Shown: one piece after another, positions 1-43,229 of the stretch | Numbering within the stretch: position 1 is the first letter of the stretch | Layout: each line of letters opens with the position of its first letter | IMG/VR virus record: IMGVR_UViG_3300030520_000050 | Coordinates: 1-43,229 of that record | DNA: 43,229 nucleotides | Direction: 5' to 3' (one strand) | Origin: a virus | Position numbers and translations under genes: made by a program | The notes under the pieces: model-generated | The model's input: only the letters and a program-made list of their open reading frames with translations | Databases searched by the model: none | What the model was told of the DNA's origin: nothing

Positions 1-673
1 CACCGATCCGCGTGCCGACGTTGCGGAAGAACTCCATGGTCTTCGCATAGCCGATCTGCTTCTCGAGGTTGGCCACCACTTCCGGGGGCACACCAAGCGC
101 CGTCGCGGCCTGCTTGGCCACGAACATATTGGCTTCCCAGTTGCCCGCCCAGCTGGTCCGAAGCGCGTTCGTCTCAGCCACCAGCGCGCTGTCCGTCGCT
201 ACCTTGGCGCTAACCGCCTCGGCGTCCTGGAGCTTCAGAAATTCCGCTACCAGCCCTTGCGCCGCGGGCGCCGGGATGTTGAACTTCGACGCGGCTTCAG
301 CCAATCCCTTGGCGAACACCGGATCGAGGTCCGAGCCGTCGCCACGTTTCAGCGCCTCGAGCTGGTAACCCGCGGCGTCAACCGGTGCGCCGAACTTTTG
401 CCAGAAGGCTTTCGTTCCATCGACATCTTCCGGTTTCGGGATGCGAACCAGCTCCGCGGTTGGCACACCGTTGAACTTCTCGGAATTGCGATACAGCTCC
501 GTGAGATGGCCCGCCACCTTCACCGGATCGGCCAGGTCCGCCGCGGGGATCTTGTTCTGCCAGACCCCAACGTGCTCGGGGCTGACCTTGCCATGATACC
601 ATGGTTCGGTTGGAGCCGGCGGGGGGACTGCCGGGGTCGGCGGGGTGAGAGCCGGATCTACTGTTCCACTCAT
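1..673 (-). CDS. Capsid scaffolding-like protein (3' end cut by window)
   Basis: Partial gene of 224 codons that runs off the left edge, so its C-terminus is missing. The product has a Pro-rich N-terminus (residues 5-22) and then a soluble, largely helical Ala/Glu/Lys-rich body. It contains FWQKFGAPVDAAGY near residue 75, a pattern I associate with podovirus head scaffolding proteins. It lies downstream of the portal and a Bbp19-like gene. The major capsid gene is at the other end of the contig, which gives the usual portal-scaffold-capsid order if the contig is circularised. Scaffolds guide procapsid assembly inside the shell and are lost on maturation. The ATG at 673 overlaps the preceding stop (ATGA). 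The assignment rests on context and composition rather than on catalytic motifs. Confidence 0.72.
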   Translation of the reverse strand, partial: MSGTVDPALTPPTPAVPPPAPTEPWYHGKVSPEHVGVWQNKIPAADLADPVKVAGHLTELYRNSEKFNGVPTAELVRIPKPEDVDGTKAFWQKFGAPVDAAGYQLEALKRGDGSDLDPVFAKGLAEAASKFNIPAPAAQGLVAEFLKLQDAEAVSAKVATDSALVAETNALRTSWAGNWEANMFVAKQAATALGVPPEVVANLEKQIGYAKTMEFFRNVGTRIG

Positions 674-957
674 GGTGTTTCTTCCTCAGTTGTGGCGACC
701 TGTGGGCCGCCGTAAAGCCGGTAGAGATCTTTCTCGGATAGGTTCAGATGTTGCTGGATCCGTAGCCACACCGCCCGTTTGCCCTCATTGAAGGCGTGTT
801 CATACTCCGTGGGGGCGAAGCAGGATTGGTTCGCTTTGCAGACACGGATCAGGTCCTTCAGCACTTCCACGGCCCAGGTGTTGGCCTCATTGAAGGTCAA
901 CTGGTAAGCCTGCTTACGCTGCTGGATGAACGCCATCGTCGGCTTGTGGACCGCCAT
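670..957 (-). CDS. Bbp19-like podovirus protein
   Basis: 95-aa product. The core pattern is an aromatic N-terminal helix, then VLKDL..VCKANQSCF, then EYEHAFNEGKRAVWLRI, then a short Leu-rich helix. This matches the Bbp19-like phage domain found beside portal and scaffold genes in Bordetella phage BPP-1 and related podoviruses; its molecular role is not established. The ATG at 957 overlaps the previous stop as TAATG, and the stop overlaps the scaffold start as ATGA, so translation is probably coupled on both sides. The last residues, EEETP, place GAGGAA just upstream of the scaffold ATG as a ribosome binding site. Confidence 0.75.
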   Translation of the reverse strand: MAVHKPTMAFIQQRKQAYQLTFNEANTWAVEVLKDLIRVCKANQSCFAPTEYEHAFNEGKRAVWLRIQQHLNLSEKDLYRLYGGPQVATTEEETP

Positions 958-1157
958 TACGCGGGCGCTCCAAAGCACCGCTCGACGATCGCCCTGGCGT
1001 TATCGAGCAACTCGGGCTGCTGATCCTTCACCACGTCCAGCCAGTTGGCCGGACTGATCAGGTGCGCCGTCGCGCGTATAAACCCGACTGCTACGTCAAG
1101 GTTGTCGAACTGGATCTGCAAGTGGCAGGCCAGGTCAGTGATTACGATCGGGTCCAT
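957..1157 (-). CDS. Small hypothetical protein of the head operon
   Basis: 66-aa protein of unknown function starting MDPIVITDL. It has an Ile/Val-rich N-terminal stretch and a C-terminal amphipathic helix (PELLDNARAIVERCF). It starts at ATG 1157, preceded by a strong GGAGG that is itself part of the last codons of the upstream gene. It sits between the portal and the Bbp19-like gene, so a minor head or assembly role is possible but not shown. Its start resembles that of its neighbour (both begin MDP), so the two may be diverged copies. Confidence 0.65.
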   Translation of the reverse strand: MDPIVITDLACHLQIQFDNLDVAVGFIRATAHLISPANWLDVVKDQQPELLDNARAIVERCFGAPA

Positions 1158-1158
1158 C

Positions 1159-1326
1159 TCATCCTCCTAACGCGGTCAAAATTCGTTTGGCCTGGTCACT
1201 CATCTCCACGAACGACGCAATTTGTTCCCTGGTCAACTCCAATCGGGCTGTGCTGGTTTGAATAGCCAGCCCTGTTAGCTTACCACTGTTCAAAATTGGC
1301 CTTACGCTCACGAATGTCGGATCCAT
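1159..1326 (-). CDS. 55-aa hypothetical protein downstream of portal
   Basis: Short gene beginning MDPTFVSVRP and ending KRILTALGG, with no recognised domain. The ATG at 1326 follows GGAGG supplied by the last two glycine codons of the portal gene (GGA GGA TGA G ATG). The stop region of this gene repeats the same arrangement for the next gene. The fit between the ribosome binding site, the stop and the flanking genes makes it a convincing coding region despite its size. It contains an LTREQIASFVEM helix. Confidence 0.65.
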   Translation of the reverse strand: MDPTFVSVRPILNSGKLTGLAIQTSTARLELTREQIASFVEMSDQAKRILTALGG

Positions 1327-1327
1327 C

Positions 1328-3085
1328 TCATCCTCCTTGTGACATTGGTCCGGCGGGCTGCACGCCTTGCTCCCCGCCTCCGGCTTTAGAGACCACAGCC
1401 TGGGCCTTCAACATCGCGGCCTGGGCGGGTAGCGCCTGAATTTGCTGTTGCTGCGCGTTCGCCTTGGCGCGCGCGTCGCGCTTCTTCTTGATGCTGTCCG
1501 GGCTGGCCATCCAGCTCTCGGGGACCGCCTGGATCTCCGCGATGGCTGGGATCGCCGTGTCGAACTCGAAACTGTCCAGCAGGCTCGGGTCCTGAGTGAT
1601 CGCCACGATCTCTTTCACGCTCTCCACGGTCCTCATAAATCCCGCCGCTTCTTGAGCACGCATCGCACGTGAAAGAGGCGAGGTATACACGACCTGGTAG
1701 GCGCCCTTGGCTTCCTTCAGCTCGCCGGGCATAGGCGGCAACTCGCCCTGGAAGCTCAAGATATCTATCTCGCGTTCGATTAACGGACCAAGATACTCGG
1801 ACTGCTGCCGACCCACAGTGGGGGCAAGTAGGATACCCTTCTCGTTCACCCGCTCGATCACTTCGGTCGCCGTCATCTGGGGCGTCTCGGTGAGGATCTG
1901 AAACAGGGTGACCAGGAACACGTCGTTGATTAGTGACCGCTCTTCCTGCATCATCTCTTTCGAGATCTGGATATTCCCGGTAGGCAACACGCCAACCAGT
2001 GGATGTCCATCTGAGGACATCCCCCCTTTGTTCATCGCTCCAGGCCGCATGGAAAAGTCGGTCAACCCGTCGTCCGTGGTAAGTAGCACTGGGTCCGCGG
2101 CGCGATGGCCCGACTTCAGGAAGGTCTTCTTTTGGGCGTTCAGCGTCTTCAGGCTTGGCAAGACGGCCATCGCGGGCGACCTCCCGTAGACTTCGCCCGG
2201 CGTCTGAACGTATCGTCCAACAGCGACCGGAAAGCTGCGGAACCCCCCTTCCGACATTAGTTGCCGTCCCTGGATACATACGTGGTAACTCGCCCATGGC
2301 ATGCCCTTGCTATCTAGCCGGTAGGGTTGATAGTCCGTTCTTGGCACGACCCGGTGTATAAAGTCAAACGGCATCTGGCTCTTTTTCTCAAGAGAAGAAC
2401 GAAGAGCGGGGGGAAGCTTATCAATCCCCCACTTGGCTGCCGCCTGGTCCGCGGTAAAGCGAAGCCAACGAACGAAACCGTGAACCATTCCTTGGTGATT
2501 TTCCCGTAAAAACAGCTCACCAAGCGGAATGGACTTGTAGCGTAGGCCAGACCCAGGGCGACCGAACGGATCCTCATACCCGTCAACGAACATGCCTGAA
2601 GTTCCGAATGCCCCGAGCTGTTGATAAGACACCAGATTTTGTCCCGAAAAATTCCCATGCGGGTTGTATCTCCATTGGAACAGTCGGCGGGTCACTTCCT
2701 GGTAGTAGAGGCGGACGGCGCGCTGCTTGTTCAGGTAAGGGTCAGTCGTCCCAAGCCCGTGCCAGGTCATGTTCCGCGGCGTCAGCAAACTATCGCAGAT
2801 CGCCGCGAACCGGTCAAGGGCCACCATGCCCGTGGCGTCGATCTGGCGATCGGTTTTCTTCTGACCGGGGAAATTGTAGGATCCATAGTTGAACGTGTTC
2901 CGGCTGGTCGGGAAGATCAGTTCGGCGATTTCTTCCCATTGGGAAGCGAACACATTCCGCATGATCTGGAGCTGTGAGAACTCCATCAGGCTTTCTTCAA
3001 CGATCTTGATGACGCGCTCGTCCTGCTGCGCGCCCACGTAGGCGTTCAGGAGCATCGGGGAGCCAGCGCCTTCACCGAACGACAT
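1328..3085 (-). CDS. Portal (head-to-tail connector) protein
   Basis: 585-aa protein of the podovirus head-to-tail connecting family, which forms the dodecameric portal through which DNA enters and leaves the capsid. The N-terminus carries the helical ...QWEEIAELIFP segment and TPRNMTWHGLG near residue 105. It continues with NLVSYQQLGAFGTSGMFVDG and a long wing/stem region, and ends in a Gln/Ala-rich tail and GG. The length is in the normal range. ATG 3085 is chosen over an in-frame GTG three bases upstream; it overlaps the stop of the 35-aa gene and has a G-rich ribosome binding site. The order terminase, lysozyme-like gene, portal, scaffold supports the call. Confidence 0.93.
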   Translation of the reverse strand: MSFGEGAGSPMLLNAYVGAQQDERVIKIVEESLMEFSQLQIMRNVFASQWEEIAELIFPTSRNTFNYGSYNFPGQKKTDRQIDATGMVALDRFAAICDSLLTPRNMTWHGLGTTDPYLNKQRAVRLYYQEVTRRLFQWRYNPHGNFSGQNLVSYQQLGAFGTSGMFVDGYEDPFGRPGSGLRYKSIPLGELFLRENHQGMVHGFVRWLRFTADQAAAKWGIDKLPPALRSSLEKKSQMPFDFIHRVVPRTDYQPYRLDSKGMPWASYHVCIQGRQLMSEGGFRSFPVAVGRYVQTPGEVYGRSPAMAVLPSLKTLNAQKKTFLKSGHRAADPVLLTTDDGLTDFSMRPGAMNKGGMSSDGHPLVGVLPTGNIQISKEMMQEERSLINDVFLVTLFQILTETPQMTATEVIERVNEKGILLAPTVGRQQSEYLGPLIEREIDILSFQGELPPMPGELKEAKGAYQVVYTSPLSRAMRAQEAAGFMRTVESVKEIVAITQDPSLLDSFEFDTAIPAIAEIQAVPESWMASPDSIKKKRDARAKANAQQQQIQALPAQAAMLKAQAVVSKAGGGEQGVQPAGPMSQGG

Positions 3086-3192
3086 CACATGCCCCCATGC
3101 TCGTCAAAGAACCAAAGCAGGAAGCCATAGCCCGCGAGCCAGAGCACCCCGACGACGGCCAGAACACCGAGAACACCGAGACAGAACAGCAT
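3085..3192 (-). CDS. 35-aa single-span membrane peptide (holin-like?)
   Basis: Tiny protein that is almost entirely one hydrophobic helix (residues 2-28, rich in Leu, Val, Gly and Trp) with a charged DEH near the C-terminus. Its ATG at 3192 overlaps the stop of the muramidase-like gene (TAATG), and its stop overlaps the portal start, so it is tightly coupled on both sides. The position beside a lysozyme-family gene would suit a holin or pinholin. A single short span is also compatible with other membrane roles, so the function is inference only. Confidence 0.55.
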   Translation of the reverse strand: MLFCLGVLGVLAVVGVLWLAGYGFLLWFFDEHGGM

Positions 3193-3713
3193 TAGTTCGT
3201 CCCCGCCATCAGGTGCGCCTGGACCGCCATGAACTCTTCGCGCCGGGTCCAGCCCTTCAGGAAGAGATCGGCATTGGCCAGACTGGCATAGTAGGTTTCG
3301 TCGGCTTCCTTGAGCTTGTCGATCAGCGCCCCAGGTGGGTAGCTGTTGGCGAGGCGAAGCGTGGTCTGCCCCACCACTCCGTCCTGCGCGGCCCCTACGA
3401 TGCGCTGCAAGAGGCGGGCCGCATGCCCCGATCCGCAAACCATGGCATCGTTGAACACCATCAGGTTCACGCCGGGGTTCATCCCGGGGCAACCGCACGT
3501 ATTCCAGTAGAGCGCCCGCAGGATCGCGGCGCAGTCCGCCTTGGTGCAAGCGGCGATCGGACCCTCGACGATGCCTTGTTCCACGGCGTTATCCCAGGTC
3601 ATCTGTGTGATGCCGTAGGCCGTGGCGAACTTCTCGCCGGGGGCGTTATCCTGTTTCAGGCCATCGAACTGCCACACGAGCGCGAGGCAGGCGTCGAAAG
3701 TCGCTGGCGCCAT
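3192..3713 (-). CDS. GH108/PG_binding_3 family muramidase-like protein
   Basis: 173-aa protein that matches the N-acetylmuramidase GH108 fold followed by the PG_binding_3 module, ending with the family pattern GWTRREEF. The catalytic region VWQFDGLKQD...TAYGIT aligns without gaps to the usual VLKHEGGYVND...TNYGIT. At the position of the catalytic Glu this protein has Asp (about residue 17), and the second Gly of EGG is Leu. It could be a weak or inactive enzyme, a structural relative, or an endolysin with altered chemistry. ATG 3713 follows GGAGG; an upstream TTG is less likely. It sits between terminase and portal, beside a holin-sized membrane peptide. No other lysozyme-like gene was seen in the window. 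Confidence 0.78.
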   Translation of the reverse strand: MAPATFDACLALVWQFDGLKQDNAPGEKFATAYGITQMTWDNAVEQGIVEGPIAACTKADCAAILRALYWNTCGCPGMNPGVNLMVFNDAMVCGSGHAARLLQRIVGAAQDGVVGQTTLRLANSYPPGALIDKLKEADETYYASLANADLFLKGWTRREEFMAVQAHLMAGTN

Positions 3714-3714
3714 G

Positions 3715-3927
3715 TTAGCCTCCAAAAAGAGAGTTGACCGCCCCGCCGCCGAATGGAGTATTGGATGGCCCTGACAGGCCCATCTTGTTCATGGCCGCCT
3801 GTTGCTGCGCTTTCTTCTTGGCCTCTTCCGAGGCGTCTTCCTGTTGGACCTGGAGCGCGGCACCGAGCCCGAGATCCTGCGCGGCAGGAGAGAGCGGGGT
3901 GTTCTTCGCATTCATAGGGCCGGCCAT
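3715..3927 (-). CDS. 70-aa hypothetical protein after terminase
   Basis: Small, Gln/Ala/Lys-rich hydrophilic protein with a Gly/Asn/Pro-rich tail ending LFGG. Its middle (residues 27-47) is predicted helical. The function is unknown; short proteins of this type are common between terminase and portal genes. The ATG at 3927 has GGAGA eight bases upstream and is the first gene after a candidate promoter at 3961-3989. The terminal GGA GGC TAA C ATG supplies the ribosome binding site of the muramidase-like gene. Confidence 0.65.
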   Translation of the reverse strand: MAGPMNAKNTPLSPAAQDLGLGAALQVQQEDASEEAKKKAQQQAAMNKMGLSGPSNTPFGGGAVNSLFGG

Positions 3928-3960
3928 GTGCTATCTCCGCGGCGAGACGGTCAATGTCGA

Positions 3961-3989
3961 TACATGGCACGCTGTTAGTGAAGTGTCAA
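3961..3989 (-). promoter_or_regulatory. Candidate sigma70-type late promoter
   Basis: On the minus strand, CTTGACA with its TTGACA at 3989-3984 is followed after exactly 17 bases by CATGTA at 3966-3961. The -35 overlaps the terminase stop codon. The predicted start lies about 27 bases before the ATG at 3927, in the only gap of the head operon. It has the same form as the boxes at 7023-7051, 14247-14275 and 26393-26421. The -10 is weak by E. coli standards. Confidence 0.5.
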
Positions 3990-5434
3990 GCGAACACGTC
4001 GAAATCGACCCCACTAGCGATCTGTCCACCCTCGCGCCGCGGCTTGCCTGATCCCAGGAGAACCTGCTTGGCGTGCCGGCGCATCATCATCGCATAGCGC
4101 GTTGGATCCATTAAGTCGTCCCAGGCTTTCACGATCACGCCGTCTTTCCGGTGATAGAGCTTGCGCTCCTCGAACCAGTCGGACAGGTGGCCAGCGACCT
4201 TGAGCTTGCCGGTGGCCATCCGGTTATACATTTCCATGATGCCGGGCTCGACGTTGTTGGAGCCGTCCGCCCACTTGGCGTGGGTGTCGAGCATGCGCAG
4301 CCCCTCAGCCTTATACTGGCCAGATAGCTGCCGGCCCGAGCCTTTGTCATGCTGATGCCCGTCCTGCGGCCACGCCACCGGCACGTTCTCCGCGACAGCC
4401 TTCATGGCCTTCGCGTGGAGCATGGCGTTCGCCCCCTTCATCTTGATCGTGTGGACTACGTGGTCTACGTCGGTGTCGCGGTCGAAGGCCATCAGCACCG
4501 CGCCGAAGGCATGTCCAATACCAAAGTCGATACCCCAGATTTTGAACCAATGAGGTGGCACCTCCATGAGGGTGGCCTCGCGGAGCTGCTCGTCCGAGAA
4601 AGGAAATATAAGTCCAGAGCCGAGCATAGGAGTGCCATTAACTCTTGCTTCTCGCTCATGTTCAGCGTAGCCAGCAATGATTGCTGCTCGCTCGTCGGGG
4701 TGTATATGACGCGCGTCATTGATCGTCATCCTGGTTACGTGGCCGGAGGGGACTTCCTTGTCGAGGAACCGCTTGACCACCACCGACATGCCCTTCAGCG
4801 GGGTGAAGGTCATGAACACCATGCCCTTGGTCGCGGTGGTCCGCGCTACGATCTCGAAGTATTCTTCGGGTCTGGGCTCTTCGTCGATCCAGGCGAAGTC
4901 AATGCTTTCCCCCTGGAGCTTCTCCCGGCCTTGCTCGCACGACTTGAAGCGTAGGACAGACACGCCATCAACCACGCCGCCAGTCCGATGCTCGACCTGG
5001 ATGGTGTCGAAGGCGTCCGTGACACCGCGGGCCATACTCGGTTTGTCAACGAACCTCTCCCTGGGGATCATCCCCGTGCCGAAATTGGCCACGACACCCG
5101 GCTCACCGCAGAGATACTTCTGCGACACGTCGCGCGTCACCAATGAGGTCAGGCCGACAGCCCAGCCTTTGACCGGGCGCTCATACCGCTTGCCGAGCCA
5201 CCAGTCAGGATACTCCCCGGTGAGGTGGCAGGCGACCTCGAACGCGCCGGCATACGTCTTGCCGAGCTGGGTGCCCGCCATGAGCAACCGCTCCTTGAAC
5301 CCGATCCCGGCATCGTAGAAGTTCTGCTGCTTGGGGTAGGGGTCGAAGAAGTCGATGACACGGTAGAGCTTGCGCTCCAGCGCCGCCGCCATGGTCGCAT
5401 GAAGAGCCTCGATCGGGTCGTAGACCTTAGCCAC
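3986..5434 (-). CDS. terL: Terminase large subunit
   Basis: 482-aa packaging ATPase/nuclease. Walker A AGTQLGKT is at residues 53-60 and Walker B FAWIDEE at about 180-186 with acidic D184/E185. A TFTPLKG coupling motif lies near 209-215. The C-terminal nuclease starts at IWGIDFGIG with D303 as the first metal ligand; further acidic residues are near 355 (QDGHQHD) and 445 (DDLMDPTRY). It docks on the portal, cuts concatemers and translocates DNA. The apparent start is GTG 5434, which overlaps the stop of the upstream gene and lacks a strong ribosome binding site. ATG 5392 (MAAALERK) is an alternative. Confidence 0.95.
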   Translation of the reverse strand: MAKVYDPIEALHATMAAALERKLYRVIDFFDPYPKQQNFYDAGIGFKERLLMAGTQLGKTYAGAFEVACHLTGEYPDWWLGKRYERPVKGWAVGLTSLVTRDVSQKYLCGEPGVVANFGTGMIPRERFVDKPSMARGVTDAFDTIQVEHRTGGVVDGVSVLRFKSCEQGREKLQGESIDFAWIDEEPRPEEYFEIVARTTATKGMVFMTFTPLKGMSVVVKRFLDKEVPSGHVTRMTINDARHIHPDERAAIIAGYAEHEREARVNGTPMLGSGLIFPFSDEQLREATLMEVPPHWFKIWGIDFGIGHAFGAVLMAFDRDTDVDHVVHTIKMKGANAMLHAKAMKAVAENVPVAWPQDGHQHDKGSGRQLSGQYKAEGLRMLDTHAKWADGSNNVEPGIMEMYNRMATGKLKVAGHLSDWFEERKLYHRKDGVIVKAWDDLMDPTRYAMMMRRHAKQVLLGSGKPRREGGQIASGVDFDVFA

Positions 5435-5702
5435 CAGCGGCCGGCTTGATGTCGATCTGGACGCGGGTCTTCACGGTGATCGTGGCCAGGCCCACGTCCG
5501 CGGTGCCCGTGAGCTGCCAGAAATTCTTGCCTGGCTCGTTGCGCCGGATCTCAGCCTGGATCTTCTGGATGACCGCCTGGGCGATCTCTTCCACCGCGGA
5601 GCGGCCGTCCTTCTGGATGTGCGAGAGGATCTTGTTGCCCTCGACGGTCTTGACGGGCGCTGGCGGCAGAAACTTGCCGCGGATAAATTCAGGTTCGGAC
5701 AT
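5427..5702 (-). CDS. Small hypothetical protein, packaging cluster
   Basis: 91-aa protein starting MSEPEFIRGKF. An amphipathic helix (EEIAQAVIQKIQAEIRR) is followed by a beta-rich end (LATITVKTRVQIDI), and the protein ends PAAGG. Its architecture resembles the next two upstream genes (helix, then a terminal beta-hairpin), suggesting tandem copies of one fold. The start at ATG 5702 lies inside the end of the upstream gene; AAGG is nine bases away. No function is recognised. Its position between the terminase subunits would suit a packaging or minor virion role. Confidence 0.6.
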   Translation of the reverse strand: MSEPEFIRGKFLPPAPVKTVEGNKILSHIQKDGRSAVEEIAQAVIQKIQAEIRRNEPGKNFWQLTGTADVGLATITVKTRVQIDIKPAAGG

Positions 5703-5925
5703 CGGGGTATACCTTCTCGCGAAACTCAACGGTCAAGGTGATCACGGCCTCATGCTTGATGTCGTGTGGGCTGTCCATGATCTTGCGGTTGTTCAAGAGG
5801 ATACTGGCGAGCGGCCGGGGGTCGTCGAGCAGGGCCTCCAGGATCTTCTCCTGCATCTCCCGCTTCATGGTGTCGATCAGGAGGTCGAACTCGCTGGGGC
5901 CGCCAGTGTGTATGTGGATACCCAT
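5689..5925 (-). CDS. Small hypothetical protein, packaging cluster
   Basis: 78-aa protein starting MGIHIHTGG. It has a charged helix (DTMKREMQEKILEALLDD), a short loop with Asn/Arg, and a closing strand HEAVITLTVEFREKV. No family is recognised. The ATG at 5925 overlaps the previous stop (ATGA), and its 3' end overlaps the following gene by 14 bases, so the set is translationally coupled. The layout matches its neighbours at 5427-5702 and 5925-6149. Confidence 0.65.
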   Translation of the reverse strand: MGIHIHTGGPSEFDLLIDTMKREMQEKILEALLDDPRPLASILLNNRKIMDSPHDIKHEAVITLTVEFREKVYPDVRT

Positions 5926-6149
5926 CAGTTCAACTCTGATTTGGGTGGTGTAATGACATACTCGAGCACCATGGTCAGCATCAGGTTGCCGGGAGGGGCA
6001 CCCTCGTCATCAATCTGGAGCCCGGCCCTGGCACCATAGGTCAGGTAGTTCGGGTGTTCATCCATCTGGGCGTAGAGCCGGTGGATACAGGCGGCGGCCA
6101 TCTGCTCGATGCGAGACTTGCCTTCAGGGTTGGCTTCATCGAAGGGCAT
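5925..6149 (-). CDS. Small hypothetical protein, packaging cluster
   Basis: 74-aa protein. The N-terminal helix IEQMAAACIHRLYAQMDEHP precedes a loop and a strand-rich end NLMLTMVLEYVITPP. Function unknown. The start at ATG 6149 has GAGGA supplied by the end of the upstream gene (KEDL, stop, one base, ATG). It is one of three consecutive small genes sharing a helix plus terminal strand layout between the terminase subunits. Confidence 0.65.
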   Translation of the reverse strand: MPFDEANPEGKSRIEQMAAACIHRLYAQMDEHPNYLTYGARAGLQIDDEGAPPGNLMLTMVLEYVITPPKSELN

Positions 6150-6150
6150 G

Positions 6151-6387
6151 TCACAGGTCCTCTTTGTAGGGATAGCCTTGCACCTGGATGTAGAGATCCT
6201 TGCCCACCTCCGTCAGCACGGCGTGCTGGGCGCGCATGGCCGCCAGCTTCTTGGGGTCCCTCTCGGACACCATCGCGTGCTCGAGATCCTCGAGCTGCTG
6301 AGCGACATCGACCATCTTCTTCTTCAACTCCTGGCCGTCGCCGACCAGGTTGGAATACTTCCGCAGTTCGCGGGTGAACTTCGACAT
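6151..6387 (-). CDS. Small coiled-coil protein next to terminase small subunit
   Basis: 78-aa, highly charged protein whose residues 20-60 form a heptad-like helix (QELKKKMVDVAQQLEDLEHAM). This suggests a dimeric coiled coil. ATG 6387 overlaps the stop of the terminase small subunit as TGATG; an in-frame GTG lies one codon upstream. No known family is recognised. The location suggests a partner in packaging, but that is inference. Confidence 0.65.
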   Translation of the reverse strand: MSKFTRELRKYSNLVGDGQELKKKMVDVAQQLEDLEHAMVSERDPKKLAAMRAQHAVLTEVGKDLYIQVQGYPYKEDL

Positions 6388-6998
6388 CACCAGGTTTCCT
6401 CTTCCTCGAGACCCTCGTCGGGTTCGTCATCCGGGACTATGGTCAGTTCCCGGCCAGATGTCAAGGCTGAAGCGTCATGGTCGATCGTGATGCCGTATGA
6501 CCCCAGGAGCTTGGTTGGATCCAGCCCGAGCTTCTCAGCCATCGCCTGGATGTCGGCGATCTTCTGCTCGTCCGTGACGGTCACCTCGTGCTTGACCACG
6601 TGGGTCTGGCTCGAGCCGAGGCCCGTCCGGTTGAGGACCATCTGGATCCCGCGGAGCTTGAGCATCTTACTGGTGGTCGGATCCTCCAGGATCTTGTGCA
6701 GTTCACTAGCAGCCAGGATAGCCGTGGCGTGCAGCCGGCGCCGGGCCTCCTCGATCATGGCCAGCCCGATCCGCTCGTCATGGGCCAGCCGCCAACCGGT
6801 CACCCGGAGCGTCTCGGTGTCGCCCTTGTAGCCGGCTTTGCTGGCGGCCCGGTGGTGGTCGAGCCCGCCCTGGTCCACCAGGTGGAAGACGAAGGCCCGC
6901 TGGCGATCGGTGAGGGCCAGCATGTCGGGACCGACCTCGTAATCCCGGAGGGCGATCTCCTGGCGGGGCGGGTTATGGGCTCTGACCATCTTTGGCAT
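6387..6998 (-). CDS. terS: Terminase small subunit
   Basis: 203-aa protein. An N-terminal helix-turn-helix region (ALTDRQRAFVFHLVDQGGLDHHRAASKAGY, about residues 28-57) is followed by TLRVTGWRLAHDERI and a long helical oligomerisation segment. This is typical of terminase small subunits that bind the pac or cos site and hand the DNA to TerL. The C-terminus is very acidic and ends EEEETW. ATG 6998 has AGGAGG ten bases upstream and a CTTGACA promoter at 7023-7051. It is the first gene of the left late block, four genes before terL. Confidence 0.85.
   Translation of the reverse strand: MPKMVRAHNPPRQEIALRDYEVGPDMLALTDRQRAFVFHLVDQGGLDHHRAASKAGYKGDTETLRVTGWRLAHDERIGLAMIEEARRRLHATAILAASELHKILEDPTTSKMLKLRGIQMVLNRTGLGSSQTHVVKHEVTVTDEQKIADIQAMAEKLGLDPTKLLGSYGITIDHDASALTSGRELTIVPDDEPDEGLEEEETW
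6436..6464 (-). promoter_or_regulatory. Possible internal promoter inside terS
   Basis: On the minus strand, CTTGACA (TTGACA at 6464-6459) is followed after 17 bases by CATAGT (6441-6436). The predicted start is about 40 bases before ATG 6387. It lies inside coding sequence, so chance is a real possibility, but spacing and bases match the intergenic set. Confidence 0.3.
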
Positions 6999-7022
6999 AC
7001 TAATGATACCTCCTGATACGGG

Positions 7023-7051
7023 TAACTAGCGTGTCGGCTGGGGTTTGTCAA
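7023..7051 (-). promoter_or_regulatory. Candidate late promoter upstream of terS
   Basis: On the minus strand, CTTGACA (TTGACA at 7051-7046) is followed after 17 bases by TAGTTA (7028-7023). A start near 7016 gives a short leader carrying AGGAGG before ATG 6998. The spacer and -10 include GCTAGTTA, close to the CTAGTG half-sites found just to the right. It would drive the packaging and head genes with host RNA polymerase. Confidence 0.5.
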
Positions 7052-7242
7052 GGGACCGGGGATTGTTCCACTTTCGTAAGGACCAGGAGAAATTCCAGGA
7101 AAATCGCGCGAAAGCGGTGATTGGGGGGCAAACTACCGCGCGCATCGCATTCGCCCCCCACCCGGCACCCACCCCGGTTCATCGCGCTAGTGTATCCATA
7201 GTGGTCAATAGTGTGTATGCTAGTTGAGCATCCACGGGTTGA

Positions 7243-7271
7243 ACACTAGCAAACTAGTGTGCGCACTAGTG
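7243..7271. repeat. Overlapping CACTAG/CTAGTG inverted repeats (operator-like)
   Basis: ACACTAG (7243-7249) and CTAGTGT (7254-7260) form a perfect 7-bp inverted repeat with a 4-base gap. CTAGTG (7254-7259) and CACTAG (7264-7269) form a second 6-bp inverted repeat with the same gap, sharing one arm. CACTAGTG at 7264-7271 is itself a palindrome. More half-sites lie at 7186-7191 and 7371-7376. Equal 10-base phasing of the arms is typical of cooperative repressor binding. Confidence 0.6.
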
Positions 7272-7274
7272 TGT

Positions 7275-7291
7275 TGTATTACGTGCAATAC
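7275..7291. repeat. TGTATT/AATACA inverted repeat
   Basis: TGTATT is followed after a 5-6 base centre (ACGTGC) by AATACA, directly right of the CTAGTG cluster. It could be part of the same operator complex or a small cruciform. Evidence is limited to the symmetry. Confidence 0.35.
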
Positions 7292-7461
7292 ACGATGCCA
7301 GCAACAGGGGTGACAGTGCATTGTAATCATTGAACACCTGACAACTTAGTGTGCGAGCGTGTGTGATACGCTAGTGAATGACGATACAAACGATACACTT
7401 TGTTAGTTGCCTAACACAACAACTAATGCGATATTGGCGTGGTCAAGCAGGAGATACACTA

Positions 7462-7623
7462 ATGGACACTCACGTAATCGCGATGCACCCAAACTTCCTG
7501 TGGATGCAATCAGGGATACACATGCCAGCAATCGACACCTCCATACTAATCTATGGCGCTTTCGTGGGCGTGTTGCTATTGGCCAATGTCGTCTACCTAT
7601 CCCGCACGAAGGGGAGACATTAA
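7462..7623 (+). CDS. 53-aa single-pass membrane protein, first early gene
   Basis: Starts MDTHVIAMHP. A hydrophobic span at residues 26-44 (ILIYGAFVGVLLLANVVYL) is followed by the basic SRTKGRH, which suggests an inner membrane protein with its C-terminus in the cytoplasm. ATG 7462 is preceded by AGGAG at good spacing. The stop overlaps the next start as TAATG. It is the first of a run of overlapping early genes, so it may act in host take-over or exclusion. No family is recognised. Confidence 0.65.
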   Translation: MDTHVIAMHPNFLWMQSGIHMPAIDTSILIYGAFVGVLLLANVVYLSRTKGRH

Positions 7624-7769
7624 TGCAAGACTTCCTTCTGGCCGTATTCAGCCTCGGTGCGCTGGGCATATGGCTGTGGATAATGTTTTGCATGGGTATA
7701 ATAGTCCTCATGCCGATCCACTATCTGTTCGCCGCCTACATTCGCTACATCATAAGGAGCACACCATGA
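7623..7769 (+). CDS. 48-aa two-span membrane protein
   Basis: Almost wholly hydrophobic: FLLAVFSLGALGIWLWIMF and MGIIVLMPIHYLFAAYI form one or two helices, followed by a basic end RYIIRSTP. ATG 7623 overlaps the previous stop (TAATG), with GGGGAG upstream. The stop overlaps the next ATG (ATGA). It is co-transcribed with the 53-aa membrane gene; together they may form a small membrane complex. The function is unknown. Confidence 0.6.
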   Translation: MQDFLLAVFSLGALGIWLWIMFCMGIIVLMPIHYLFAAYIRYIIRSTP

Positions 7770-8287
7770 TCATGCAACAACCTACATCTGGCCCCGTGCC
7801 AGTGTCCAAAGTTCAACCCTTCATTGGGCTTGACCAGGCGTTCAATGTCGCCGTAAACCATATCGCCAGCCGGCTCTGCCCAACGGGATACGACACCGGC
7901 AAGGGGCCAGAGAACCTCGCGGACCTACGATATTACTACAAGCGCACGAAGCGGCTGATGGTATCCATGGATTACTCTGACCCTGAATTGACGATCTTTG
8001 GGTGTCGCGAGACCAATTATGCTTTTCGCGCATGGCATGACTGGCACCATCTGAAGCTCAGCGCGCCATTTAATCTCGACGGCAAAACCACCGTGGCCAA
8101 TGCTCAGGCGGACGATCTGCTTAACCTATATGGTGCGGCAACCTCCTGCTATTGGCGCGAATTACTGGAAATTGAAGTGGTAGGACAAGCTTGCTACATG
8201 GAATATCATGGCCAATTCCCGACGGATCAGATCGGTTTCACTCGACACATGCTGGCAAACGGCTCATTTAGCCGTGTGTTCCACTAA
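7766..8287 (+). CDS. Hypothetical early protein
   Basis: 173-aa soluble protein starting MIMQQPTSG. It is rich in aromatic residues and His (YYYKRTKR, RAWHDWHHLKL, CYWRELLEIEVVGQACYMEYHGQFP). No enzyme motif is recognised; the HDWHH cluster could bind metal, but that is speculation. The ATG at 7766 has AAGGAG upstream and overlaps the previous stop. It is followed by a 115-base non-coding stretch with three hairpins. Confidence 0.7.
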   Translation: MIMQQPTSGPVPVSKVQPFIGLDQAFNVAVNHIASRLCPTGYDTGKGPENLADLRYYYKRTKRLMVSMDYSDPELTIFGCRETNYAFRAWHDWHHLKLSAPFNLDGKTTVANAQADDLLNLYGAATSCYWRELLEIEVVGQACYMEYHGQFPTDQIGFTRHMLANGSFSRVFH

Positions 8288-8293
8288 TTGCGA

Positions 8294-8381
8294 TAGTTGC
8301 ACCAGCTGGCTGGTGTAGCTATGGCCATTAGTTTCTGCCAGAGTGGCAGAAACTAAATCATCCGATGGCGGATGATTTAGT
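8294..8381 (+). promoter_or_regulatory. Three tandem hairpins between early genes
   Basis: Three consecutive stem-loops. The first is CACCAG/CTGGTG around CTGG near 8300-8315, extended by ATAG/CTAT. The second is a perfect 12-bp stem TTAGTTTCTGCC (8328-8339) with GGCAGAAACTAA (8345-8356) and a 5-base loop. The third is a perfect 13-bp stem ACTAAATCATCCG (8352-8364) with CGGATGATTTAGT (8369-8381) and loop ATGG. The second and third share ACTAA, so the full stems cannot form together. No U-tract follows, so this is not a standard terminator; a processing site, an RNA switch or a DNA-binding site is possible. Confidence 0.65.
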
Positions 8382-8402
8382 GGCCAATCAGGAGATAACA
8401 CC

Positions 8403-8573
8403 ATGTTCACCAGACCACACTACGAACTAATCGCGCGGGCGATAGCGCGAACCGACCGATACGATGATGATACACTGATCGGTGAAGCGCTTGTCGCGAA
8501 CCTTGTCGCCATGTTTGAAGCGAACAATGCGCGCTTCGATACGGCCAAATTCCTGGAAGCATGCCGATCATGA
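8403..8573 (+). CDS. 56-aa hypothetical early protein
   Basis: Begins MFTRPHYELIARAIART and ends FDTAKFLEACRS, a helical protein. I have the impression of similar short phage proteins with a ...YELIA...FD...KFL..C pattern, but no function is known. ATG 8403 has AGGAG at good spacing. Its stop overlaps the next ATG (ATGA at 8570-8573). Length, ribosome binding site and coupling support a real gene. Confidence 0.65.
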   Translation: MFTRPHYELIARAIARTDRYDDDTLIGEALVANLVAMFEANNARFDTAKFLEACRS

Positions 8574-8902
8574 GAGAAGCATCATTCATTCTGCCGTTGG
8601 ACGTGCAATGGCAAGAAAGCTGGTCTGCCCACCGTTGGGTGAAGGATCAACTACTCGCCACGTTCGGAGGCTACACCGCCACTCACAAGTCAGGTGCGTG
8701 GCGTGACCCTGACACTGGCCAGGATCACAAGGACCAATCGGTAGACTATGTAGTGGCCTACGAAACGGGCAACATGCTTACGGCCGAAGCGCACATGGAA
8801 CAGCTCCGGCTGATTGCCCATACGTCAGGCAAGCAGTGTGGCCAGCTGGCCATGTATATCAAGGACTTCAATGGCGACGTCTCAATCGAGAGGATAGTGT
8901 GA
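8570..8902 (+). CDS. Hypothetical early protein
   Basis: 110-aa protein starting MREASFILPLDVQW. It contains strands and turns such as GGYTATHKSGAWRDPDTGQDHKDQSVDYVVAYE and a later HTSGKQCGQLAMYIKDF. The alternating pattern suggests a compact alpha/beta fold, but no family is recognised. Both ends overlap neighbouring genes (ATGA at 8570, TGATG at 8902), so it is part of a coupled operon. An in-frame ATG at 8561 is an alternative start. Confidence 0.65.
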   Translation: MREASFILPLDVQWQESWSAHRWVKDQLLATFGGYTATHKSGAWRDPDTGQDHKDQSVDYVVAYETGNMLTAEAHMEQLRLIAHTSGKQCGQLAMYIKDFNGDVSIERIV

Positions 8903-9132
8903 TGGACCTAAGCCTGGAAGTTGCGGACACTATGACTATCCGGCAGATCAATCGATGGTTCAGGCTCCGCGATGAAAGCCACCTATGGCCAGTCAAAGGC
9001 CGGTTCAATGCCACGGACCGGGCAATCAAGCGCCTTCAAAGCTACGAGTGCTTTGCTTACCGTGGGGAGGGGGCCGTCTATGCCGCTAACTTACATGAAG
9101 AAATTGTCCGGATCCTCCGCGCCTGTGTATAA
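8902..9132 (+). CDS. 76-aa hypothetical early protein
   Basis: Starts MDLSLEVADTMTIRQINRWF. A short helical segment is followed by RFNATDRAIKRLQSYECFAYRGEGAVYAANLHEEIVRILRACV, which has the look of a small basic binding domain. No known family is recognised. The ATG overlaps the previous stop (TGATG), with AGAGGA ten bases upstream. The 3' end overlaps a possible small gene starting at 9095. Confidence 0.6.
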   Translation: MDLSLEVADTMTIRQINRWFRLRDESHLWPVKGRFNATDRAIKRLQSYECFAYRGEGAVYAANLHEEIVRILRACV

Positions 9133-9262
9133 TTGGATGTTTCATGGCAGCTTTCGCTGGCCATGGTCGCGCCCGCGTGTATACTCCTTCGGGTATGCTC
9201 GCATCTACGCCGCCTCGCGTTCCGAGGCATACGACTACTTCAAGAGGATGTATCATGGTTGA
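9095..9262 (+). CDS. Possible 55-aa aromatic-rich small protein
   Basis: The frame from ATG 9095 reads MKKLSGSSAPVYNWMF and ends YDYFKRMYHG; an internal ATG at 9137 gives 41 aa. It has many Trp, Tyr and Arg residues (FRWPWSRPRVYSFGY). No clear ribosome binding site precedes either start. It fills an otherwise empty 120 bases and overlaps the next start, which is the main reason to accept it. Function unknown. Confidence 0.42.
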   Translation: MKKLSGSSAPVYNWMFHGSFRWPWSRPRVYSFGYARIYAASRSEAYDYFKRMYHG

Positions 9263-9731
9263 GTATGTGAACCTGCCGGACCACCTGAAGCAGGCATTGG
9301 ACGCCACCAAAGGCGCGCGCCTTGGCGCCATGTTGGCATGCGCCTTCATGGGGGACGACCAGCCCACGGATGGTCCCTATTTCTCCGGGCTGGCCAATGT
9401 CACGTCAGACGGCTTCATCATGTGGGATTTCACGACCAAAGGGGGCGACTTCCACCAGGGGGCGCTGGCCGGAGATTGGCAATCCTTCATGGACAATATT
9501 CGGGGGCTGGTAGTCCATCTGGGCTGGGCTTACCAGCATGAGGACAAGCAAATACCCCGATCGGAAACCGCGCGCCAGCACATGACGGACCTACAGGACA
9601 AGCTGAACGCGGTCCTCCACTATTACGGTAACCATAGCCGCAACTTCTACAAGGAGCTGCGGGGCGCGGCAAAAGTCGAGGCGGAAGCGAAGTATGCCGC
9701 GAAACGTGGGGAAAAGCTCGATGAAATCTGA
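9255..9731 (+). CDS. Hypothetical early protein
   Basis: 158-aa protein starting MVEYVNLPDHLKQAL. The first half is strand-rich (GPYFSGLANVTSDGFIMWDFTTK). The second half is helical, with ETARQHMTDLQDKLNAVLHYY and a basic C-terminal helix KVEAEAKYAAKRGEK. ATG 9255 has AGAGG seven bases upstream. It overlaps the neighbours on both sides. No family recognised. Confidence 0.68.
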   Translation: MVEYVNLPDHLKQALDATKGARLGAMLACAFMGDDQPTDGPYFSGLANVTSDGFIMWDFTTKGGDFHQGALAGDWQSFMDNIRGLVVHLGWAYQHEDKQIPRSETARQHMTDLQDKLNAVLHYYGNHSRNFYKELRGAAKVEAEAKYAAKRGEKLDEI

Positions 9732-10473
9732 CCTTGCGCCACGCGAGGGACTGATTACAGGCGGTAGCGGTAATCTGGATCCTTTCGATATCACAGGCGA
9801 AGACTGGGGCAGGGATGCCCCGGTCCCGGCCGGCATTGGCCAGTATCATGCTCGGGACTGCGCGCACATTGCTCGCACGTCTCTGGGTAACCCCGTCTAT
9901 TTCCCTGGTATCGCGGCACTCGTCTTCGCATCGATCCAACAGCCTTTCAATTCAATCGAAGACAGGCTGGCGGACATCCAGGAAAATGGTGTCACGTCAG
10001 TCTATCTGTATGGGCATAAGCGGATCGGGTTACAGTATGTGCTCAACAATGCCGAAGACCTATGGAATGCGTCTATCGCATGCTCGGATGGTTCCATCGG
10101 CCTCGACGACCTGCTTATGCGCTACCTTGAAATTCCCGGTCTGGGGATCGTCAAGGCCAGCTTCCTCGCTCAGCTGACTACTGGCCAGGGGGCGTGCATG
10201 GACGGTATCCACCTCCACCGCTTTGACCTGCGGGAAGATCATTTCCGCCACCGGTCCACATGGACACCCAAGACGAGACTGGCCAAAGTCCGCTCATATA
10301 ACGCCTATTGGCAGTCGATCGGCGATAGTGGCTACTGGTGGGATACATGGTGCCAATTCCAGGCCGATCGGGTTGTGAACCAAGCCGGCCGAACCATGCG
10401 ACCGATCGGAACCACCAGCGACGTGTCCGCCTTGCACCTTGCTTGTCTAAGGTTCACGGTGGCCAGCGCATAA
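9721..10473 (+). CDS. Protein with DNA-glycosylase-like helix-hairpin-helix segment
   Basis: 250-aa protein. Residues about 130-165 read LEIPGLGIVKASFLAQL followed, 11 residues later, by MDGIHLHRF. This resembles the HhH-GPD pattern (LPGVG..TA..... then VD.H..R) of base-excision DNA glycosylases, including the downstream Asp. The catalytic Lys of bifunctional members is not evident. The N-terminal half carries a possible helical bundle. A role in DNA repair, in processing host DNA or in tolerance of modified bases is possible. ATG 9721 overlaps the previous gene by 11 bases, with GGGGAAAAG upstream. It is the last gene before the 10.5-kb promoter. Confidence 0.6.
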   Translation: MKSDLAPREGLITGGSGNLDPFDITGEDWGRDAPVPAGIGQYHARDCAHIARTSLGNPVYFPGIAALVFASIQQPFNSIEDRLADIQENGVTSVYLYGHKRIGLQYVLNNAEDLWNASIACSDGSIGLDDLLMRYLEIPGLGIVKASFLAQLTTGQGACMDGIHLHRFDLREDHFRHRSTWTPKTRLAKVRSYNAYWQSIGDSGYWWDTWCQFQADRVVNQAGRTMRPIGTTSDVSALHLACLRFTVASA

Positions 10474-10488
10474 TGGCCTCCGGTATTG

Positions 10489-10528
10489 TAAACTAGTGTT
10501 GGACAATGCCACTTCACTAGTTTATTAT
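10489..10528 (+). promoter_or_regulatory. Early promoter with flanking 10-bp inverted repeat operator
   Basis: TGGACA (10500-10505) and TATTAT (10523-10528) are separated by 17 bases, a near-consensus sigma70 promoter and the best plus-strand one seen. TAAACTAGTG (10489-10498) and CACTAGTTTA (10515-10524) form a perfect 10-bp inverted repeat with a 16-base centre. One arm lies just upstream of the -35 and the other runs into the -10. The arms carry the CTAGTG half-site of the 7.2-kb array. A bound dimer would occlude RNA polymerase. Confidence 0.68.
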
Positions 10529-10548
10529 GCTGATCGAGGAGAATTGAT

Positions 10549-11286
10549 ATGCTGCACAAGAAAGGTTGGGTCAACTTATCCCAACAGAAGCACCTGGGGG
10601 GAGGGAGGAGCGCAGCGACCGACCGATACCCCAAACCCACAATTCTACCCAAACATGGGACGGTTCAAAATGAACGCAGTTCGGGCTTTCGTCAGTCAGA
10701 AGAAGCGACCACACCCTACGGGGAGCCTCTTCTTCCCTCCTCTGGCGATGTAGGCTCTTTTTCTAACATTACAAGAGGAGTTTCACTAACAATGGAAAAT
10801 AATGGTGATTTCTGGCGTGACCTGTTGACCGCCGGCACGCCGCGCGAGACCATGGACCAGATCAGCAAGCGGGTCATCGCCTCGATCGGCGAAGCGCCTC
10901 CGGGCGTCAAGATCAGTTCCACGGAGCTGGGCTATAAACTCTGGCCAAAGGAGCAGCGGGTGCCCAAGGCGGACAAGGACGTGATCATGCACCTGTTCAC
11001 GGTGCTGCGCCGGCTGGCCAAGGACCGGCTGAAGGATATGTGCCGCGAGGAGTGGATCCCTGGTGGTCCCTCGGGCCATCGCAAGGCGTTCGTATGGTTC
11101 AATCCCAACGGTCCTGATGGGCTGGTGGAACCGATTGGGGGCGCTGAAGTCCGGGTGGGCGCGAATTTCGCTCGCAGGATCATAAAAGGTTTGCGGGGGG
11201 AATACGATCCGGTTTATATGGCCATGTTGATTAGTGAGTGCGAGAAGGCATTTGGCCAGCTCGCACCGGAAGAGGAGCAATGGTAA
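10549..11286 (+). CDS. Hypothetical early protein with two possible starts
   Basis: From ATG 10549, with GAGGAG seven bases upstream and just after the predicted transcription start, the frame stays open for 245 aa. From ATG 10792 (MENNGDFWRDLL, with AGAGGAG upstream) it gives 164 aa that look more protein-like. The shared part is helical and basic. It contains ISSTELGYKLWPKEQRVPKADKDVI then LRRLAKDRLKDM, which could be a winged-helix DNA-binding region, but no family is certain. It ends PEEEQW, providing the ribosome binding site for the next gene (TGGTAATG). A terminator-like hairpin lies between the two starts, so either two products or a regulated leader is possible. Confidence 0.6.
   Translation: MLHKKGWVNLSQQKHLGGGRSAATDRYPKPTILPKHGTVQNERSSGFRQSEEATTPYGEPLLPSSGDVGSFSNITRGVSLTMENNGDFWRDLLTAGTPRETMDQISKRVIASIGEAPPGVKISSTELGYKLWPKEQRVPKADKDVIMHLFTVLRRLAKDRLKDMCREEWIPGGPSGHRKAFVWFNPNGPDGLVEPIGGAEVRVGANFARRIIKGLRGEYDPVYMAMLISECEKAFGQLAPEEEQW
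10723..10780 (+). promoter_or_regulatory. Attenuator-like hairpin and competing Shine-Dalgarno pairing
   Basis: GAGCCT (10723-10728) pairs with AGGCTC (10752-10757) and is followed by five T, like a weak intrinsic terminator with a long loop. The loop contains CTCCTCT (10737-10743), a perfect complement of AGAGGAG (10774-10780), the ribosome binding site of ATG 10792. The two pairings compete, as in an attenuator or translational switch. Confidence 0.45.
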
Positions 11287-11366
11287 TGTTGGATAGTCTG
11301 ATAGATATCGTCTTCGCGGTGGCCATCGTGGTCATCGTGGGGTGGAACGTGGCGAGGAGGGGCTGA
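11286..11366 (+). CDS. 26-aa membrane micropeptide
   Basis: Reads MLDSLIDIVFAVAIVVIVGW and ends NVARRG: one hydrophobic helix with an acidic N-terminal and a basic C-terminal end. It overlaps the upstream stop (TAATG) and the downstream start (TGATG), with GAGGAG at proper spacing for its own ATG. The fit suggests a real translated membrane peptide. Function unknown. Confidence 0.5.
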   Translation: MLDSLIDIVFAVAIVVIVGWNVARRG

Positions 11367-11692
11367 TGGGCACGTCATTGACTGACACCCGAGCGGTCGT
11401 GGTCCACGGTCCGGGCTCGCGCTGGTATGCCCGGATGATGTATCACGAACTGGTGGCGCGCGGGCAGGCCACGCTCTTCGTCGAGCCTCAGCCCCATGAA
11501 GTGCCACCGAGACACCGGCAAGCCTTGACTATCATCGTGCCGTGGCGATGGCTCGACACTGACCTGTGGCTCCTGGGCGATCGGCCTCTCATCGAGACCA
11601 AGAGCTTCAACGTGGGCTCATGCGGCTTCAATGTGGACTTCAGCCCGGCCGCCATGGCTCTGGCCTTAGACCACGAACTACGCCGCCGCTAA
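11366..11692 (+). CDS. Hypothetical early protein
   Basis: 108-aa protein starting MGTSLTDTRAVVVHGPGSRW. It has an alternating strand/helix pattern (AVVVHGPGSRWYARMMYHELVARG, then LTIIVPWRWLDTDLWLLGD). HGPGSRW resembles a phosphate-binding loop but is not a canonical Walker motif. ATG 11366 overlaps the previous stop and is preceded by GAGGAGGGG. No family is assigned. Confidence 0.65.
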   Translation: MGTSLTDTRAVVVHGPGSRWYARMMYHELVARGQATLFVEPQPHEVPPRHRQALTIIVPWRWLDTDLWLLGDRPLIETKSFNVGSCGFNVDFSPAAMALALDHELRRR

Positions 11693-11716
11693 TTTATTCA
11701 AAAGGAAATCTTGACA

Positions 11717-12355
11717 ATGAAAACGCATAAGATTAGTTTATCGAAATCGGCCGATGGCCGGTCACACTACCAGCCGGATGAAGGTAGTCGGGCTTCTCAG
11801 TCTCCCCGTGGTGCACCAGGAGGAGCGGGATCCGACAGGCCACTTGCTTCCCTGGGAGAGTGCCCGGTGCGCTTTTCGGAAAAACTCAACTTTGTTATGG
11901 GGCACTATACGAACGAGTTTGGAAAACCCCAGAAACACAATTTCAACTGTTGCCTGGTCACGGAAGGTGTGCGAGCCTCCCCGGACTTGGCCCGCGTGTT
12001 ATGCGGACGGAAGATCAATGGCAAGGCTATTTGTTTCACTGGATCAGGTCTGACGATCACAGTGGATCGGTGGCGTGCGGAATATGTCATCACAGATGAA
12101 AATGTGCTTTTTGACATTGTGCGCTTTGATGATGGATCACTGACCGTAGACGAACGGCATCCTCGTCGCGCGTGGGCACAATTTCTACGTGTAGTAGAAA
12201 TCACGCCTAACTCCCCAGAACGAACAGCCCAGGTTAATAGCGCTCGTCGCACACTCAAAATCGAGCGTGATGCTGGGCGAGCCCCTCCTGCTAAAAAGCG
12301 GGACCGGTTGGCGGTATTACGTCGCGAGCTTAACAAGCGAGGCTGGGCGGCATAG
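11717..12355 (+). CDS. Hypothetical protein, last gene of the early block
   Basis: 212-aa protein. A Ser/Gly/Pro-rich, probably disordered N-terminus (to residue 50) is followed by a beta-rich core (ICFTGSGLTITVDRWRAEYVITDENVLFDIVRF). It ends with a strongly basic C-terminal helix (KKRDRLAVLRRELNKRGWAA). The basic tail suggests nucleic-acid contact. ATG 11717 has AAGGA upstream; a TTG two codons earlier is possible. Its last 26 bases overlap, tail to tail, the end of the primase-polymerase gene on the other strand. Confidence 0.65.
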   Translation: MKTHKISLSKSADGRSHYQPDEGSRASQSPRGAPGGAGSDRPLASLGECPVRFSEKLNFVMGHYTNEFGKPQKHNFNCCLVTEGVRASPDLARVLCGRKINGKAICFTGSGLTITVDRWRAEYVITDENVLFDIVRFDDGSLTVDERHPRRAWAQFLRVVEITPNSPERTAQVNSARRTLKIERDAGRAPPAKKRDRLAVLRRELNKRGWAA

Positions 12356-14228
12356 TCCGCCACATGAGCTGCCCGGTTTGCTGGCCGTCACAATAGGCGG
12401 CCAGCTTGTCCTTCCCGGCCTTGTTAAGGTAGGATACCGCGCTACGTTTGTTTCGTTCGTTCTCGTCAACATCAGTCCCCTCGGTGAGGGGAAACAGTAA
12501 GGAAACCAGAACATGAGTGGTAAGAGCATTGTTCCCGTCGATCCCAGCTTTGAATTGCAGAAGCGTCCGGGCTATGTTGTTTTCGCCGAGCGGGCTGTTA
12601 CCCTCGACGGTTTCGCGGAAATCTTTGGCCTGGATCTCAGAGGGGACCAGGCTCCCACCGATCTGAACCATGCGGAGATACCAGGGGGTGGCACGCTCTT
12701 CCGCGTCCTTGTGCTTCTCAACCCGGAGACGGGTCACAAGTTTCTGGCGCTCGGTTTCGAGGGCTATCACAGTATCAAAACCCGCGTAGATGGCACTGGA
12801 CCCACGTATACCTCGCTCGCTTTCTTTCCCGCTATGGAGCACGGCGAGGATGGCGCAACCAAAGGTCTCACGTAAATGATCACAGAAGGCGACGAAGGCC
12901 CCGGCATCACGAGCATCATTTTCGTTCGTGCCTGCCATCATCTTGGCACCAGTATCGACTACTATCATTGCGACAGGAGCGCGGATAGCGTCGCTCGTCT
13001 CTCTAATGCTATCACAAAACTCCTGACGCGCGGTTTCGTCCTCACCCATCGTCGGGCCGTTCATAACAAAGAAACCTGGTATTTCAGGCGTGGACCTGGC
13101 CAGCCGCCACGCTGAGCGGCGCTTGGTCATCAGGTTGTGCTTCCCCTCCAGGGCAACGTAGAAGACAAGCCCGGTGCGGGTGGGTGAACCAGCGAACGTG
13201 GAGACACCCGCTGCAACACTCAGCGCGAGATCGAGGGCGACGAACGACTTGAAACTCCCGCTCGGTCCATAGATGATGGCGGTCTCCTGGTCTGGTAGTA
13301 GGTTTGGGATCAACCATGTCGGCTCCGGGAGATTGTCCATCTCCGTTTCGTTATACGGTTTGAAACGTGGACGCGGCTGAGATGCGAGCAGAGCCGGGAT
13401 ATGAATGGCGAAACTTTCCTGGGGGCGCCCCGTCGCGTCAATCCCCACGGTATTTTCAGCATATTTGTAGGCATTTTCGATCTTCCTTTCGAGGAACGCA
13501 TGATACTTTGGCCCTACCGGTGCGCAGTCGTAGTGGACCCGCATGGTGTCGAGGGTCATGCTGGGCGACAAGCCCAGGTCTCGCAGCTTGCATGCCACGG
13601 CGATCGTCTTGCTGTCCGCCCCTTCGCCCTGGCGCACGGGGGCCAGATGCTTCAGGTAGGTTACTGCCCGCTCGATGTTGTGCGGGAGATCTAACTCTAT
13701 GGCGCTGGCCTCCGCGCGCGGGGCTACTCGCTTCAGCGTTGCCAGTGTGGCTGGTATCCATGGGGGCAGGTTGGCCAACGGCAGAGCGGCTTGGAGCCGG
13801 TAGCACCCGGCGTCCGTAGATGAAGGTGGCACGAGCACATACGATCCGATGCCTCTTGTGTCGATTTTCGAGCCCAGTTTATGCTGGCTTGCTCGCAATT
13901 CGCCGCGGAAATAGAGGTGATTGCCTCCACGAGGCGTGGACACTGTGTGCGTATCCACTCGTCCGTGCTCATGCTCGAGACTGGCCCACTCTTCAAGTCC
14001 GGTCCATTCATCCAGGTCAACCACGCTGACGCCAGAAGGCTCCAGAGAGATGGCGACGTTGTAGGTTGGGTCAGCAGTCCACCAGGCGGTGATCCGGTCG
14101 TGGTCTCGTGTGGCATCATGGAAACCTCTTGGGGTTGCCGGCCCCTTCTGGCCGGGGAGACAGGGAAAAATGTGGTATCCTTCGGACGCGTATTTCAGGG
14201 CCGCGTCGAGCAGTTCGTTACTGGCCAT
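12330..14228 (-). CDS. Bifunctional primase-polymerase / RepA-like helicase
   Basis: 632-aa fusion. The N-terminal PrimPol domain has metal ligands in VVDLDEW (D71, D73), TPRGGNHLYF with H104, and KIDTRGIGSYVLVPPS (121-136). The C-terminal RecA-like ATPase has Walker A GPSGSFKS (321-328), Walker B MIVVDTGAKM (D426) and the LHSGKESERGIRGSSAI segment of RepA-type hexameric helicases. It would prime and unwind DNA at the phage fork, ahead of the family A polymerase. ATG 14228 follows GGAGG; 25 further in-frame codons upstream would overlap the promoter. It lies on the opposite strand to every other replication gene and has its own promoter at 14247-14275. Confidence 0.93.
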   Translation of the reverse strand: MASNELLDAALKYASEGYHIFPCLPGQKGPATPRGFHDATRDHDRITAWWTADPTYNVAISLEPSGVSVVDLDEWTGLEEWASLEHEHGRVDTHTVSTPRGGNHLYFRGELRASQHKLGSKIDTRGIGSYVLVPPSSTDAGCYRLQAALPLANLPPWIPATLATLKRVAPRAEASAIELDLPHNIERAVTYLKHLAPVRQGEGADSKTIAVACKLRDLGLSPSMTLDTMRVHYDCAPVGPKYHAFLERKIENAYKYAENTVGIDATGRPQESFAIHIPALLASQPRPRFKPYNETEMDNLPEPTWLIPNLLPDQETAIIYGPSGSFKSFVALDLALSVAAGVSTFAGSPTRTGLVFYVALEGKHNLMTKRRSAWRLARSTPEIPGFFVMNGPTMGEDETARQEFCDSIRETSDAIRAPVAMIVVDTGAKMMAGTNENDARDAGAFVAFCDHLRETFGCAILAVLHSGKESERGIRGSSAIYAGFDTVIALETERQKLVTRLRVEKHKDAEERATPWYLRMVQIGGSLVPSEIQAKDFRETVEGNSPLGENNIARTLLQFKAGIDGNNALTTHVLVSLLFPLTEGTDVDENERNKRSAVSYLNKAGKDKLAAYCDGQQTGQLMWRTMPPSLAC

Positions 14229-14246
14229 GAGCCCTCCAATCACACA

Positions 14247-14291
14247 AGGATGGAGAAGGGTCTTGATTTTGTCAAGGGATCGTGCCATACT
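14247..14291. promoter_or_regulatory. Divergent promoter pair between primase-polymerase and SNF2 helicase
   Basis: Minus strand: TTGACA (14275-14270), 17 bases, CATCCT (14252-14247), with a start about 12-15 bases before ATG 14228. Plus strand: TTGATT (14263-14268), 17 bases, CATACT (14286-14291), with a start at or next to ATG 14298. The two -35 boxes overlap in the palindrome CTTGA-TTTTG-TCAAG (14262-14276), so the promoters should compete or be controlled together. Confidence 0.5.
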
Positions 14292-14297
14292 CTCGCC

Positions 14298-15947
14298 ATG
14301 CAATTAGATTTCAACGAAGCAACCAAAGCTTACGTGCTGCGCGTCCCGCGCGCCGAGGGCTCGAGCGAGTTGCTTCAATCCTTGATGACCGATCACGGTC
14401 TCGACATGAGCATGACGGCGAGCAACGACCGCGAGGTAGTCTTCTTTACCAGGGAACCTTATGCCGCCGTCAGTTTCTACGAACACGCCACACCGGCAGC
14501 GCGAGCCAAGCTCCTCTCATTACAGGCGGAGCTCGCCAAGTCCTGGGCTCCCGCGGGTGTGGCGTCCTCTTACCGGATCCCCAGCGACATGGAGCTGTGG
14601 CCGTTTCAGAAAGGAAGTATCGACTATGCCCGCGAGCGAACACATACGCTCATTGGAGACCAGCCAGGACTGGGCAAAACTCCGATCGCTATTACGCTCG
14701 CCAACGAGTGGCGATGTCAGCGAGTGCTTGTCATTTGTCCTGCCAATATCCGACTTCAGTGGGTTAGACGAATACATGAATGGTCTACCCTCCCGTGGCC
14801 GAGATATGTGCATGCTATTATGTCCGGACGCAACGGGGTCAACCCGCACGCGCAATGGACCATTGTCAGCTATGATCTGGCACGCACGGAAGCGGTTGGT
14901 TCGCAGCTGGCGGCCATGCGTTTTGATCTCCTCATCCTGGACGAAGCACATTATCTTAAGACGATCGACGCACGCAGAACACGGGCTATCTTTGGCGGTG
15001 GTGAGGAACGAAAATTTGCCGCAATCGTTGATAACTGCGAACGAGTGCTCGCTCTCACCGGCACCCCGTTACCCAACCGCCCTCGGGAGTGCTACACCCT
15101 CGCTCGGGGTCTCGACTGGCAATCAATAGATTGGATGTCGGAAGACAAGTTCAACAACCGGTTCAATCCGTCCCGCAAGATGGAGACGATCGGCAAGGAT
15201 GGCCAGAAGAAAGTCTGGATCGACGAACGCAGCGGCCGACACGCTGAGTTGCAGAACCGGCTGCGCGCCAACTTCATGGTCCGCCACCTCAAGCGCGAAG
15301 TGATGACCCAGCTCCACATGCCGCAGTTCGATATCGTTCAGATCGACCCGGACAAGGCTGTCAATCTGGCCTTGAAGGCCGAGAGCCTGCTACAGATTGA
15401 CCCCGAGAACTGGGAGGGCGCCAACATGACGGTGCTCGGCCACATATCCGTGGTCAGGAGACAAATGGGCATCGCCATGGCGCCCCTCGTGGCCGATTAT
15501 GTTGACATGTTACTTGACGGCGGCGAGGAGAAGCTTGTAGTGTTCGCGTGGCATATCGCCGTGCTCGACATTCTCGAGAAGAGGTTCACCAAGCATGGAT
15601 GCGTTCGCATTGATGGCTCGACCTCGCCGAAGAGCAAAGAGGCGTTGGTCCAAAAGTTCGTTCGTGATCCTGGGATCAACATCATCATCGGGAACCTACA
15701 GTCGATGGGCATTGGAACTGATGGGCTTCAACTGGTTAGTAACCACGCGCTCATTGCCGAACCGTCCTGGACCCCTGGTGAGAATGTTCAGGCGTTCGAT
15801 CGACTGGATCGAGGAGGCCAGAGCCGGACTGTTCAGGGCGATCTCATGGTCGCGCCTGGTTCAATCGCGGAAAAGATCCTCGCGGCTGCGCTCCGTAAGG
15901 GCCAGGTGATACACAAGGCGCTTGATCAAACCTTAGAGGTATGGTAA
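14298..15947 (+). CDS. SNF2-family DNA helicase/translocase
   Basis: 549-aa superfamily 2 ATPase. Walker A is DQPGLGKT (about residue 122), the DEAH box is in LLILDEAHYLK (about 215), and motif III is LTGTPLPNR. The C-terminal RecA lobe has VRIDGSTSPKSK, IGNLQSMGIGTDGL and a motif VI variant RLDRGGQSR (about 500), where most family members have RxHRxGQ. The N-terminal 110 residues resemble the HARP-like region of SMARCAL1-type annealing helicases only loosely. It probably remodels forks or anneals DNA during replication or recombination. ATG 14298 has no ribosome binding site and lies at the predicted transcription start, so the message may be leaderless. Confidence 0.92.
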   Translation: MQLDFNEATKAYVLRVPRAEGSSELLQSLMTDHGLDMSMTASNDREVVFFTREPYAAVSFYEHATPAARAKLLSLQAELAKSWAPAGVASSYRIPSDMELWPFQKGSIDYARERTHTLIGDQPGLGKTPIAITLANEWRCQRVLVICPANIRLQWVRRIHEWSTLPWPRYVHAIMSGRNGVNPHAQWTIVSYDLARTEAVGSQLAAMRFDLLILDEAHYLKTIDARRTRAIFGGGEERKFAAIVDNCERVLALTGTPLPNRPRECYTLARGLDWQSIDWMSEDKFNNRFNPSRKMETIGKDGQKKVWIDERSGRHAELQNRLRANFMVRHLKREVMTQLHMPQFDIVQIDPDKAVNLALKAESLLQIDPENWEGANMTVLGHISVVRRQMGIAMAPLVADYVDMLLDGGEEKLVVFAWHIAVLDILEKRFTKHGCVRIDGSTSPKSKEALVQKFVRDPGINIIIGNLQSMGIGTDGLQLVSNHALIAEPSWTPGENVQAFDRLDRGGQSRTVQGDLMVAPGSIAEKILAAALRKGQVIHKALDQTLEVW

Positions 15948-16090
15948 TGAAACGCAAACGCGCGTTCTTTCGTAACCGGCACCGCGGCCCGCCGGCTCAG
16001 GCGTTCAAGTGGCGGCGGACCCCACAACAACTGGCGTGGTTGCACATCATGGCAGCCGCTATTGGCAAGAACAGGAGAGACAGCACATGA
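15947..16090 (+). CDS. 47-aa basic small protein
   Basis: Starts MKRKRAFFRNRHRGPPAQAF and is very Arg/Lys-rich throughout, with a WLHIMAAAIG segment near the end. ATG 15947 overlaps the helicase stop (TAATG), with GAGGTATGG as ribosome binding site. The stop overlaps the next ATG (ATGA at 16087-16090). The charge suggests nucleic-acid binding or a helicase partner, as inference only. Confidence 0.55.
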   Translation: MKRKRAFFRNRHRGPPAQAFKWRRTPQQLAWLHIMAAAIGKNRRDST

Positions 16091-16674
16091 CACAGATCAC
16101 AGGAGGCTCGACGCGGTTCATGCGCCGGGTGCAAGTGGCTCAGTATGAGCCGAAGGAAGCCGAGGTCACCTTGACTTTCGCGGTGAGCGATGGCCAGGAG
16201 CACACGGCGATTGCCAGTCAGGCAGCACACGAGGCTATGTATTTGACAGAGTGCATGCTGACCGGCAAAATAGCCCCTCCGGCCAAAGAAGCGGTCGCCC
16301 AGAGTGCTCCGGTTGAGCATAAGCCTGCCTCGCACAAGAAGACCACGAAAACCGAACCGGTCAAAGAAGCGGCCAAGACGGATCCGTCCGCCGTGGAAGA
16401 CCTGTCGGCCATGGAAGCCGAGGCGAACGCGGAAGTGAACGCCGCGGCGGCTGACCCGTCCGCCATGACGGAAGAGACTGTTGTCCAGGAGATCCCGGAC
16501 AAGACCCTGGTGGACGCATGCTCCGCGGCGAGCAAGTTGACCCAGAACAGCGATGCGATCCGGGCCATCATCTCGGGCTACGTCGCGCCTCCGGGCCGGG
16601 TGGCCAACATCCCACAGGACAAGCGGGCTGAGTTTCTGCTGAAGCTCCAGACCGTGCCGAAGCTGACCACCTGA
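16087..16674 (+). CDS. Hypothetical recombination-cluster protein
   Basis: 195-aa protein. The N-terminal globular part (about 1-70: RVQVAQYEPKEAEVTLTFAV) is joined by a long Ala/Lys/Glu/Pro-rich linker (about 75-140) to a C-terminal helical domain ending RVANIPQDKRAEFLLKLQTV. The end resembles the small C-terminal domains of phage recombination mediators, but this is weak. AGGAG precedes ATG 16087, and the stop overlaps the next gene as TGATG. Its place before the DUF2800 and DUF2815 genes suggests a partner in single-strand DNA handling. Confidence 0.65.
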   Translation: MTQITGGSTRFMRRVQVAQYEPKEAEVTLTFAVSDGQEHTAIASQAAHEAMYLTECMLTGKIAPPAKEAVAQSAPVEHKPASHKKTTKTEPVKEAAKTDPSAVEDLSAMEAEANAEVNAAAADPSAMTEETVVQEIPDKTLVDACSAASKLTQNSDAIRAIISGYVAPPGRVANIPQDKRAEFLLKLQTVPKLTT

Positions 16675-17846
16675 TGGAAGACGTCATGAAGCTGGCTCAC
16701 TCCCCGCTTGGGGCGTCGAGCGCCGATCGTTGGATGAATTGCCCTGGGTCGATTGGCCTGGGCAAGCTCCTCGACGAAGATCATGGAGAAGGTGTTGACC
16801 AAGACTGGCGAACTGACGGAACCACAGCGCATGCTGGCCTGGCGAAATGCCTTGAGACGGGCGTGGAGGGTTGGGAGCTTGAAGGCCAGAAGTTCGAGGG
16901 CCGCGAGTTTACAGCGCCCATGCGGGATGCCGTCGATCAGTTTCTCAAGATCGTTGGACCTGATCTTGAGAAGGCCGAACAAACCTTCATAGAGACCAAG
17001 GTCAAAGGTTCGCTGCACCCGGCCATGATGGGCACGGTGGATCTTGGCATGCTGCTCGAGGGCGGCACGCGCCTGAAGATCTTCGACTTCAAGTATGGGG
17101 CCGGGGTCACCGTGCCGGTGAAGGACAACCCGCAGGTTCTCTACTACGCCTACCTCCTCCTCGAGCACCCCGACTGCGCGCTGGTGCAGTGGGTAAACCT
17201 CATGATCATCCAACCGCGGGACTGGCGCAATGTAGAGAGCGGCCAGAGTTGGGTAGTCTCCGCGGACTACGTGCGGGACTGGGGCCGCGACACCCTGCTG
17301 CCGGCCATGCTGCGGACGGGTGAGGACAGCAGTCTGATCGTCGGTGAGCATTGCCGCTTCTGCCCGGCTCGCCTTGTGTGCCCCGCTCAGGGCGCGCTGT
17401 TCGAGGCCATCATCAAGAGCCGACCGGAGGACGCTTACCGTCTGGCCGACGCGGCGCTCGAGCAGAACTACTCCTTGATCCCCGTGGCCAAGATGTATTT
17501 GAAGGCCCTCGAGGATGAAATGATGCGGAGGGCTATGAATGGAACTGTGTTCTGGAAGAACAAGCTTGTCAACAAAACTGCTGACCGCGTATGGAAGGTG
17601 GAGGCCGAGGCACAACTCATGGAGAAGTTTGGAGCTGCTGTTCTCACCACACCCAAGCTGGCCTCTCCCGCGGTGGTGGAGAAGCTGTCGCCGTCCGCCA
17701 AGGCTCTTGTTAAGCTGTTAGCCTACACGCCACAGACTGGCTACACGCTGGCCGACATGGATAGCAAGAAGCCCGCGGTCAAGGTGCAGCCGGCGAGTGT
17801 GACGTTTGCTCATCTCGCGCCTACGACAGAAGAGGAAACCTGGTGA
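16674..17846 (+). CDS. DUF2800 / RecB-like PD-(D/E)XK nuclease-like protein
   Basis: 390-aa protein with the DUF2800 layout. The N-terminal SSADRWMNCPGSIGL contains a conserved Cys. The nuclease core has GTVDLGML (metal Asp) followed by LKIFDFKYG (DxK). A Cys cluster CRFCPARLVC (C-x2-C-x5-C) sits near residues 225-236. Together with the early Cys this fits the four-Cys iron-sulphur arrangement of Cas4/AddB-type nucleases. It probably processes DNA ends for recombination together with the DUF2815 protein. ATG 16674 overlaps the previous stop; ATG 16686 is an alternative. It ends EEETW. Confidence 0.85.
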   Translation: MEDVMKLAHSPLGASSADRWMNCPGSIGLGKLLDEDHGEGVDQDWRTDGTTAHAGLAKCLETGVEGWELEGQKFEGREFTAPMRDAVDQFLKIVGPDLEKAEQTFIETKVKGSLHPAMMGTVDLGMLLEGGTRLKIFDFKYGAGVTVPVKDNPQVLYYAYLLLEHPDCALVQWVNLMIIQPRDWRNVESGQSWVVSADYVRDWGRDTLLPAMLRTGEDSSLIVGEHCRFCPARLVCPAQGALFEAIIKSRPEDAYRLADAALEQNYSLIPVAKMYLKALEDEMMRRAMNGTVFWKNKLVNKTADRVWKVEAEAQLMEKFGAAVLTTPKLASPAVVEKLSPSAKALVKLLAYTPQTGYTLADMDSKKPAVKVQPASVTFAHLAPTTEEETW

Positions 17847-18013
17847 TGCGATGGACTAAGAAAGACTTCAAGAACGGCCTGTGGTTCGCGTGGCGGCCAG
17901 TGTGGGTGCAGCAGAAAGGCACATGGGTATGGTTCGAGGCGGTCTACTGGGAAGCGTGCCGAGACCAGAGTGGACGCTGGTGCTACACATACTGGCCCGA
18001 TCTATGTGCGTAG
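17846..18013 (+). CDS. 55-aa tryptophan-rich protein
   Basis: Starts MRWTKKDFKNGLWFAWRPVW. It contains nine Trp in 55 residues (16%), plus many Tyr, Phe and three Cys. ATG 17846 overlaps the DUF2800 stop (TGATG), with AGAGGAAACC as ribosome binding site. The repeated W-x2-3-W spacing looks like a set of short beta strands, as in small WW- or SH3-like folds, but no family is recognised. Its coupling suggests a partner of the nuclease-like protein. Confidence 0.6.
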   Translation: MRWTKKDFKNGLWFAWRPVWVQQKGTWVWFEAVYWEACRDQSGRWCYTYWPDLCA

Positions 18014-18156
18014 CCCGGACAGCCGCCCGGCGCCGCCGGCAAATGCGTCTCGACAAGCGGTATGGCCGCCAGCGCACCATGCCGAAGAACCTATCTGGCC
18101 GGGCGAAGCTGAACTTCCAGAACAGCTTGACAAGAGCGCCCGCGGGGTCTAAGTAA
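18004..18156 (+). CDS. Possible 50-aa basic peptide
   Basis: The frame from ATG 18004 reads MCVARTAARRRRQMRLDKRY and ends TRAPAGSK, with a very high Arg/Lys content. It overlaps the end of the Trp-rich gene and runs into the promoter at 18127-18155. No good ribosome binding site precedes it. Another frame across the same bases is also open. Treat it as a weak candidate. Confidence 0.25.
   Translation: MCVARTAARRRRQMRLDKRYGRQRTMPKNLSGRAKLNFQNSLTRAPAGSK
18127..18155 (+). promoter_or_regulatory. Candidate promoter of the SSB-like gene
   Basis: CTTGACA (TTGACA 18127-18132), 17 bases, TAAGTA (18150-18155). The predicted start is near 18162, 40 bases before ATG 18203. It has the same form as the minus-strand promoters, and would allow separate expression of the single-strand binding protein, DNA polymerase and downstream genes. 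Confidence 0.5.
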
Positions 18157-18186
18157 CTATCTCGATCCCAAGGGACGCAATAGTTA
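18154..18186. repeat. Inverted repeat overlapping the SSB-gene promoter
   Basis: TAACTAT (18154-18160) and ATAGTTA (18180-18186) are perfect 7-bp arms. Nested inside is TCCC-AA-GGGA (18166-18175). The left arm overlaps the -10 box and start site, so it is placed like an operator. It could allow autoregulation, but no binder is known. Confidence 0.45.
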
Positions 18187-18202
18187 GAAACAGGAGAGTA
18201 AC

Positions 18203-18886
18203 ATGAGTGACGAAGCAGACAAGGGTCGGTTCCAACTGACCCAGCCAGTGATCCTGGCGAACCCGCAGCTCGACGTGCCGAAGCCTTACAAGGATCCGGT
18301 CACGAAGAAAGAGAGCGGTGAGCCGAAGTATACCGCTCGCCTGGTGTTCGACCCGGACAGCTCGGACTTCGGAGAGTTGAGGAACATGGTGGCTGCCGCG
18401 GCGAAAGCCAAGCACCCAGGCGTGTCCTTCAAAGAGCTGGCGTTCCCCTTCAAGAGTGGGGACACGGCGATCGAGGAGAGCAAGAAGAAGCTCGCCAAGA
18501 CTGACAAGAAGTATGACGGCCGGCTGGACTACCTCGCCGGTAAGGTCTACGTGCAGTGCCGCTCGCAGTTCGCGCCAGTGATGGCGGGCATCGTGAACGG
18601 CAAGCTGGTGGACATCGCCTCCGACGCGGCGGCCTTGATCCTGAAGACGTTCTTCGGGGGCGCTCAGGTCTACGCGGTGCTGAAGGTGAATGCTTACGAC
18701 GCGGTTGGCAGCAACAAGGCTGGCGTGCAGATCTTCCTGAACGAACTGATGGCCACGGGCCAGGGCAAGAAGCTGCCCGGTGGCACGCGGTCAGCGGCCT
18801 CCACCTTCGCTGGTGTGGCCGGCAAGATGTCCGCCGAGGATCCCACCGCGGGCTCCGCGGCGTCAGACGACGAGATACCCTTCTAA
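18203..18886 (+). CDS. ssb: DUF2815 single-stranded DNA-binding protein
   Basis: 227-aa protein of the DUF2815 family, which has an OB-fold-like SSB character and is often found beside DUF2800 nucleases. The N-terminal strand FQLTQPVILANPQL, YTARLVFDPDS, and VYVQCRSQFAPVM...GGAQVYAVLKVNAYD fit this fold. It ends with a disordered Ala/Ser-rich linker and the acidic tip SDDEIPF, very close to the DDDIPF tip through which bacterial SSBs recruit replication partners. ATG 18203 has AGGAG upstream. It should coat single strands at phage forks and recombination intermediates. Confidence 0.87.
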   Translation: MSDEADKGRFQLTQPVILANPQLDVPKPYKDPVTKKESGEPKYTARLVFDPDSSDFGELRNMVAAAAKAKHPGVSFKELAFPFKSGDTAIEESKKKLAKTDKKYDGRLDYLAGKVYVQCRSQFAPVMAGIVNGKLVDIASDAAALILKTFFGGAQVYAVLKVNAYDAVGSNKAGVQIFLNELMATGQGKKLPGGTRSAASTFAGVAGKMSAEDPTAGSAASDDEIPF

Positions 18887-19009
18887 AGGGTAAACGTGAC
18901 TAGCGGGGGTTAAAGGCAGGAAAGCCGCCCATTGGTTGGGTTCCCCGCGATAGCGTTCTCTTCTTGTTCCAATCATTGCATAACCCGTGACATAGAACGG
19001 ACCACGAAC

Positions 19010-19213
19010 ATGACTACTCGTGTCGCTGACGAATACGCGGACATCGCTCGCCGGCTGAAGGCACTTCAGGAAGGCAAGGGGCCAGAGCTTGAGGAAGAGA
19101 AGCCGCCATTCAAGTTCACCGGGCAACCTGGCCCGCTCCGGCCAAGCTCCACGGAATGCGCGTGTGGTCTGGCCACGGTGGGCGGGCTGTGCGATGGGTC
19201 GTGCTGTGGGTAA
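19010..19213 (+). CDS. 67-aa small protein with Cys-rich tail
   Basis: Starts MTTRVADEYADIARRLKALQ, a charged helix with an ELEEEKPPF stretch. It ends with CACGLATVGGLCDGSCCG, five Cys in 18 residues, which may bind zinc or an iron-sulphur cluster. The ribosome binding site is poor. The 123 bases upstream, after the SSB gene, hold no other gene and no clear promoter. The 3' end overlaps the DNA polymerase start, so it may help set polymerase expression. Confidence 0.6.
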   Translation: MTTRVADEYADIARRLKALQEGKGPELEEEKPPFKFTGQPGPLRPSSTECACGLATVGGLCDGSCCG

Positions 19214-21200
19214 GCAGCTCTACTGCTTCGACTTCGAGACTGAGAGTGACTGCGACCTGAAGGCTTGCGGCTCGGTGGTCTACAGTCATCACTACAGCAC
19301 CGAGGTCATCTGCCTGTGCTGGAACCGAGTGGGCGAACCAGATGTGGGTGAGTGGGTGCCAGGTGCTCTTGAGAGCACATTAACCCAGTTAGTGGAACAC
19401 CAAGATACCGTCTTCATGGCGCACAACGTCGGGTTTGAGAAGGCCATCTGGCGCAACATCATGATGCCGCGGTATGGTTACCCGGACATCCCGGACGACC
19501 GCTGGCATGACACCATGGCCGTCTGCGCGGAGAAGGGGCTACCCCTGGGGCTCGACGAGGCGTGCCGCGCCCTGCGCCTGCCCGAGCAGAAGGATAAGGC
19601 TGGGTCGAAATTCACCATAGGACTGTCGAAACACACCTTTGACAAGACCGGCATGTCAAAAGTCAACCGCCCGGAGGACTGGCGCGATATCGTGATTGCT
19701 TACTGCCACCAGGACGTGGCCGCCGAAATCGCGCTGCACAAGCGCATAGGCTGGATGGAACCGAAGGAGAGAGAAGTATGGCTACTCGACCAGACGATCA
19801 ATGCCCGCGGGGTGGCGGTCGATCTTGCCTTTGTGACCGCAGCGCAAACTATCGTCCGCGACGCGATTGCGCCTTTGGCGTCCCAGTTCATGGACGCCAC
19901 CGGCCTGAAGTTCACCCAGACGGCGAAGCTGCTGGCCTGGTTCAAGGCACGCGGCTTGCACATTCCGAATATGCAAAAGGGCACGCTGGATAGCATCCTC
20001 GGATCTGATGAACATGGCCACGATGACGACATAGACTGGGAGCTGTTCGTCCCCGACATGCCGGAGGATCTCCGGCGGCTACTGAAGATCCGCCAGTTGA
20101 TCGGGTCGGCCAGTATCAAGAAGCTCGACAAGATGCTTGAATGCACCTGGCATGGCATCGCATATAACCTCCTGCAATACCATGGCGCGGGCACGGGGCG
20201 CTGGGCTGGCCGGCTGCTTCAGCCACAGAATTTCCCGCGGGGTGTTGGCCGTGACATGGACCACGTGGTGTCCGCCATCATGACGGGAGACCACCGGTAT
20301 GTCGATGCGGTTATTGGCCCTCCGGTTGAGGTGGTGGTGGGAGCGTTGCGCCACGCGCTTGTTTCACGCCCAGGTAAGGTATTCGTTGTGGGCGATTTCG
20401 CTGGGATCGAGGCGCGAGTGGTATTGGCTTGTGCCGGACAACATGACAAGACGGCGCTCATGGCAGCGGGCGAGAACCCCTACATCGACATGGCGAACCA
20501 GATCTTCAACCGAACCGACATCACGAAGACAGACGACATATTTGAATACACCATAGGCAAGAACACTGTCCTGGGCTGTGGCTTCGGTATGGGCAAAGAC
20601 AAGTTCCACTTGCGCTACTGCCCACTTCAGTCTCTCTCGTTCGCGGAGCGTGTCATCCAGACCTATCGCAAGGAGTGGGCACCCGAGGTGCCGAAGCTCT
20701 GGTATGGCCTCGAGGCCGCGGTGGTCAAGACGGTTCACGATCGCACAGCGCATGAAGCGTATGGCGTTGAGTTTTGGATGGAGCGGGACGGCTGGCTGAC
20801 CGCGCGCCTACCGAGCGGCCGGAAGCTCTGGTATTACGACCCGAAGCCTTGCACGGTCCACGTCCCATGGGACATTGCGATCCTGAAGAACGCCTACACA
20901 TACGGCGCGCAGAAGACAGGACATTGGCAACGGGTCTCCGGCTACGGTGGTCTGATCACGGAGAACGTCGTGCAAGCTCTGGCCAGAGATCTCATGGTCC
21001 ACGCCATGTTCATCTGTGAGCGAGAGAACATGCCGATCGTGCTGACCGTGCATGACGAGATCGTGTGCGAAGTGGACGAATGTGGACATGACTGGGCGAA
21101 GATGCTACAGCAGATCATGGAAGACCGGCCACAGTGGGCGATCGACATGCAAGTCCCCGTCACCGCCGAGTGTTGGCAAGGCGATAGGTATAGAAAGTGA
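19194..21200 (+). CDS. polA: DNA polymerase, family A, with 3'-5' exonuclease
   Basis: 668-aa replicative polymerase. Exo I is CFDFETES (D13/E15), Exo II AHNVGFEKAIW (about 76-86) and Exo III YCHQDVAAEIAL (about 170-181). The polymerase has motif A VVGDFAGIEARVVLA (about 398-412, Asp and Glu in place, where bacterial Pol I has DYSQIE), a motif B region with IGKNTVLGCGFGMG, and motif C LTVHDEIVCEV (about 615). There is no 5' nuclease domain, as in other phage family A enzymes. The start is ATG 19194 or the GTG at 19206 that overlaps the previous stop. It would extend primers made by the primase-polymerase. Confidence 0.95.
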   Translation: MGRAVGKQLYCFDFETESDCDLKACGSVVYSHHYSTEVICLCWNRVGEPDVGEWVPGALESTLTQLVEHQDTVFMAHNVGFEKAIWRNIMMPRYGYPDIPDDRWHDTMAVCAEKGLPLGLDEACRALRLPEQKDKAGSKFTIGLSKHTFDKTGMSKVNRPEDWRDIVIAYCHQDVAAEIALHKRIGWMEPKEREVWLLDQTINARGVAVDLAFVTAAQTIVRDAIAPLASQFMDATGLKFTQTAKLLAWFKARGLHIPNMQKGTLDSILGSDEHGHDDDIDWELFVPDMPEDLRRLLKIRQLIGSASIKKLDKMLECTWHGIAYNLLQYHGAGTGRWAGRLLQPQNFPRGVGRDMDHVVSAIMTGDHRYVDAVIGPPVEVVVGALRHALVSRPGKVFVVGDFAGIEARVVLACAGQHDKTALMAAGENPYIDMANQIFNRTDITKTDDIFEYTIGKNTVLGCGFGMGKDKFHLRYCPLQSLSFAERVIQTYRKEWAPEVPKLWYGLEAAVVKTVHDRTAHEAYGVEFWMERDGWLTARLPSGRKLWYYDPKPCTVHVPWDIAILKNAYTYGAQKTGHWQRVSGYGGLITENVVQALARDLMVHAMFICERENMPIVLTVHDEIVCEVDECGHDWAKMLQQIMEDRPQWAIDMQVPVTAECWQGDRYRK

Positions 21201-21523
21201 TGGTCCACTCTTTGAACAAAGGAAAAAACGGTGAACGAGAACTTGCCCACTTTCTTCATGAGCATGGGTTCCCTGCGCGTCGAGGTCAACAACACAGCGG
21301 GGGTGCGGACAGTCCAGATGTCATCTGCGAAGGACTTGACGATATCCACTTTGAATGCAAGCGCGTTGAGCGAGGTGCTTTGGAAGCTTGGATGGCACAG
21401 GCCAAACGTGATTGTGGAACCCGGATACCTGTGGTGGCCCACCGACGCAACCGTGGACAATGGGTAGCCTCGTTACCACTTGAAGACTTCCTGAAACTAC
21501 TCAAACAACGGACGGAATGGTGA
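21200..21523 (+). CDS. PD-(D/E)XK endonuclease, resolvase-like
   Basis: 107-aa protein. NKGKNGERELAHFLHEHG is the N-terminal helix with its Glu. GGADSPDVICEGLDDIHFECKRV holds the metal Asp and the ExK motif. The layout matches small archaeal Hjc-type and phage Holliday-junction resolvase-like nucleases. It would resolve branched replication intermediates before packaging. ATG 21200 overlaps the polymerase stop (TGATG). It ends RTEW, leaving TGG TGA C before the next ATG. Confidence 0.83.
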   Translation: MVHSLNKGKNGERELAHFLHEHGFPARRGQQHSGGADSPDVICEGLDDIHFECKRVERGALEAWMAQAKRDCGTRIPVVAHRRNRGQWVASLPLEDFLKLLKQRTEW

Positions 21524-21524
21524 C

Positions 21525-22757
21525 ATGGCCGACAGACTGACCGACGCGGAATGTGTGACCGCACTCAAGGCGCGCAAGACCCAGACGCCTAAGCTGGCCG
21601 CCGCGTCTCTGGGGATCACTCCAGCCGTCCTGCGCGAGCGCATCCGCCAAGGGGAAGCCAGAGGGCTCTCCGCGGAGACCCCGATCAACTCGCAGGAAGA
21701 CAAGTGGAAGGCTGAAGCCAGCCGGCTGCGGACAGAGAACACCCTGCTGAAGGCACACCGCGACACCGCGGAGAAGATCCGCGAGGAAGTGTATGGGCTG
21801 GCCAGTCTCGAGGTGGAGACCCCGACGTGGGCCTTGCCACCGCGGAGCAAGAAGGGCCTTACTGGTGTGCCGATGACCATCTGGTCGGACTGGCACTGGG
21901 GCGAGACCGTGCAGAAGGCCCAGGTGGGAGGCGTCAATGAATTTAACCAGCCTGTCGCAGAAGCGCGTGTGCGTCGCCTGGTGGAAACGACGGTCTCTCT
22001 ATGTCGTGATCACATGGTCAACCCGGTATATCCAGGTGTCGTTGTGGCTCTTGGTGGAGACATGATCACGGGAGCGATCCATGAAGAGCTCGCGGTCACC
22101 AACTGGGGCACCACCCAGCAGCAGTTTATACAGGTGCAAGAAGCGTTGGAATGGGCGCTCTTGCAGATGGCATCGGCGTTTGGACGTGTTTTCGTGCCAT
22201 GTGTTGTTGGCAACCATGGACGGGACACCATCAAGCCACGCTTTAAGAACAGGGTGTTCCAGAATTATGAGTGGAACCTCTACATGCAACTGGCCAGAAC
22301 CTTCTCAAAAGACAAGCGGTTCCGCTTCTTAGTCCCGGAGGACACAGATGCCCACTTCAAGATCTACGATCACCGCTTCTTGCTTACTCACGGTGACACC
22401 CTCGGTGTTAAAGGAGGCGACGGGATCATCGGAGCACTCGGCCCGATCGCTCGTGGCGCTACAAAAGTTGGCCGAGCAGAGGCTCAGATTGGCCGAGATT
22501 TTGATACCTTGCTCATGGGGCACTATCACACTTACATTCCCAGCAACGACGCCGTTCCAGTCATCGTCAATGGAGCCCTCAAGGGATACGACGAATACGC
22601 CCGAAGTGCCCTCCGCGTCCGCTACAGTCGTCCCTCTCAAGCTCTATGGTTCGTTCACCCCGACCACGGAATAACCGCGCAGTGGCAGGTGTTCCTTGAC
22701 GAGCGTAGGAAGGCTGTGCCACAAACACAATGGTTGACATTTGAAGGAAAAGTGTAA
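21525..22757 (+). CDS. Calcineurin-like metallophosphoesterase with N-terminal HTH
   Basis: 410-aa protein. Residues 1-50 look like a helix-turn-helix (PKLAAASLGITPAVLRERI), followed by a coiled coil (about 58-90). The metallophosphatase core has WSDWHWGE (about 120), LGGDMITG (about 175), VGNHGR (about 228), LTHGDTLG (about 288) and MGHYHT (about 330), so all dinuclear metal ligands are present. It may be a nuclease (Mre11-like) or phosphodiesterase; the DNA-binding front end and the neighbours favour a DNA substrate. The start overlaps no gene; the ribosome binding site is ACGGAATGG just inside the upstream gene. Confidence 0.85.
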   Translation: MADRLTDAECVTALKARKTQTPKLAAASLGITPAVLRERIRQGEARGLSAETPINSQEDKWKAEASRLRTENTLLKAHRDTAEKIREEVYGLASLEVETPTWALPPRSKKGLTGVPMTIWSDWHWGETVQKAQVGGVNEFNQPVAEARVRRLVETTVSLCRDHMVNPVYPGVVVALGGDMITGAIHEELAVTNWGTTQQQFIQVQEALEWALLQMASAFGRVFVPCVVGNHGRDTIKPRFKNRVFQNYEWNLYMQLARTFSKDKRFRFLVPEDTDAHFKIYDHRFLLTHGDTLGVKGGDGIIGALGPIARGATKVGRAEAQIGRDFDTLLMGHYHTYIPSNDAVPVIVNGALKGYDEYARSALRVRYSRPSQALWFVHPDHGITAQWQVFLDERRKAVPQTQWLTFEGKV

Positions 22758-23197
22758 TGAAGCGCAAGATCTATCTGATCGGCAGCCTCCGCAACCCTGA
22801 CATCCAGGACCATGCGGAGTTTTTCCGGGAGGCTGGCCACGAAGTGTTTGACGACTGGTATGCGGCCGGAGAGAAAGCGGATGACGCCTGGCAGGCTTAC
22901 GAGCAGACCCGTGGTCACGGCTACCTCGAGGCCATCAACAGTGTCCACGCGGTAGCCGCGTTCGACGTGGATAAGACCTGGCTCGACTGGTGCGACACCG
23001 CGATCCTGATCATGCCGGCGGGCAAGTCCTGTCACCTCGAGCTGGGCTACATCATTGGCCAGGGGAAGCCCGGCTACATCCTGATGCCGAAGGAGCCCGA
23101 ACGATACGACCTGATGTATCGGTTCGCCACCGGGGTCTATCACGCACGCACGAACTTACTGTGGCAACTCGAGGCGGGGATTGGCAATGTCCGATGA
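22757..23197 (+). CDS. Nucleoside 2-deoxyribosyltransferase-like protein
   Basis: 146-aa protein with IYLIGSLRNP at the N-terminus and MPAGKSCHLELGYIIGQGKP near residues 90-110. The HLELGY Glu is in the position of the catalytic nucleophile of nucleoside 2-deoxyribosyltransferases. Family members move deoxyribose between bases or hydrolyse (deoxy)nucleosides and nucleotides. The ATG overlaps the previous stop (TAATG). It is next to dCMP deaminase and a dNTP hydrolase-like gene, so a nucleotide-pool role is likely. The substrate cannot be told from sequence. Confidence 0.78.
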   Translation: MKRKIYLIGSLRNPDIQDHAEFFREAGHEVFDDWYAAGEKADDAWQAYEQTRGHGYLEAINSVHAVAAFDVDKTWLDWCDTAILIMPAGKSCHLELGYIIGQGKPGYILMPKEPERYDLMYRFATGVYHARTNLLWQLEAGIGNVR

Positions 23198-23660
23198 CAT
23201 CTTCTACTTGCGGAAGGCACGGACATTGGCCGCGGCTTCTGACGATCCTTCGACCAAGGTGAGCGTGGTGATCGCTACTGAAGACCACAAGCTGGTCTTC
23301 GGGATCAACTATATCCCAGTGCCCCGGATCATGGAGACTATGTCGCGGGACGAGAAGCTCGCGCTGGTGGTCCATGCCGAGATGGGGGCCATCTGCACGG
23401 CAGCCAGGTATGGCGACAAGCTCAACGGCTCGACGCTCTACATGGTCGCCTACGGGGTTAAGGAGAGGCAATACTGGGGTAGCGCGCCTTGCCTCGAGTG
23501 TGCCAAGCATGTGATCGCCGCTGGCATCAAGCGGGTCGTGACGATCGGCGGGTTACCAGTTCCCGACCGCTGGTTTACGAGTGTGAGCAAAGGCTTTGAC
23601 CTACTCCAGGAAGCTGGTATTCTCTATACGGAGGTTTTCTATGCCCAACTTACCGACTGA
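23187..23660 (+). CDS. Deoxycytidylate (dCMP) deaminase
   Basis: 157-aa zinc deaminase. HAEMGAICTAA carries the His ligand and catalytic Glu, and PCLECAKHV the two Cys ligands. The N-terminal KARTLAAASDDPSTKVSVVI is typical of the dCMP deaminase family. It converts dCMP to dUMP, feeding dTMP synthesis. No thymidylate synthase was seen in the window, so the host enzyme may complete the path. ATG 23187 lies inside the end of the previous gene. The 3' end overlaps the next gene by 20 bases. Confidence 0.88.
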   Translation: MSDDIFYLRKARTLAAASDDPSTKVSVVIATEDHKLVFGINYIPVPRIMETMSRDEKLALVVHAEMGAICTAARYGDKLNGSTLYMVAYGVKERQYWGSAPCLECAKHVIAAGIKRVVTIGGLPVPDRWFTSVSKGFDLLQEAGILYTEVFYAQLTD

Positions 23661-24093
23661 CGCTAAACTTCGTAAACTCTTTCCAATCGGAACCGGCGTC
23701 CTGGATTACTTCCCGGATGCTCTGGCCGCGGTGGCGGAAGTGAGCCGGATTGGGAACGATCAGCACAACCCCGGCCAGCCAATGCACTGGTCCCGCGGGA
23801 AGTCCATGGACCAGGCGGACACTCTGATCCGGCACTTCCTCGAGCGTGGCACGCGGGACACGGACGGCACACTGCATAGCGCCAAGGTAGCATGGCGTGC
23901 GCTGGCCCTCCTGCAACTTGAGATCGAAGCAGCGGCGACAGCGCCGAAGCCAGATCTGCTTGGGGAGGTCACGCATGATCCCCTGATGCCCGCGAACCCG
24001 GAGCCATGGGTGCATGTGAAGTTCGTGGAGGGGCCGCTGGGCGGCGATCTGCACGCCGAGCCACCGCCGGCTATCGACCAGCGAGTTATTTGA
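23641..24093 (+). CDS. dATP/dGTP diphosphohydrolase-like protein (DUF5664)
   Basis: 150-aa protein. The segment DAKLRKLFPIGTGVLDYFPDAL, AEVSRIGNDQHNPGQPMHWS, and the later helix with TLHSAKVAWRALALLQLEIE match the N-terminal domain of dATP/dGTP diphosphohydrolases, an all-helical MazG-related group. It probably hydrolyses purine dNTPs. It has GGAGG seven bases before ATG 23641. The C-terminal 40 residues are Pro-rich and unstructured. It is the last plus-strand gene and ends overlapping the opposing gene by 8 bases. Confidence 0.78.
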   Translation: MPNLPTDAKLRKLFPIGTGVLDYFPDALAAVAEVSRIGNDQHNPGQPMHWSRGKSMDQADTLIRHFLERGTRDTDGTLHSAKVAWRALALLQLEIEAAATAPKPDLLGEVTHDPLMPANPEPWVHVKFVEGPLGGDLHAEPPPAIDQRVI

Positions 24094-24247
24094 AGCGACC
24101 GTCTGGCCCGCGTTCGTAGTGGGCCGTGGGTGCCTTGGCCGTCGCCTTGTTGCTGACGAAGACTTTCACTGTCCGGTGCCAGCCGCAGGCTACAACGCCC
24201 GCCACGATGACGACGCACATGACGATGAAGGGCCAGGTGTGCGTCAT
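24086..24247 (-). CDS. 53-aa single-span membrane protein
   Basis: Starts MTHTWPFIVMCVVIVAGVVA, one transmembrane helix at residues 5-22 followed by a basic soluble tail of 30 residues. This gives an inner-membrane protein with a small domain outside the membrane. It is the last gene of the minus-strand envelope cluster. ATG 24247 overlaps the stop of the 23-aa peptide (ATGA). A spanin or holin role is possible but unsupported by motifs. Confidence 0.5.
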   Translation of the reverse strand: MTHTWPFIVMCVVIVAGVVACGWHRTVKVFVSNKATAKAPTAHYERGPDGRFK

Positions 24248-24315
24248 CGGACGAGCACTACGATCAGGACGATCAGGAGAATGAGGCCGAGGCCCCCGCC
24301 ACCCCAAATGAACAT
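24244..24315 (-). CDS. 23-aa membrane micropeptide
   Basis: Reads MFIWGGGGLGLILLIVLIVV then LVR: a Gly-rich start and a pure aliphatic helix. AGGAG lies seven bases before ATG 24315, and the stop overlaps the next ATG. It resembles tiny hydrophobic bacterial proteins of the DUF3309 type in composition. It may act in lysis or modulate a membrane partner. Expression is inferred only from the ribosome binding site and coupling. Confidence 0.45.
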   Translation of the reverse strand: MFIWGGGGLGLILLIVLIVVLVR

Positions 24316-24316
24316 C

Positions 24317-24619
24317 TTACGCTCCTGCTACTGGAGTTGCCGGCGCGGTCGCCGCGGCCAGGTCAGCCGTCAGACCGTCGATGATCGCCTGGTTGGCGGC
24401 ATCAGTCTGCGCCTGTGTGGCGGTCATGGTAGCTTCAGCGGCGGCAACCGCGGCGTCCATCTGCGCCTGGGTGAACCCAGTGACAGCGGGAGCGTCGAGC
24501 TTCGTGACGGCTTCCGCCACGTTGGTCTGGAGGGATTGCAGTTGGATAGACATAGCCTGGATCCTTGTTTCGATTGAGGAGAACGATTGAAGAAGCTGGT
24601 ATTGAAAGTCCTTGTCCAT
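24317..24619 (-). CDS. Helical Ala/Gln-rich small protein
   Basis: 100-aa protein starting MDKDFQYQLLQSF. It has long uninterrupted helices rich in Ala, Gln and Thr (QAMSIQLQSLQTNVAEAVTKL; AAVAAAEATMTATQAQT), suggesting a coiled coil, and a flexible Ala/Pro C-terminus. No signal peptide. ATG 24619 overlaps the previous stop (TGATG) with GGGGGTGG as ribosome binding site. Coiled-coil proteins of this size occur as i-spanin ectodomains, but there is no membrane segment here, so the role is open. Confidence 0.6.
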   Translation of the reverse strand: MDKDFQYQLLQSFSSIETRIQAMSIQLQSLQTNVAEAVTKLDAPAVTGFTQAQMDAAVAAAEATMTATQAQTDAANQAIIDGLTADLAAATAPATPVAGA

Positions 24620-24867
24620 CACCACCCCCTATGGTCGTAGTGCCGGTGCTCATAGTGCCGGCGAGAGTAATGACCCCGATCGCCGAAGCGGACATCGAAG
24701 TCCTCATAGGCTGGCACCACGTTCACGACTGGGCGCACGGGCTCTTGCACGATCACGGGCGGGCTGGCCTGCGTGACGTTGGCGGGCGCGCGTTCGCGAC
24801 TACCAGTGTCGAGGGTGCAGCCAGTGAGCAAGCCCAGGGCCACGAGGGGAATGAGGAAGCGGGTCAT
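24619..24867 (-). CDS. Small lipoprotein (o-spanin candidate)
   Basis: 82-aa precursor. MTRFLIPLVALGLLTGC is a lipoprotein signal peptide with lipobox LLTG-C17. The mature part has a Pro/Val-rich stretch (ASPPVIVQEPVRPVVNVVP) and a His/Arg/Tyr-rich tail with repeated HY (RRHYEHRHYDHRG). Small Pro-rich outer-membrane lipoproteins are typical Rz1-like o-spanins. The His-rich tail could bind metal. It ends in Trp directly before TGATG of the next gene. About 70 bases upstream are non-coding. Confidence 0.62.
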   Translation of the reverse strand: MTRFLIPLVALGLLTGCTLDTGSRERAPANVTQASPPVIVQEPVRPVVNVVPAYEDFDVRFGDRGHYSRRHYEHRHYDHRGW

Positions 24868-24936
24868 GAGGGGTGTCCGTTTGTCTGGACAAGGACATAT
24901 GCAACCCCTCCTCAGATGTCAGCATTCGGAATATAC

Positions 24937-25257
24937 TCAGGGGAAAAGGGGCATGCCCGAGATCAAGGCATTCGATAAGAGCATGGGTAGCACGGGGTTG
25001 TCTCTGATGACCGTGGCCAGGCCGCTGGCCAGTTGACTGACGGCGGCCTCCTCGCCAAGGCGAGACTTCATGTGGCGCGAGCACCAGATGGCGTGCAGCA
25101 GTTCGTGGATCAGTGTCTCCGCTTGCTCGGCGGCCGGTATGGTTTGGTCGATCAGGATCTCCCCCGTCTCGCCATAGAAGATGCCGCGGCAGTCATCCAG
25201 CTCGGAGGAGGCCACAGCCTTAACCAGGATGTCCCGGTGATCTACCTTGATGAACAT
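24937..25257 (-). CDS. HEXXH metallopeptidase-like protein
   Basis: 106-aa protein with QAETLIHELLHAIW, a zincin HEXXH motif (about residues 49-53). Further on, GEEAAVSQLASGLATVIRDNP places a possible third ligand Glu. This pattern is shared by small phage proteins of unknown function that look like IrrE/SprT-type minimal peptidases. There is no signal peptide. The ATG at 25257 has CCGGAGAGACCA upstream, nearly the same leader as the gene after the capsid gene. It may act in lysis, virion maturation or cleavage of a host regulator. Confidence 0.72.
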   Translation of the reverse strand: MFIKVDHRDILVKAVASSELDDCRGIFYGETGEILIDQTIPAAEQAETLIHELLHAIWCSRHMKSRLGEEAAVSQLASGLATVIRDNPVLPMLLSNALISGMPLFP

Positions 25258-25281
25258 CCTGGTCTCTCCGGTGGGAAGAGA

Positions 25282-25470
25282 TTACGCGGCTTGCACCGCG
25301 TTGTGAGCGGCCAGCACGGCGGCGTCGAACTGGGCTTGCTCGGCGGCGGTCGGCGCGGTGCCTGATGTCAGCAGCTTCACGGCGGTCTCGACGGCGGTCA
25401 CGACTTCAGGGAGCTGCGGGGCGAACGCGGCGAGCGCCTGAAGGAGGGCGATGATCGTTGCTACGGGCAT
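25282..25470 (-). CDS. 62-aa hydrophobic small protein
   Basis: Starts MPVATIIALLQALAAF. It is helical and Ala/Leu-rich, with a moderately hydrophobic N-terminus (residues 2-18) and an amphipathic C-terminal helix (AEQAQFDAAVLAAHNAVQAA). Similar short Ala-rich proteins occur near phage lysis genes; no function is known. AAGGA precedes ATG 25470. Confidence 0.6.
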   Translation of the reverse strand: MPVATIIALLQALAAFAPQLPEVVTAVETAVKLLTSGTAPTAAEQAQFDAAVLAAHNAVQAA

Positions 25471-25482
25471 GGGGACGGATCC

Positions 25483-25809
25483 TTAGTTGGTGGCGGGAAC
25501 GCTGGCGACGTAGGCGGACAGAGCCGTCTGCATGGCGATCAGGTTGGCGCTCGAGGGGTTGGCCTGAAGAGCCTTCAGGTCGTTGTAGGCTGTCGCCTCG
25601 GCGGTCTTGATGGCGGTCTTGGCGGCGGGGATCGCGCAGACGGCACCCTTGACCGCTGGTGTGGCGCACGCCGGCAGGGTCACATAGCCGAGCGCTACCG
25701 TATCGGCCGCCGTCAGCCCGTTCTCGAGCGCCGCGATCTCCGCGGGTGTCGGGGTGCCACAGGCTACCAGCCCGAGGGCCAGCGGAAGAGCGAGGAAGAG
25801 TTTACGCAT
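25483..25809 (-). CDS. Small Ala-rich lipoprotein
   Basis: 108-aa precursor: MRKLFLALPLALGLVAC is a lipoprotein signal with lipobox GLVA-C17. The mature part is Ala-rich and helical, with two further Cys (about 48 and 58) that could form a disulphide. It is the second lipoprotein of the envelope cluster; one of the two may be an o-spanin and the other may block superinfection. ATG 25809 has AGGATAAC upstream. Confidence 0.65.
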   Translation of the reverse strand: MRKLFLALPLALGLVACGTPTPAEIAALENGLTAADTVALGYVTLPACATPAVKGAVCAIPAAKTAIKTAEATAYNDLKALQANPSSANLIAMQTALSAYVASVPATN

Positions 25810-25815
25810 GTTGGG

Positions 25816-26076
25816 TTATCCTTTGTTGGACCAGGTATCGGTGTGAACCACGTCAGGAGCCAGCCCGGCGACCTGGGGATCCGTGGCGTTCTTGGCGTGG
25901 CCGAAGTTCAGGGCAACCGACTGGACTGTCCGATAGAGGATGACGTATCCTTTGTTGGAGCCTTGGTCGGGAGGCGGCAGAACAATCGCGATAGCAGCCG
26001 CGATGGCGATGACGCAAGTGATGTATGGAACATACTCAGGGTGTGCCATTTCAACCATATGAAGTAGAAAGTCCAT
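25816..26076 (-). CDS. Holin-like membrane protein
   Basis: 86-aa protein. The short N-terminus MDFLLHMVEMAHPEYVPYI is followed by a transmembrane helix TCVIAIAAAIAIVLPPP (about 20-36) and a 50-residue soluble tail containing YVILYRTVQSVALNFG. A single span with a soluble tail would suit a class III holin or an i-spanin. It is next to another single-span gene. The assignment is by topology and position only. Confidence 0.55.
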   Translation of the reverse strand: MDFLLHMVEMAHPEYVPYITCVIAIAAAIAIVLPPPDQGSNKGYVILYRTVQSVALNFGHAKNATDPQVAGLAPDVVHTDTWSNKG

Positions 26077-26077
26077 C

Positions 26078-26371
26078 TCATTTTTCCTCGTCTTTTGCGA
26101 CAGCCTGATTGACGGCGACCGCCGATGCTATTGATCCGGTCATGACTGCTACCGAGGCCGGAGTGGTGCTCGGTAGGTTGGCCACCGCGTGGTCATACGC
26201 TTTGGTCCCGATGGTCTTCAACCGGCGGGCGTTCCACCAGTCGTAGAGGTTGGCCAGATACCAGAGGATCGCGCACAACGTGGCGATAGCTGGCAGCGCG
26301 CCCACGGCATGCCCAACGATCGCGACCAGAGACGCGATCTCAGCTTCAAGCGTTGCCATGGTTCGACCCAT
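26078..26371 (-). CDS. Membrane protein, first gene of the envelope cluster (holin-like)
   Basis: 97-aa protein starting MGRTMATLEAEIASLV. It has a hydrophobic region at 14-42 (VAIVGHAVGALPAIATLCAILWYLANL), then a basic NARRLKTIG and a second weakly hydrophobic Ala/Val-rich stretch (about 70-90), and a KDEEK end. The charge-rich tail and one or two spans resemble small holins. It follows the promoter at 26393-26421 directly, so it would be the first late envelope product. Confidence 0.58.
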   Translation of the reverse strand: MGRTMATLEAEIASLVAIVGHAVGALPAIATLCAILWYLANLYDWWNARRLKTIGTKAYDHAVANLPSTTPASVAVMTGSIASAVAVNQAVAKDEEK

Positions 26372-26392
26372 CGGTTAGTCTCCACAGCCCGA

Positions 26393-26421
26393 GATATGCG
26401 CCCAGTCACTAGTCATGTCAA
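26393..26421 (-). promoter_or_regulatory. Candidate promoter of the lysis/envelope cluster
   Basis: On the minus strand, CTTGACA (TTGACA 26421-26416), 17 bases, CATATC (26398-26393). The -35 overlaps the stop of the 72-aa tail gene, and the predicted start is about 15 bases before ATG 26371. The spacer contains ACTAGTG, the half-site of the 7.2- and 10.5-kb operators. Confidence 0.55.
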
Positions 26422-26636
26422 GGCACCACGGCGACTGGAGCTAAAGCTGTCACAGCGGCTAGTGGTATGGTCACCGTGGAACTAGTCACGTCCACCGTAT
26501 TACCAGCCAGCAATAGTTGGAACAGCGAAGCAACCCCAGCGGGCGTCGCACAGATGGCGGTCAGTTGAGCCAGAGTGAGCCCATAGATCGGGTTGCTGCC
26601 TATATTCTGGGGTAGCGGATTGCCGACGAGTGTCAT
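26418..26636 (-). CDS. 72-aa protein downstream of tail fibre
   Basis: Starts MTLVGNPLPQNIGSNPIYGL and is rich in Ala, Val and Thr. It has alternating hydrophobic positions (VDVTSSTVTIPLAAVTAL) typical of a small beta structure. AGGA precedes ATG 26636, two bases after the fibre stop. It may be a fibre-associated or tail accessory protein. No family is recognised. Confidence 0.6.
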   Translation of the reverse strand: MTLVGNPLPQNIGSNPIYGLTLAQLTAICATPAGVASLFQLLLAGNTVDVTSSTVTIPLAAVTALAPVAVVP

Positions 26637-26637
26637 G

Positions 26638-28704
26638 TTATCCTACCCTTCGCGCGAAAAGACTGCCAGTCGCGCCCCAATTAGTGCCGCCAGATTGCAC
26701 TCCTGATAGGTAAACCGTTTGGGCGCCTGACACGGTTACATTCAATATCAGCCCACTAAGCACCGGGCCTACTGCCGTGCTTATACCAAACATTTGCTGC
26801 ACACTGGTAGCGGGACCAGAAATGGACGCCGAAGTCGTGCTGACCCAGGCGGATAGGGATGTCGCGTTCCCACTGCTGCCCACGTAGCTCAACCCGCCAT
26901 GCACTTCCCATACGCCAGCCGTTAATGAAAGCCCACAGAAATCGGCTAGTGTGGTGCTGGGCGCCGCACCGTAAGTATATGCGGTTTGAGTGCCCGATCC
27001 CGCACTGCTGGTGTTGACATAGATGCCCGCCACAGCGTTCGCGATCGTGGTTGATAGGTGGAAAGTGCTCGAATTTATGGGGGTCGCGAAGTAAGTAGTG
27101 GGGGCTCCTGATAGCCCCGATGGCAGACCTCCGGTCGTCGTGAATTGAACCGCGCAGATGCCAGTCATCCCGTGTCCAGACAGCGTGACAACCGCGGGGC
27201 TGGCATTGGTGATTGTGCAAGTTCCTGACACCGCACCGGAAGTTTGGGCGAACAAAAGCTCACCAATGGCTCCCGCGGCTGGATTGGAACCAGCCGTGAG
27301 ACCAACTACGTCCAGACTGCCGGAATTGATGGCCAGGTTCGGTCCCAACGCGCTGACCGTGCCGGCGTTCCACTCGACGGTCAGGGTGCCCGTGGCGACA
27401 ATCGGGCTGGTGCTGGCTGATATGCCCGCGCCTGAGACCGCTACCTGGGTTACCGTGCCAGTGCCGGGCGCGCTGGCGGACAGAGTGCCCCCGGACAGAG
27501 ACAGGTTAGAACCGATCGTGGTGACGACACCCGCTTCCCAGTTGGGGGTGAGGGTGGTGCCAGCCGCATCCCATGCCACGAAGCCTGAAGGCACGGCGTT
27601 CACGAAGCTGCCCACTGTGTTCAGCGTGGCGATGTCGGCGCTCGAGCCGTTGTGCAGAACGAAGGCCGGGAAGACCGCGCCAGTCACGTTGAAGGTCACG
27701 CCGCCCGTGCCAGTCGCCGGGTTCTGGTTCCCGATCACATCGCCGTTCCATTGGCCGGACGACGGACTGTAGAACCACACTAGTTGCGCGGTGAGGTCAA
27801 CCGCTATCATGGCGGTCGGATAAGTGGAGGCGTTGTAATACCAGGAGGTGTCGGAGATTTTGGTCGAACCGTTGAAGTAGACGTTGCCCACGCCTTCCTG
27901 ATAGCCGATCGCGTCTCCATCGGATCCGAGGTAGTTGCCGGACAGCGCCCAGGAACTATTGGCCAGACCCCAGATGAAGCCGTTGCCGCCGTCTACTGAG
28001 CTACAGGTGACCTCGAAGACATACTTGCCGGAGGACTTGGAAGTCGTGCCACGCACGCCATACCAGGTGTTGGTGGACGCCCCGGTCTCCGTCGCCGTCT
28101 CGTTGCCGTTGGACAGGGTGATGTGGCTGTCCTTGTCAGATGGGTTCCATGTGGTGACCGCGCCGCCCGTCAGGGCCAGCCCCGTGCCGAGCGCGGTGAC
28201 CGTGCCCGCTGACCACTCGCTGGATCCACCGGTTGCCTCAAGAGACCCACTAACGATCGTCAGGCCCGAGCCTACCGAGGTGACGACTGTCGTCTGCCAG
28301 TCACCCGTGATCGTGCCGGAGTTGATCGCCAGTCCAGCTCCCAGCGTGCCAACCGTGCCGGCGGTCCACTCCTGCGTGGGAAAGGTAACGGTCAGGGTGG
28401 TGCCGACAATCGACAGCCCGGAGCTGAAGGCGGTGACTTCTCCCTCGCGCCATGCGGTCTCGAGTGTGGTGCCAGAGATGGACAGCCCGGTCCCGAGCGC
28501 GGAGATCGCCCCCGCCGTCCACTCCTGCGGCGCGGGGTTAGCTGGCCCTGTCACCACTCCACTGGACACCAGTTGCTTGCCCAGGCCAGGGATGGAGAGT
28601 AGCTCCGCGGGGCCGTTGCCAGGGGTCGCCCGGCCAAGGATATAGCCCGCCGGCATGGACACCCGGATCCCGCGAGGGTTGATCTTGGGGGTGTTACTGG
28701 CCAC
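26638..28704 (-). CDS. Tail fibre protein with 22-aa repeats and SPRY-like domain
   Basis: 688-aa protein. After an N-terminal head (1-60) come five repeats of about 22-32 residues of the form W-x-AG-x-V-x-x-LG-x-x-L-x-I-x-GTL (about 61-180). A SPRY-like domain follows (about 188-365: SGKYVFEVTC, WGLANSSWAL, GSDGDAIGYQ, VYFNGS, AVDLTAQLVWF). Two more repeats (about 385-470) and a Ser/Thr/Gly-rich C-terminal beta region complete it. Repeats like these build trimeric beta-prism shafts, and the SPRY-like and C-terminal parts may bind the receptor. The start is GTG 28704, overlapping the upstream stop; ATG 28656 is an alternative. Confidence 0.8.
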   Translation of the reverse strand: MASNTPKINPRGIRVSMPAGYILGRATPGNGPAELLSIPGLGKQLVSSGVVTGPANPAPQEWTAGAISALGTGLSISGTTLETAWREGEVTAFSSGLSIVGTTLTVTFPTQEWTAGTVGTLGAGLAINSGTITGDWQTTVVTSVGSGLTIVSGSLEATGGSSEWSAGTVTALGTGLALTGGAVTTWNPSDKDSHITLSNGNETATETGASTNTWYGVRGTTSKSSGKYVFEVTCSSVDGGNGFIWGLANSSWALSGNYLGSDGDAIGYQEGVGNVYFNGSTKISDTSWYYNASTYPTAMIAVDLTAQLVWFYSPSSGQWNGDVIGNQNPATGTGGVTFNVTGAVFPAFVLHNGSSADIATLNTVGSFVNAVPSGFVAWDAAGTTLTPNWEAGVVTTIGSNLSLSGGTLSASAPGTGTVTQVAVSGAGISASTSPIVATGTLTVEWNAGTVSALGPNLAINSGSLDVVGLTAGSNPAAGAIGELLFAQTSGAVSGTCTITNASPAVVTLSGHGMTGICAVQFTTTGGLPSGLSGAPTTYFATPINSSTFHLSTTIANAVAGIYVNTSSAGSGTQTAYTYGAAPSTTLADFCGLSLTAGVWEVHGGLSYVGSSGNATSLSAWVSTTSASISGPATSVQQMFGISTAVGPVLSGLILNVTVSGAQTVYLSGVQSGGTNWGATGSLFARRVG

Positions 28705-31700
28705 TGGCCGCGCCCTTCGCCGTCGCCGCGTCCCACTCTTTCTGCAACTGCTTCTGGTAGACCTGGAGCTGGGGGATGTATCGATTGTAGATCGCGTCGA
28801 TCCCCTTCTGCTTGTCGGCCAACGACATGCCAGGCTTCTCCGCTATCATCGTGACCGCTTGGTTGATCGTGGACATTGACTTCTCGAGCCCAAGGATCTT
28901 CTGGCCAGCCATCATCTTATCAGCTACAGACGCTTCGGTCGCGTCCTTGTCCTTGATCCCCTTGCGAGTGTCCGCGATGCTCTGCTTGACCTTATCTATC
29001 CAGGTGTAGGTATCTTCGATCGTCTTCGGGGTGTAATCCGAGCTGGTGATGAAGAAAGATTTGGTGAACACGTCATGAAGAAGTCCCTGATTGTGAGGGC
29101 TCGGGATGCTGCCGTCGATTACGTGCGCCAGGGTGTAGATCCCCGGTGCCCATTCTTTGAAATAGTTCTCCGCGACGATCGGACTGATCTGCGCGATCCC
29201 GCCGGGGAAGTAGGGCCGTGGTGATCCCAGCACCTTCGCCATGCCGATGGCCAGAGGTGACGTGTAGGGACCATACTGCTGCGGAGCGGCGAGCTGCTTC
29301 ATGCTGTCAGACAAGAGTGGCGTGCCACTGACGATCTTGGTGTTGGTGGCTTGCTCAGCGATAGGCCCAAGCAAGCCGGGGACGCCCAGCGGCATGAACG
29401 TCTGGATGAAGGGCGCCATGTTCTCCGCGAACGTCCGCGGCTTGTCGCCAGCCATCCAATCCACGAACCGCTCGGCCAGCGCGGTGAAGGCATACCCGAG
29501 CACGTAAGGTTTCGGAGCAGTCATGCGATAGCCCGTGGCTTCATCGACTGGCCCGTTGAAATGTAGATCCTTCTGCCACTGCGGGATCTCGGTGGACCGG
29601 TCAACGGGGGCCAGATGCTTGTCTTGTAGCCGGTTGATAACCGCGAGGCCGACAGCCGGGATCGTCAGGTAGGATATCCCTCTGGCCATGAAGAACGCCA
29701 TGTCCCTCGCCTGTGTGGCGCGATCTTGTGTGTTGGTCTGAAGCGCCCGCCCGAGCTGTTCAACGTCTTTGATCATGACGGAGCCGAAGGGGATCATGCT
29801 GGTGAAAGCCTGGGCTGCCGCGGATGCGACTGGTTCACGGAAGTCGAGCGAGTTGGTCGCGGACGTATTGTGGGCCACGAGTGGCGCGGAGCCCTTGCGG
29901 AGCTGGTGGGCGAAGTCGCCACGCTGGGCGGCATAGTGCGCGGCGTGCATCAGCACTCCACCCCATTGCGCCGGGTTCGCGTGGCTGTTCCACGCCCGAT
30001 TGATCAGGCCAGACTTCTTCGCCACGTAATCAAAGTCACCGTCTTTCCAGATCCGGTCTATGTCGGAGACCGCGGTAGCTCCACCATGGATCTGAAACTG
30101 TCGGCCGAGCTCGCTGACATCCTGGCCAGTCATATCCCTGATGGCGTCCGGCAAACCCTCGAAGATGTTCATCAAGGGGAAGCGGGGGGTCTCACCAGCT
30201 ACGGCTCGGCCGTATTCCGCGTGCGCGGTCGCGGTGATCCAGAAGTGTGGCATGATGGCCAGGTTCTTCGTGATGAACCGAGAGACCGATCGCATGGTCG
30301 CGACAAGGAAATTGGTGTTGTGGATAGCCATGGCGTTGTGAGTGATCGCCGTCACCCGTGGATCGTCCGAGCGCCACAACTCCGGCACGCCATCGCGGAA
30401 GTAGAGGAAGTGGTTCTCATTGCCCGCCATGCCGTTGTATGCGCGATAGGCCAGCGCGGGCAGGGCGGCTTCCTTGGCGGCCCCGGTGATCTCATTGCCA
30501 TCTTCATCCTCGAGCCGGCCCTTCAGCAGAGCGCCCGTGTCCAGGTCGATGCCCATGGTCTTCGGGTCAACCTTCTCGAGGCCGAAGTTATCCGCGGCGC
30601 CCATCATTTCGACCAGGCCAACCAGATGTCCAAAGCGGGCGTTCTGATCGCCCATGGCTACCATGCGATGCCAGTTGGCGACCGTCGAAGACGCGGGGTC
30701 GTTGATCTTGATATCGGACCCTTCCATCTTGCGGAGCGTGCGCGTGCCTCGGCTGGTGCTCGGGGTCAAGGTATCCTTGGGGTCCATGATACGATCGAAC
30801 GTGACGTAGTAGTTGTTCAGGTCATTCAAGGCTTTCTCGCGAACGTCATTCACCATCCCGCGGAGCCGATAGTAGTGGGTCAAACCTTGGTTGGCCTGCT
30901 GCCAGAGCTTGGCGAACTCCCCATACTTCGCCTGGGTCGCCGGGTCCGCCATGTGCGCCGCGGCCACGTCGAGCGGGATCCCGGTGTTGATGCCTTGGGC
31001 TGCCTTCTCCACGGTGCGGCCAGCCAACAGATAGTTCCACGCGCCTGGGGTGGTGCCACCATTCTTGGTCGCCGCGTCGAACGCATCGAATACAGAGGGG
31101 CCACCAGTTTCCTTGAACCCAAACTCCGTGGGTTCGACCGTGCCCAGCTTGAACATGGCGTAAGTGCGCGCCTTCGACCCATAGGTCATCCGGCCCATCG
31201 CCTCGAGCCCGATCTGGTGTGGCGCTTTGATCTGGCCCTCCGCGGTATGTGGACCAAGCAGGCCCAGCTCCCGATCAATCGAGCGATCAGGCGAGAGCTG
31301 GCTGTTGAACTTGGCCAGGAAACCACGGAGGCTACCGCCAGCGGACTTGAAGAACCCTGGCTGCCCAGGCTTCTCGCCCACGATGTCCCCGATGACCTTC
31401 TCGCGGTAGTCTTCGTTCTTCAGAAACTCAGCGCGTGGTCCCGGTTCATCCGGGCCAGGTAGCTTAGGCACTTCCGGAGGTTCTTCAGGCGGTTCACCCC
31501 CGCCCGCGGCGCGTTCCGCCAGGGCGTTGACCGGAGGTTCCCATTTGCCATCGTCACCCTGCGCGGTGATCATCTTGTCTTCAACCGGCGAGACGCCCAT
31601 GGGCTCCACGGGTGGCTTCGCGCCGCGTAAAGCTTCCGTGAATTTCTGCACGACTTCCCGTGCGTCTCCAGGTTTCCAACCACCTCGGTTGACCAGCCCA

Positions 31701-33346
31701 TTCACGATGTTGTCCGCGATCTTCTCCGGAGGAATACCCGAAGCAGACATGTCTTCGTAGGCGTTCTTCAGGCGCACGAAAGCCGCCTGCGCGGTCGGAC
31801 TGCTCTTGCCACCTGGCACCGCCAGGATATCTTCCGCGCGCACACCGCGGATCGCGAGAGCCGCCTGGTAGCCGGCTTCCGACACGTCTTCGTCTGGGTG
31901 CATACGCTCGCTGTGAGCGTCCATCACTTGTTTGATCTCGTCCGCCTGAGCTTCCGTCTCCCCAGTGCCGTAGATCAGGCGCTCCTGATCTGGGGTCAGC
32001 TTACCATACTTCGCATCGAACTCCTTGGCGCCCTCGTCCGCGCGCTCGGGGTTGCTACTGTTCTGCTTGCGGTCCAGCCGGTTGAACTCCTGGGCCTCAT
32101 CTTCACCGCCCAGGGCTTTGACGAGTTTCTCATGGTCACCCATGGACTTCTCTTCGTGCATCCGCTGAAGTTCGTCCGGTGTCTTGGTGTAGAGCTGGCC
32201 ACTGTCGCCCTGGCCCGGCGGCAACACTTCGCCTTCCGCTTCGGTCTTGTAAGGCTTCGGTTCGGCCAGTTTCATCTGGTCGAGTAGTGGAGTGACGCGC
32301 GTGCCGTCCGCGGCCCTCGGGGCCAGCAGTTCTTCCTGCACACTGACATCCTGGCCCGCTACCTTGCCGAGGTCGAGCGGGCGGATCCCGGTATGCGCGT
32401 AGGCATCCCAGATGTTGGTCGTGATCGCTTCGCCCGCGGGCGTAGTTATTGGCCGGGCGGTCGCCCCATGAGGCACGATGGCATGCGCGGCGGCGAACCC
32501 AAAGCCAAGAACGACCGCGGGCAGAACTTCGTTCGCGGTGGGCACCCGGCCCTCGAGCGCGTCGCCTACCGTGGTGGCCGCCACACCAAAGCTTGCTGCT
32601 TCGGCTGCCTTGCCGCTCACCGTGGCCGCTGCTGAGCCGAGGAGAGGTTCTGCCCCTTCTGCTACCTTGGCGCCGAGCGGGCCGGCTACGGCCCCTCCAA
32701 CGGCTCCCTCGGCCGCGCCCTTTCCAGCTTCTTTGCCCACGCGGTTCCAGGCCACGTCGGCCAGGCCAGCCATAATGTCTTTCCAGGTGGCTGTCGGGTT
32801 CTTGGCGTAGATCTGGGTCAGCGCTTCCCGCATGCCCGACGTGAGGGCTGAGCCACCCGCGCCGGCACCAACCGCGACGCCAACCGGCCCCGCTCGAGCG
32901 CCCATCAGCCCGCCGCCCGCGCCGCCCGCCATGAAGGTAGGGAGGTCCCCAACTACTGACCCGATCCCGCCCATGACACTTTGGAACATGGAAGGGTTGT
33001 CGGGCATCTTGAAGGCTGGCTTGCCGTTCAACAGCAGGCCAGACGGTTCGTGACCGAAGCCGGCGGCCATGTATTCCAGTGGGCTGCCCGCGATCCTGGC
33101 GTGGTCGTCAAGGCTCAACTGGTCGAGGTTGGCGTGCAACTCGTCGCTCATTGGGGCGACGTTCATCTTTGGGCTATCCCAGCCCCAATACTTCATCACG
33201 TCGTTGTATTTCGCGCCCGCGTCGATCGCGATCTTGCTCTGCCGGAGCGCCTCGCCCTGAACGTCGTCAGGCTTGGCGCCAGCATCTATCGCGATCTGCA
33301 TTTCCCGCGCACCCGCGGGCCTGTCATCCATCAAAGGGTCAGCCAT
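28694..33346 (-). CDS. Large internal virion / DNA-ejection protein
   Basis: 1550-aa protein. The N-terminus has two AIDAGAK repeats, then a Gly/Ala-rich region (about 125-290) of glycine-zipper type that could insert into membranes. The centre is charged and Pro-rich (about 590-660). The second half contains FITKNLAIMPHFWITATAHAEYG, resembling large polyvalent-protein-associated domains, and the C-terminus is a long coiled-coil region. Its size and its position between the fibre and smaller internal proteins match podovirus gp16-type ejection proteins that enter the host first and form a DNA conduit. No clear lytic transglycosylase motif was seen. ATG 33346 overlaps the upstream stop (TGATG). 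Confidence 0.82.
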   Translation of the reverse strand: MADPLMDDRPAGAREMQIAIDAGAKPDDVQGEALRQSKIAIDAGAKYNDVMKYWGWDSPKMNVAPMSDELHANLDQLSLDDHARIAGSPLEYMAAGFGHEPSGLLLNGKPAFKMPDNPSMFQSVMGGIGSVVGDLPTFMAGGAGGGLMGARAGPVGVAVGAGAGGSALTSGMREALTQIYAKNPTATWKDIMAGLADVAWNRVGKEAGKGAAEGAVGGAVAGPLGAKVAEGAEPLLGSAAATVSGKAAEAASFGVAATTVGDALEGRVPTANEVLPAVVLGFGFAAAHAIVPHGATARPITTPAGEAITTNIWDAYAHTGIRPLDLGKVAGQDVSVQEELLAPRAADGTRVTPLLDQMKLAEPKPYKTEAEGEVLPPGQGDSGQLYTKTPDELQRMHEEKSMGDHEKLVKALGGEDEAQEFNRLDRKQNSSNPERADEGAKEFDAKYGKLTPDQERLIYGTGETEAQADEIKQVMDAHSERMHPDEDVSEAGYQAALAIRGVRAEDILAVPGGKSSPTAQAAFVRLKNAYEDMSASGIPPEKIADNIVNGLVNRGGWKPGDAREVVQKFTEALRGAKPPVEPMGVSPVEDKMITAQGDDGKWEPPVNALAERAAGGGEPPEEPPEVPKLPGPDEPGPRAEFLKNEDYREKVIGDIVGEKPGQPGFFKSAGGSLRGFLAKFNSQLSPDRSIDRELGLLGPHTAEGQIKAPHQIGLEAMGRMTYGSKARTYAMFKLGTVEPTEFGFKETGGPSVFDAFDAATKNGGTTPGAWNYLLAGRTVEKAAQGINTGIPLDVAAAHMADPATQAKYGEFAKLWQQANQGLTHYYRLRGMVNDVREKALNDLNNYYVTFDRIMDPKDTLTPSTSRGTRTLRKMEGSDIKINDPASSTVANWHRMVAMGDQNARFGHLVGLVEMMGAADNFGLEKVDPKTMGIDLDTGALLKGRLEDEDGNEITGAAKEAALPALAYRAYNGMAGNENHFLYFRDGVPELWRSDDPRVTAITHNAMAIHNTNFLVATMRSVSRFITKNLAIMPHFWITATAHAEYGRAVAGETPRFPLMNIFEGLPDAIRDMTGQDVSELGRQFQIHGGATAVSDIDRIWKDGDFDYVAKKSGLINRAWNSHANPAQWGGVLMHAAHYAAQRGDFAHQLRKGSAPLVAHNTSATNSLDFREPVASAAAQAFTSMIPFGSVMIKDVEQLGRALQTNTQDRATQARDMAFFMARGISYLTIPAVGLAVINRLQDKHLAPVDRSTEIPQWQKDLHFNGPVDEATGYRMTAPKPYVLGYAFTALAERFVDWMAGDKPRTFAENMAPFIQTFMPLGVPGLLGPIAEQATNTKIVSGTPLLSDSMKQLAAPQQYGPYTSPLAIGMAKVLGSPRPYFPGGIAQISPIVAENYFKEWAPGIYTLAHVIDGSIPSPHNQGLLHDVFTKSFFITSSDYTPKTIEDTYTWIDKVKQSIADTRKGIKDKDATEASVADKMMAGQKILGLEKSMSTINQAVTMIAEKPGMSLADKQKGIDAIYNRYIPQLQVYQKQLQKEWDAATAKGAASGQ

Positions 33347-35100
33347 CACTTGTTCCCTTTAGCGTAGTCTACCAAAGCCTTCATGCCAGGAGATAGACTA
33401 TCCAGTTGGGATTGGCCAGGGGTGCTGACCGCTGGCGCTCCGCGGGGAGTTTCATTGACCCGAGCTTTGGGCGGACCCAGGTCGTTGCCCGTGGACGGAT
33501 CGAAGTTGCCATCGTTCCGCGGGGGTGTTGGCGTGGGGGTCGGGGTAGGCGCCAATTCCTCGGGCGTCTGGCCATAGCGCGGCGGGGTCACACCGCCTGT
33601 GCCGAGAAACTCAGCCATGATCGCGGCGGACTGGTCGGGCGTCACGGACAAGGCTTTGTCATAGCCCTGGTAGATCCAGTTCTTGCTGTTCGGATCGTGG
33701 ACCAACTCTTCGACCGTGAGCCCCCGCTGCAATCCATTCAACAGCTTCGTGCGAGCCTGGGCATTGAAGGCGTCCAACTTGAAACTCTGGCCAGGTAGCA
33801 TTTGCTGACCCATGCCAATCTTCGGGTTGAGGTCGATCGCCATGTCCTTGTTGGTCTTGGCGAAGTCCTGAAGCGCGTTCCGCACGAGGGGATCTCGATC
33901 GCCACGAGCCTGGAGCTGGCCAATCTGTTGCACGTCATCTCGGCTCAAACCACCCGGCCGGCCATTGGCCCCATCGGCTTCCGCTTTGTTCAGCTCGTTG
34001 ATCGTCAACCGGTTGGGGTCACCTTCCGGCAAAGCAGCCCGATCGTAGAACTCTTTCTTCGTGGCCATGTCCGAGGTAACCTGGGGGTTTTCAACTCTGG
34101 ACTGAGCGATCTCCCCAATAGTATGCGCGTGGTCGAGGGGGATCAAGCCTTTGGACGCCGCGACCATGGCATCATGAGCGATCGATGGATCCATGGGCTG
34201 GCCCGGCGGGGTGTTGGCCATACGAGTAGCGAACTGCGCATCGACCTTCCGGGCGGTTTCCTGGCGCGCCAGGTTCGCGTTCTCTCGCGACAGCACCGCG
34301 TCTTGTCTGGCCTGCGTCTTCGCTTCCTTGGCGAGCTGGATGATGTGCGTGGCGTCAACTGTGCCCGCCAGGTCCGGCGGCAGCTTGTTGAGCATCGCCA
34401 AGGCGGCATCAGGGTGGTTGACCGCCATGGACCCGAGGGCCGCGTCCATGATCTTGCCTTGGGCCAGAGTGCCATACTTCGCGGAGGCAGCCGCCTTTTC
34501 CACCGGCCCCATGTTGGGGTGAGCCTGGATGATCGCGTCGAACTGGGCCTTGGCACCTTGGGCCAGACTAACCGCTTGCGTTGGGTCTTTGGCGGCCAAT
34601 CCGGCGAGGGAGTTGGCCAGTTGATTGGCGGCGATGTCCGTCTGCGCTTTGGACACGTTGGCGAGATCGGTCAACGCCTGCGTGTGACGCGCCAGTTGGC
34701 GTTGGCTGTCGTGCTCGATCAAGGCATCCCGCACTTCACCGGCGGGCGCCGCGTCAATGACTTTCTGGGACTGCGCTTTATAGATGTCCGCGATCTGCTG
34801 CGGGGCGTCCGCCTGGTCTGAGAAACCCGGCTCCTTCATCTTGTCCTGGGCCTGATCGTAAGCCGTGCTCTCCGCGGTGGCGAGCCCGGCCATCCCGTTG
34901 GCCAGATCCTTATGCTTCTGCAAGTTCTGGTAGTCCGTTACCATGCGGCCAACCTCGCCGAAGCCTTGCTTTATCTTGGCCGCCGTCTGATCCGCGGTCT
35001 GCGAGATCTTGTAAGCCGCCTGGACGCTGGCCCGTTCCCCCACGTCGGAGGGATGAACCGTCTGGTCGGGCGACGCGCTATATTCAATGATGTTGGGCAT
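33346..35100 (-). CDS. Internal virion protein
   Basis: 584-aa, almost entirely helical, Ala/Gln-rich protein without signal or membrane segments. Long stretches such as QTADQTAAKIKQGFGEVGRM and KEAKTQARQDAVLSRENANLARQ suggest extended coiled coils. The C-terminus has a PTPTPTPTPP linker and a disordered Asn/Pro/Gly tail. Like T7 gp15 it lies between the small and the very large internal virion genes, and it probably forms part of the core and the trans-envelope ejection tube. ATG 35100 overlaps the previous stop (TGATG). Confidence 0.75.
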   Translation of the reverse strand: MPNIIEYSASPDQTVHPSDVGERASVQAAYKISQTADQTAAKIKQGFGEVGRMVTDYQNLQKHKDLANGMAGLATAESTAYDQAQDKMKEPGFSDQADAPQQIADIYKAQSQKVIDAAPAGEVRDALIEHDSQRQLARHTQALTDLANVSKAQTDIAANQLANSLAGLAAKDPTQAVSLAQGAKAQFDAIIQAHPNMGPVEKAAASAKYGTLAQGKIMDAALGSMAVNHPDAALAMLNKLPPDLAGTVDATHIIQLAKEAKTQARQDAVLSRENANLARQETARKVDAQFATRMANTPPGQPMDPSIAHDAMVAASKGLIPLDHAHTIGEIAQSRVENPQVTSDMATKKEFYDRAALPEGDPNRLTINELNKAEADGANGRPGGLSRDDVQQIGQLQARGDRDPLVRNALQDFAKTNKDMAIDLNPKIGMGQQMLPGQSFKLDAFNAQARTKLLNGLQRGLTVEELVHDPNSKNWIYQGYDKALSVTPDQSAAIMAEFLGTGGVTPPRYGQTPEELAPTPTPTPTPPRNDGNFDPSTGNDLGPPKARVNETPRGAPAVSTPGQSQLDSLSPGMKALVDYAKGNK

Positions 35101-35555
35101 CAGAGCAAACTCGCTATAGCGGCGACCCCGGAGAACGCGGCACCAATCGTGTCGCCTTCAGCCTTCTCTTTTTCCTGCGCGGCCATGCTGGCGTCCGCCT
35201 CTTGCTGTTCTTGGTAAGCGTTTTCCTGCACAACGTCATTGCTGACCTGGGTGTGCAGATTGATGCTGAACTGGCTCTTGTTGGCGAACTCGAGCGCCTG
35301 CGCGGTGGAACTGGTCCCCGAGAAGCCCGCCGCGGAAGTTTCCGCCATCTGAGTGCCGGCCAGCATCGAGAGTTGCCGGGCACCCTGAGCTTGCTGGGTA
35401 ACGATGTTGCCTTGCTCGACCTGGACGTTGACCTGTGCCGCGGCCGCCGCGGTGGTATACATGGAGGCCGCTTCACGCGCGCCAGCCGCGGCGAACAGAT
35501 CTCCAACCGCTGAACCAACGTCGTTTACCGCGGCTCCATAGTTCGCACCACTCAT
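35100..35555 (-). CDS. Small internal virion protein
   Basis: 151-aa protein starting MSGANYGAAVNDVG. An Ala/Gly-rich N-terminal hydrophobic stretch is followed by a Gln-rich helix (AAAAAQVNVQVEQGNIVTQQ). A charged coiled coil (about 105-135) precedes a hydrophobic C-terminus GAAFSGVAAIASLL. The order nozzle, small, medium and large internal protein matches T7 gp12-gp14-gp15-gp16, so it is probably the gp14-like ejection protein. AGGTAATCC precedes ATG 35555. Confidence 0.7.
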   Translation of the reverse strand: MSGANYGAAVNDVGSAVGDLFAAAGAREAASMYTTAAAAAQVNVQVEQGNIVTQQAQGARQLSMLAGTQMAETSAAGFSGTSSTAQALEFANKSQFSINLHTQVSNDVVQENAYQEQQEADASMAAQEKEKAEGDTIGAAFSGVAAIASLL

Positions 35556-35559
35556 TGGA

Positions 35560-38500
35560 TTACCTGTCTTGTGTATGCAAGAAGTTGCCAACCGCGGACA
35601 GGATCATCGGATACGGCCCTGTCACGGACCAGTAGGTCATGCTGTCGAAGCTGTAAGCATCACTAATCACATCCCACTTTATCCCGGAGAACGCCTGCGA
35701 TGCAAGATATGGTGTGCCGCCATCGCTCTTGAAGATCATCGGCAGCACGTTGGCCGCGGTGGTTCCGATCGACGGCCCAGCAGGCGTGTTGTTCATCACG
35801 GCCGAATACATGTGCGAGCGCCGGGTCTTGCCTGTCGGCGGTCCGTTCTGCGCGCCAGCTTCCTGTGGCGTCGCCGGCCGGAGGCGCTGTCCGATGGATG
35901 TATACGGAATGCCGACAAGGGCGGGCACCGTGGCCGCCATGATGGCCACCGAGATCGGGTTGAACGCCGAGTAGGGGAAGTATTCCGCCCAGTCGGTGAA
36001 GGTGCTCGAGGTGCCACTAAGTGGCGTTGGCGCACCGGTGGTCCCTGAATTGTAGTTGAACCTGGCCGACACGGAGTTGCTCACTCCGTTGAAGAGCTGC
36101 TGCGTGGCTGTCGGATCCAGCGCGCAGCCGGCGATCGTGAACTCGAGATTGGCCACTCCGGTCAGGGTGTTGAGCCCGTAGAAGTTGCCCCCCTGGTCCA
36201 TGAACCCGTAGATGCCATTGGTGATGTTGCTGAAGCCAGGGCCTTGGGAGTTGGTCACCGTGCCAGTAGTGGCCAGCTTCCACATCAGCCCGCCACTGAT
36301 CGAGTTGATCTTGATGATGTAGGTATTGCTGTTGCCGGTGCCCGAGACGAACGCGATGATGTTGCCATCCGTCTGGTCGTAGCCGAAGTCCGGGCAAGTG
36401 ACCGCGGACCAGCCGGCGTCTATCGAGGCCGCGGCGATCGTGCCGATCGTGTTCACCGCGATGGCTGACTGGTTCGGGATCGTGTAGACCGTCCATGGGC
36501 TGTTGGGCGGCTCCTGAGTAGTTGGGCTGCTACCGGTGTTTTGGTAAACCTGCACGCCATTAGTGACGATCGCGTCCACGCCATACGTCCCGGTCGCCCA
36601 GGCCGTGTAACTGGTGTAGTTATTCTTCGCCGTCTCGCCGATCGATATGACGGTCGTCGTCAGGGCGGACGCGTTGGCGCCCTGCGAAGGACTGACCCCG
36701 ATGACTGAGCCAGCGCCAGAGCCAGACGCGCCAGTGCGATAGGTGTAGTGTGGCCCCGGCGAGGCTTGCTGGTAGTCCGCGTAGCGCCCCTCGGTGATGT
36801 CCACCACCCAGAGGTTGCCGCCGCTGTGTGAACCCACCAGGAAGAGATGACCGCCAGCCACGCAGAACGCGGAGCCCACGGTGGGCGTGCCCACGGCGAA
36901 GTAAGGGCTCGAGCTGCCCGAGCTGGTGCCGAAGAGGGCCACCGGCACGAGCGTCCCCGCGGGCAACTGGAAGATCGCGCTGTTGCTCGAGGAGGCATCA
37001 TAGAGGTAGAAGTTGCCATCCTGGCCAGCCCCCGTCCCGAAGGGCATGGCATCCGCGATCGTGCCGGAAATGGTGGACAGCGTGAGGCTGGCGATCTGCG
37101 CGCGCGTGGTCACGTTGAAGCTCTTGAGGAACCCCGCGGAGTTGTCCATGAACCAGAGGATGTTGTTGCCCCAGTCCTGGGATACCTGGGTCGTGCCGCC
37201 CGAGCTGGTGCTGGCGGCATACTCGCCTATCGTGGCCGGCGTAGCCGAGTAACTCGCGGGAGGGGTAGTGATGACTTTGGCGAAACCTGTTGATAAGCCT
37301 GGTTGACCAGTGCTGGGGTAGGCGAGCATGTAAGCCTGTGTAAACAGTCCGTCTGGGTCCGATCCATAGGGCACTGTAATAGAGCCCGTAGCATCAACCG
37401 TGTAAGATCCGCAGTTGAGCCCGGCGATGAAGGCGGTAACCGACAGACCAACAAGCGGCCAGAACCCTGACAGAACAACTGAGCCGCTTCCCGTATCGAC
37501 AATGGCAGTTGGAGCACGCGCGTCGTCGAGGAAATAGGAGCCGTCAAGGGGGTCGCCTTCCTGAAACATGCGTTGCGAAACTTCGACCACGTAGACCGCG
37601 GAGTTGGCCGGCGCGGTCGCCACCATCGTCAGGGCATCATACGTGCCGGATACATCTGGCCCGACTGAGATGGAGTTGACGGCTCGGGTGGCGTTAGAGG
37701 TTGTGGGGGCGAGCTGATGTCGATGCCAACCGACGAATGTAGGCTCTTCACTGATGAAGGAGGTGAGGCGTCGGTAGGTGCATCCAGCGAGACCCCCGAG
37801 CTTGTTGATCGTCCAGAGTATAGGGTTAGGGGTTTCAGCCCATTGTATCTGGGCAAAGCCAGGGCGTCCAATATGCCTTGCACGAAGGGAGAGATTGGGT
37901 GCCGCGAACTTTCCGGTGAATACGTCGGAGATAAGTTCCAAAACTCGCTGGGCGAACCGTTGAACGAGAAGAACAGAAAATCCTGATTTAGCCGGCTGAA
38001 CATTGGCGCACCCATACTTCGTGACCCTGTGAGCCTGGATCGAGGTTGGCGTGAGCGGGTCGTTGTTGGCGGACGCCATGACGTTCCACTCGCCCGCGGA
38101 CGATCCGACCATCATACCCTGTGGCCCGCTCTGAGCCCAGAAGTTCGTGTTACTGGTTTCCTCACCCGCCGTCAACTGATACGTGATCGCCGAGCTGTCC
38201 GACACGTTGCCGTAGACATCCGTGGGAGACATGGAGTTGTAACTCTGAGCGAAGGCGAACGTCACCGAAGCGCAGATGTAGTTGGTCCAAAGCGACCAGA
38301 GCCGCCCCTCGTGGGCGGTGCCCGCGGTCGGGTAGCCGTTCGCTCCACCGAAGAGGCCGAGCTGCCAATAGTTGATCGGGTTCGCGTAGAAGAGATTGCT
38401 GGTGAGCGTGACGGTGATCTGGTTCCCGGAGACCGCGGTGATCGTGCCGTAGACCCAGTTGGCCAGTTGTGGATTGATCGCCCAGTCGCCTGGGCTTGTG

Positions 38501-39537
38501 TCCGGGGTGTTGGCGAGGTTGCTGTTGATCAGCGAGGTGTAGTAGTTACCCGGCCCGGTGCCAGTGCCCGCGGGGTAGAGCACGTTCTGGTTCAGGCTGT
38601 ATGTCGTGCCAGCCTGCCATAGCAGAGGCTCGGATAGGAAGCGCACAGTGCGCCCTATGTCCGCGGAAGTCGGGCTACCTTGGTTCGGGCCGAAGCCTCC
38701 GGTCAGCGTGAAGTTGACGGATCCGCTCTGGCCGCTTGGATTGGCGACCTGGCCGAAGACCGCCTGGTAGTATGGCCCGTCCTGGAAGAGCCAGGTGCCC
38801 GCGCTGAACTGAGAGAACCGCTGGTCCGCGGTGTCGAGTGAGTCGAAACTGATCTGCTGGGTCGGGTAGTTCGGGTGGTAGAGCACGAGCTGCGCGCCGG
38901 CCATCGCCGCGGTCACCTGAGCAGCATCACCGGCCAGAACATAGGGGTTGGTCAGCACCAGGACGCGCGCCATCACGGCGGTCATCGTGGTGCCATTCCA
39001 GTTGTTGATCGCCGGCAGCGCGTTGTCTCCGGTGATCGGATCCGTCAGGCTATAGAGCCCGGTGCCGATCTTGGTCAACAGGAAGTCCCGGTTCAGCATC
39101 TTTGCCAGCGCGCCGATCTGGCCCGAGGTCACCAGGAAGTTGACGACATCCCCGGTGTCATAGTTACAGAGGGGATCGACCGCGACCGTCAGGGGAGTAG
39201 TGGTCTGGATTGATATTACGTTGAAGCCACTATCGAACACATGGTTCGTGCCACTCCAGATCCGGCAGACGTTCGCCGATGGGCCGCTGTCAACTTCGAC
39301 CGTGTAGGGCGCACCCTCGGTGAAGTTGAACGGAAACATATAAGTCTTGTGGCCGAAGTCCGTGAAGCCCGCCAGCGCGAAGCCTGGCCTGCGCGTCCAC
39401 GCGCCTTCCTCGAGCGGAAAGGCATTGAAGCAGACATTCATCCCTGTCTTATATTTTGGATCGTCCTGGCGGCCTTGCGCGCTTAACGACCACTCGCCGC
39501 CTAAAAATGAACACTGGAGGTTTGATGCGTCGGCCAT
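35560..39537 (-). CDS. Tail nozzle-like protein with extra beta-propeller-like region
   Basis: 1325-aa protein. The N-terminus (LGGEWSLSAQGRQDDPKYKTGMNVCFNAFP) has the character of podovirus nozzle (tail tubular protein B) proteins and follows the gatekeeper gene. Nozzles are usually about 600-900 aa. The extra length includes a region at about 780-1170 with repeated strands (NILWFMDNSAGFLKSFNV, FYLYDASSSNSAIFQL, LFLVGSHSGGNLWVVDI) that looks like a beta-propeller. Six to twelve copies would form the tail tip, and the extra domain could contact the host surface or degrade glycans. ATG 39537 overlaps the lipoprotein stop (TAATG). Confidence 0.8.
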   Translation of the reverse strand: MADASNLQCSFLGGEWSLSAQGRQDDPKYKTGMNVCFNAFPLEEGAWTRRPGFALAGFTDFGHKTYMFPFNFTEGAPYTVEVDSGPSANVCRIWSGTNHVFDSGFNVISIQTTTPLTVAVDPLCNYDTGDVVNFLVTSGQIGALAKMLNRDFLLTKIGTGLYSLTDPITGDNALPAINNWNGTTMTAVMARVLVLTNPYVLAGDAAQVTAAMAGAQLVLYHPNYPTQQISFDSLDTADQRFSQFSAGTWLFQDGPYYQAVFGQVANPSGQSGSVNFTLTGGFGPNQGSPTSADIGRTVRFLSEPLLWQAGTTYSLNQNVLYPAGTGTGPGNYYTSLINSNLANTPDTSPGDWAINPQLANWVYGTITAVSGNQITVTLTSNLFYANPINYWQLGLFGGANGYPTAGTAHEGRLWSLWTNYICASVTFAFAQSYNSMSPTDVYGNVSDSSAITYQLTAGEETSNTNFWAQSGPQGMMVGSSAGEWNVMASANNDPLTPTSIQAHRVTKYGCANVQPAKSGFSVLLVQRFAQRVLELISDVFTGKFAAPNLSLRARHIGRPGFAQIQWAETPNPILWTINKLGGLAGCTYRRLTSFISEEPTFVGWHRHQLAPTTSNATRAVNSISVGPDVSGTYDALTMVATAPANSAVYVVEVSQRMFQEGDPLDGSYFLDDARAPTAIVDTGSGSVVLSGFWPLVGLSVTAFIAGLNCGSYTVDATGSITVPYGSDPDGLFTQAYMLAYPSTGQPGLSTGFAKVITTPPASYSATPATIGEYAASTSSGGTTQVSQDWGNNILWFMDNSAGFLKSFNVTTRAQIASLTLSTISGTIADAMPFGTGAGQDGNFYLYDASSSNSAIFQLPAGTLVPVALFGTSSGSSSPYFAVGTPTVGSAFCVAGGHLFLVGSHSGGNLWVVDITEGRYADYQQASPGPHYTYRTGASGSGAGSVIGVSPSQGANASALTTTVISIGETAKNNYTSYTAWATGTYGVDAIVTNGVQVYQNTGSSPTTQEPPNSPWTVYTIPNQSAIAVNTIGTIAAASIDAGWSAVTCPDFGYDQTDGNIIAFVSGTGNSNTYIIKINSISGGLMWKLATTGTVTNSQGPGFSNITNGIYGFMDQGGNFYGLNTLTGVANLEFTIAGCALDPTATQQLFNGVSNSVSARFNYNSGTTGAPTPLSGTSSTFTDWAEYFPYSAFNPISVAIMAATVPALVGIPYTSIGQRLRPATPQEAGAQNGPPTGKTRRSHMYSAVMNNTPAGPSIGTTAANVLPMIFKSDGGTPYLASQAFSGIKWDVISDAYSFDSMTYWSVTGPYPMILSAVGNFLHTQDR

Positions 39538-39779
39538 TAGGGCACTCGCCCTACCAGGGTGCTGGAGACCGCGGTGTTGTTGATCGTCCCGACGACCTGG
39601 CCCACGCCTTGCATGATGCCGGGCTGACTGACGACGGCCTGGTTCTTGTTCAGGTTGACCACGCAGAAGCCCACGAGCGCGCCAGTATAGCACTGGGCGA
39701 GCTGGGTCTTATCGACCCCCGAGACCTGATAAGCCTGGGTGCAGCCGGCCAGAAGGAGAATGAGAAGCAGAGCGCGCAT
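39537..39779 (-). CDS. Lipoprotein encoded between gatekeeper and nozzle genes
   Basis: 80-aa precursor: MRALLLILLLAGC is a short lipoprotein signal with lipobox LLAG-C13. The mature part is neutral, Val/Asn/Gln-rich, with two further Cys (about 30 and 39). It is co-transcribed with tail genes. Possible roles are receptor masking (superinfection exclusion), an envelope function in lysis, or a short tail-associated protein with a cryptic lipobox. It starts just after AGGTGG at the end of the gatekeeper gene. Confidence 0.68.
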   Translation of the reverse strand: MRALLLILLLAGCTQAYQVSGVDKTQLAQCYTGALVGFCVVNLNKNQAVVSQPGIMQGVGQVVGTINNTAVSSTLVGRVP

Positions 39780-39782
39780 GGA

Positions 39783-41123
39783 TCACCACCTGCATGTCAA
39801 ATAGTCATCCTCGGGCGGCTCGGTAGGTCCTTCCTCGATCCCGTTCACTACTCGAGCCTCAGTCATGACGACCCGGTAGATGCCCTGACACGTCTTAACC
39901 TTCTCCGCGCTCTGGGTCAATGGCTCGCAAACTTCCATCCCAATGCGGGCGGCCCAGCCTTCGCAGAACATGTCATCCATGGAGGCTACGTTGCTCGTGT
40001 CCGCGACGAACCGAAACGTGATCGGATATGCTTCAGAAGAGACAAAGAAGTTTCCCTCGAAAACCCAATCGTCATAAGCGCGTCCAGACGGCGCCCCGAG
40101 GTAGGAGGTGCTGCCCGCCTTCGGGGCTTGCGGGGCTTCTTTGAGGTATCCGTAGGGGAGGATGAAGACATTCTGACTGGCGTCCTCTGAGAGCGGCCCG
40201 GCGCCGAGCGGGTAGAGAATATTGTAGGCCACCAGACTGGCGTAAGTCAACTGGAGCCACTCGCCCGATTGGGCCAGAGGATCCGCGGAGTTGTTGCTGG
40301 TCAGCGACCGCCAGAGCGTAAGCGTGCCGGCCGGCTGGACGACACAGTTGAAGGTGAGGCCCACACCAGAACCAGGTTGAGCCCCGCCTGTCGCAGAAGA
40401 CGCAGCCTCAGTCGTTCCATCCGAGGAGACCGGATAAAGATTGCCAGGGCTAGTAAGCGTATAGCCAGTAACAACGCCACCCGTCTCAGTGGTGACAATG
40501 TAGGTCGCGTCATTGCTGGCCCCCGTCATTGTGAGTGTGCCGGTGTCGCCCACCGCGTAACCCGTGCCGCCCGTGGCCAGAGCCGACGAGGAGATTGGGC
40601 CAGTAGTGGTTGAGCTGCGATAGACTATATCACCTACCATGTAGGCTGTCGAACTGATCCCGGTGGTCGGGGTGGACGACGTGGGGGCATACCATTGGTC
40701 GATCACCAGCGGGCCGAAGTATTCTTCCCACACCTGGTTGCCGAACACGTCCACGGAGGTATCCGCTCCGGGGGTCTGCCCTACGGTGGTATTCATGGCA
40801 ACGTAAAGCTGAAGAGACCCACTCGAGTTATATACGACCACCGCGCCAGCAACATAGGTCGTGCCAGTCGCCCAGGTGGACGGGACGAACAGCTTCATGC
40901 TGGTGGTCATGGGGAAGAGGCGGGTCTTCTTGATCGAGAAGCGCCATGCGTTGCGGCGCAACTCCGCGCGCCTCACTTTGTGGTAGACGCGGCTGACTTC
41001 ATCATTCTGCTTGGTGTCATCCCCACCCGACCCGAGGGTCGTGATGTAGGTCGCGCCGACGTGCTGAAGCGCGCGGTTGGCTACATCTTCGGGGGTGAGG
41101 AAGCGGGTCGGCGTGGTGACCAT
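39783..41123 (-). CDS. Gatekeeper (tail tubular protein A-like) with large insertion
   Basis: 446-aa protein. The N-terminal helical part (EDVANRALQHVGATYITTL; VYHKVRRAELRRNAWRFSI, to about residue 70) and the C-terminal helices (DMFCEGWAARIGMEVCEPLTQSAEKVKTC..) match the gp11-type gatekeeper, which forms a dodecameric ring under the portal. Between them lie about 290 residues of Thr/Ser/Gly-rich beta sequence (SSALATGGTGYAVGDTGTLTM), while T7 gp11 is under 200 aa. The insertion may form an external appendage or fibre attachment. ATG 41123; ends LTCRW with the TGG contributing to the next ribosome binding site. Confidence 0.83.
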   Translation of the reverse strand: MVTTPTRFLTPEDVANRALQHVGATYITTLGSGGDDTKQNDEVSRVYHKVRRAELRRNAWRFSIKKTRLFPMTTSMKLFVPSTWATGTTYVAGAVVVYNSSGSLQLYVAMNTTVGQTPGADTSVDVFGNQVWEEYFGPLVIDQWYAPTSSTPTTGISSTAYMVGDIVYRSSTTTGPISSSALATGGTGYAVGDTGTLTMTGASNDATYIVTTETGGVVTGYTLTSPGNLYPVSSDGTTEAASSATGGAQPGSGVGLTFNCVVQPAGTLTLWRSLTSNNSADPLAQSGEWLQLTYASLVAYNILYPLGAGPLSEDASQNVFILPYGYLKEAPQAPKAGSTSYLGAPSGRAYDDWVFEGNFFVSSEAYPITFRFVADTSNVASMDDMFCEGWAARIGMEVCEPLTQSAEKVKTCQGIYRVVMTEARVVNGIEEGPTEPPEDDYLTCRW

Positions 41124-41126
41124 GGA

Positions 41127-41621
41127 TCACCCAATTTCGACGAGTGTCACCGTGATGGAGGTGATGAAGCTGTCTGACGCGGTGGTCAGCGAGTATGCGC
41201 CCAGATCGAACCAATACTGTTGGCCCGCCGTCAGGCCCTTGGCGAGACCAGTCAGATCCACGGGGCAGAGGTTGTCGCCGATCGTGGTCAGCACAACGCC
41301 GTTGGAGACCATGGTCGGGTTGCCGATCGCGACCGCGCCACCTGGCAGAGCAGCGGCGTTCGCTGGCGCGGCCACGCCAGAAACCATCGGGCCGTAATAC
41401 ATCTGAAGCGCGATGCCCACGCCAACGGCGCCCGAGGAGACCCAGTTCACCGTGCCCGAGATATTGGCCAGCACACAACCAAGCGACAACTGCGGAGTGA
41501 TCAGCGCGCCGAGACCTTGCATCTTGTAGGTCGCGGTGGTGGATGCCGGCGCAGTCGGGTTCGCCGGGGTCGTCATTGCGACCGATGGCGCGATATACTG
41601 CTGGTTGATGTTGATCGGCAT
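41127..41621 (-). CDS. Structural protein of the head/tail operon
   Basis: 164-aa protein starting MPININQQYIAPSVAMTT. It is beta-rich with many Thr, Ala, Gly and Val and few charges (ATYKMQGLGALITPQLSLG; SFITSITVTLVEIG). This composition suits a virion surface protein, such as a head fibre, decoration or tail protein. No family is recognised. It lies between a 67-aa gene and the gatekeeper. Confidence 0.65.
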   Translation of the reverse strand: MPININQQYIAPSVAMTTPANPTAPASTTATYKMQGLGALITPQLSLGCVLANISGTVNWVSSGAVGVGIALQMYYGPMVSGVAAPANAAALPGGAVAIGNPTMVSNGVVLTTIGDNLCPVDLTGLAKGLTAGQQYWFDLGAYSLTTASDSFITSITVTLVEIG

Positions 41622-41632
41622 GGCGTTCGTCC

Positions 41633-41836
41633 TTATTCGGGGAAGAACGCGGAGCGTCCATCCAACAGATAGCGTAGGATGTTGTCCGTAAGCTCCTTGG
41701 CCTCCGAACGAAGTGTGCCCTTACCGGTGTCAATCCGCAACTCGATATCCGTGCTCTGCGTGCTCGAGCCCTCTAAGCACACTTCAGGTCCAGCGGAGTT
41801 CTGGCCGCGGTTGATGCCGATGTAGATGCTGGCCAT
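41633..41836 (-). CDS. 67-aa small virion-operon protein
   Basis: Starts MASIYIGINRGQNSAGPEVC. The first half is beta-like; the second half contains DIELRIDTGKGTLRSEAKELTDNILRYLLDG, a strand followed by an amphipathic helix. No known family is recognised. ATG 41836 follows AAGGAG. It is co-directional with and nine bases from the preceding gene. Confidence 0.65.
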   Translation of the reverse strand: MASIYIGINRGQNSAGPEVCLEGSSTQSTDIELRIDTGKGTLRSEAKELTDNILRYLLDGRSAFFPE

Positions 41837-41845
41837 GATGGCTCC

Positions 41846-42478
41846 TTAGATAACGAAGGACAGGCGCACGCCGATCGAGGAGGTCGTGACAGCCGTGGTC
41901 GCGCCGGTCGTCAGCTTGATCAGGATGTCGAACATTCCGCCCGGCATGACCGAGAAGCCGAAGATCTGCCACAGCGGCGTGTTGCAGCCGGTCACCAGAT
42001 CGTAATAGGTGATCGAGCCGTTGTTGGTCAGGTTCACCGGAAGCTGGATGGTCGTATCGTTGACCTGGGTCCAGCTGCCGAAGAGCTGGTTCGCGGCGGT
42101 ATAGGTCGCCGGCACAACCACGGTGCCCGTGTTGGCGGTCGTCGGGATGTTGCCCTGGTTGGCGACCGCGGTGCCGTCATCCGTGCTGTCCGAGAAGGCC
42201 ACGTTGATCGCCAGCACCGGGTTTTCGCCCGCGCTGTCGAGTGGGCCGTCGAGGAAGAGCGAGAAGTCTTTGACGATCGCGTTCACCGGGAACCGGCAGA
42301 GCCGATACAGCGAGTTGGTCGCGTAAGTCACACCAGTCACGTAGTCGGTGTTCATACGCAGGAGACCGGCTACACCCTGGCCTTCGGTCGGTTGGACGAC
42401 ACCCGCGGTTGCCCCGGTGCCGCCAGCCGTTACGCTGTCCCAGTCGGTGATGACGGTAGATTTGATGGTCTCGGCCAT
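41846..42478 (-). CDS. Probable head decoration or minor structural protein
   Basis: 210-aa protein starting MAETIKSTVITDWDS, mostly beta strands with Thr/Val/Asn. It includes FSLFLDGPLDSAGENPVLAINVAFSDS, a pattern expected of a jelly-roll or Ig-like decoration protein. It is the first gene after the major capsid protein, the common position for capsid stabilisers. CCGGAGAGACCACC lies before ATG 42478, and a hairpin separates it from the capsid gene. No specific family match is claimed. Confidence 0.65.
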   Translation of the reverse strand: MAETIKSTVITDWDSVTAGGTGATAGVVQPTEGQGVAGLLRMNTDYVTGVTYATNSLYRLCRFPVNAIVKDFSLFLDGPLDSAGENPVLAINVAFSDSTDDGTAVANQGNIPTTANTGTVVVPATYTAANQLFGSWTQVNDTTIQLPVNLTNNGSITYYDLVTGCNTPLWQIFGFSVMPGGMFDILIKLTTGATTAVTTSSIGVRLSFVI

Positions 42479-42497
42479 GGTGGTCTCTCCGGTGAGT

Positions 42498-42522
42498 GGA
42501 GGAAGCTTTTACGGCTCCCTCC
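42498..42522 (-). promoter_or_regulatory. Hairpin after the major capsid gene
   Basis: In the minus-strand transcript GGAGGGAGC (42522-42514) pairs with GCTTCCTCC (42506-42498), nine pairs including one G-U, around a seven-base loop. No U-tract follows, so it is at most a partial terminator. It may stabilise the capsid message or reduce downstream expression. Confidence 0.45.
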
Positions 42523-42529
42523 CTCAAGG

Positions 42530-43229
42530 TTACGGGGTGATGTCGGCGCCGGTCGTGTCGGCGGCGAGAATTTGGATGACCTTGCCCAACTGGGTCCGGG
42601 TCGCGCCATACATGTGCTTCGCGTAGATCTGCCAGGGCTGGCTCGACAGGTCGATACGGCGGTCCATCTGGACCTCCATGTCTTTCCACATGCCGAGATA
42701 CATGCCCGACTTCGCCCAGGCGTAGCACTGACGGAGGCTCGCGGTGCCGGGCGACAGACGCTCGGAAACGGTGATGTCAAAGCCAAGGAACTGAGTGAGC
42801 TTGCCGTTGGTCAGGATCGGACGATCGGCGAACTCGGTGCTCACCACCTGGACCTGTTGCAGCAGATCGCTCTCCTGCTTGGACCCAATGAGCAACGACA
42901 GCGGATCGGTGTCCACGTCAACGTGGTAGTGACGCATGATGCGGCGTGCTTCGATGATCTTGGCCACCGTCAAGCCAGTGGAGGCCGAAGATCCGAAGGT
43001 GTCGGACACGCCATACGTGGTGGTGGAAGCCGTCTCGCCCGTCAGGTTCGCGGCGTCCTGGCCGGTCTGCGCGGTGCCGAAGAAGGCGGCGATGATCGCG
43101 TCATCCCAGTCACGTCCGAACGCCATCGCGGTGTTCTGGGCATACATGGACTTCGGATCGACGACCGTCTGGTATTCGTCGAACTGATCGACCAACTGCG
43201 GAAGCTCGCGCTCTTGTGGGAACACCCAC
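42530..43229 (-). CDS. Major capsid protein (5' end cut by window)
   Basis: C-terminal 232 residues; the frame is open to the right edge, so the N-terminus is missing. It contains MYAQNTAMAFGRDWDDAIIAAFFGTA, IEARRIMRHYHVDVDTDPL and the late segment SGMYLGMWKDMEVQMDRRIDL, with the beta/alpha pattern of an HK97-fold coat protein. It resembles the capsid family of BPP-1-like podoviruses, though that match is from memory. It would form the icosahedral shell with the scaffold at the other end of the contig. It is followed by a hairpin and a putative decoration gene. Confidence 0.83.
   Translation of the reverse strand, partial: WVFPQERELPQLVDQFDEYQTVVDPKSMYAQNTAMAFGRDWDDAIIAAFFGTAQTGQDAANLTGETASTTTYGVSDTFGSSASTGLTVAKIIEARRIMRHYHVDVDTDPLSLLIGSKQESDLLQQVQVVSTEFADRPILTNGKLTQFLGFDITVSERLSPGTASLRQCYAWAKSGMYLGMWKDMEVQMDRRIDLSSQPWQIYAKHMYGATRTQLGKVIQILAADTTGADITP

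Follow-up and report, generated by a model that had tools for sequence, protein, structure and literature searches.

An array of CTAGTG half-sites beside the terminase small subunit gene of a soil phage: a probable early-control operator region

What is the function of a dense cluster of CTAGTG and CACTAG hexamers that separates the late from the early genes of a soil phage? The stretch of DNA analyzed here (the window) comprises positions 1-43,229 of IMG/VR record IMGVR_UViG_3300030520_000050 and derives from a podovirus-like phage. Contig L008 connects window position 43229 to position 1 via ~636 further bases, indicating a circular or permuted genome of ~43.9 kb. The minus strand carries the late genes (terS, TerL, portal, and others), and the plus strand carries the early genes. 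The first late gene, the terminase small subunit gene (terS), occupies 6387-6998 on the minus strand, and the first early gene past the array (7462-7623, plus strand) encodes a membrane-like protein of 53 aa. The replication genes encode a SNF2 helicase, a DUF2800 exonuclease, an ssDNA-binding protein, and a family A DNA polymerase. A primase-polymerase with an AAA_25 helicase is encoded by a large minus-strand ORF within the early block (12330-14228), and because this gene occupies the minus strand, the ORFs read across it on the plus strand are spurious. A run of nucleotide-pool genes at 22757-24093 (plus strand), encoding a nucleoside deoxyribosyltransferase-like (weak), a dCMP deaminase-like, and a dATP/dGTP diphosphohydrolase-like protein, possibly serves base modification or pool control. 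Rfam and tRNA searches gave no matches. A portal-based search of sequenced bacterial genomes (genome_contigs) returned no relative, and it therefore supplied neither a prophage nor a host name.

The array core spans 7187-7376 (the array and all inverted repeats are given without a strand). A preliminary description made from the letters had counted at least five copies of the half-site in 190 bases. The exact count is six, at 7187(+), 7244(-), 7254(+), 7264(-), 7266(+), and 7371(+), compared with 0.26 expected in 7186-7376, and none of 2000 dinucleotide shuffles reached six. Because CTAGTG was picked post hoc, a fairer figure is how often any 6-mer occurs at least six times: this happened in 3 of 2000 shuffles of 7031-7460, and in 23 of 2000 when the 190-bp stretch alone was shuffled. 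The tetramer CTAG is strongly avoided genome-wide (19 seen vs ~156 expected from composition), and 8 of these 19 fall within 7026-7374 (Poisson ~2e-13, uncorrected for word choice). Two inverted repeats with a 4-base gap overlap each other exactly as had been described: ACACTAG-CAAA-CTAGTGT at 7243-7260 (core CACTAG-CAAA-CTAGTG, 7244-7259) and ACTAGTG-TGCG-CACTAGT at 7253-7270 (core CTAGTG-TGCG-CACTAG, 7254-7269), the second of which is overlapped by the palindrome CACTAGTG (7264-7271). Degenerate plus-strand copies occupy 7199-7224 (TAGTG at 7199 and 7209, CTAGTT at 7220), and another near-copy, TAGTG, lies at 7347. The first four TAGs (7188, 7199, 7209, and 7221) are spaced 10-12 bp apart, that is, by one helical turn. 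Two inverted repeats of other types follow, TGTATT-N6-AATACA (7275-7292) and TGTTAG-TTGC-CTAACA (7401-7416). In other words, a short dyad site is present repeatedly and in a cluster within an early control region, as in phage repressor operator arrays of the lambda or L5 type.

Could the cluster reflect chance or the relaxed composition of non-coding DNA? CTAGTG is not enriched genome-wide (14 seen vs 11.6 expected), and part of the local excess is post hoc, as the 3 of 2000 shuffles indicate. Nine of the 14 CTAGTG sites fall in the 12% of the genome called non-coding (p 6e-6), but outside the array the proportion drops to three of eight (p 0.06), and thus the non-coding enrichment is mostly due to the array itself. 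However, 8 of the 19 CTAGs crowd into 350 bp, the motif recurs at 10.5 kb, and relatives have arrays in the corresponding position, which makes chance a very improbable explanation.

The flanks of the array are also as initially described, with the late minus-strand promoter and terS on one side and the first early gene on the other. The promoter-like sequence before terS (TTGACA-N17-TAGTTA, 7023-7051, minus strand) has a CTAGTT (7024-7029) overlapping its -10 element. On the early strand, the array yielded no strong sigma-70 promoter, and its best score there ranks 37th genome-wide. Reading CTAGTG itself as a -10 element was rejected, as most sites have no -35 element at 16-18 bp. At 51% GC, compared with 60% for the genome, the array region is comparatively AT-rich, and the cumulative GC skew has its minimum around 5-8 kb, features that would suit a replication origin in which the hexamers are iteron-like sites for an initiator; the tandem units of some relatives (such as three 32-bp repeats in L041) would also suit it. 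However, the skew turns just where the coding strand switches, the primase-polymerase gene is 5 kb off, and the motif recurs at a promoter. Furthermore, the sites are mixed in orientation and unevenly spaced, in contrast to the regular direct repeats in one orientation of an iteron array. An origin is quite unlikely on these grounds.

Recurrence of the half-site at a promoter near 10.5 kb had been claimed and proved to be strong. A perfect 10-bp inverted repeat, TAAACTAGTG-N16-CACTAGTTTA, with the same half-site as the array, lies at 10489-10524, and its arms enclose a promoter (TGGACA-N17-TATTAT, 10500-10528, plus strand) that has the top plus-strand sigma-70-like score of the genome. The chance that any two of the eight CTAGTG sites outside the array would pair within 30 bp is 0.02. 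Sites overlap an early promoter at 10.5 kb; the array itself showed no strong sigma-70 promoter. Among viral contigs, the array and the 10.5-kb operator were found elsewhere in near-identical copies only. A further recurrence had been proposed at 26.4 kb, where a promoter-like sequence (TTGACA-N17-CATATC, 26393-26421, minus strand) does hold a single CTAGTG in its spacer (26407-26412). The site is weak and unconvincing as a recurrence, however, and it probably does not belong to the array system. Control of a lysis promoter by the same phage regulator, which the preliminary description had suggested alongside early control, is unsupported because there is one half-site and the other CTAG sites nearby fall inside a called coding frame; the early operator array is the part of that suggestion which is best supported.

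Which protein would recognize these sites? One possibility is a host regulator, for example a TrpR-like protein. The CTAG cores of the repeat at 7246/7254 (CTAG-N4-CTAG) have a spacing of 8, which resembles that of the trp operator, and no canonical phage repressor is present in the window. This is nonetheless very unlikely, because the other sites do not have a spacing of 8 and a shared host factor leaves unexplained the unrelated motifs found at the same place in relatives.

On the best-supported reading, the sites probably form an operator array for early control and serve a regulator that the phage itself encodes, with binding inferred from the sites. The 7.18-7.43 kb intergenic region would be the early control region of the phage. 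A phage-encoded, probably dimeric protein would bind the repeated ACTAGTG half-sites cooperatively, using both the palindromes and the helically phased copies, and would regulate, most likely repress, rightward early transcription. The same protein may also touch the -10 element of the late terS promoter. Likewise, it would bind the inverted repeat at 10.5 kb and regulate the transcript carrying 10792-11286; of all genes this one is the likeliest to encode the binder, which would then control its own expression.

The putative regulator gene (10792-11286, plus strand, with an alternative start at 10549) encodes a 164-aa protein with a predicted winged helix. The promoter inside the inverted repeat serves the transcript carrying 10549/10792-11286, so that the window has an operator-like element at the transcript of its own candidate regulator; for an XRE gene, such an arrangement was seen in relative G007 only. 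Homologues of 10792-11286 were found in three relatives, namely G001, L104 (E 1e-14), and L079 (E 1e-10). No homologue of 10549-11286 was found in isolated phages, and 10792-11286 had no Pfam match. A single-sequence fold was useless (pLDDT 42), and AlphaFold on four sequences gave the order H-E-H-H-E-E, which fits a winged helix, with a core pLDDT of ~80-89. The solved folds nearest to this model were mostly winged-helix proteins (LmrR, E2F-DP, FoxO, Zur, and SlyA), the matches being weak (Z ~6), and Foldseek returned none with E below 1e-3. The winged-helix assignment from this model is suggestive only. L079 has three copies of its array motif, CTTAGC, outside its array, and one of them falls on the start codon of the homologue (p 0.03). 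No array motif was seen at the homologue in L104 or G001. The product of 10792-11286 is the best available candidate for the array binder, a tentative assignment that may well be wrong.

It had been stated earlier that no repressor gene is recognizable, and none of the XRE, S24, RHH, or HTH_17 families was found in the window; nor was an integrase found among the window genes scanned. The accompanying suggestion of an unknown early protein as the binder, with 10549 among the examples named, agrees with the predicted winged-helix candidate. Between the alternative and the likely start of this gene is a leader of ~240 nt (10549-10791) whose G-rich (GGGGGGAGGGAGGAG) and C/T-rich stretches could pair, and a control role for it is possible.

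Is the array conserved in related phages? A portal alignment yielded 80 loci, nearly all with 56-68% portal identity, and the divergent relatives number ~70. The array is unchanged in near-identical contigs, which were also the only close relatives found via the early proteins, and these contigs are uninformative on selection because they are identical over the array. The CTAGTG motif was conserved in none of the divergent relatives. G001, a complete relative whose ends overlap by 127 bases (TerL 53%, portal 61%, and DNA polymerase 51% identical), shares the layout of the window but lacks the CTAGTG array, though it has a homologue of the candidate regulator. The early block of G001 also encodes a beta-solenoid (YdcK-type) protein with many 17-residue repeats (L028:163-777). 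Thus, the motif itself is confined to near-identical copies, whereas the position of an array is kept and its motif is lineage-specific.

Directly adjoining the array, between it and terS, is a G-rich element, ATGAACCGGGGTGGGTGCCGGGTGGGGGG (7154-7182, minus strand; family consensus AAWAGACCGGGGTGGGGTGSCGGC). The element is nearly invariant among relatives (L033-L107), with ACCGGG invariant within it, and it lies 124-185 bp before the terS start in most relatives in which terS was placed. Among stretches upstream of terS, 8 of 25 had clustered short motifs at p<=1e-8, compared with 42 of 2477 elsewhere. Likewise, 6-mer clusters at p<=1e-6 were present in 7 of 18 300-bp stretches abutting the G-rich element (the 18 include L029, which is nearly identical to the window) and in 38 of 2142 others (Fisher 3e-8). 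The comparison set in these tests was all other windows, coding and intergenic alike, rather than intergenic DNA alone, so that some of the enrichment may be a general property of non-coding DNA. Several relatives had no 6-mer cluster. The DNA just upstream of terS is a hot spot in which short sites, most of them palindromic, form arrays with a different motif in most lineages. The motifs include TTACACGTGTAA (L093) and GCTACTGACCAGTAGC (L034), both palindromic, as well as TTACATATGTAA (L082), ACTGTACAGT (L099), and TATGCA (L067). L104 has three ATCAC-N6-GTGAT palindromes, all near terS. Extreme forms are three 32-bp tandem units with the palindromic TTGCGAATCATTCGCAA in L041 (2940-3055) and CACATG repeated at steps of 48, 48, and 47 bp in L053 (6660-6878). 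The motif CGCAATAATGTTGCG of L068 is the same in its relative L057, and their TerS proteins are 73% identical. A cluster in Microcystis phage MJing1, GGTCAGGGT, differs from the window array in composition and place.

The location of these elements raises the alternative that the array is a packaging site of the cosB or pac type bound by TerS, with the G-rich element as the cut site read by the large subunit. Adjacency to terS across the family holds for the G-rich element and in part for the array, and both lie between the divergent promoters. The change of array motif between lineages would be explained by divergence of TerS, pairs of which are mostly 25-45% identical and less conserved than TerL and portal. 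However, the window motif recurs away from terS, around the 10.5-kb promoter, and the G007 motif recurs at the promoter of an XRE gene. Furthermore, no contig end was found at the G-rich element, though metagenome contigs are poor evidence on this point; the window closes on itself via L008, which fits permuted or circular DNA, and the best matches of TerL include P22-like headful phages. A packaging site is unlikely, and what keeps it in consideration is mainly the G-rich element. A packaging or origin role of the element itself is possible. It probably acts as DNA and not as RNA, because it lies between divergent promoters. Hairpin and G-quadruplex forms were rejected, as each occurs in some members only. 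The element had 23 matches in genome_contigs, mostly chance matches in high-GC genomes; three genome-bin contigs had both a match and a window-like phage gene, namely L126 (TerL), L139 (TerS), and L125 (PrimPol).

Evidence bearing on the operator reading comes from G007 (L067), whose array is TTATGCATAA. Its 44.9 kb hold nine TTATGCA/TGCATAA sites. Three of them are in the array, three (p ~1e-4) are at the promoter of L067:2763-3254, a gene of the XRE type (HTH_3 E 2e-4), and one precedes a sliding-clamp-like gene. This distribution, as read from the sites, is the pattern of an autoregulated repressor. The XRE genes of G001 have no motif in common with its terS-upstream region. Across the relatives, the array keeps its position while its motif changes, presumably along with the regulator.

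How does this arrangement compare with known systems? The immunity regions of lambdoid phages (OR-OL of lambda, 434, and P22, with CI/Cro) resemble the window in that dyad sites are grouped within a divergent control region. Their operator sequence differs between relatives along with the regulator (heteroimmunity), which is similar to the lineage-specific arrays here, and their regulator gene is autoregulated, which G007 fits since its XRE promoter carries the array motif. Unlike them, the window has no XRE/S24 repressor and no integrase among the genes scanned, its array lies beside terS and not between cI and cro, and its candidate binder is a predicted winged helix. In cluster A mycobacteriophages (L5, D29), many copies of one short site are present, and the lineage-specific motif diverges with the repressor; D29 is a lytic derivative that lost the repressor and kept the sites (PMC6550527, PMC5712189). 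The window shares with them a short site in many copies and a lineage-specific motif. Their stoperators, however, are asymmetric 13-bp sites scattered genome-wide (PMC6550527, PMC5712189), whereas those of the window have dyad symmetry and lie mainly in one region. The cos and pac regions (lambda cosN-cosB, P22 pac) also lie directly upstream of terS and combine an invariant with a variable repeated element; in contrast to them, the window motif recurs at a distant promoter.

As a general kind, phage operator arrays of changing specificity have precedents in the lambdoid phages and in cluster A mycobacteriophages (PMC6550527, PMC5712189). What is new here is the position of the array beside terS, its invariant companion element, and the winged-helix candidate. 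A broader and rather speculative idea, on balance improbable, is that the G-rich element and the wholesale-replaced array motif form a fixed two-part cassette between the divergent early and late promoters of a soil podovirus family. Such a cassette would determine the specificity of superinfection together with the early/late (or packaging) decision, and it would be read by an XRE repressor in some lineages and by an undescribed winged-helix family in others. The analysis yields a defined control region, a defined candidate regulator of an undescribed family, and ~20 relatives for matching motif with regulator, which opens to direct testing the question of how regulatory specificity in phages can change when the site of control does not move.

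A separate observation concerns the early region beyond the array. Two overlapping perfect hairpins with 13-bp arms (TTAGTTTCTGCC.. and ACTAAATCATCC..) lie at 8328-8381, between two early genes. They are mutually exclusive, and the pair looks like a terminator/antiterminator switch.
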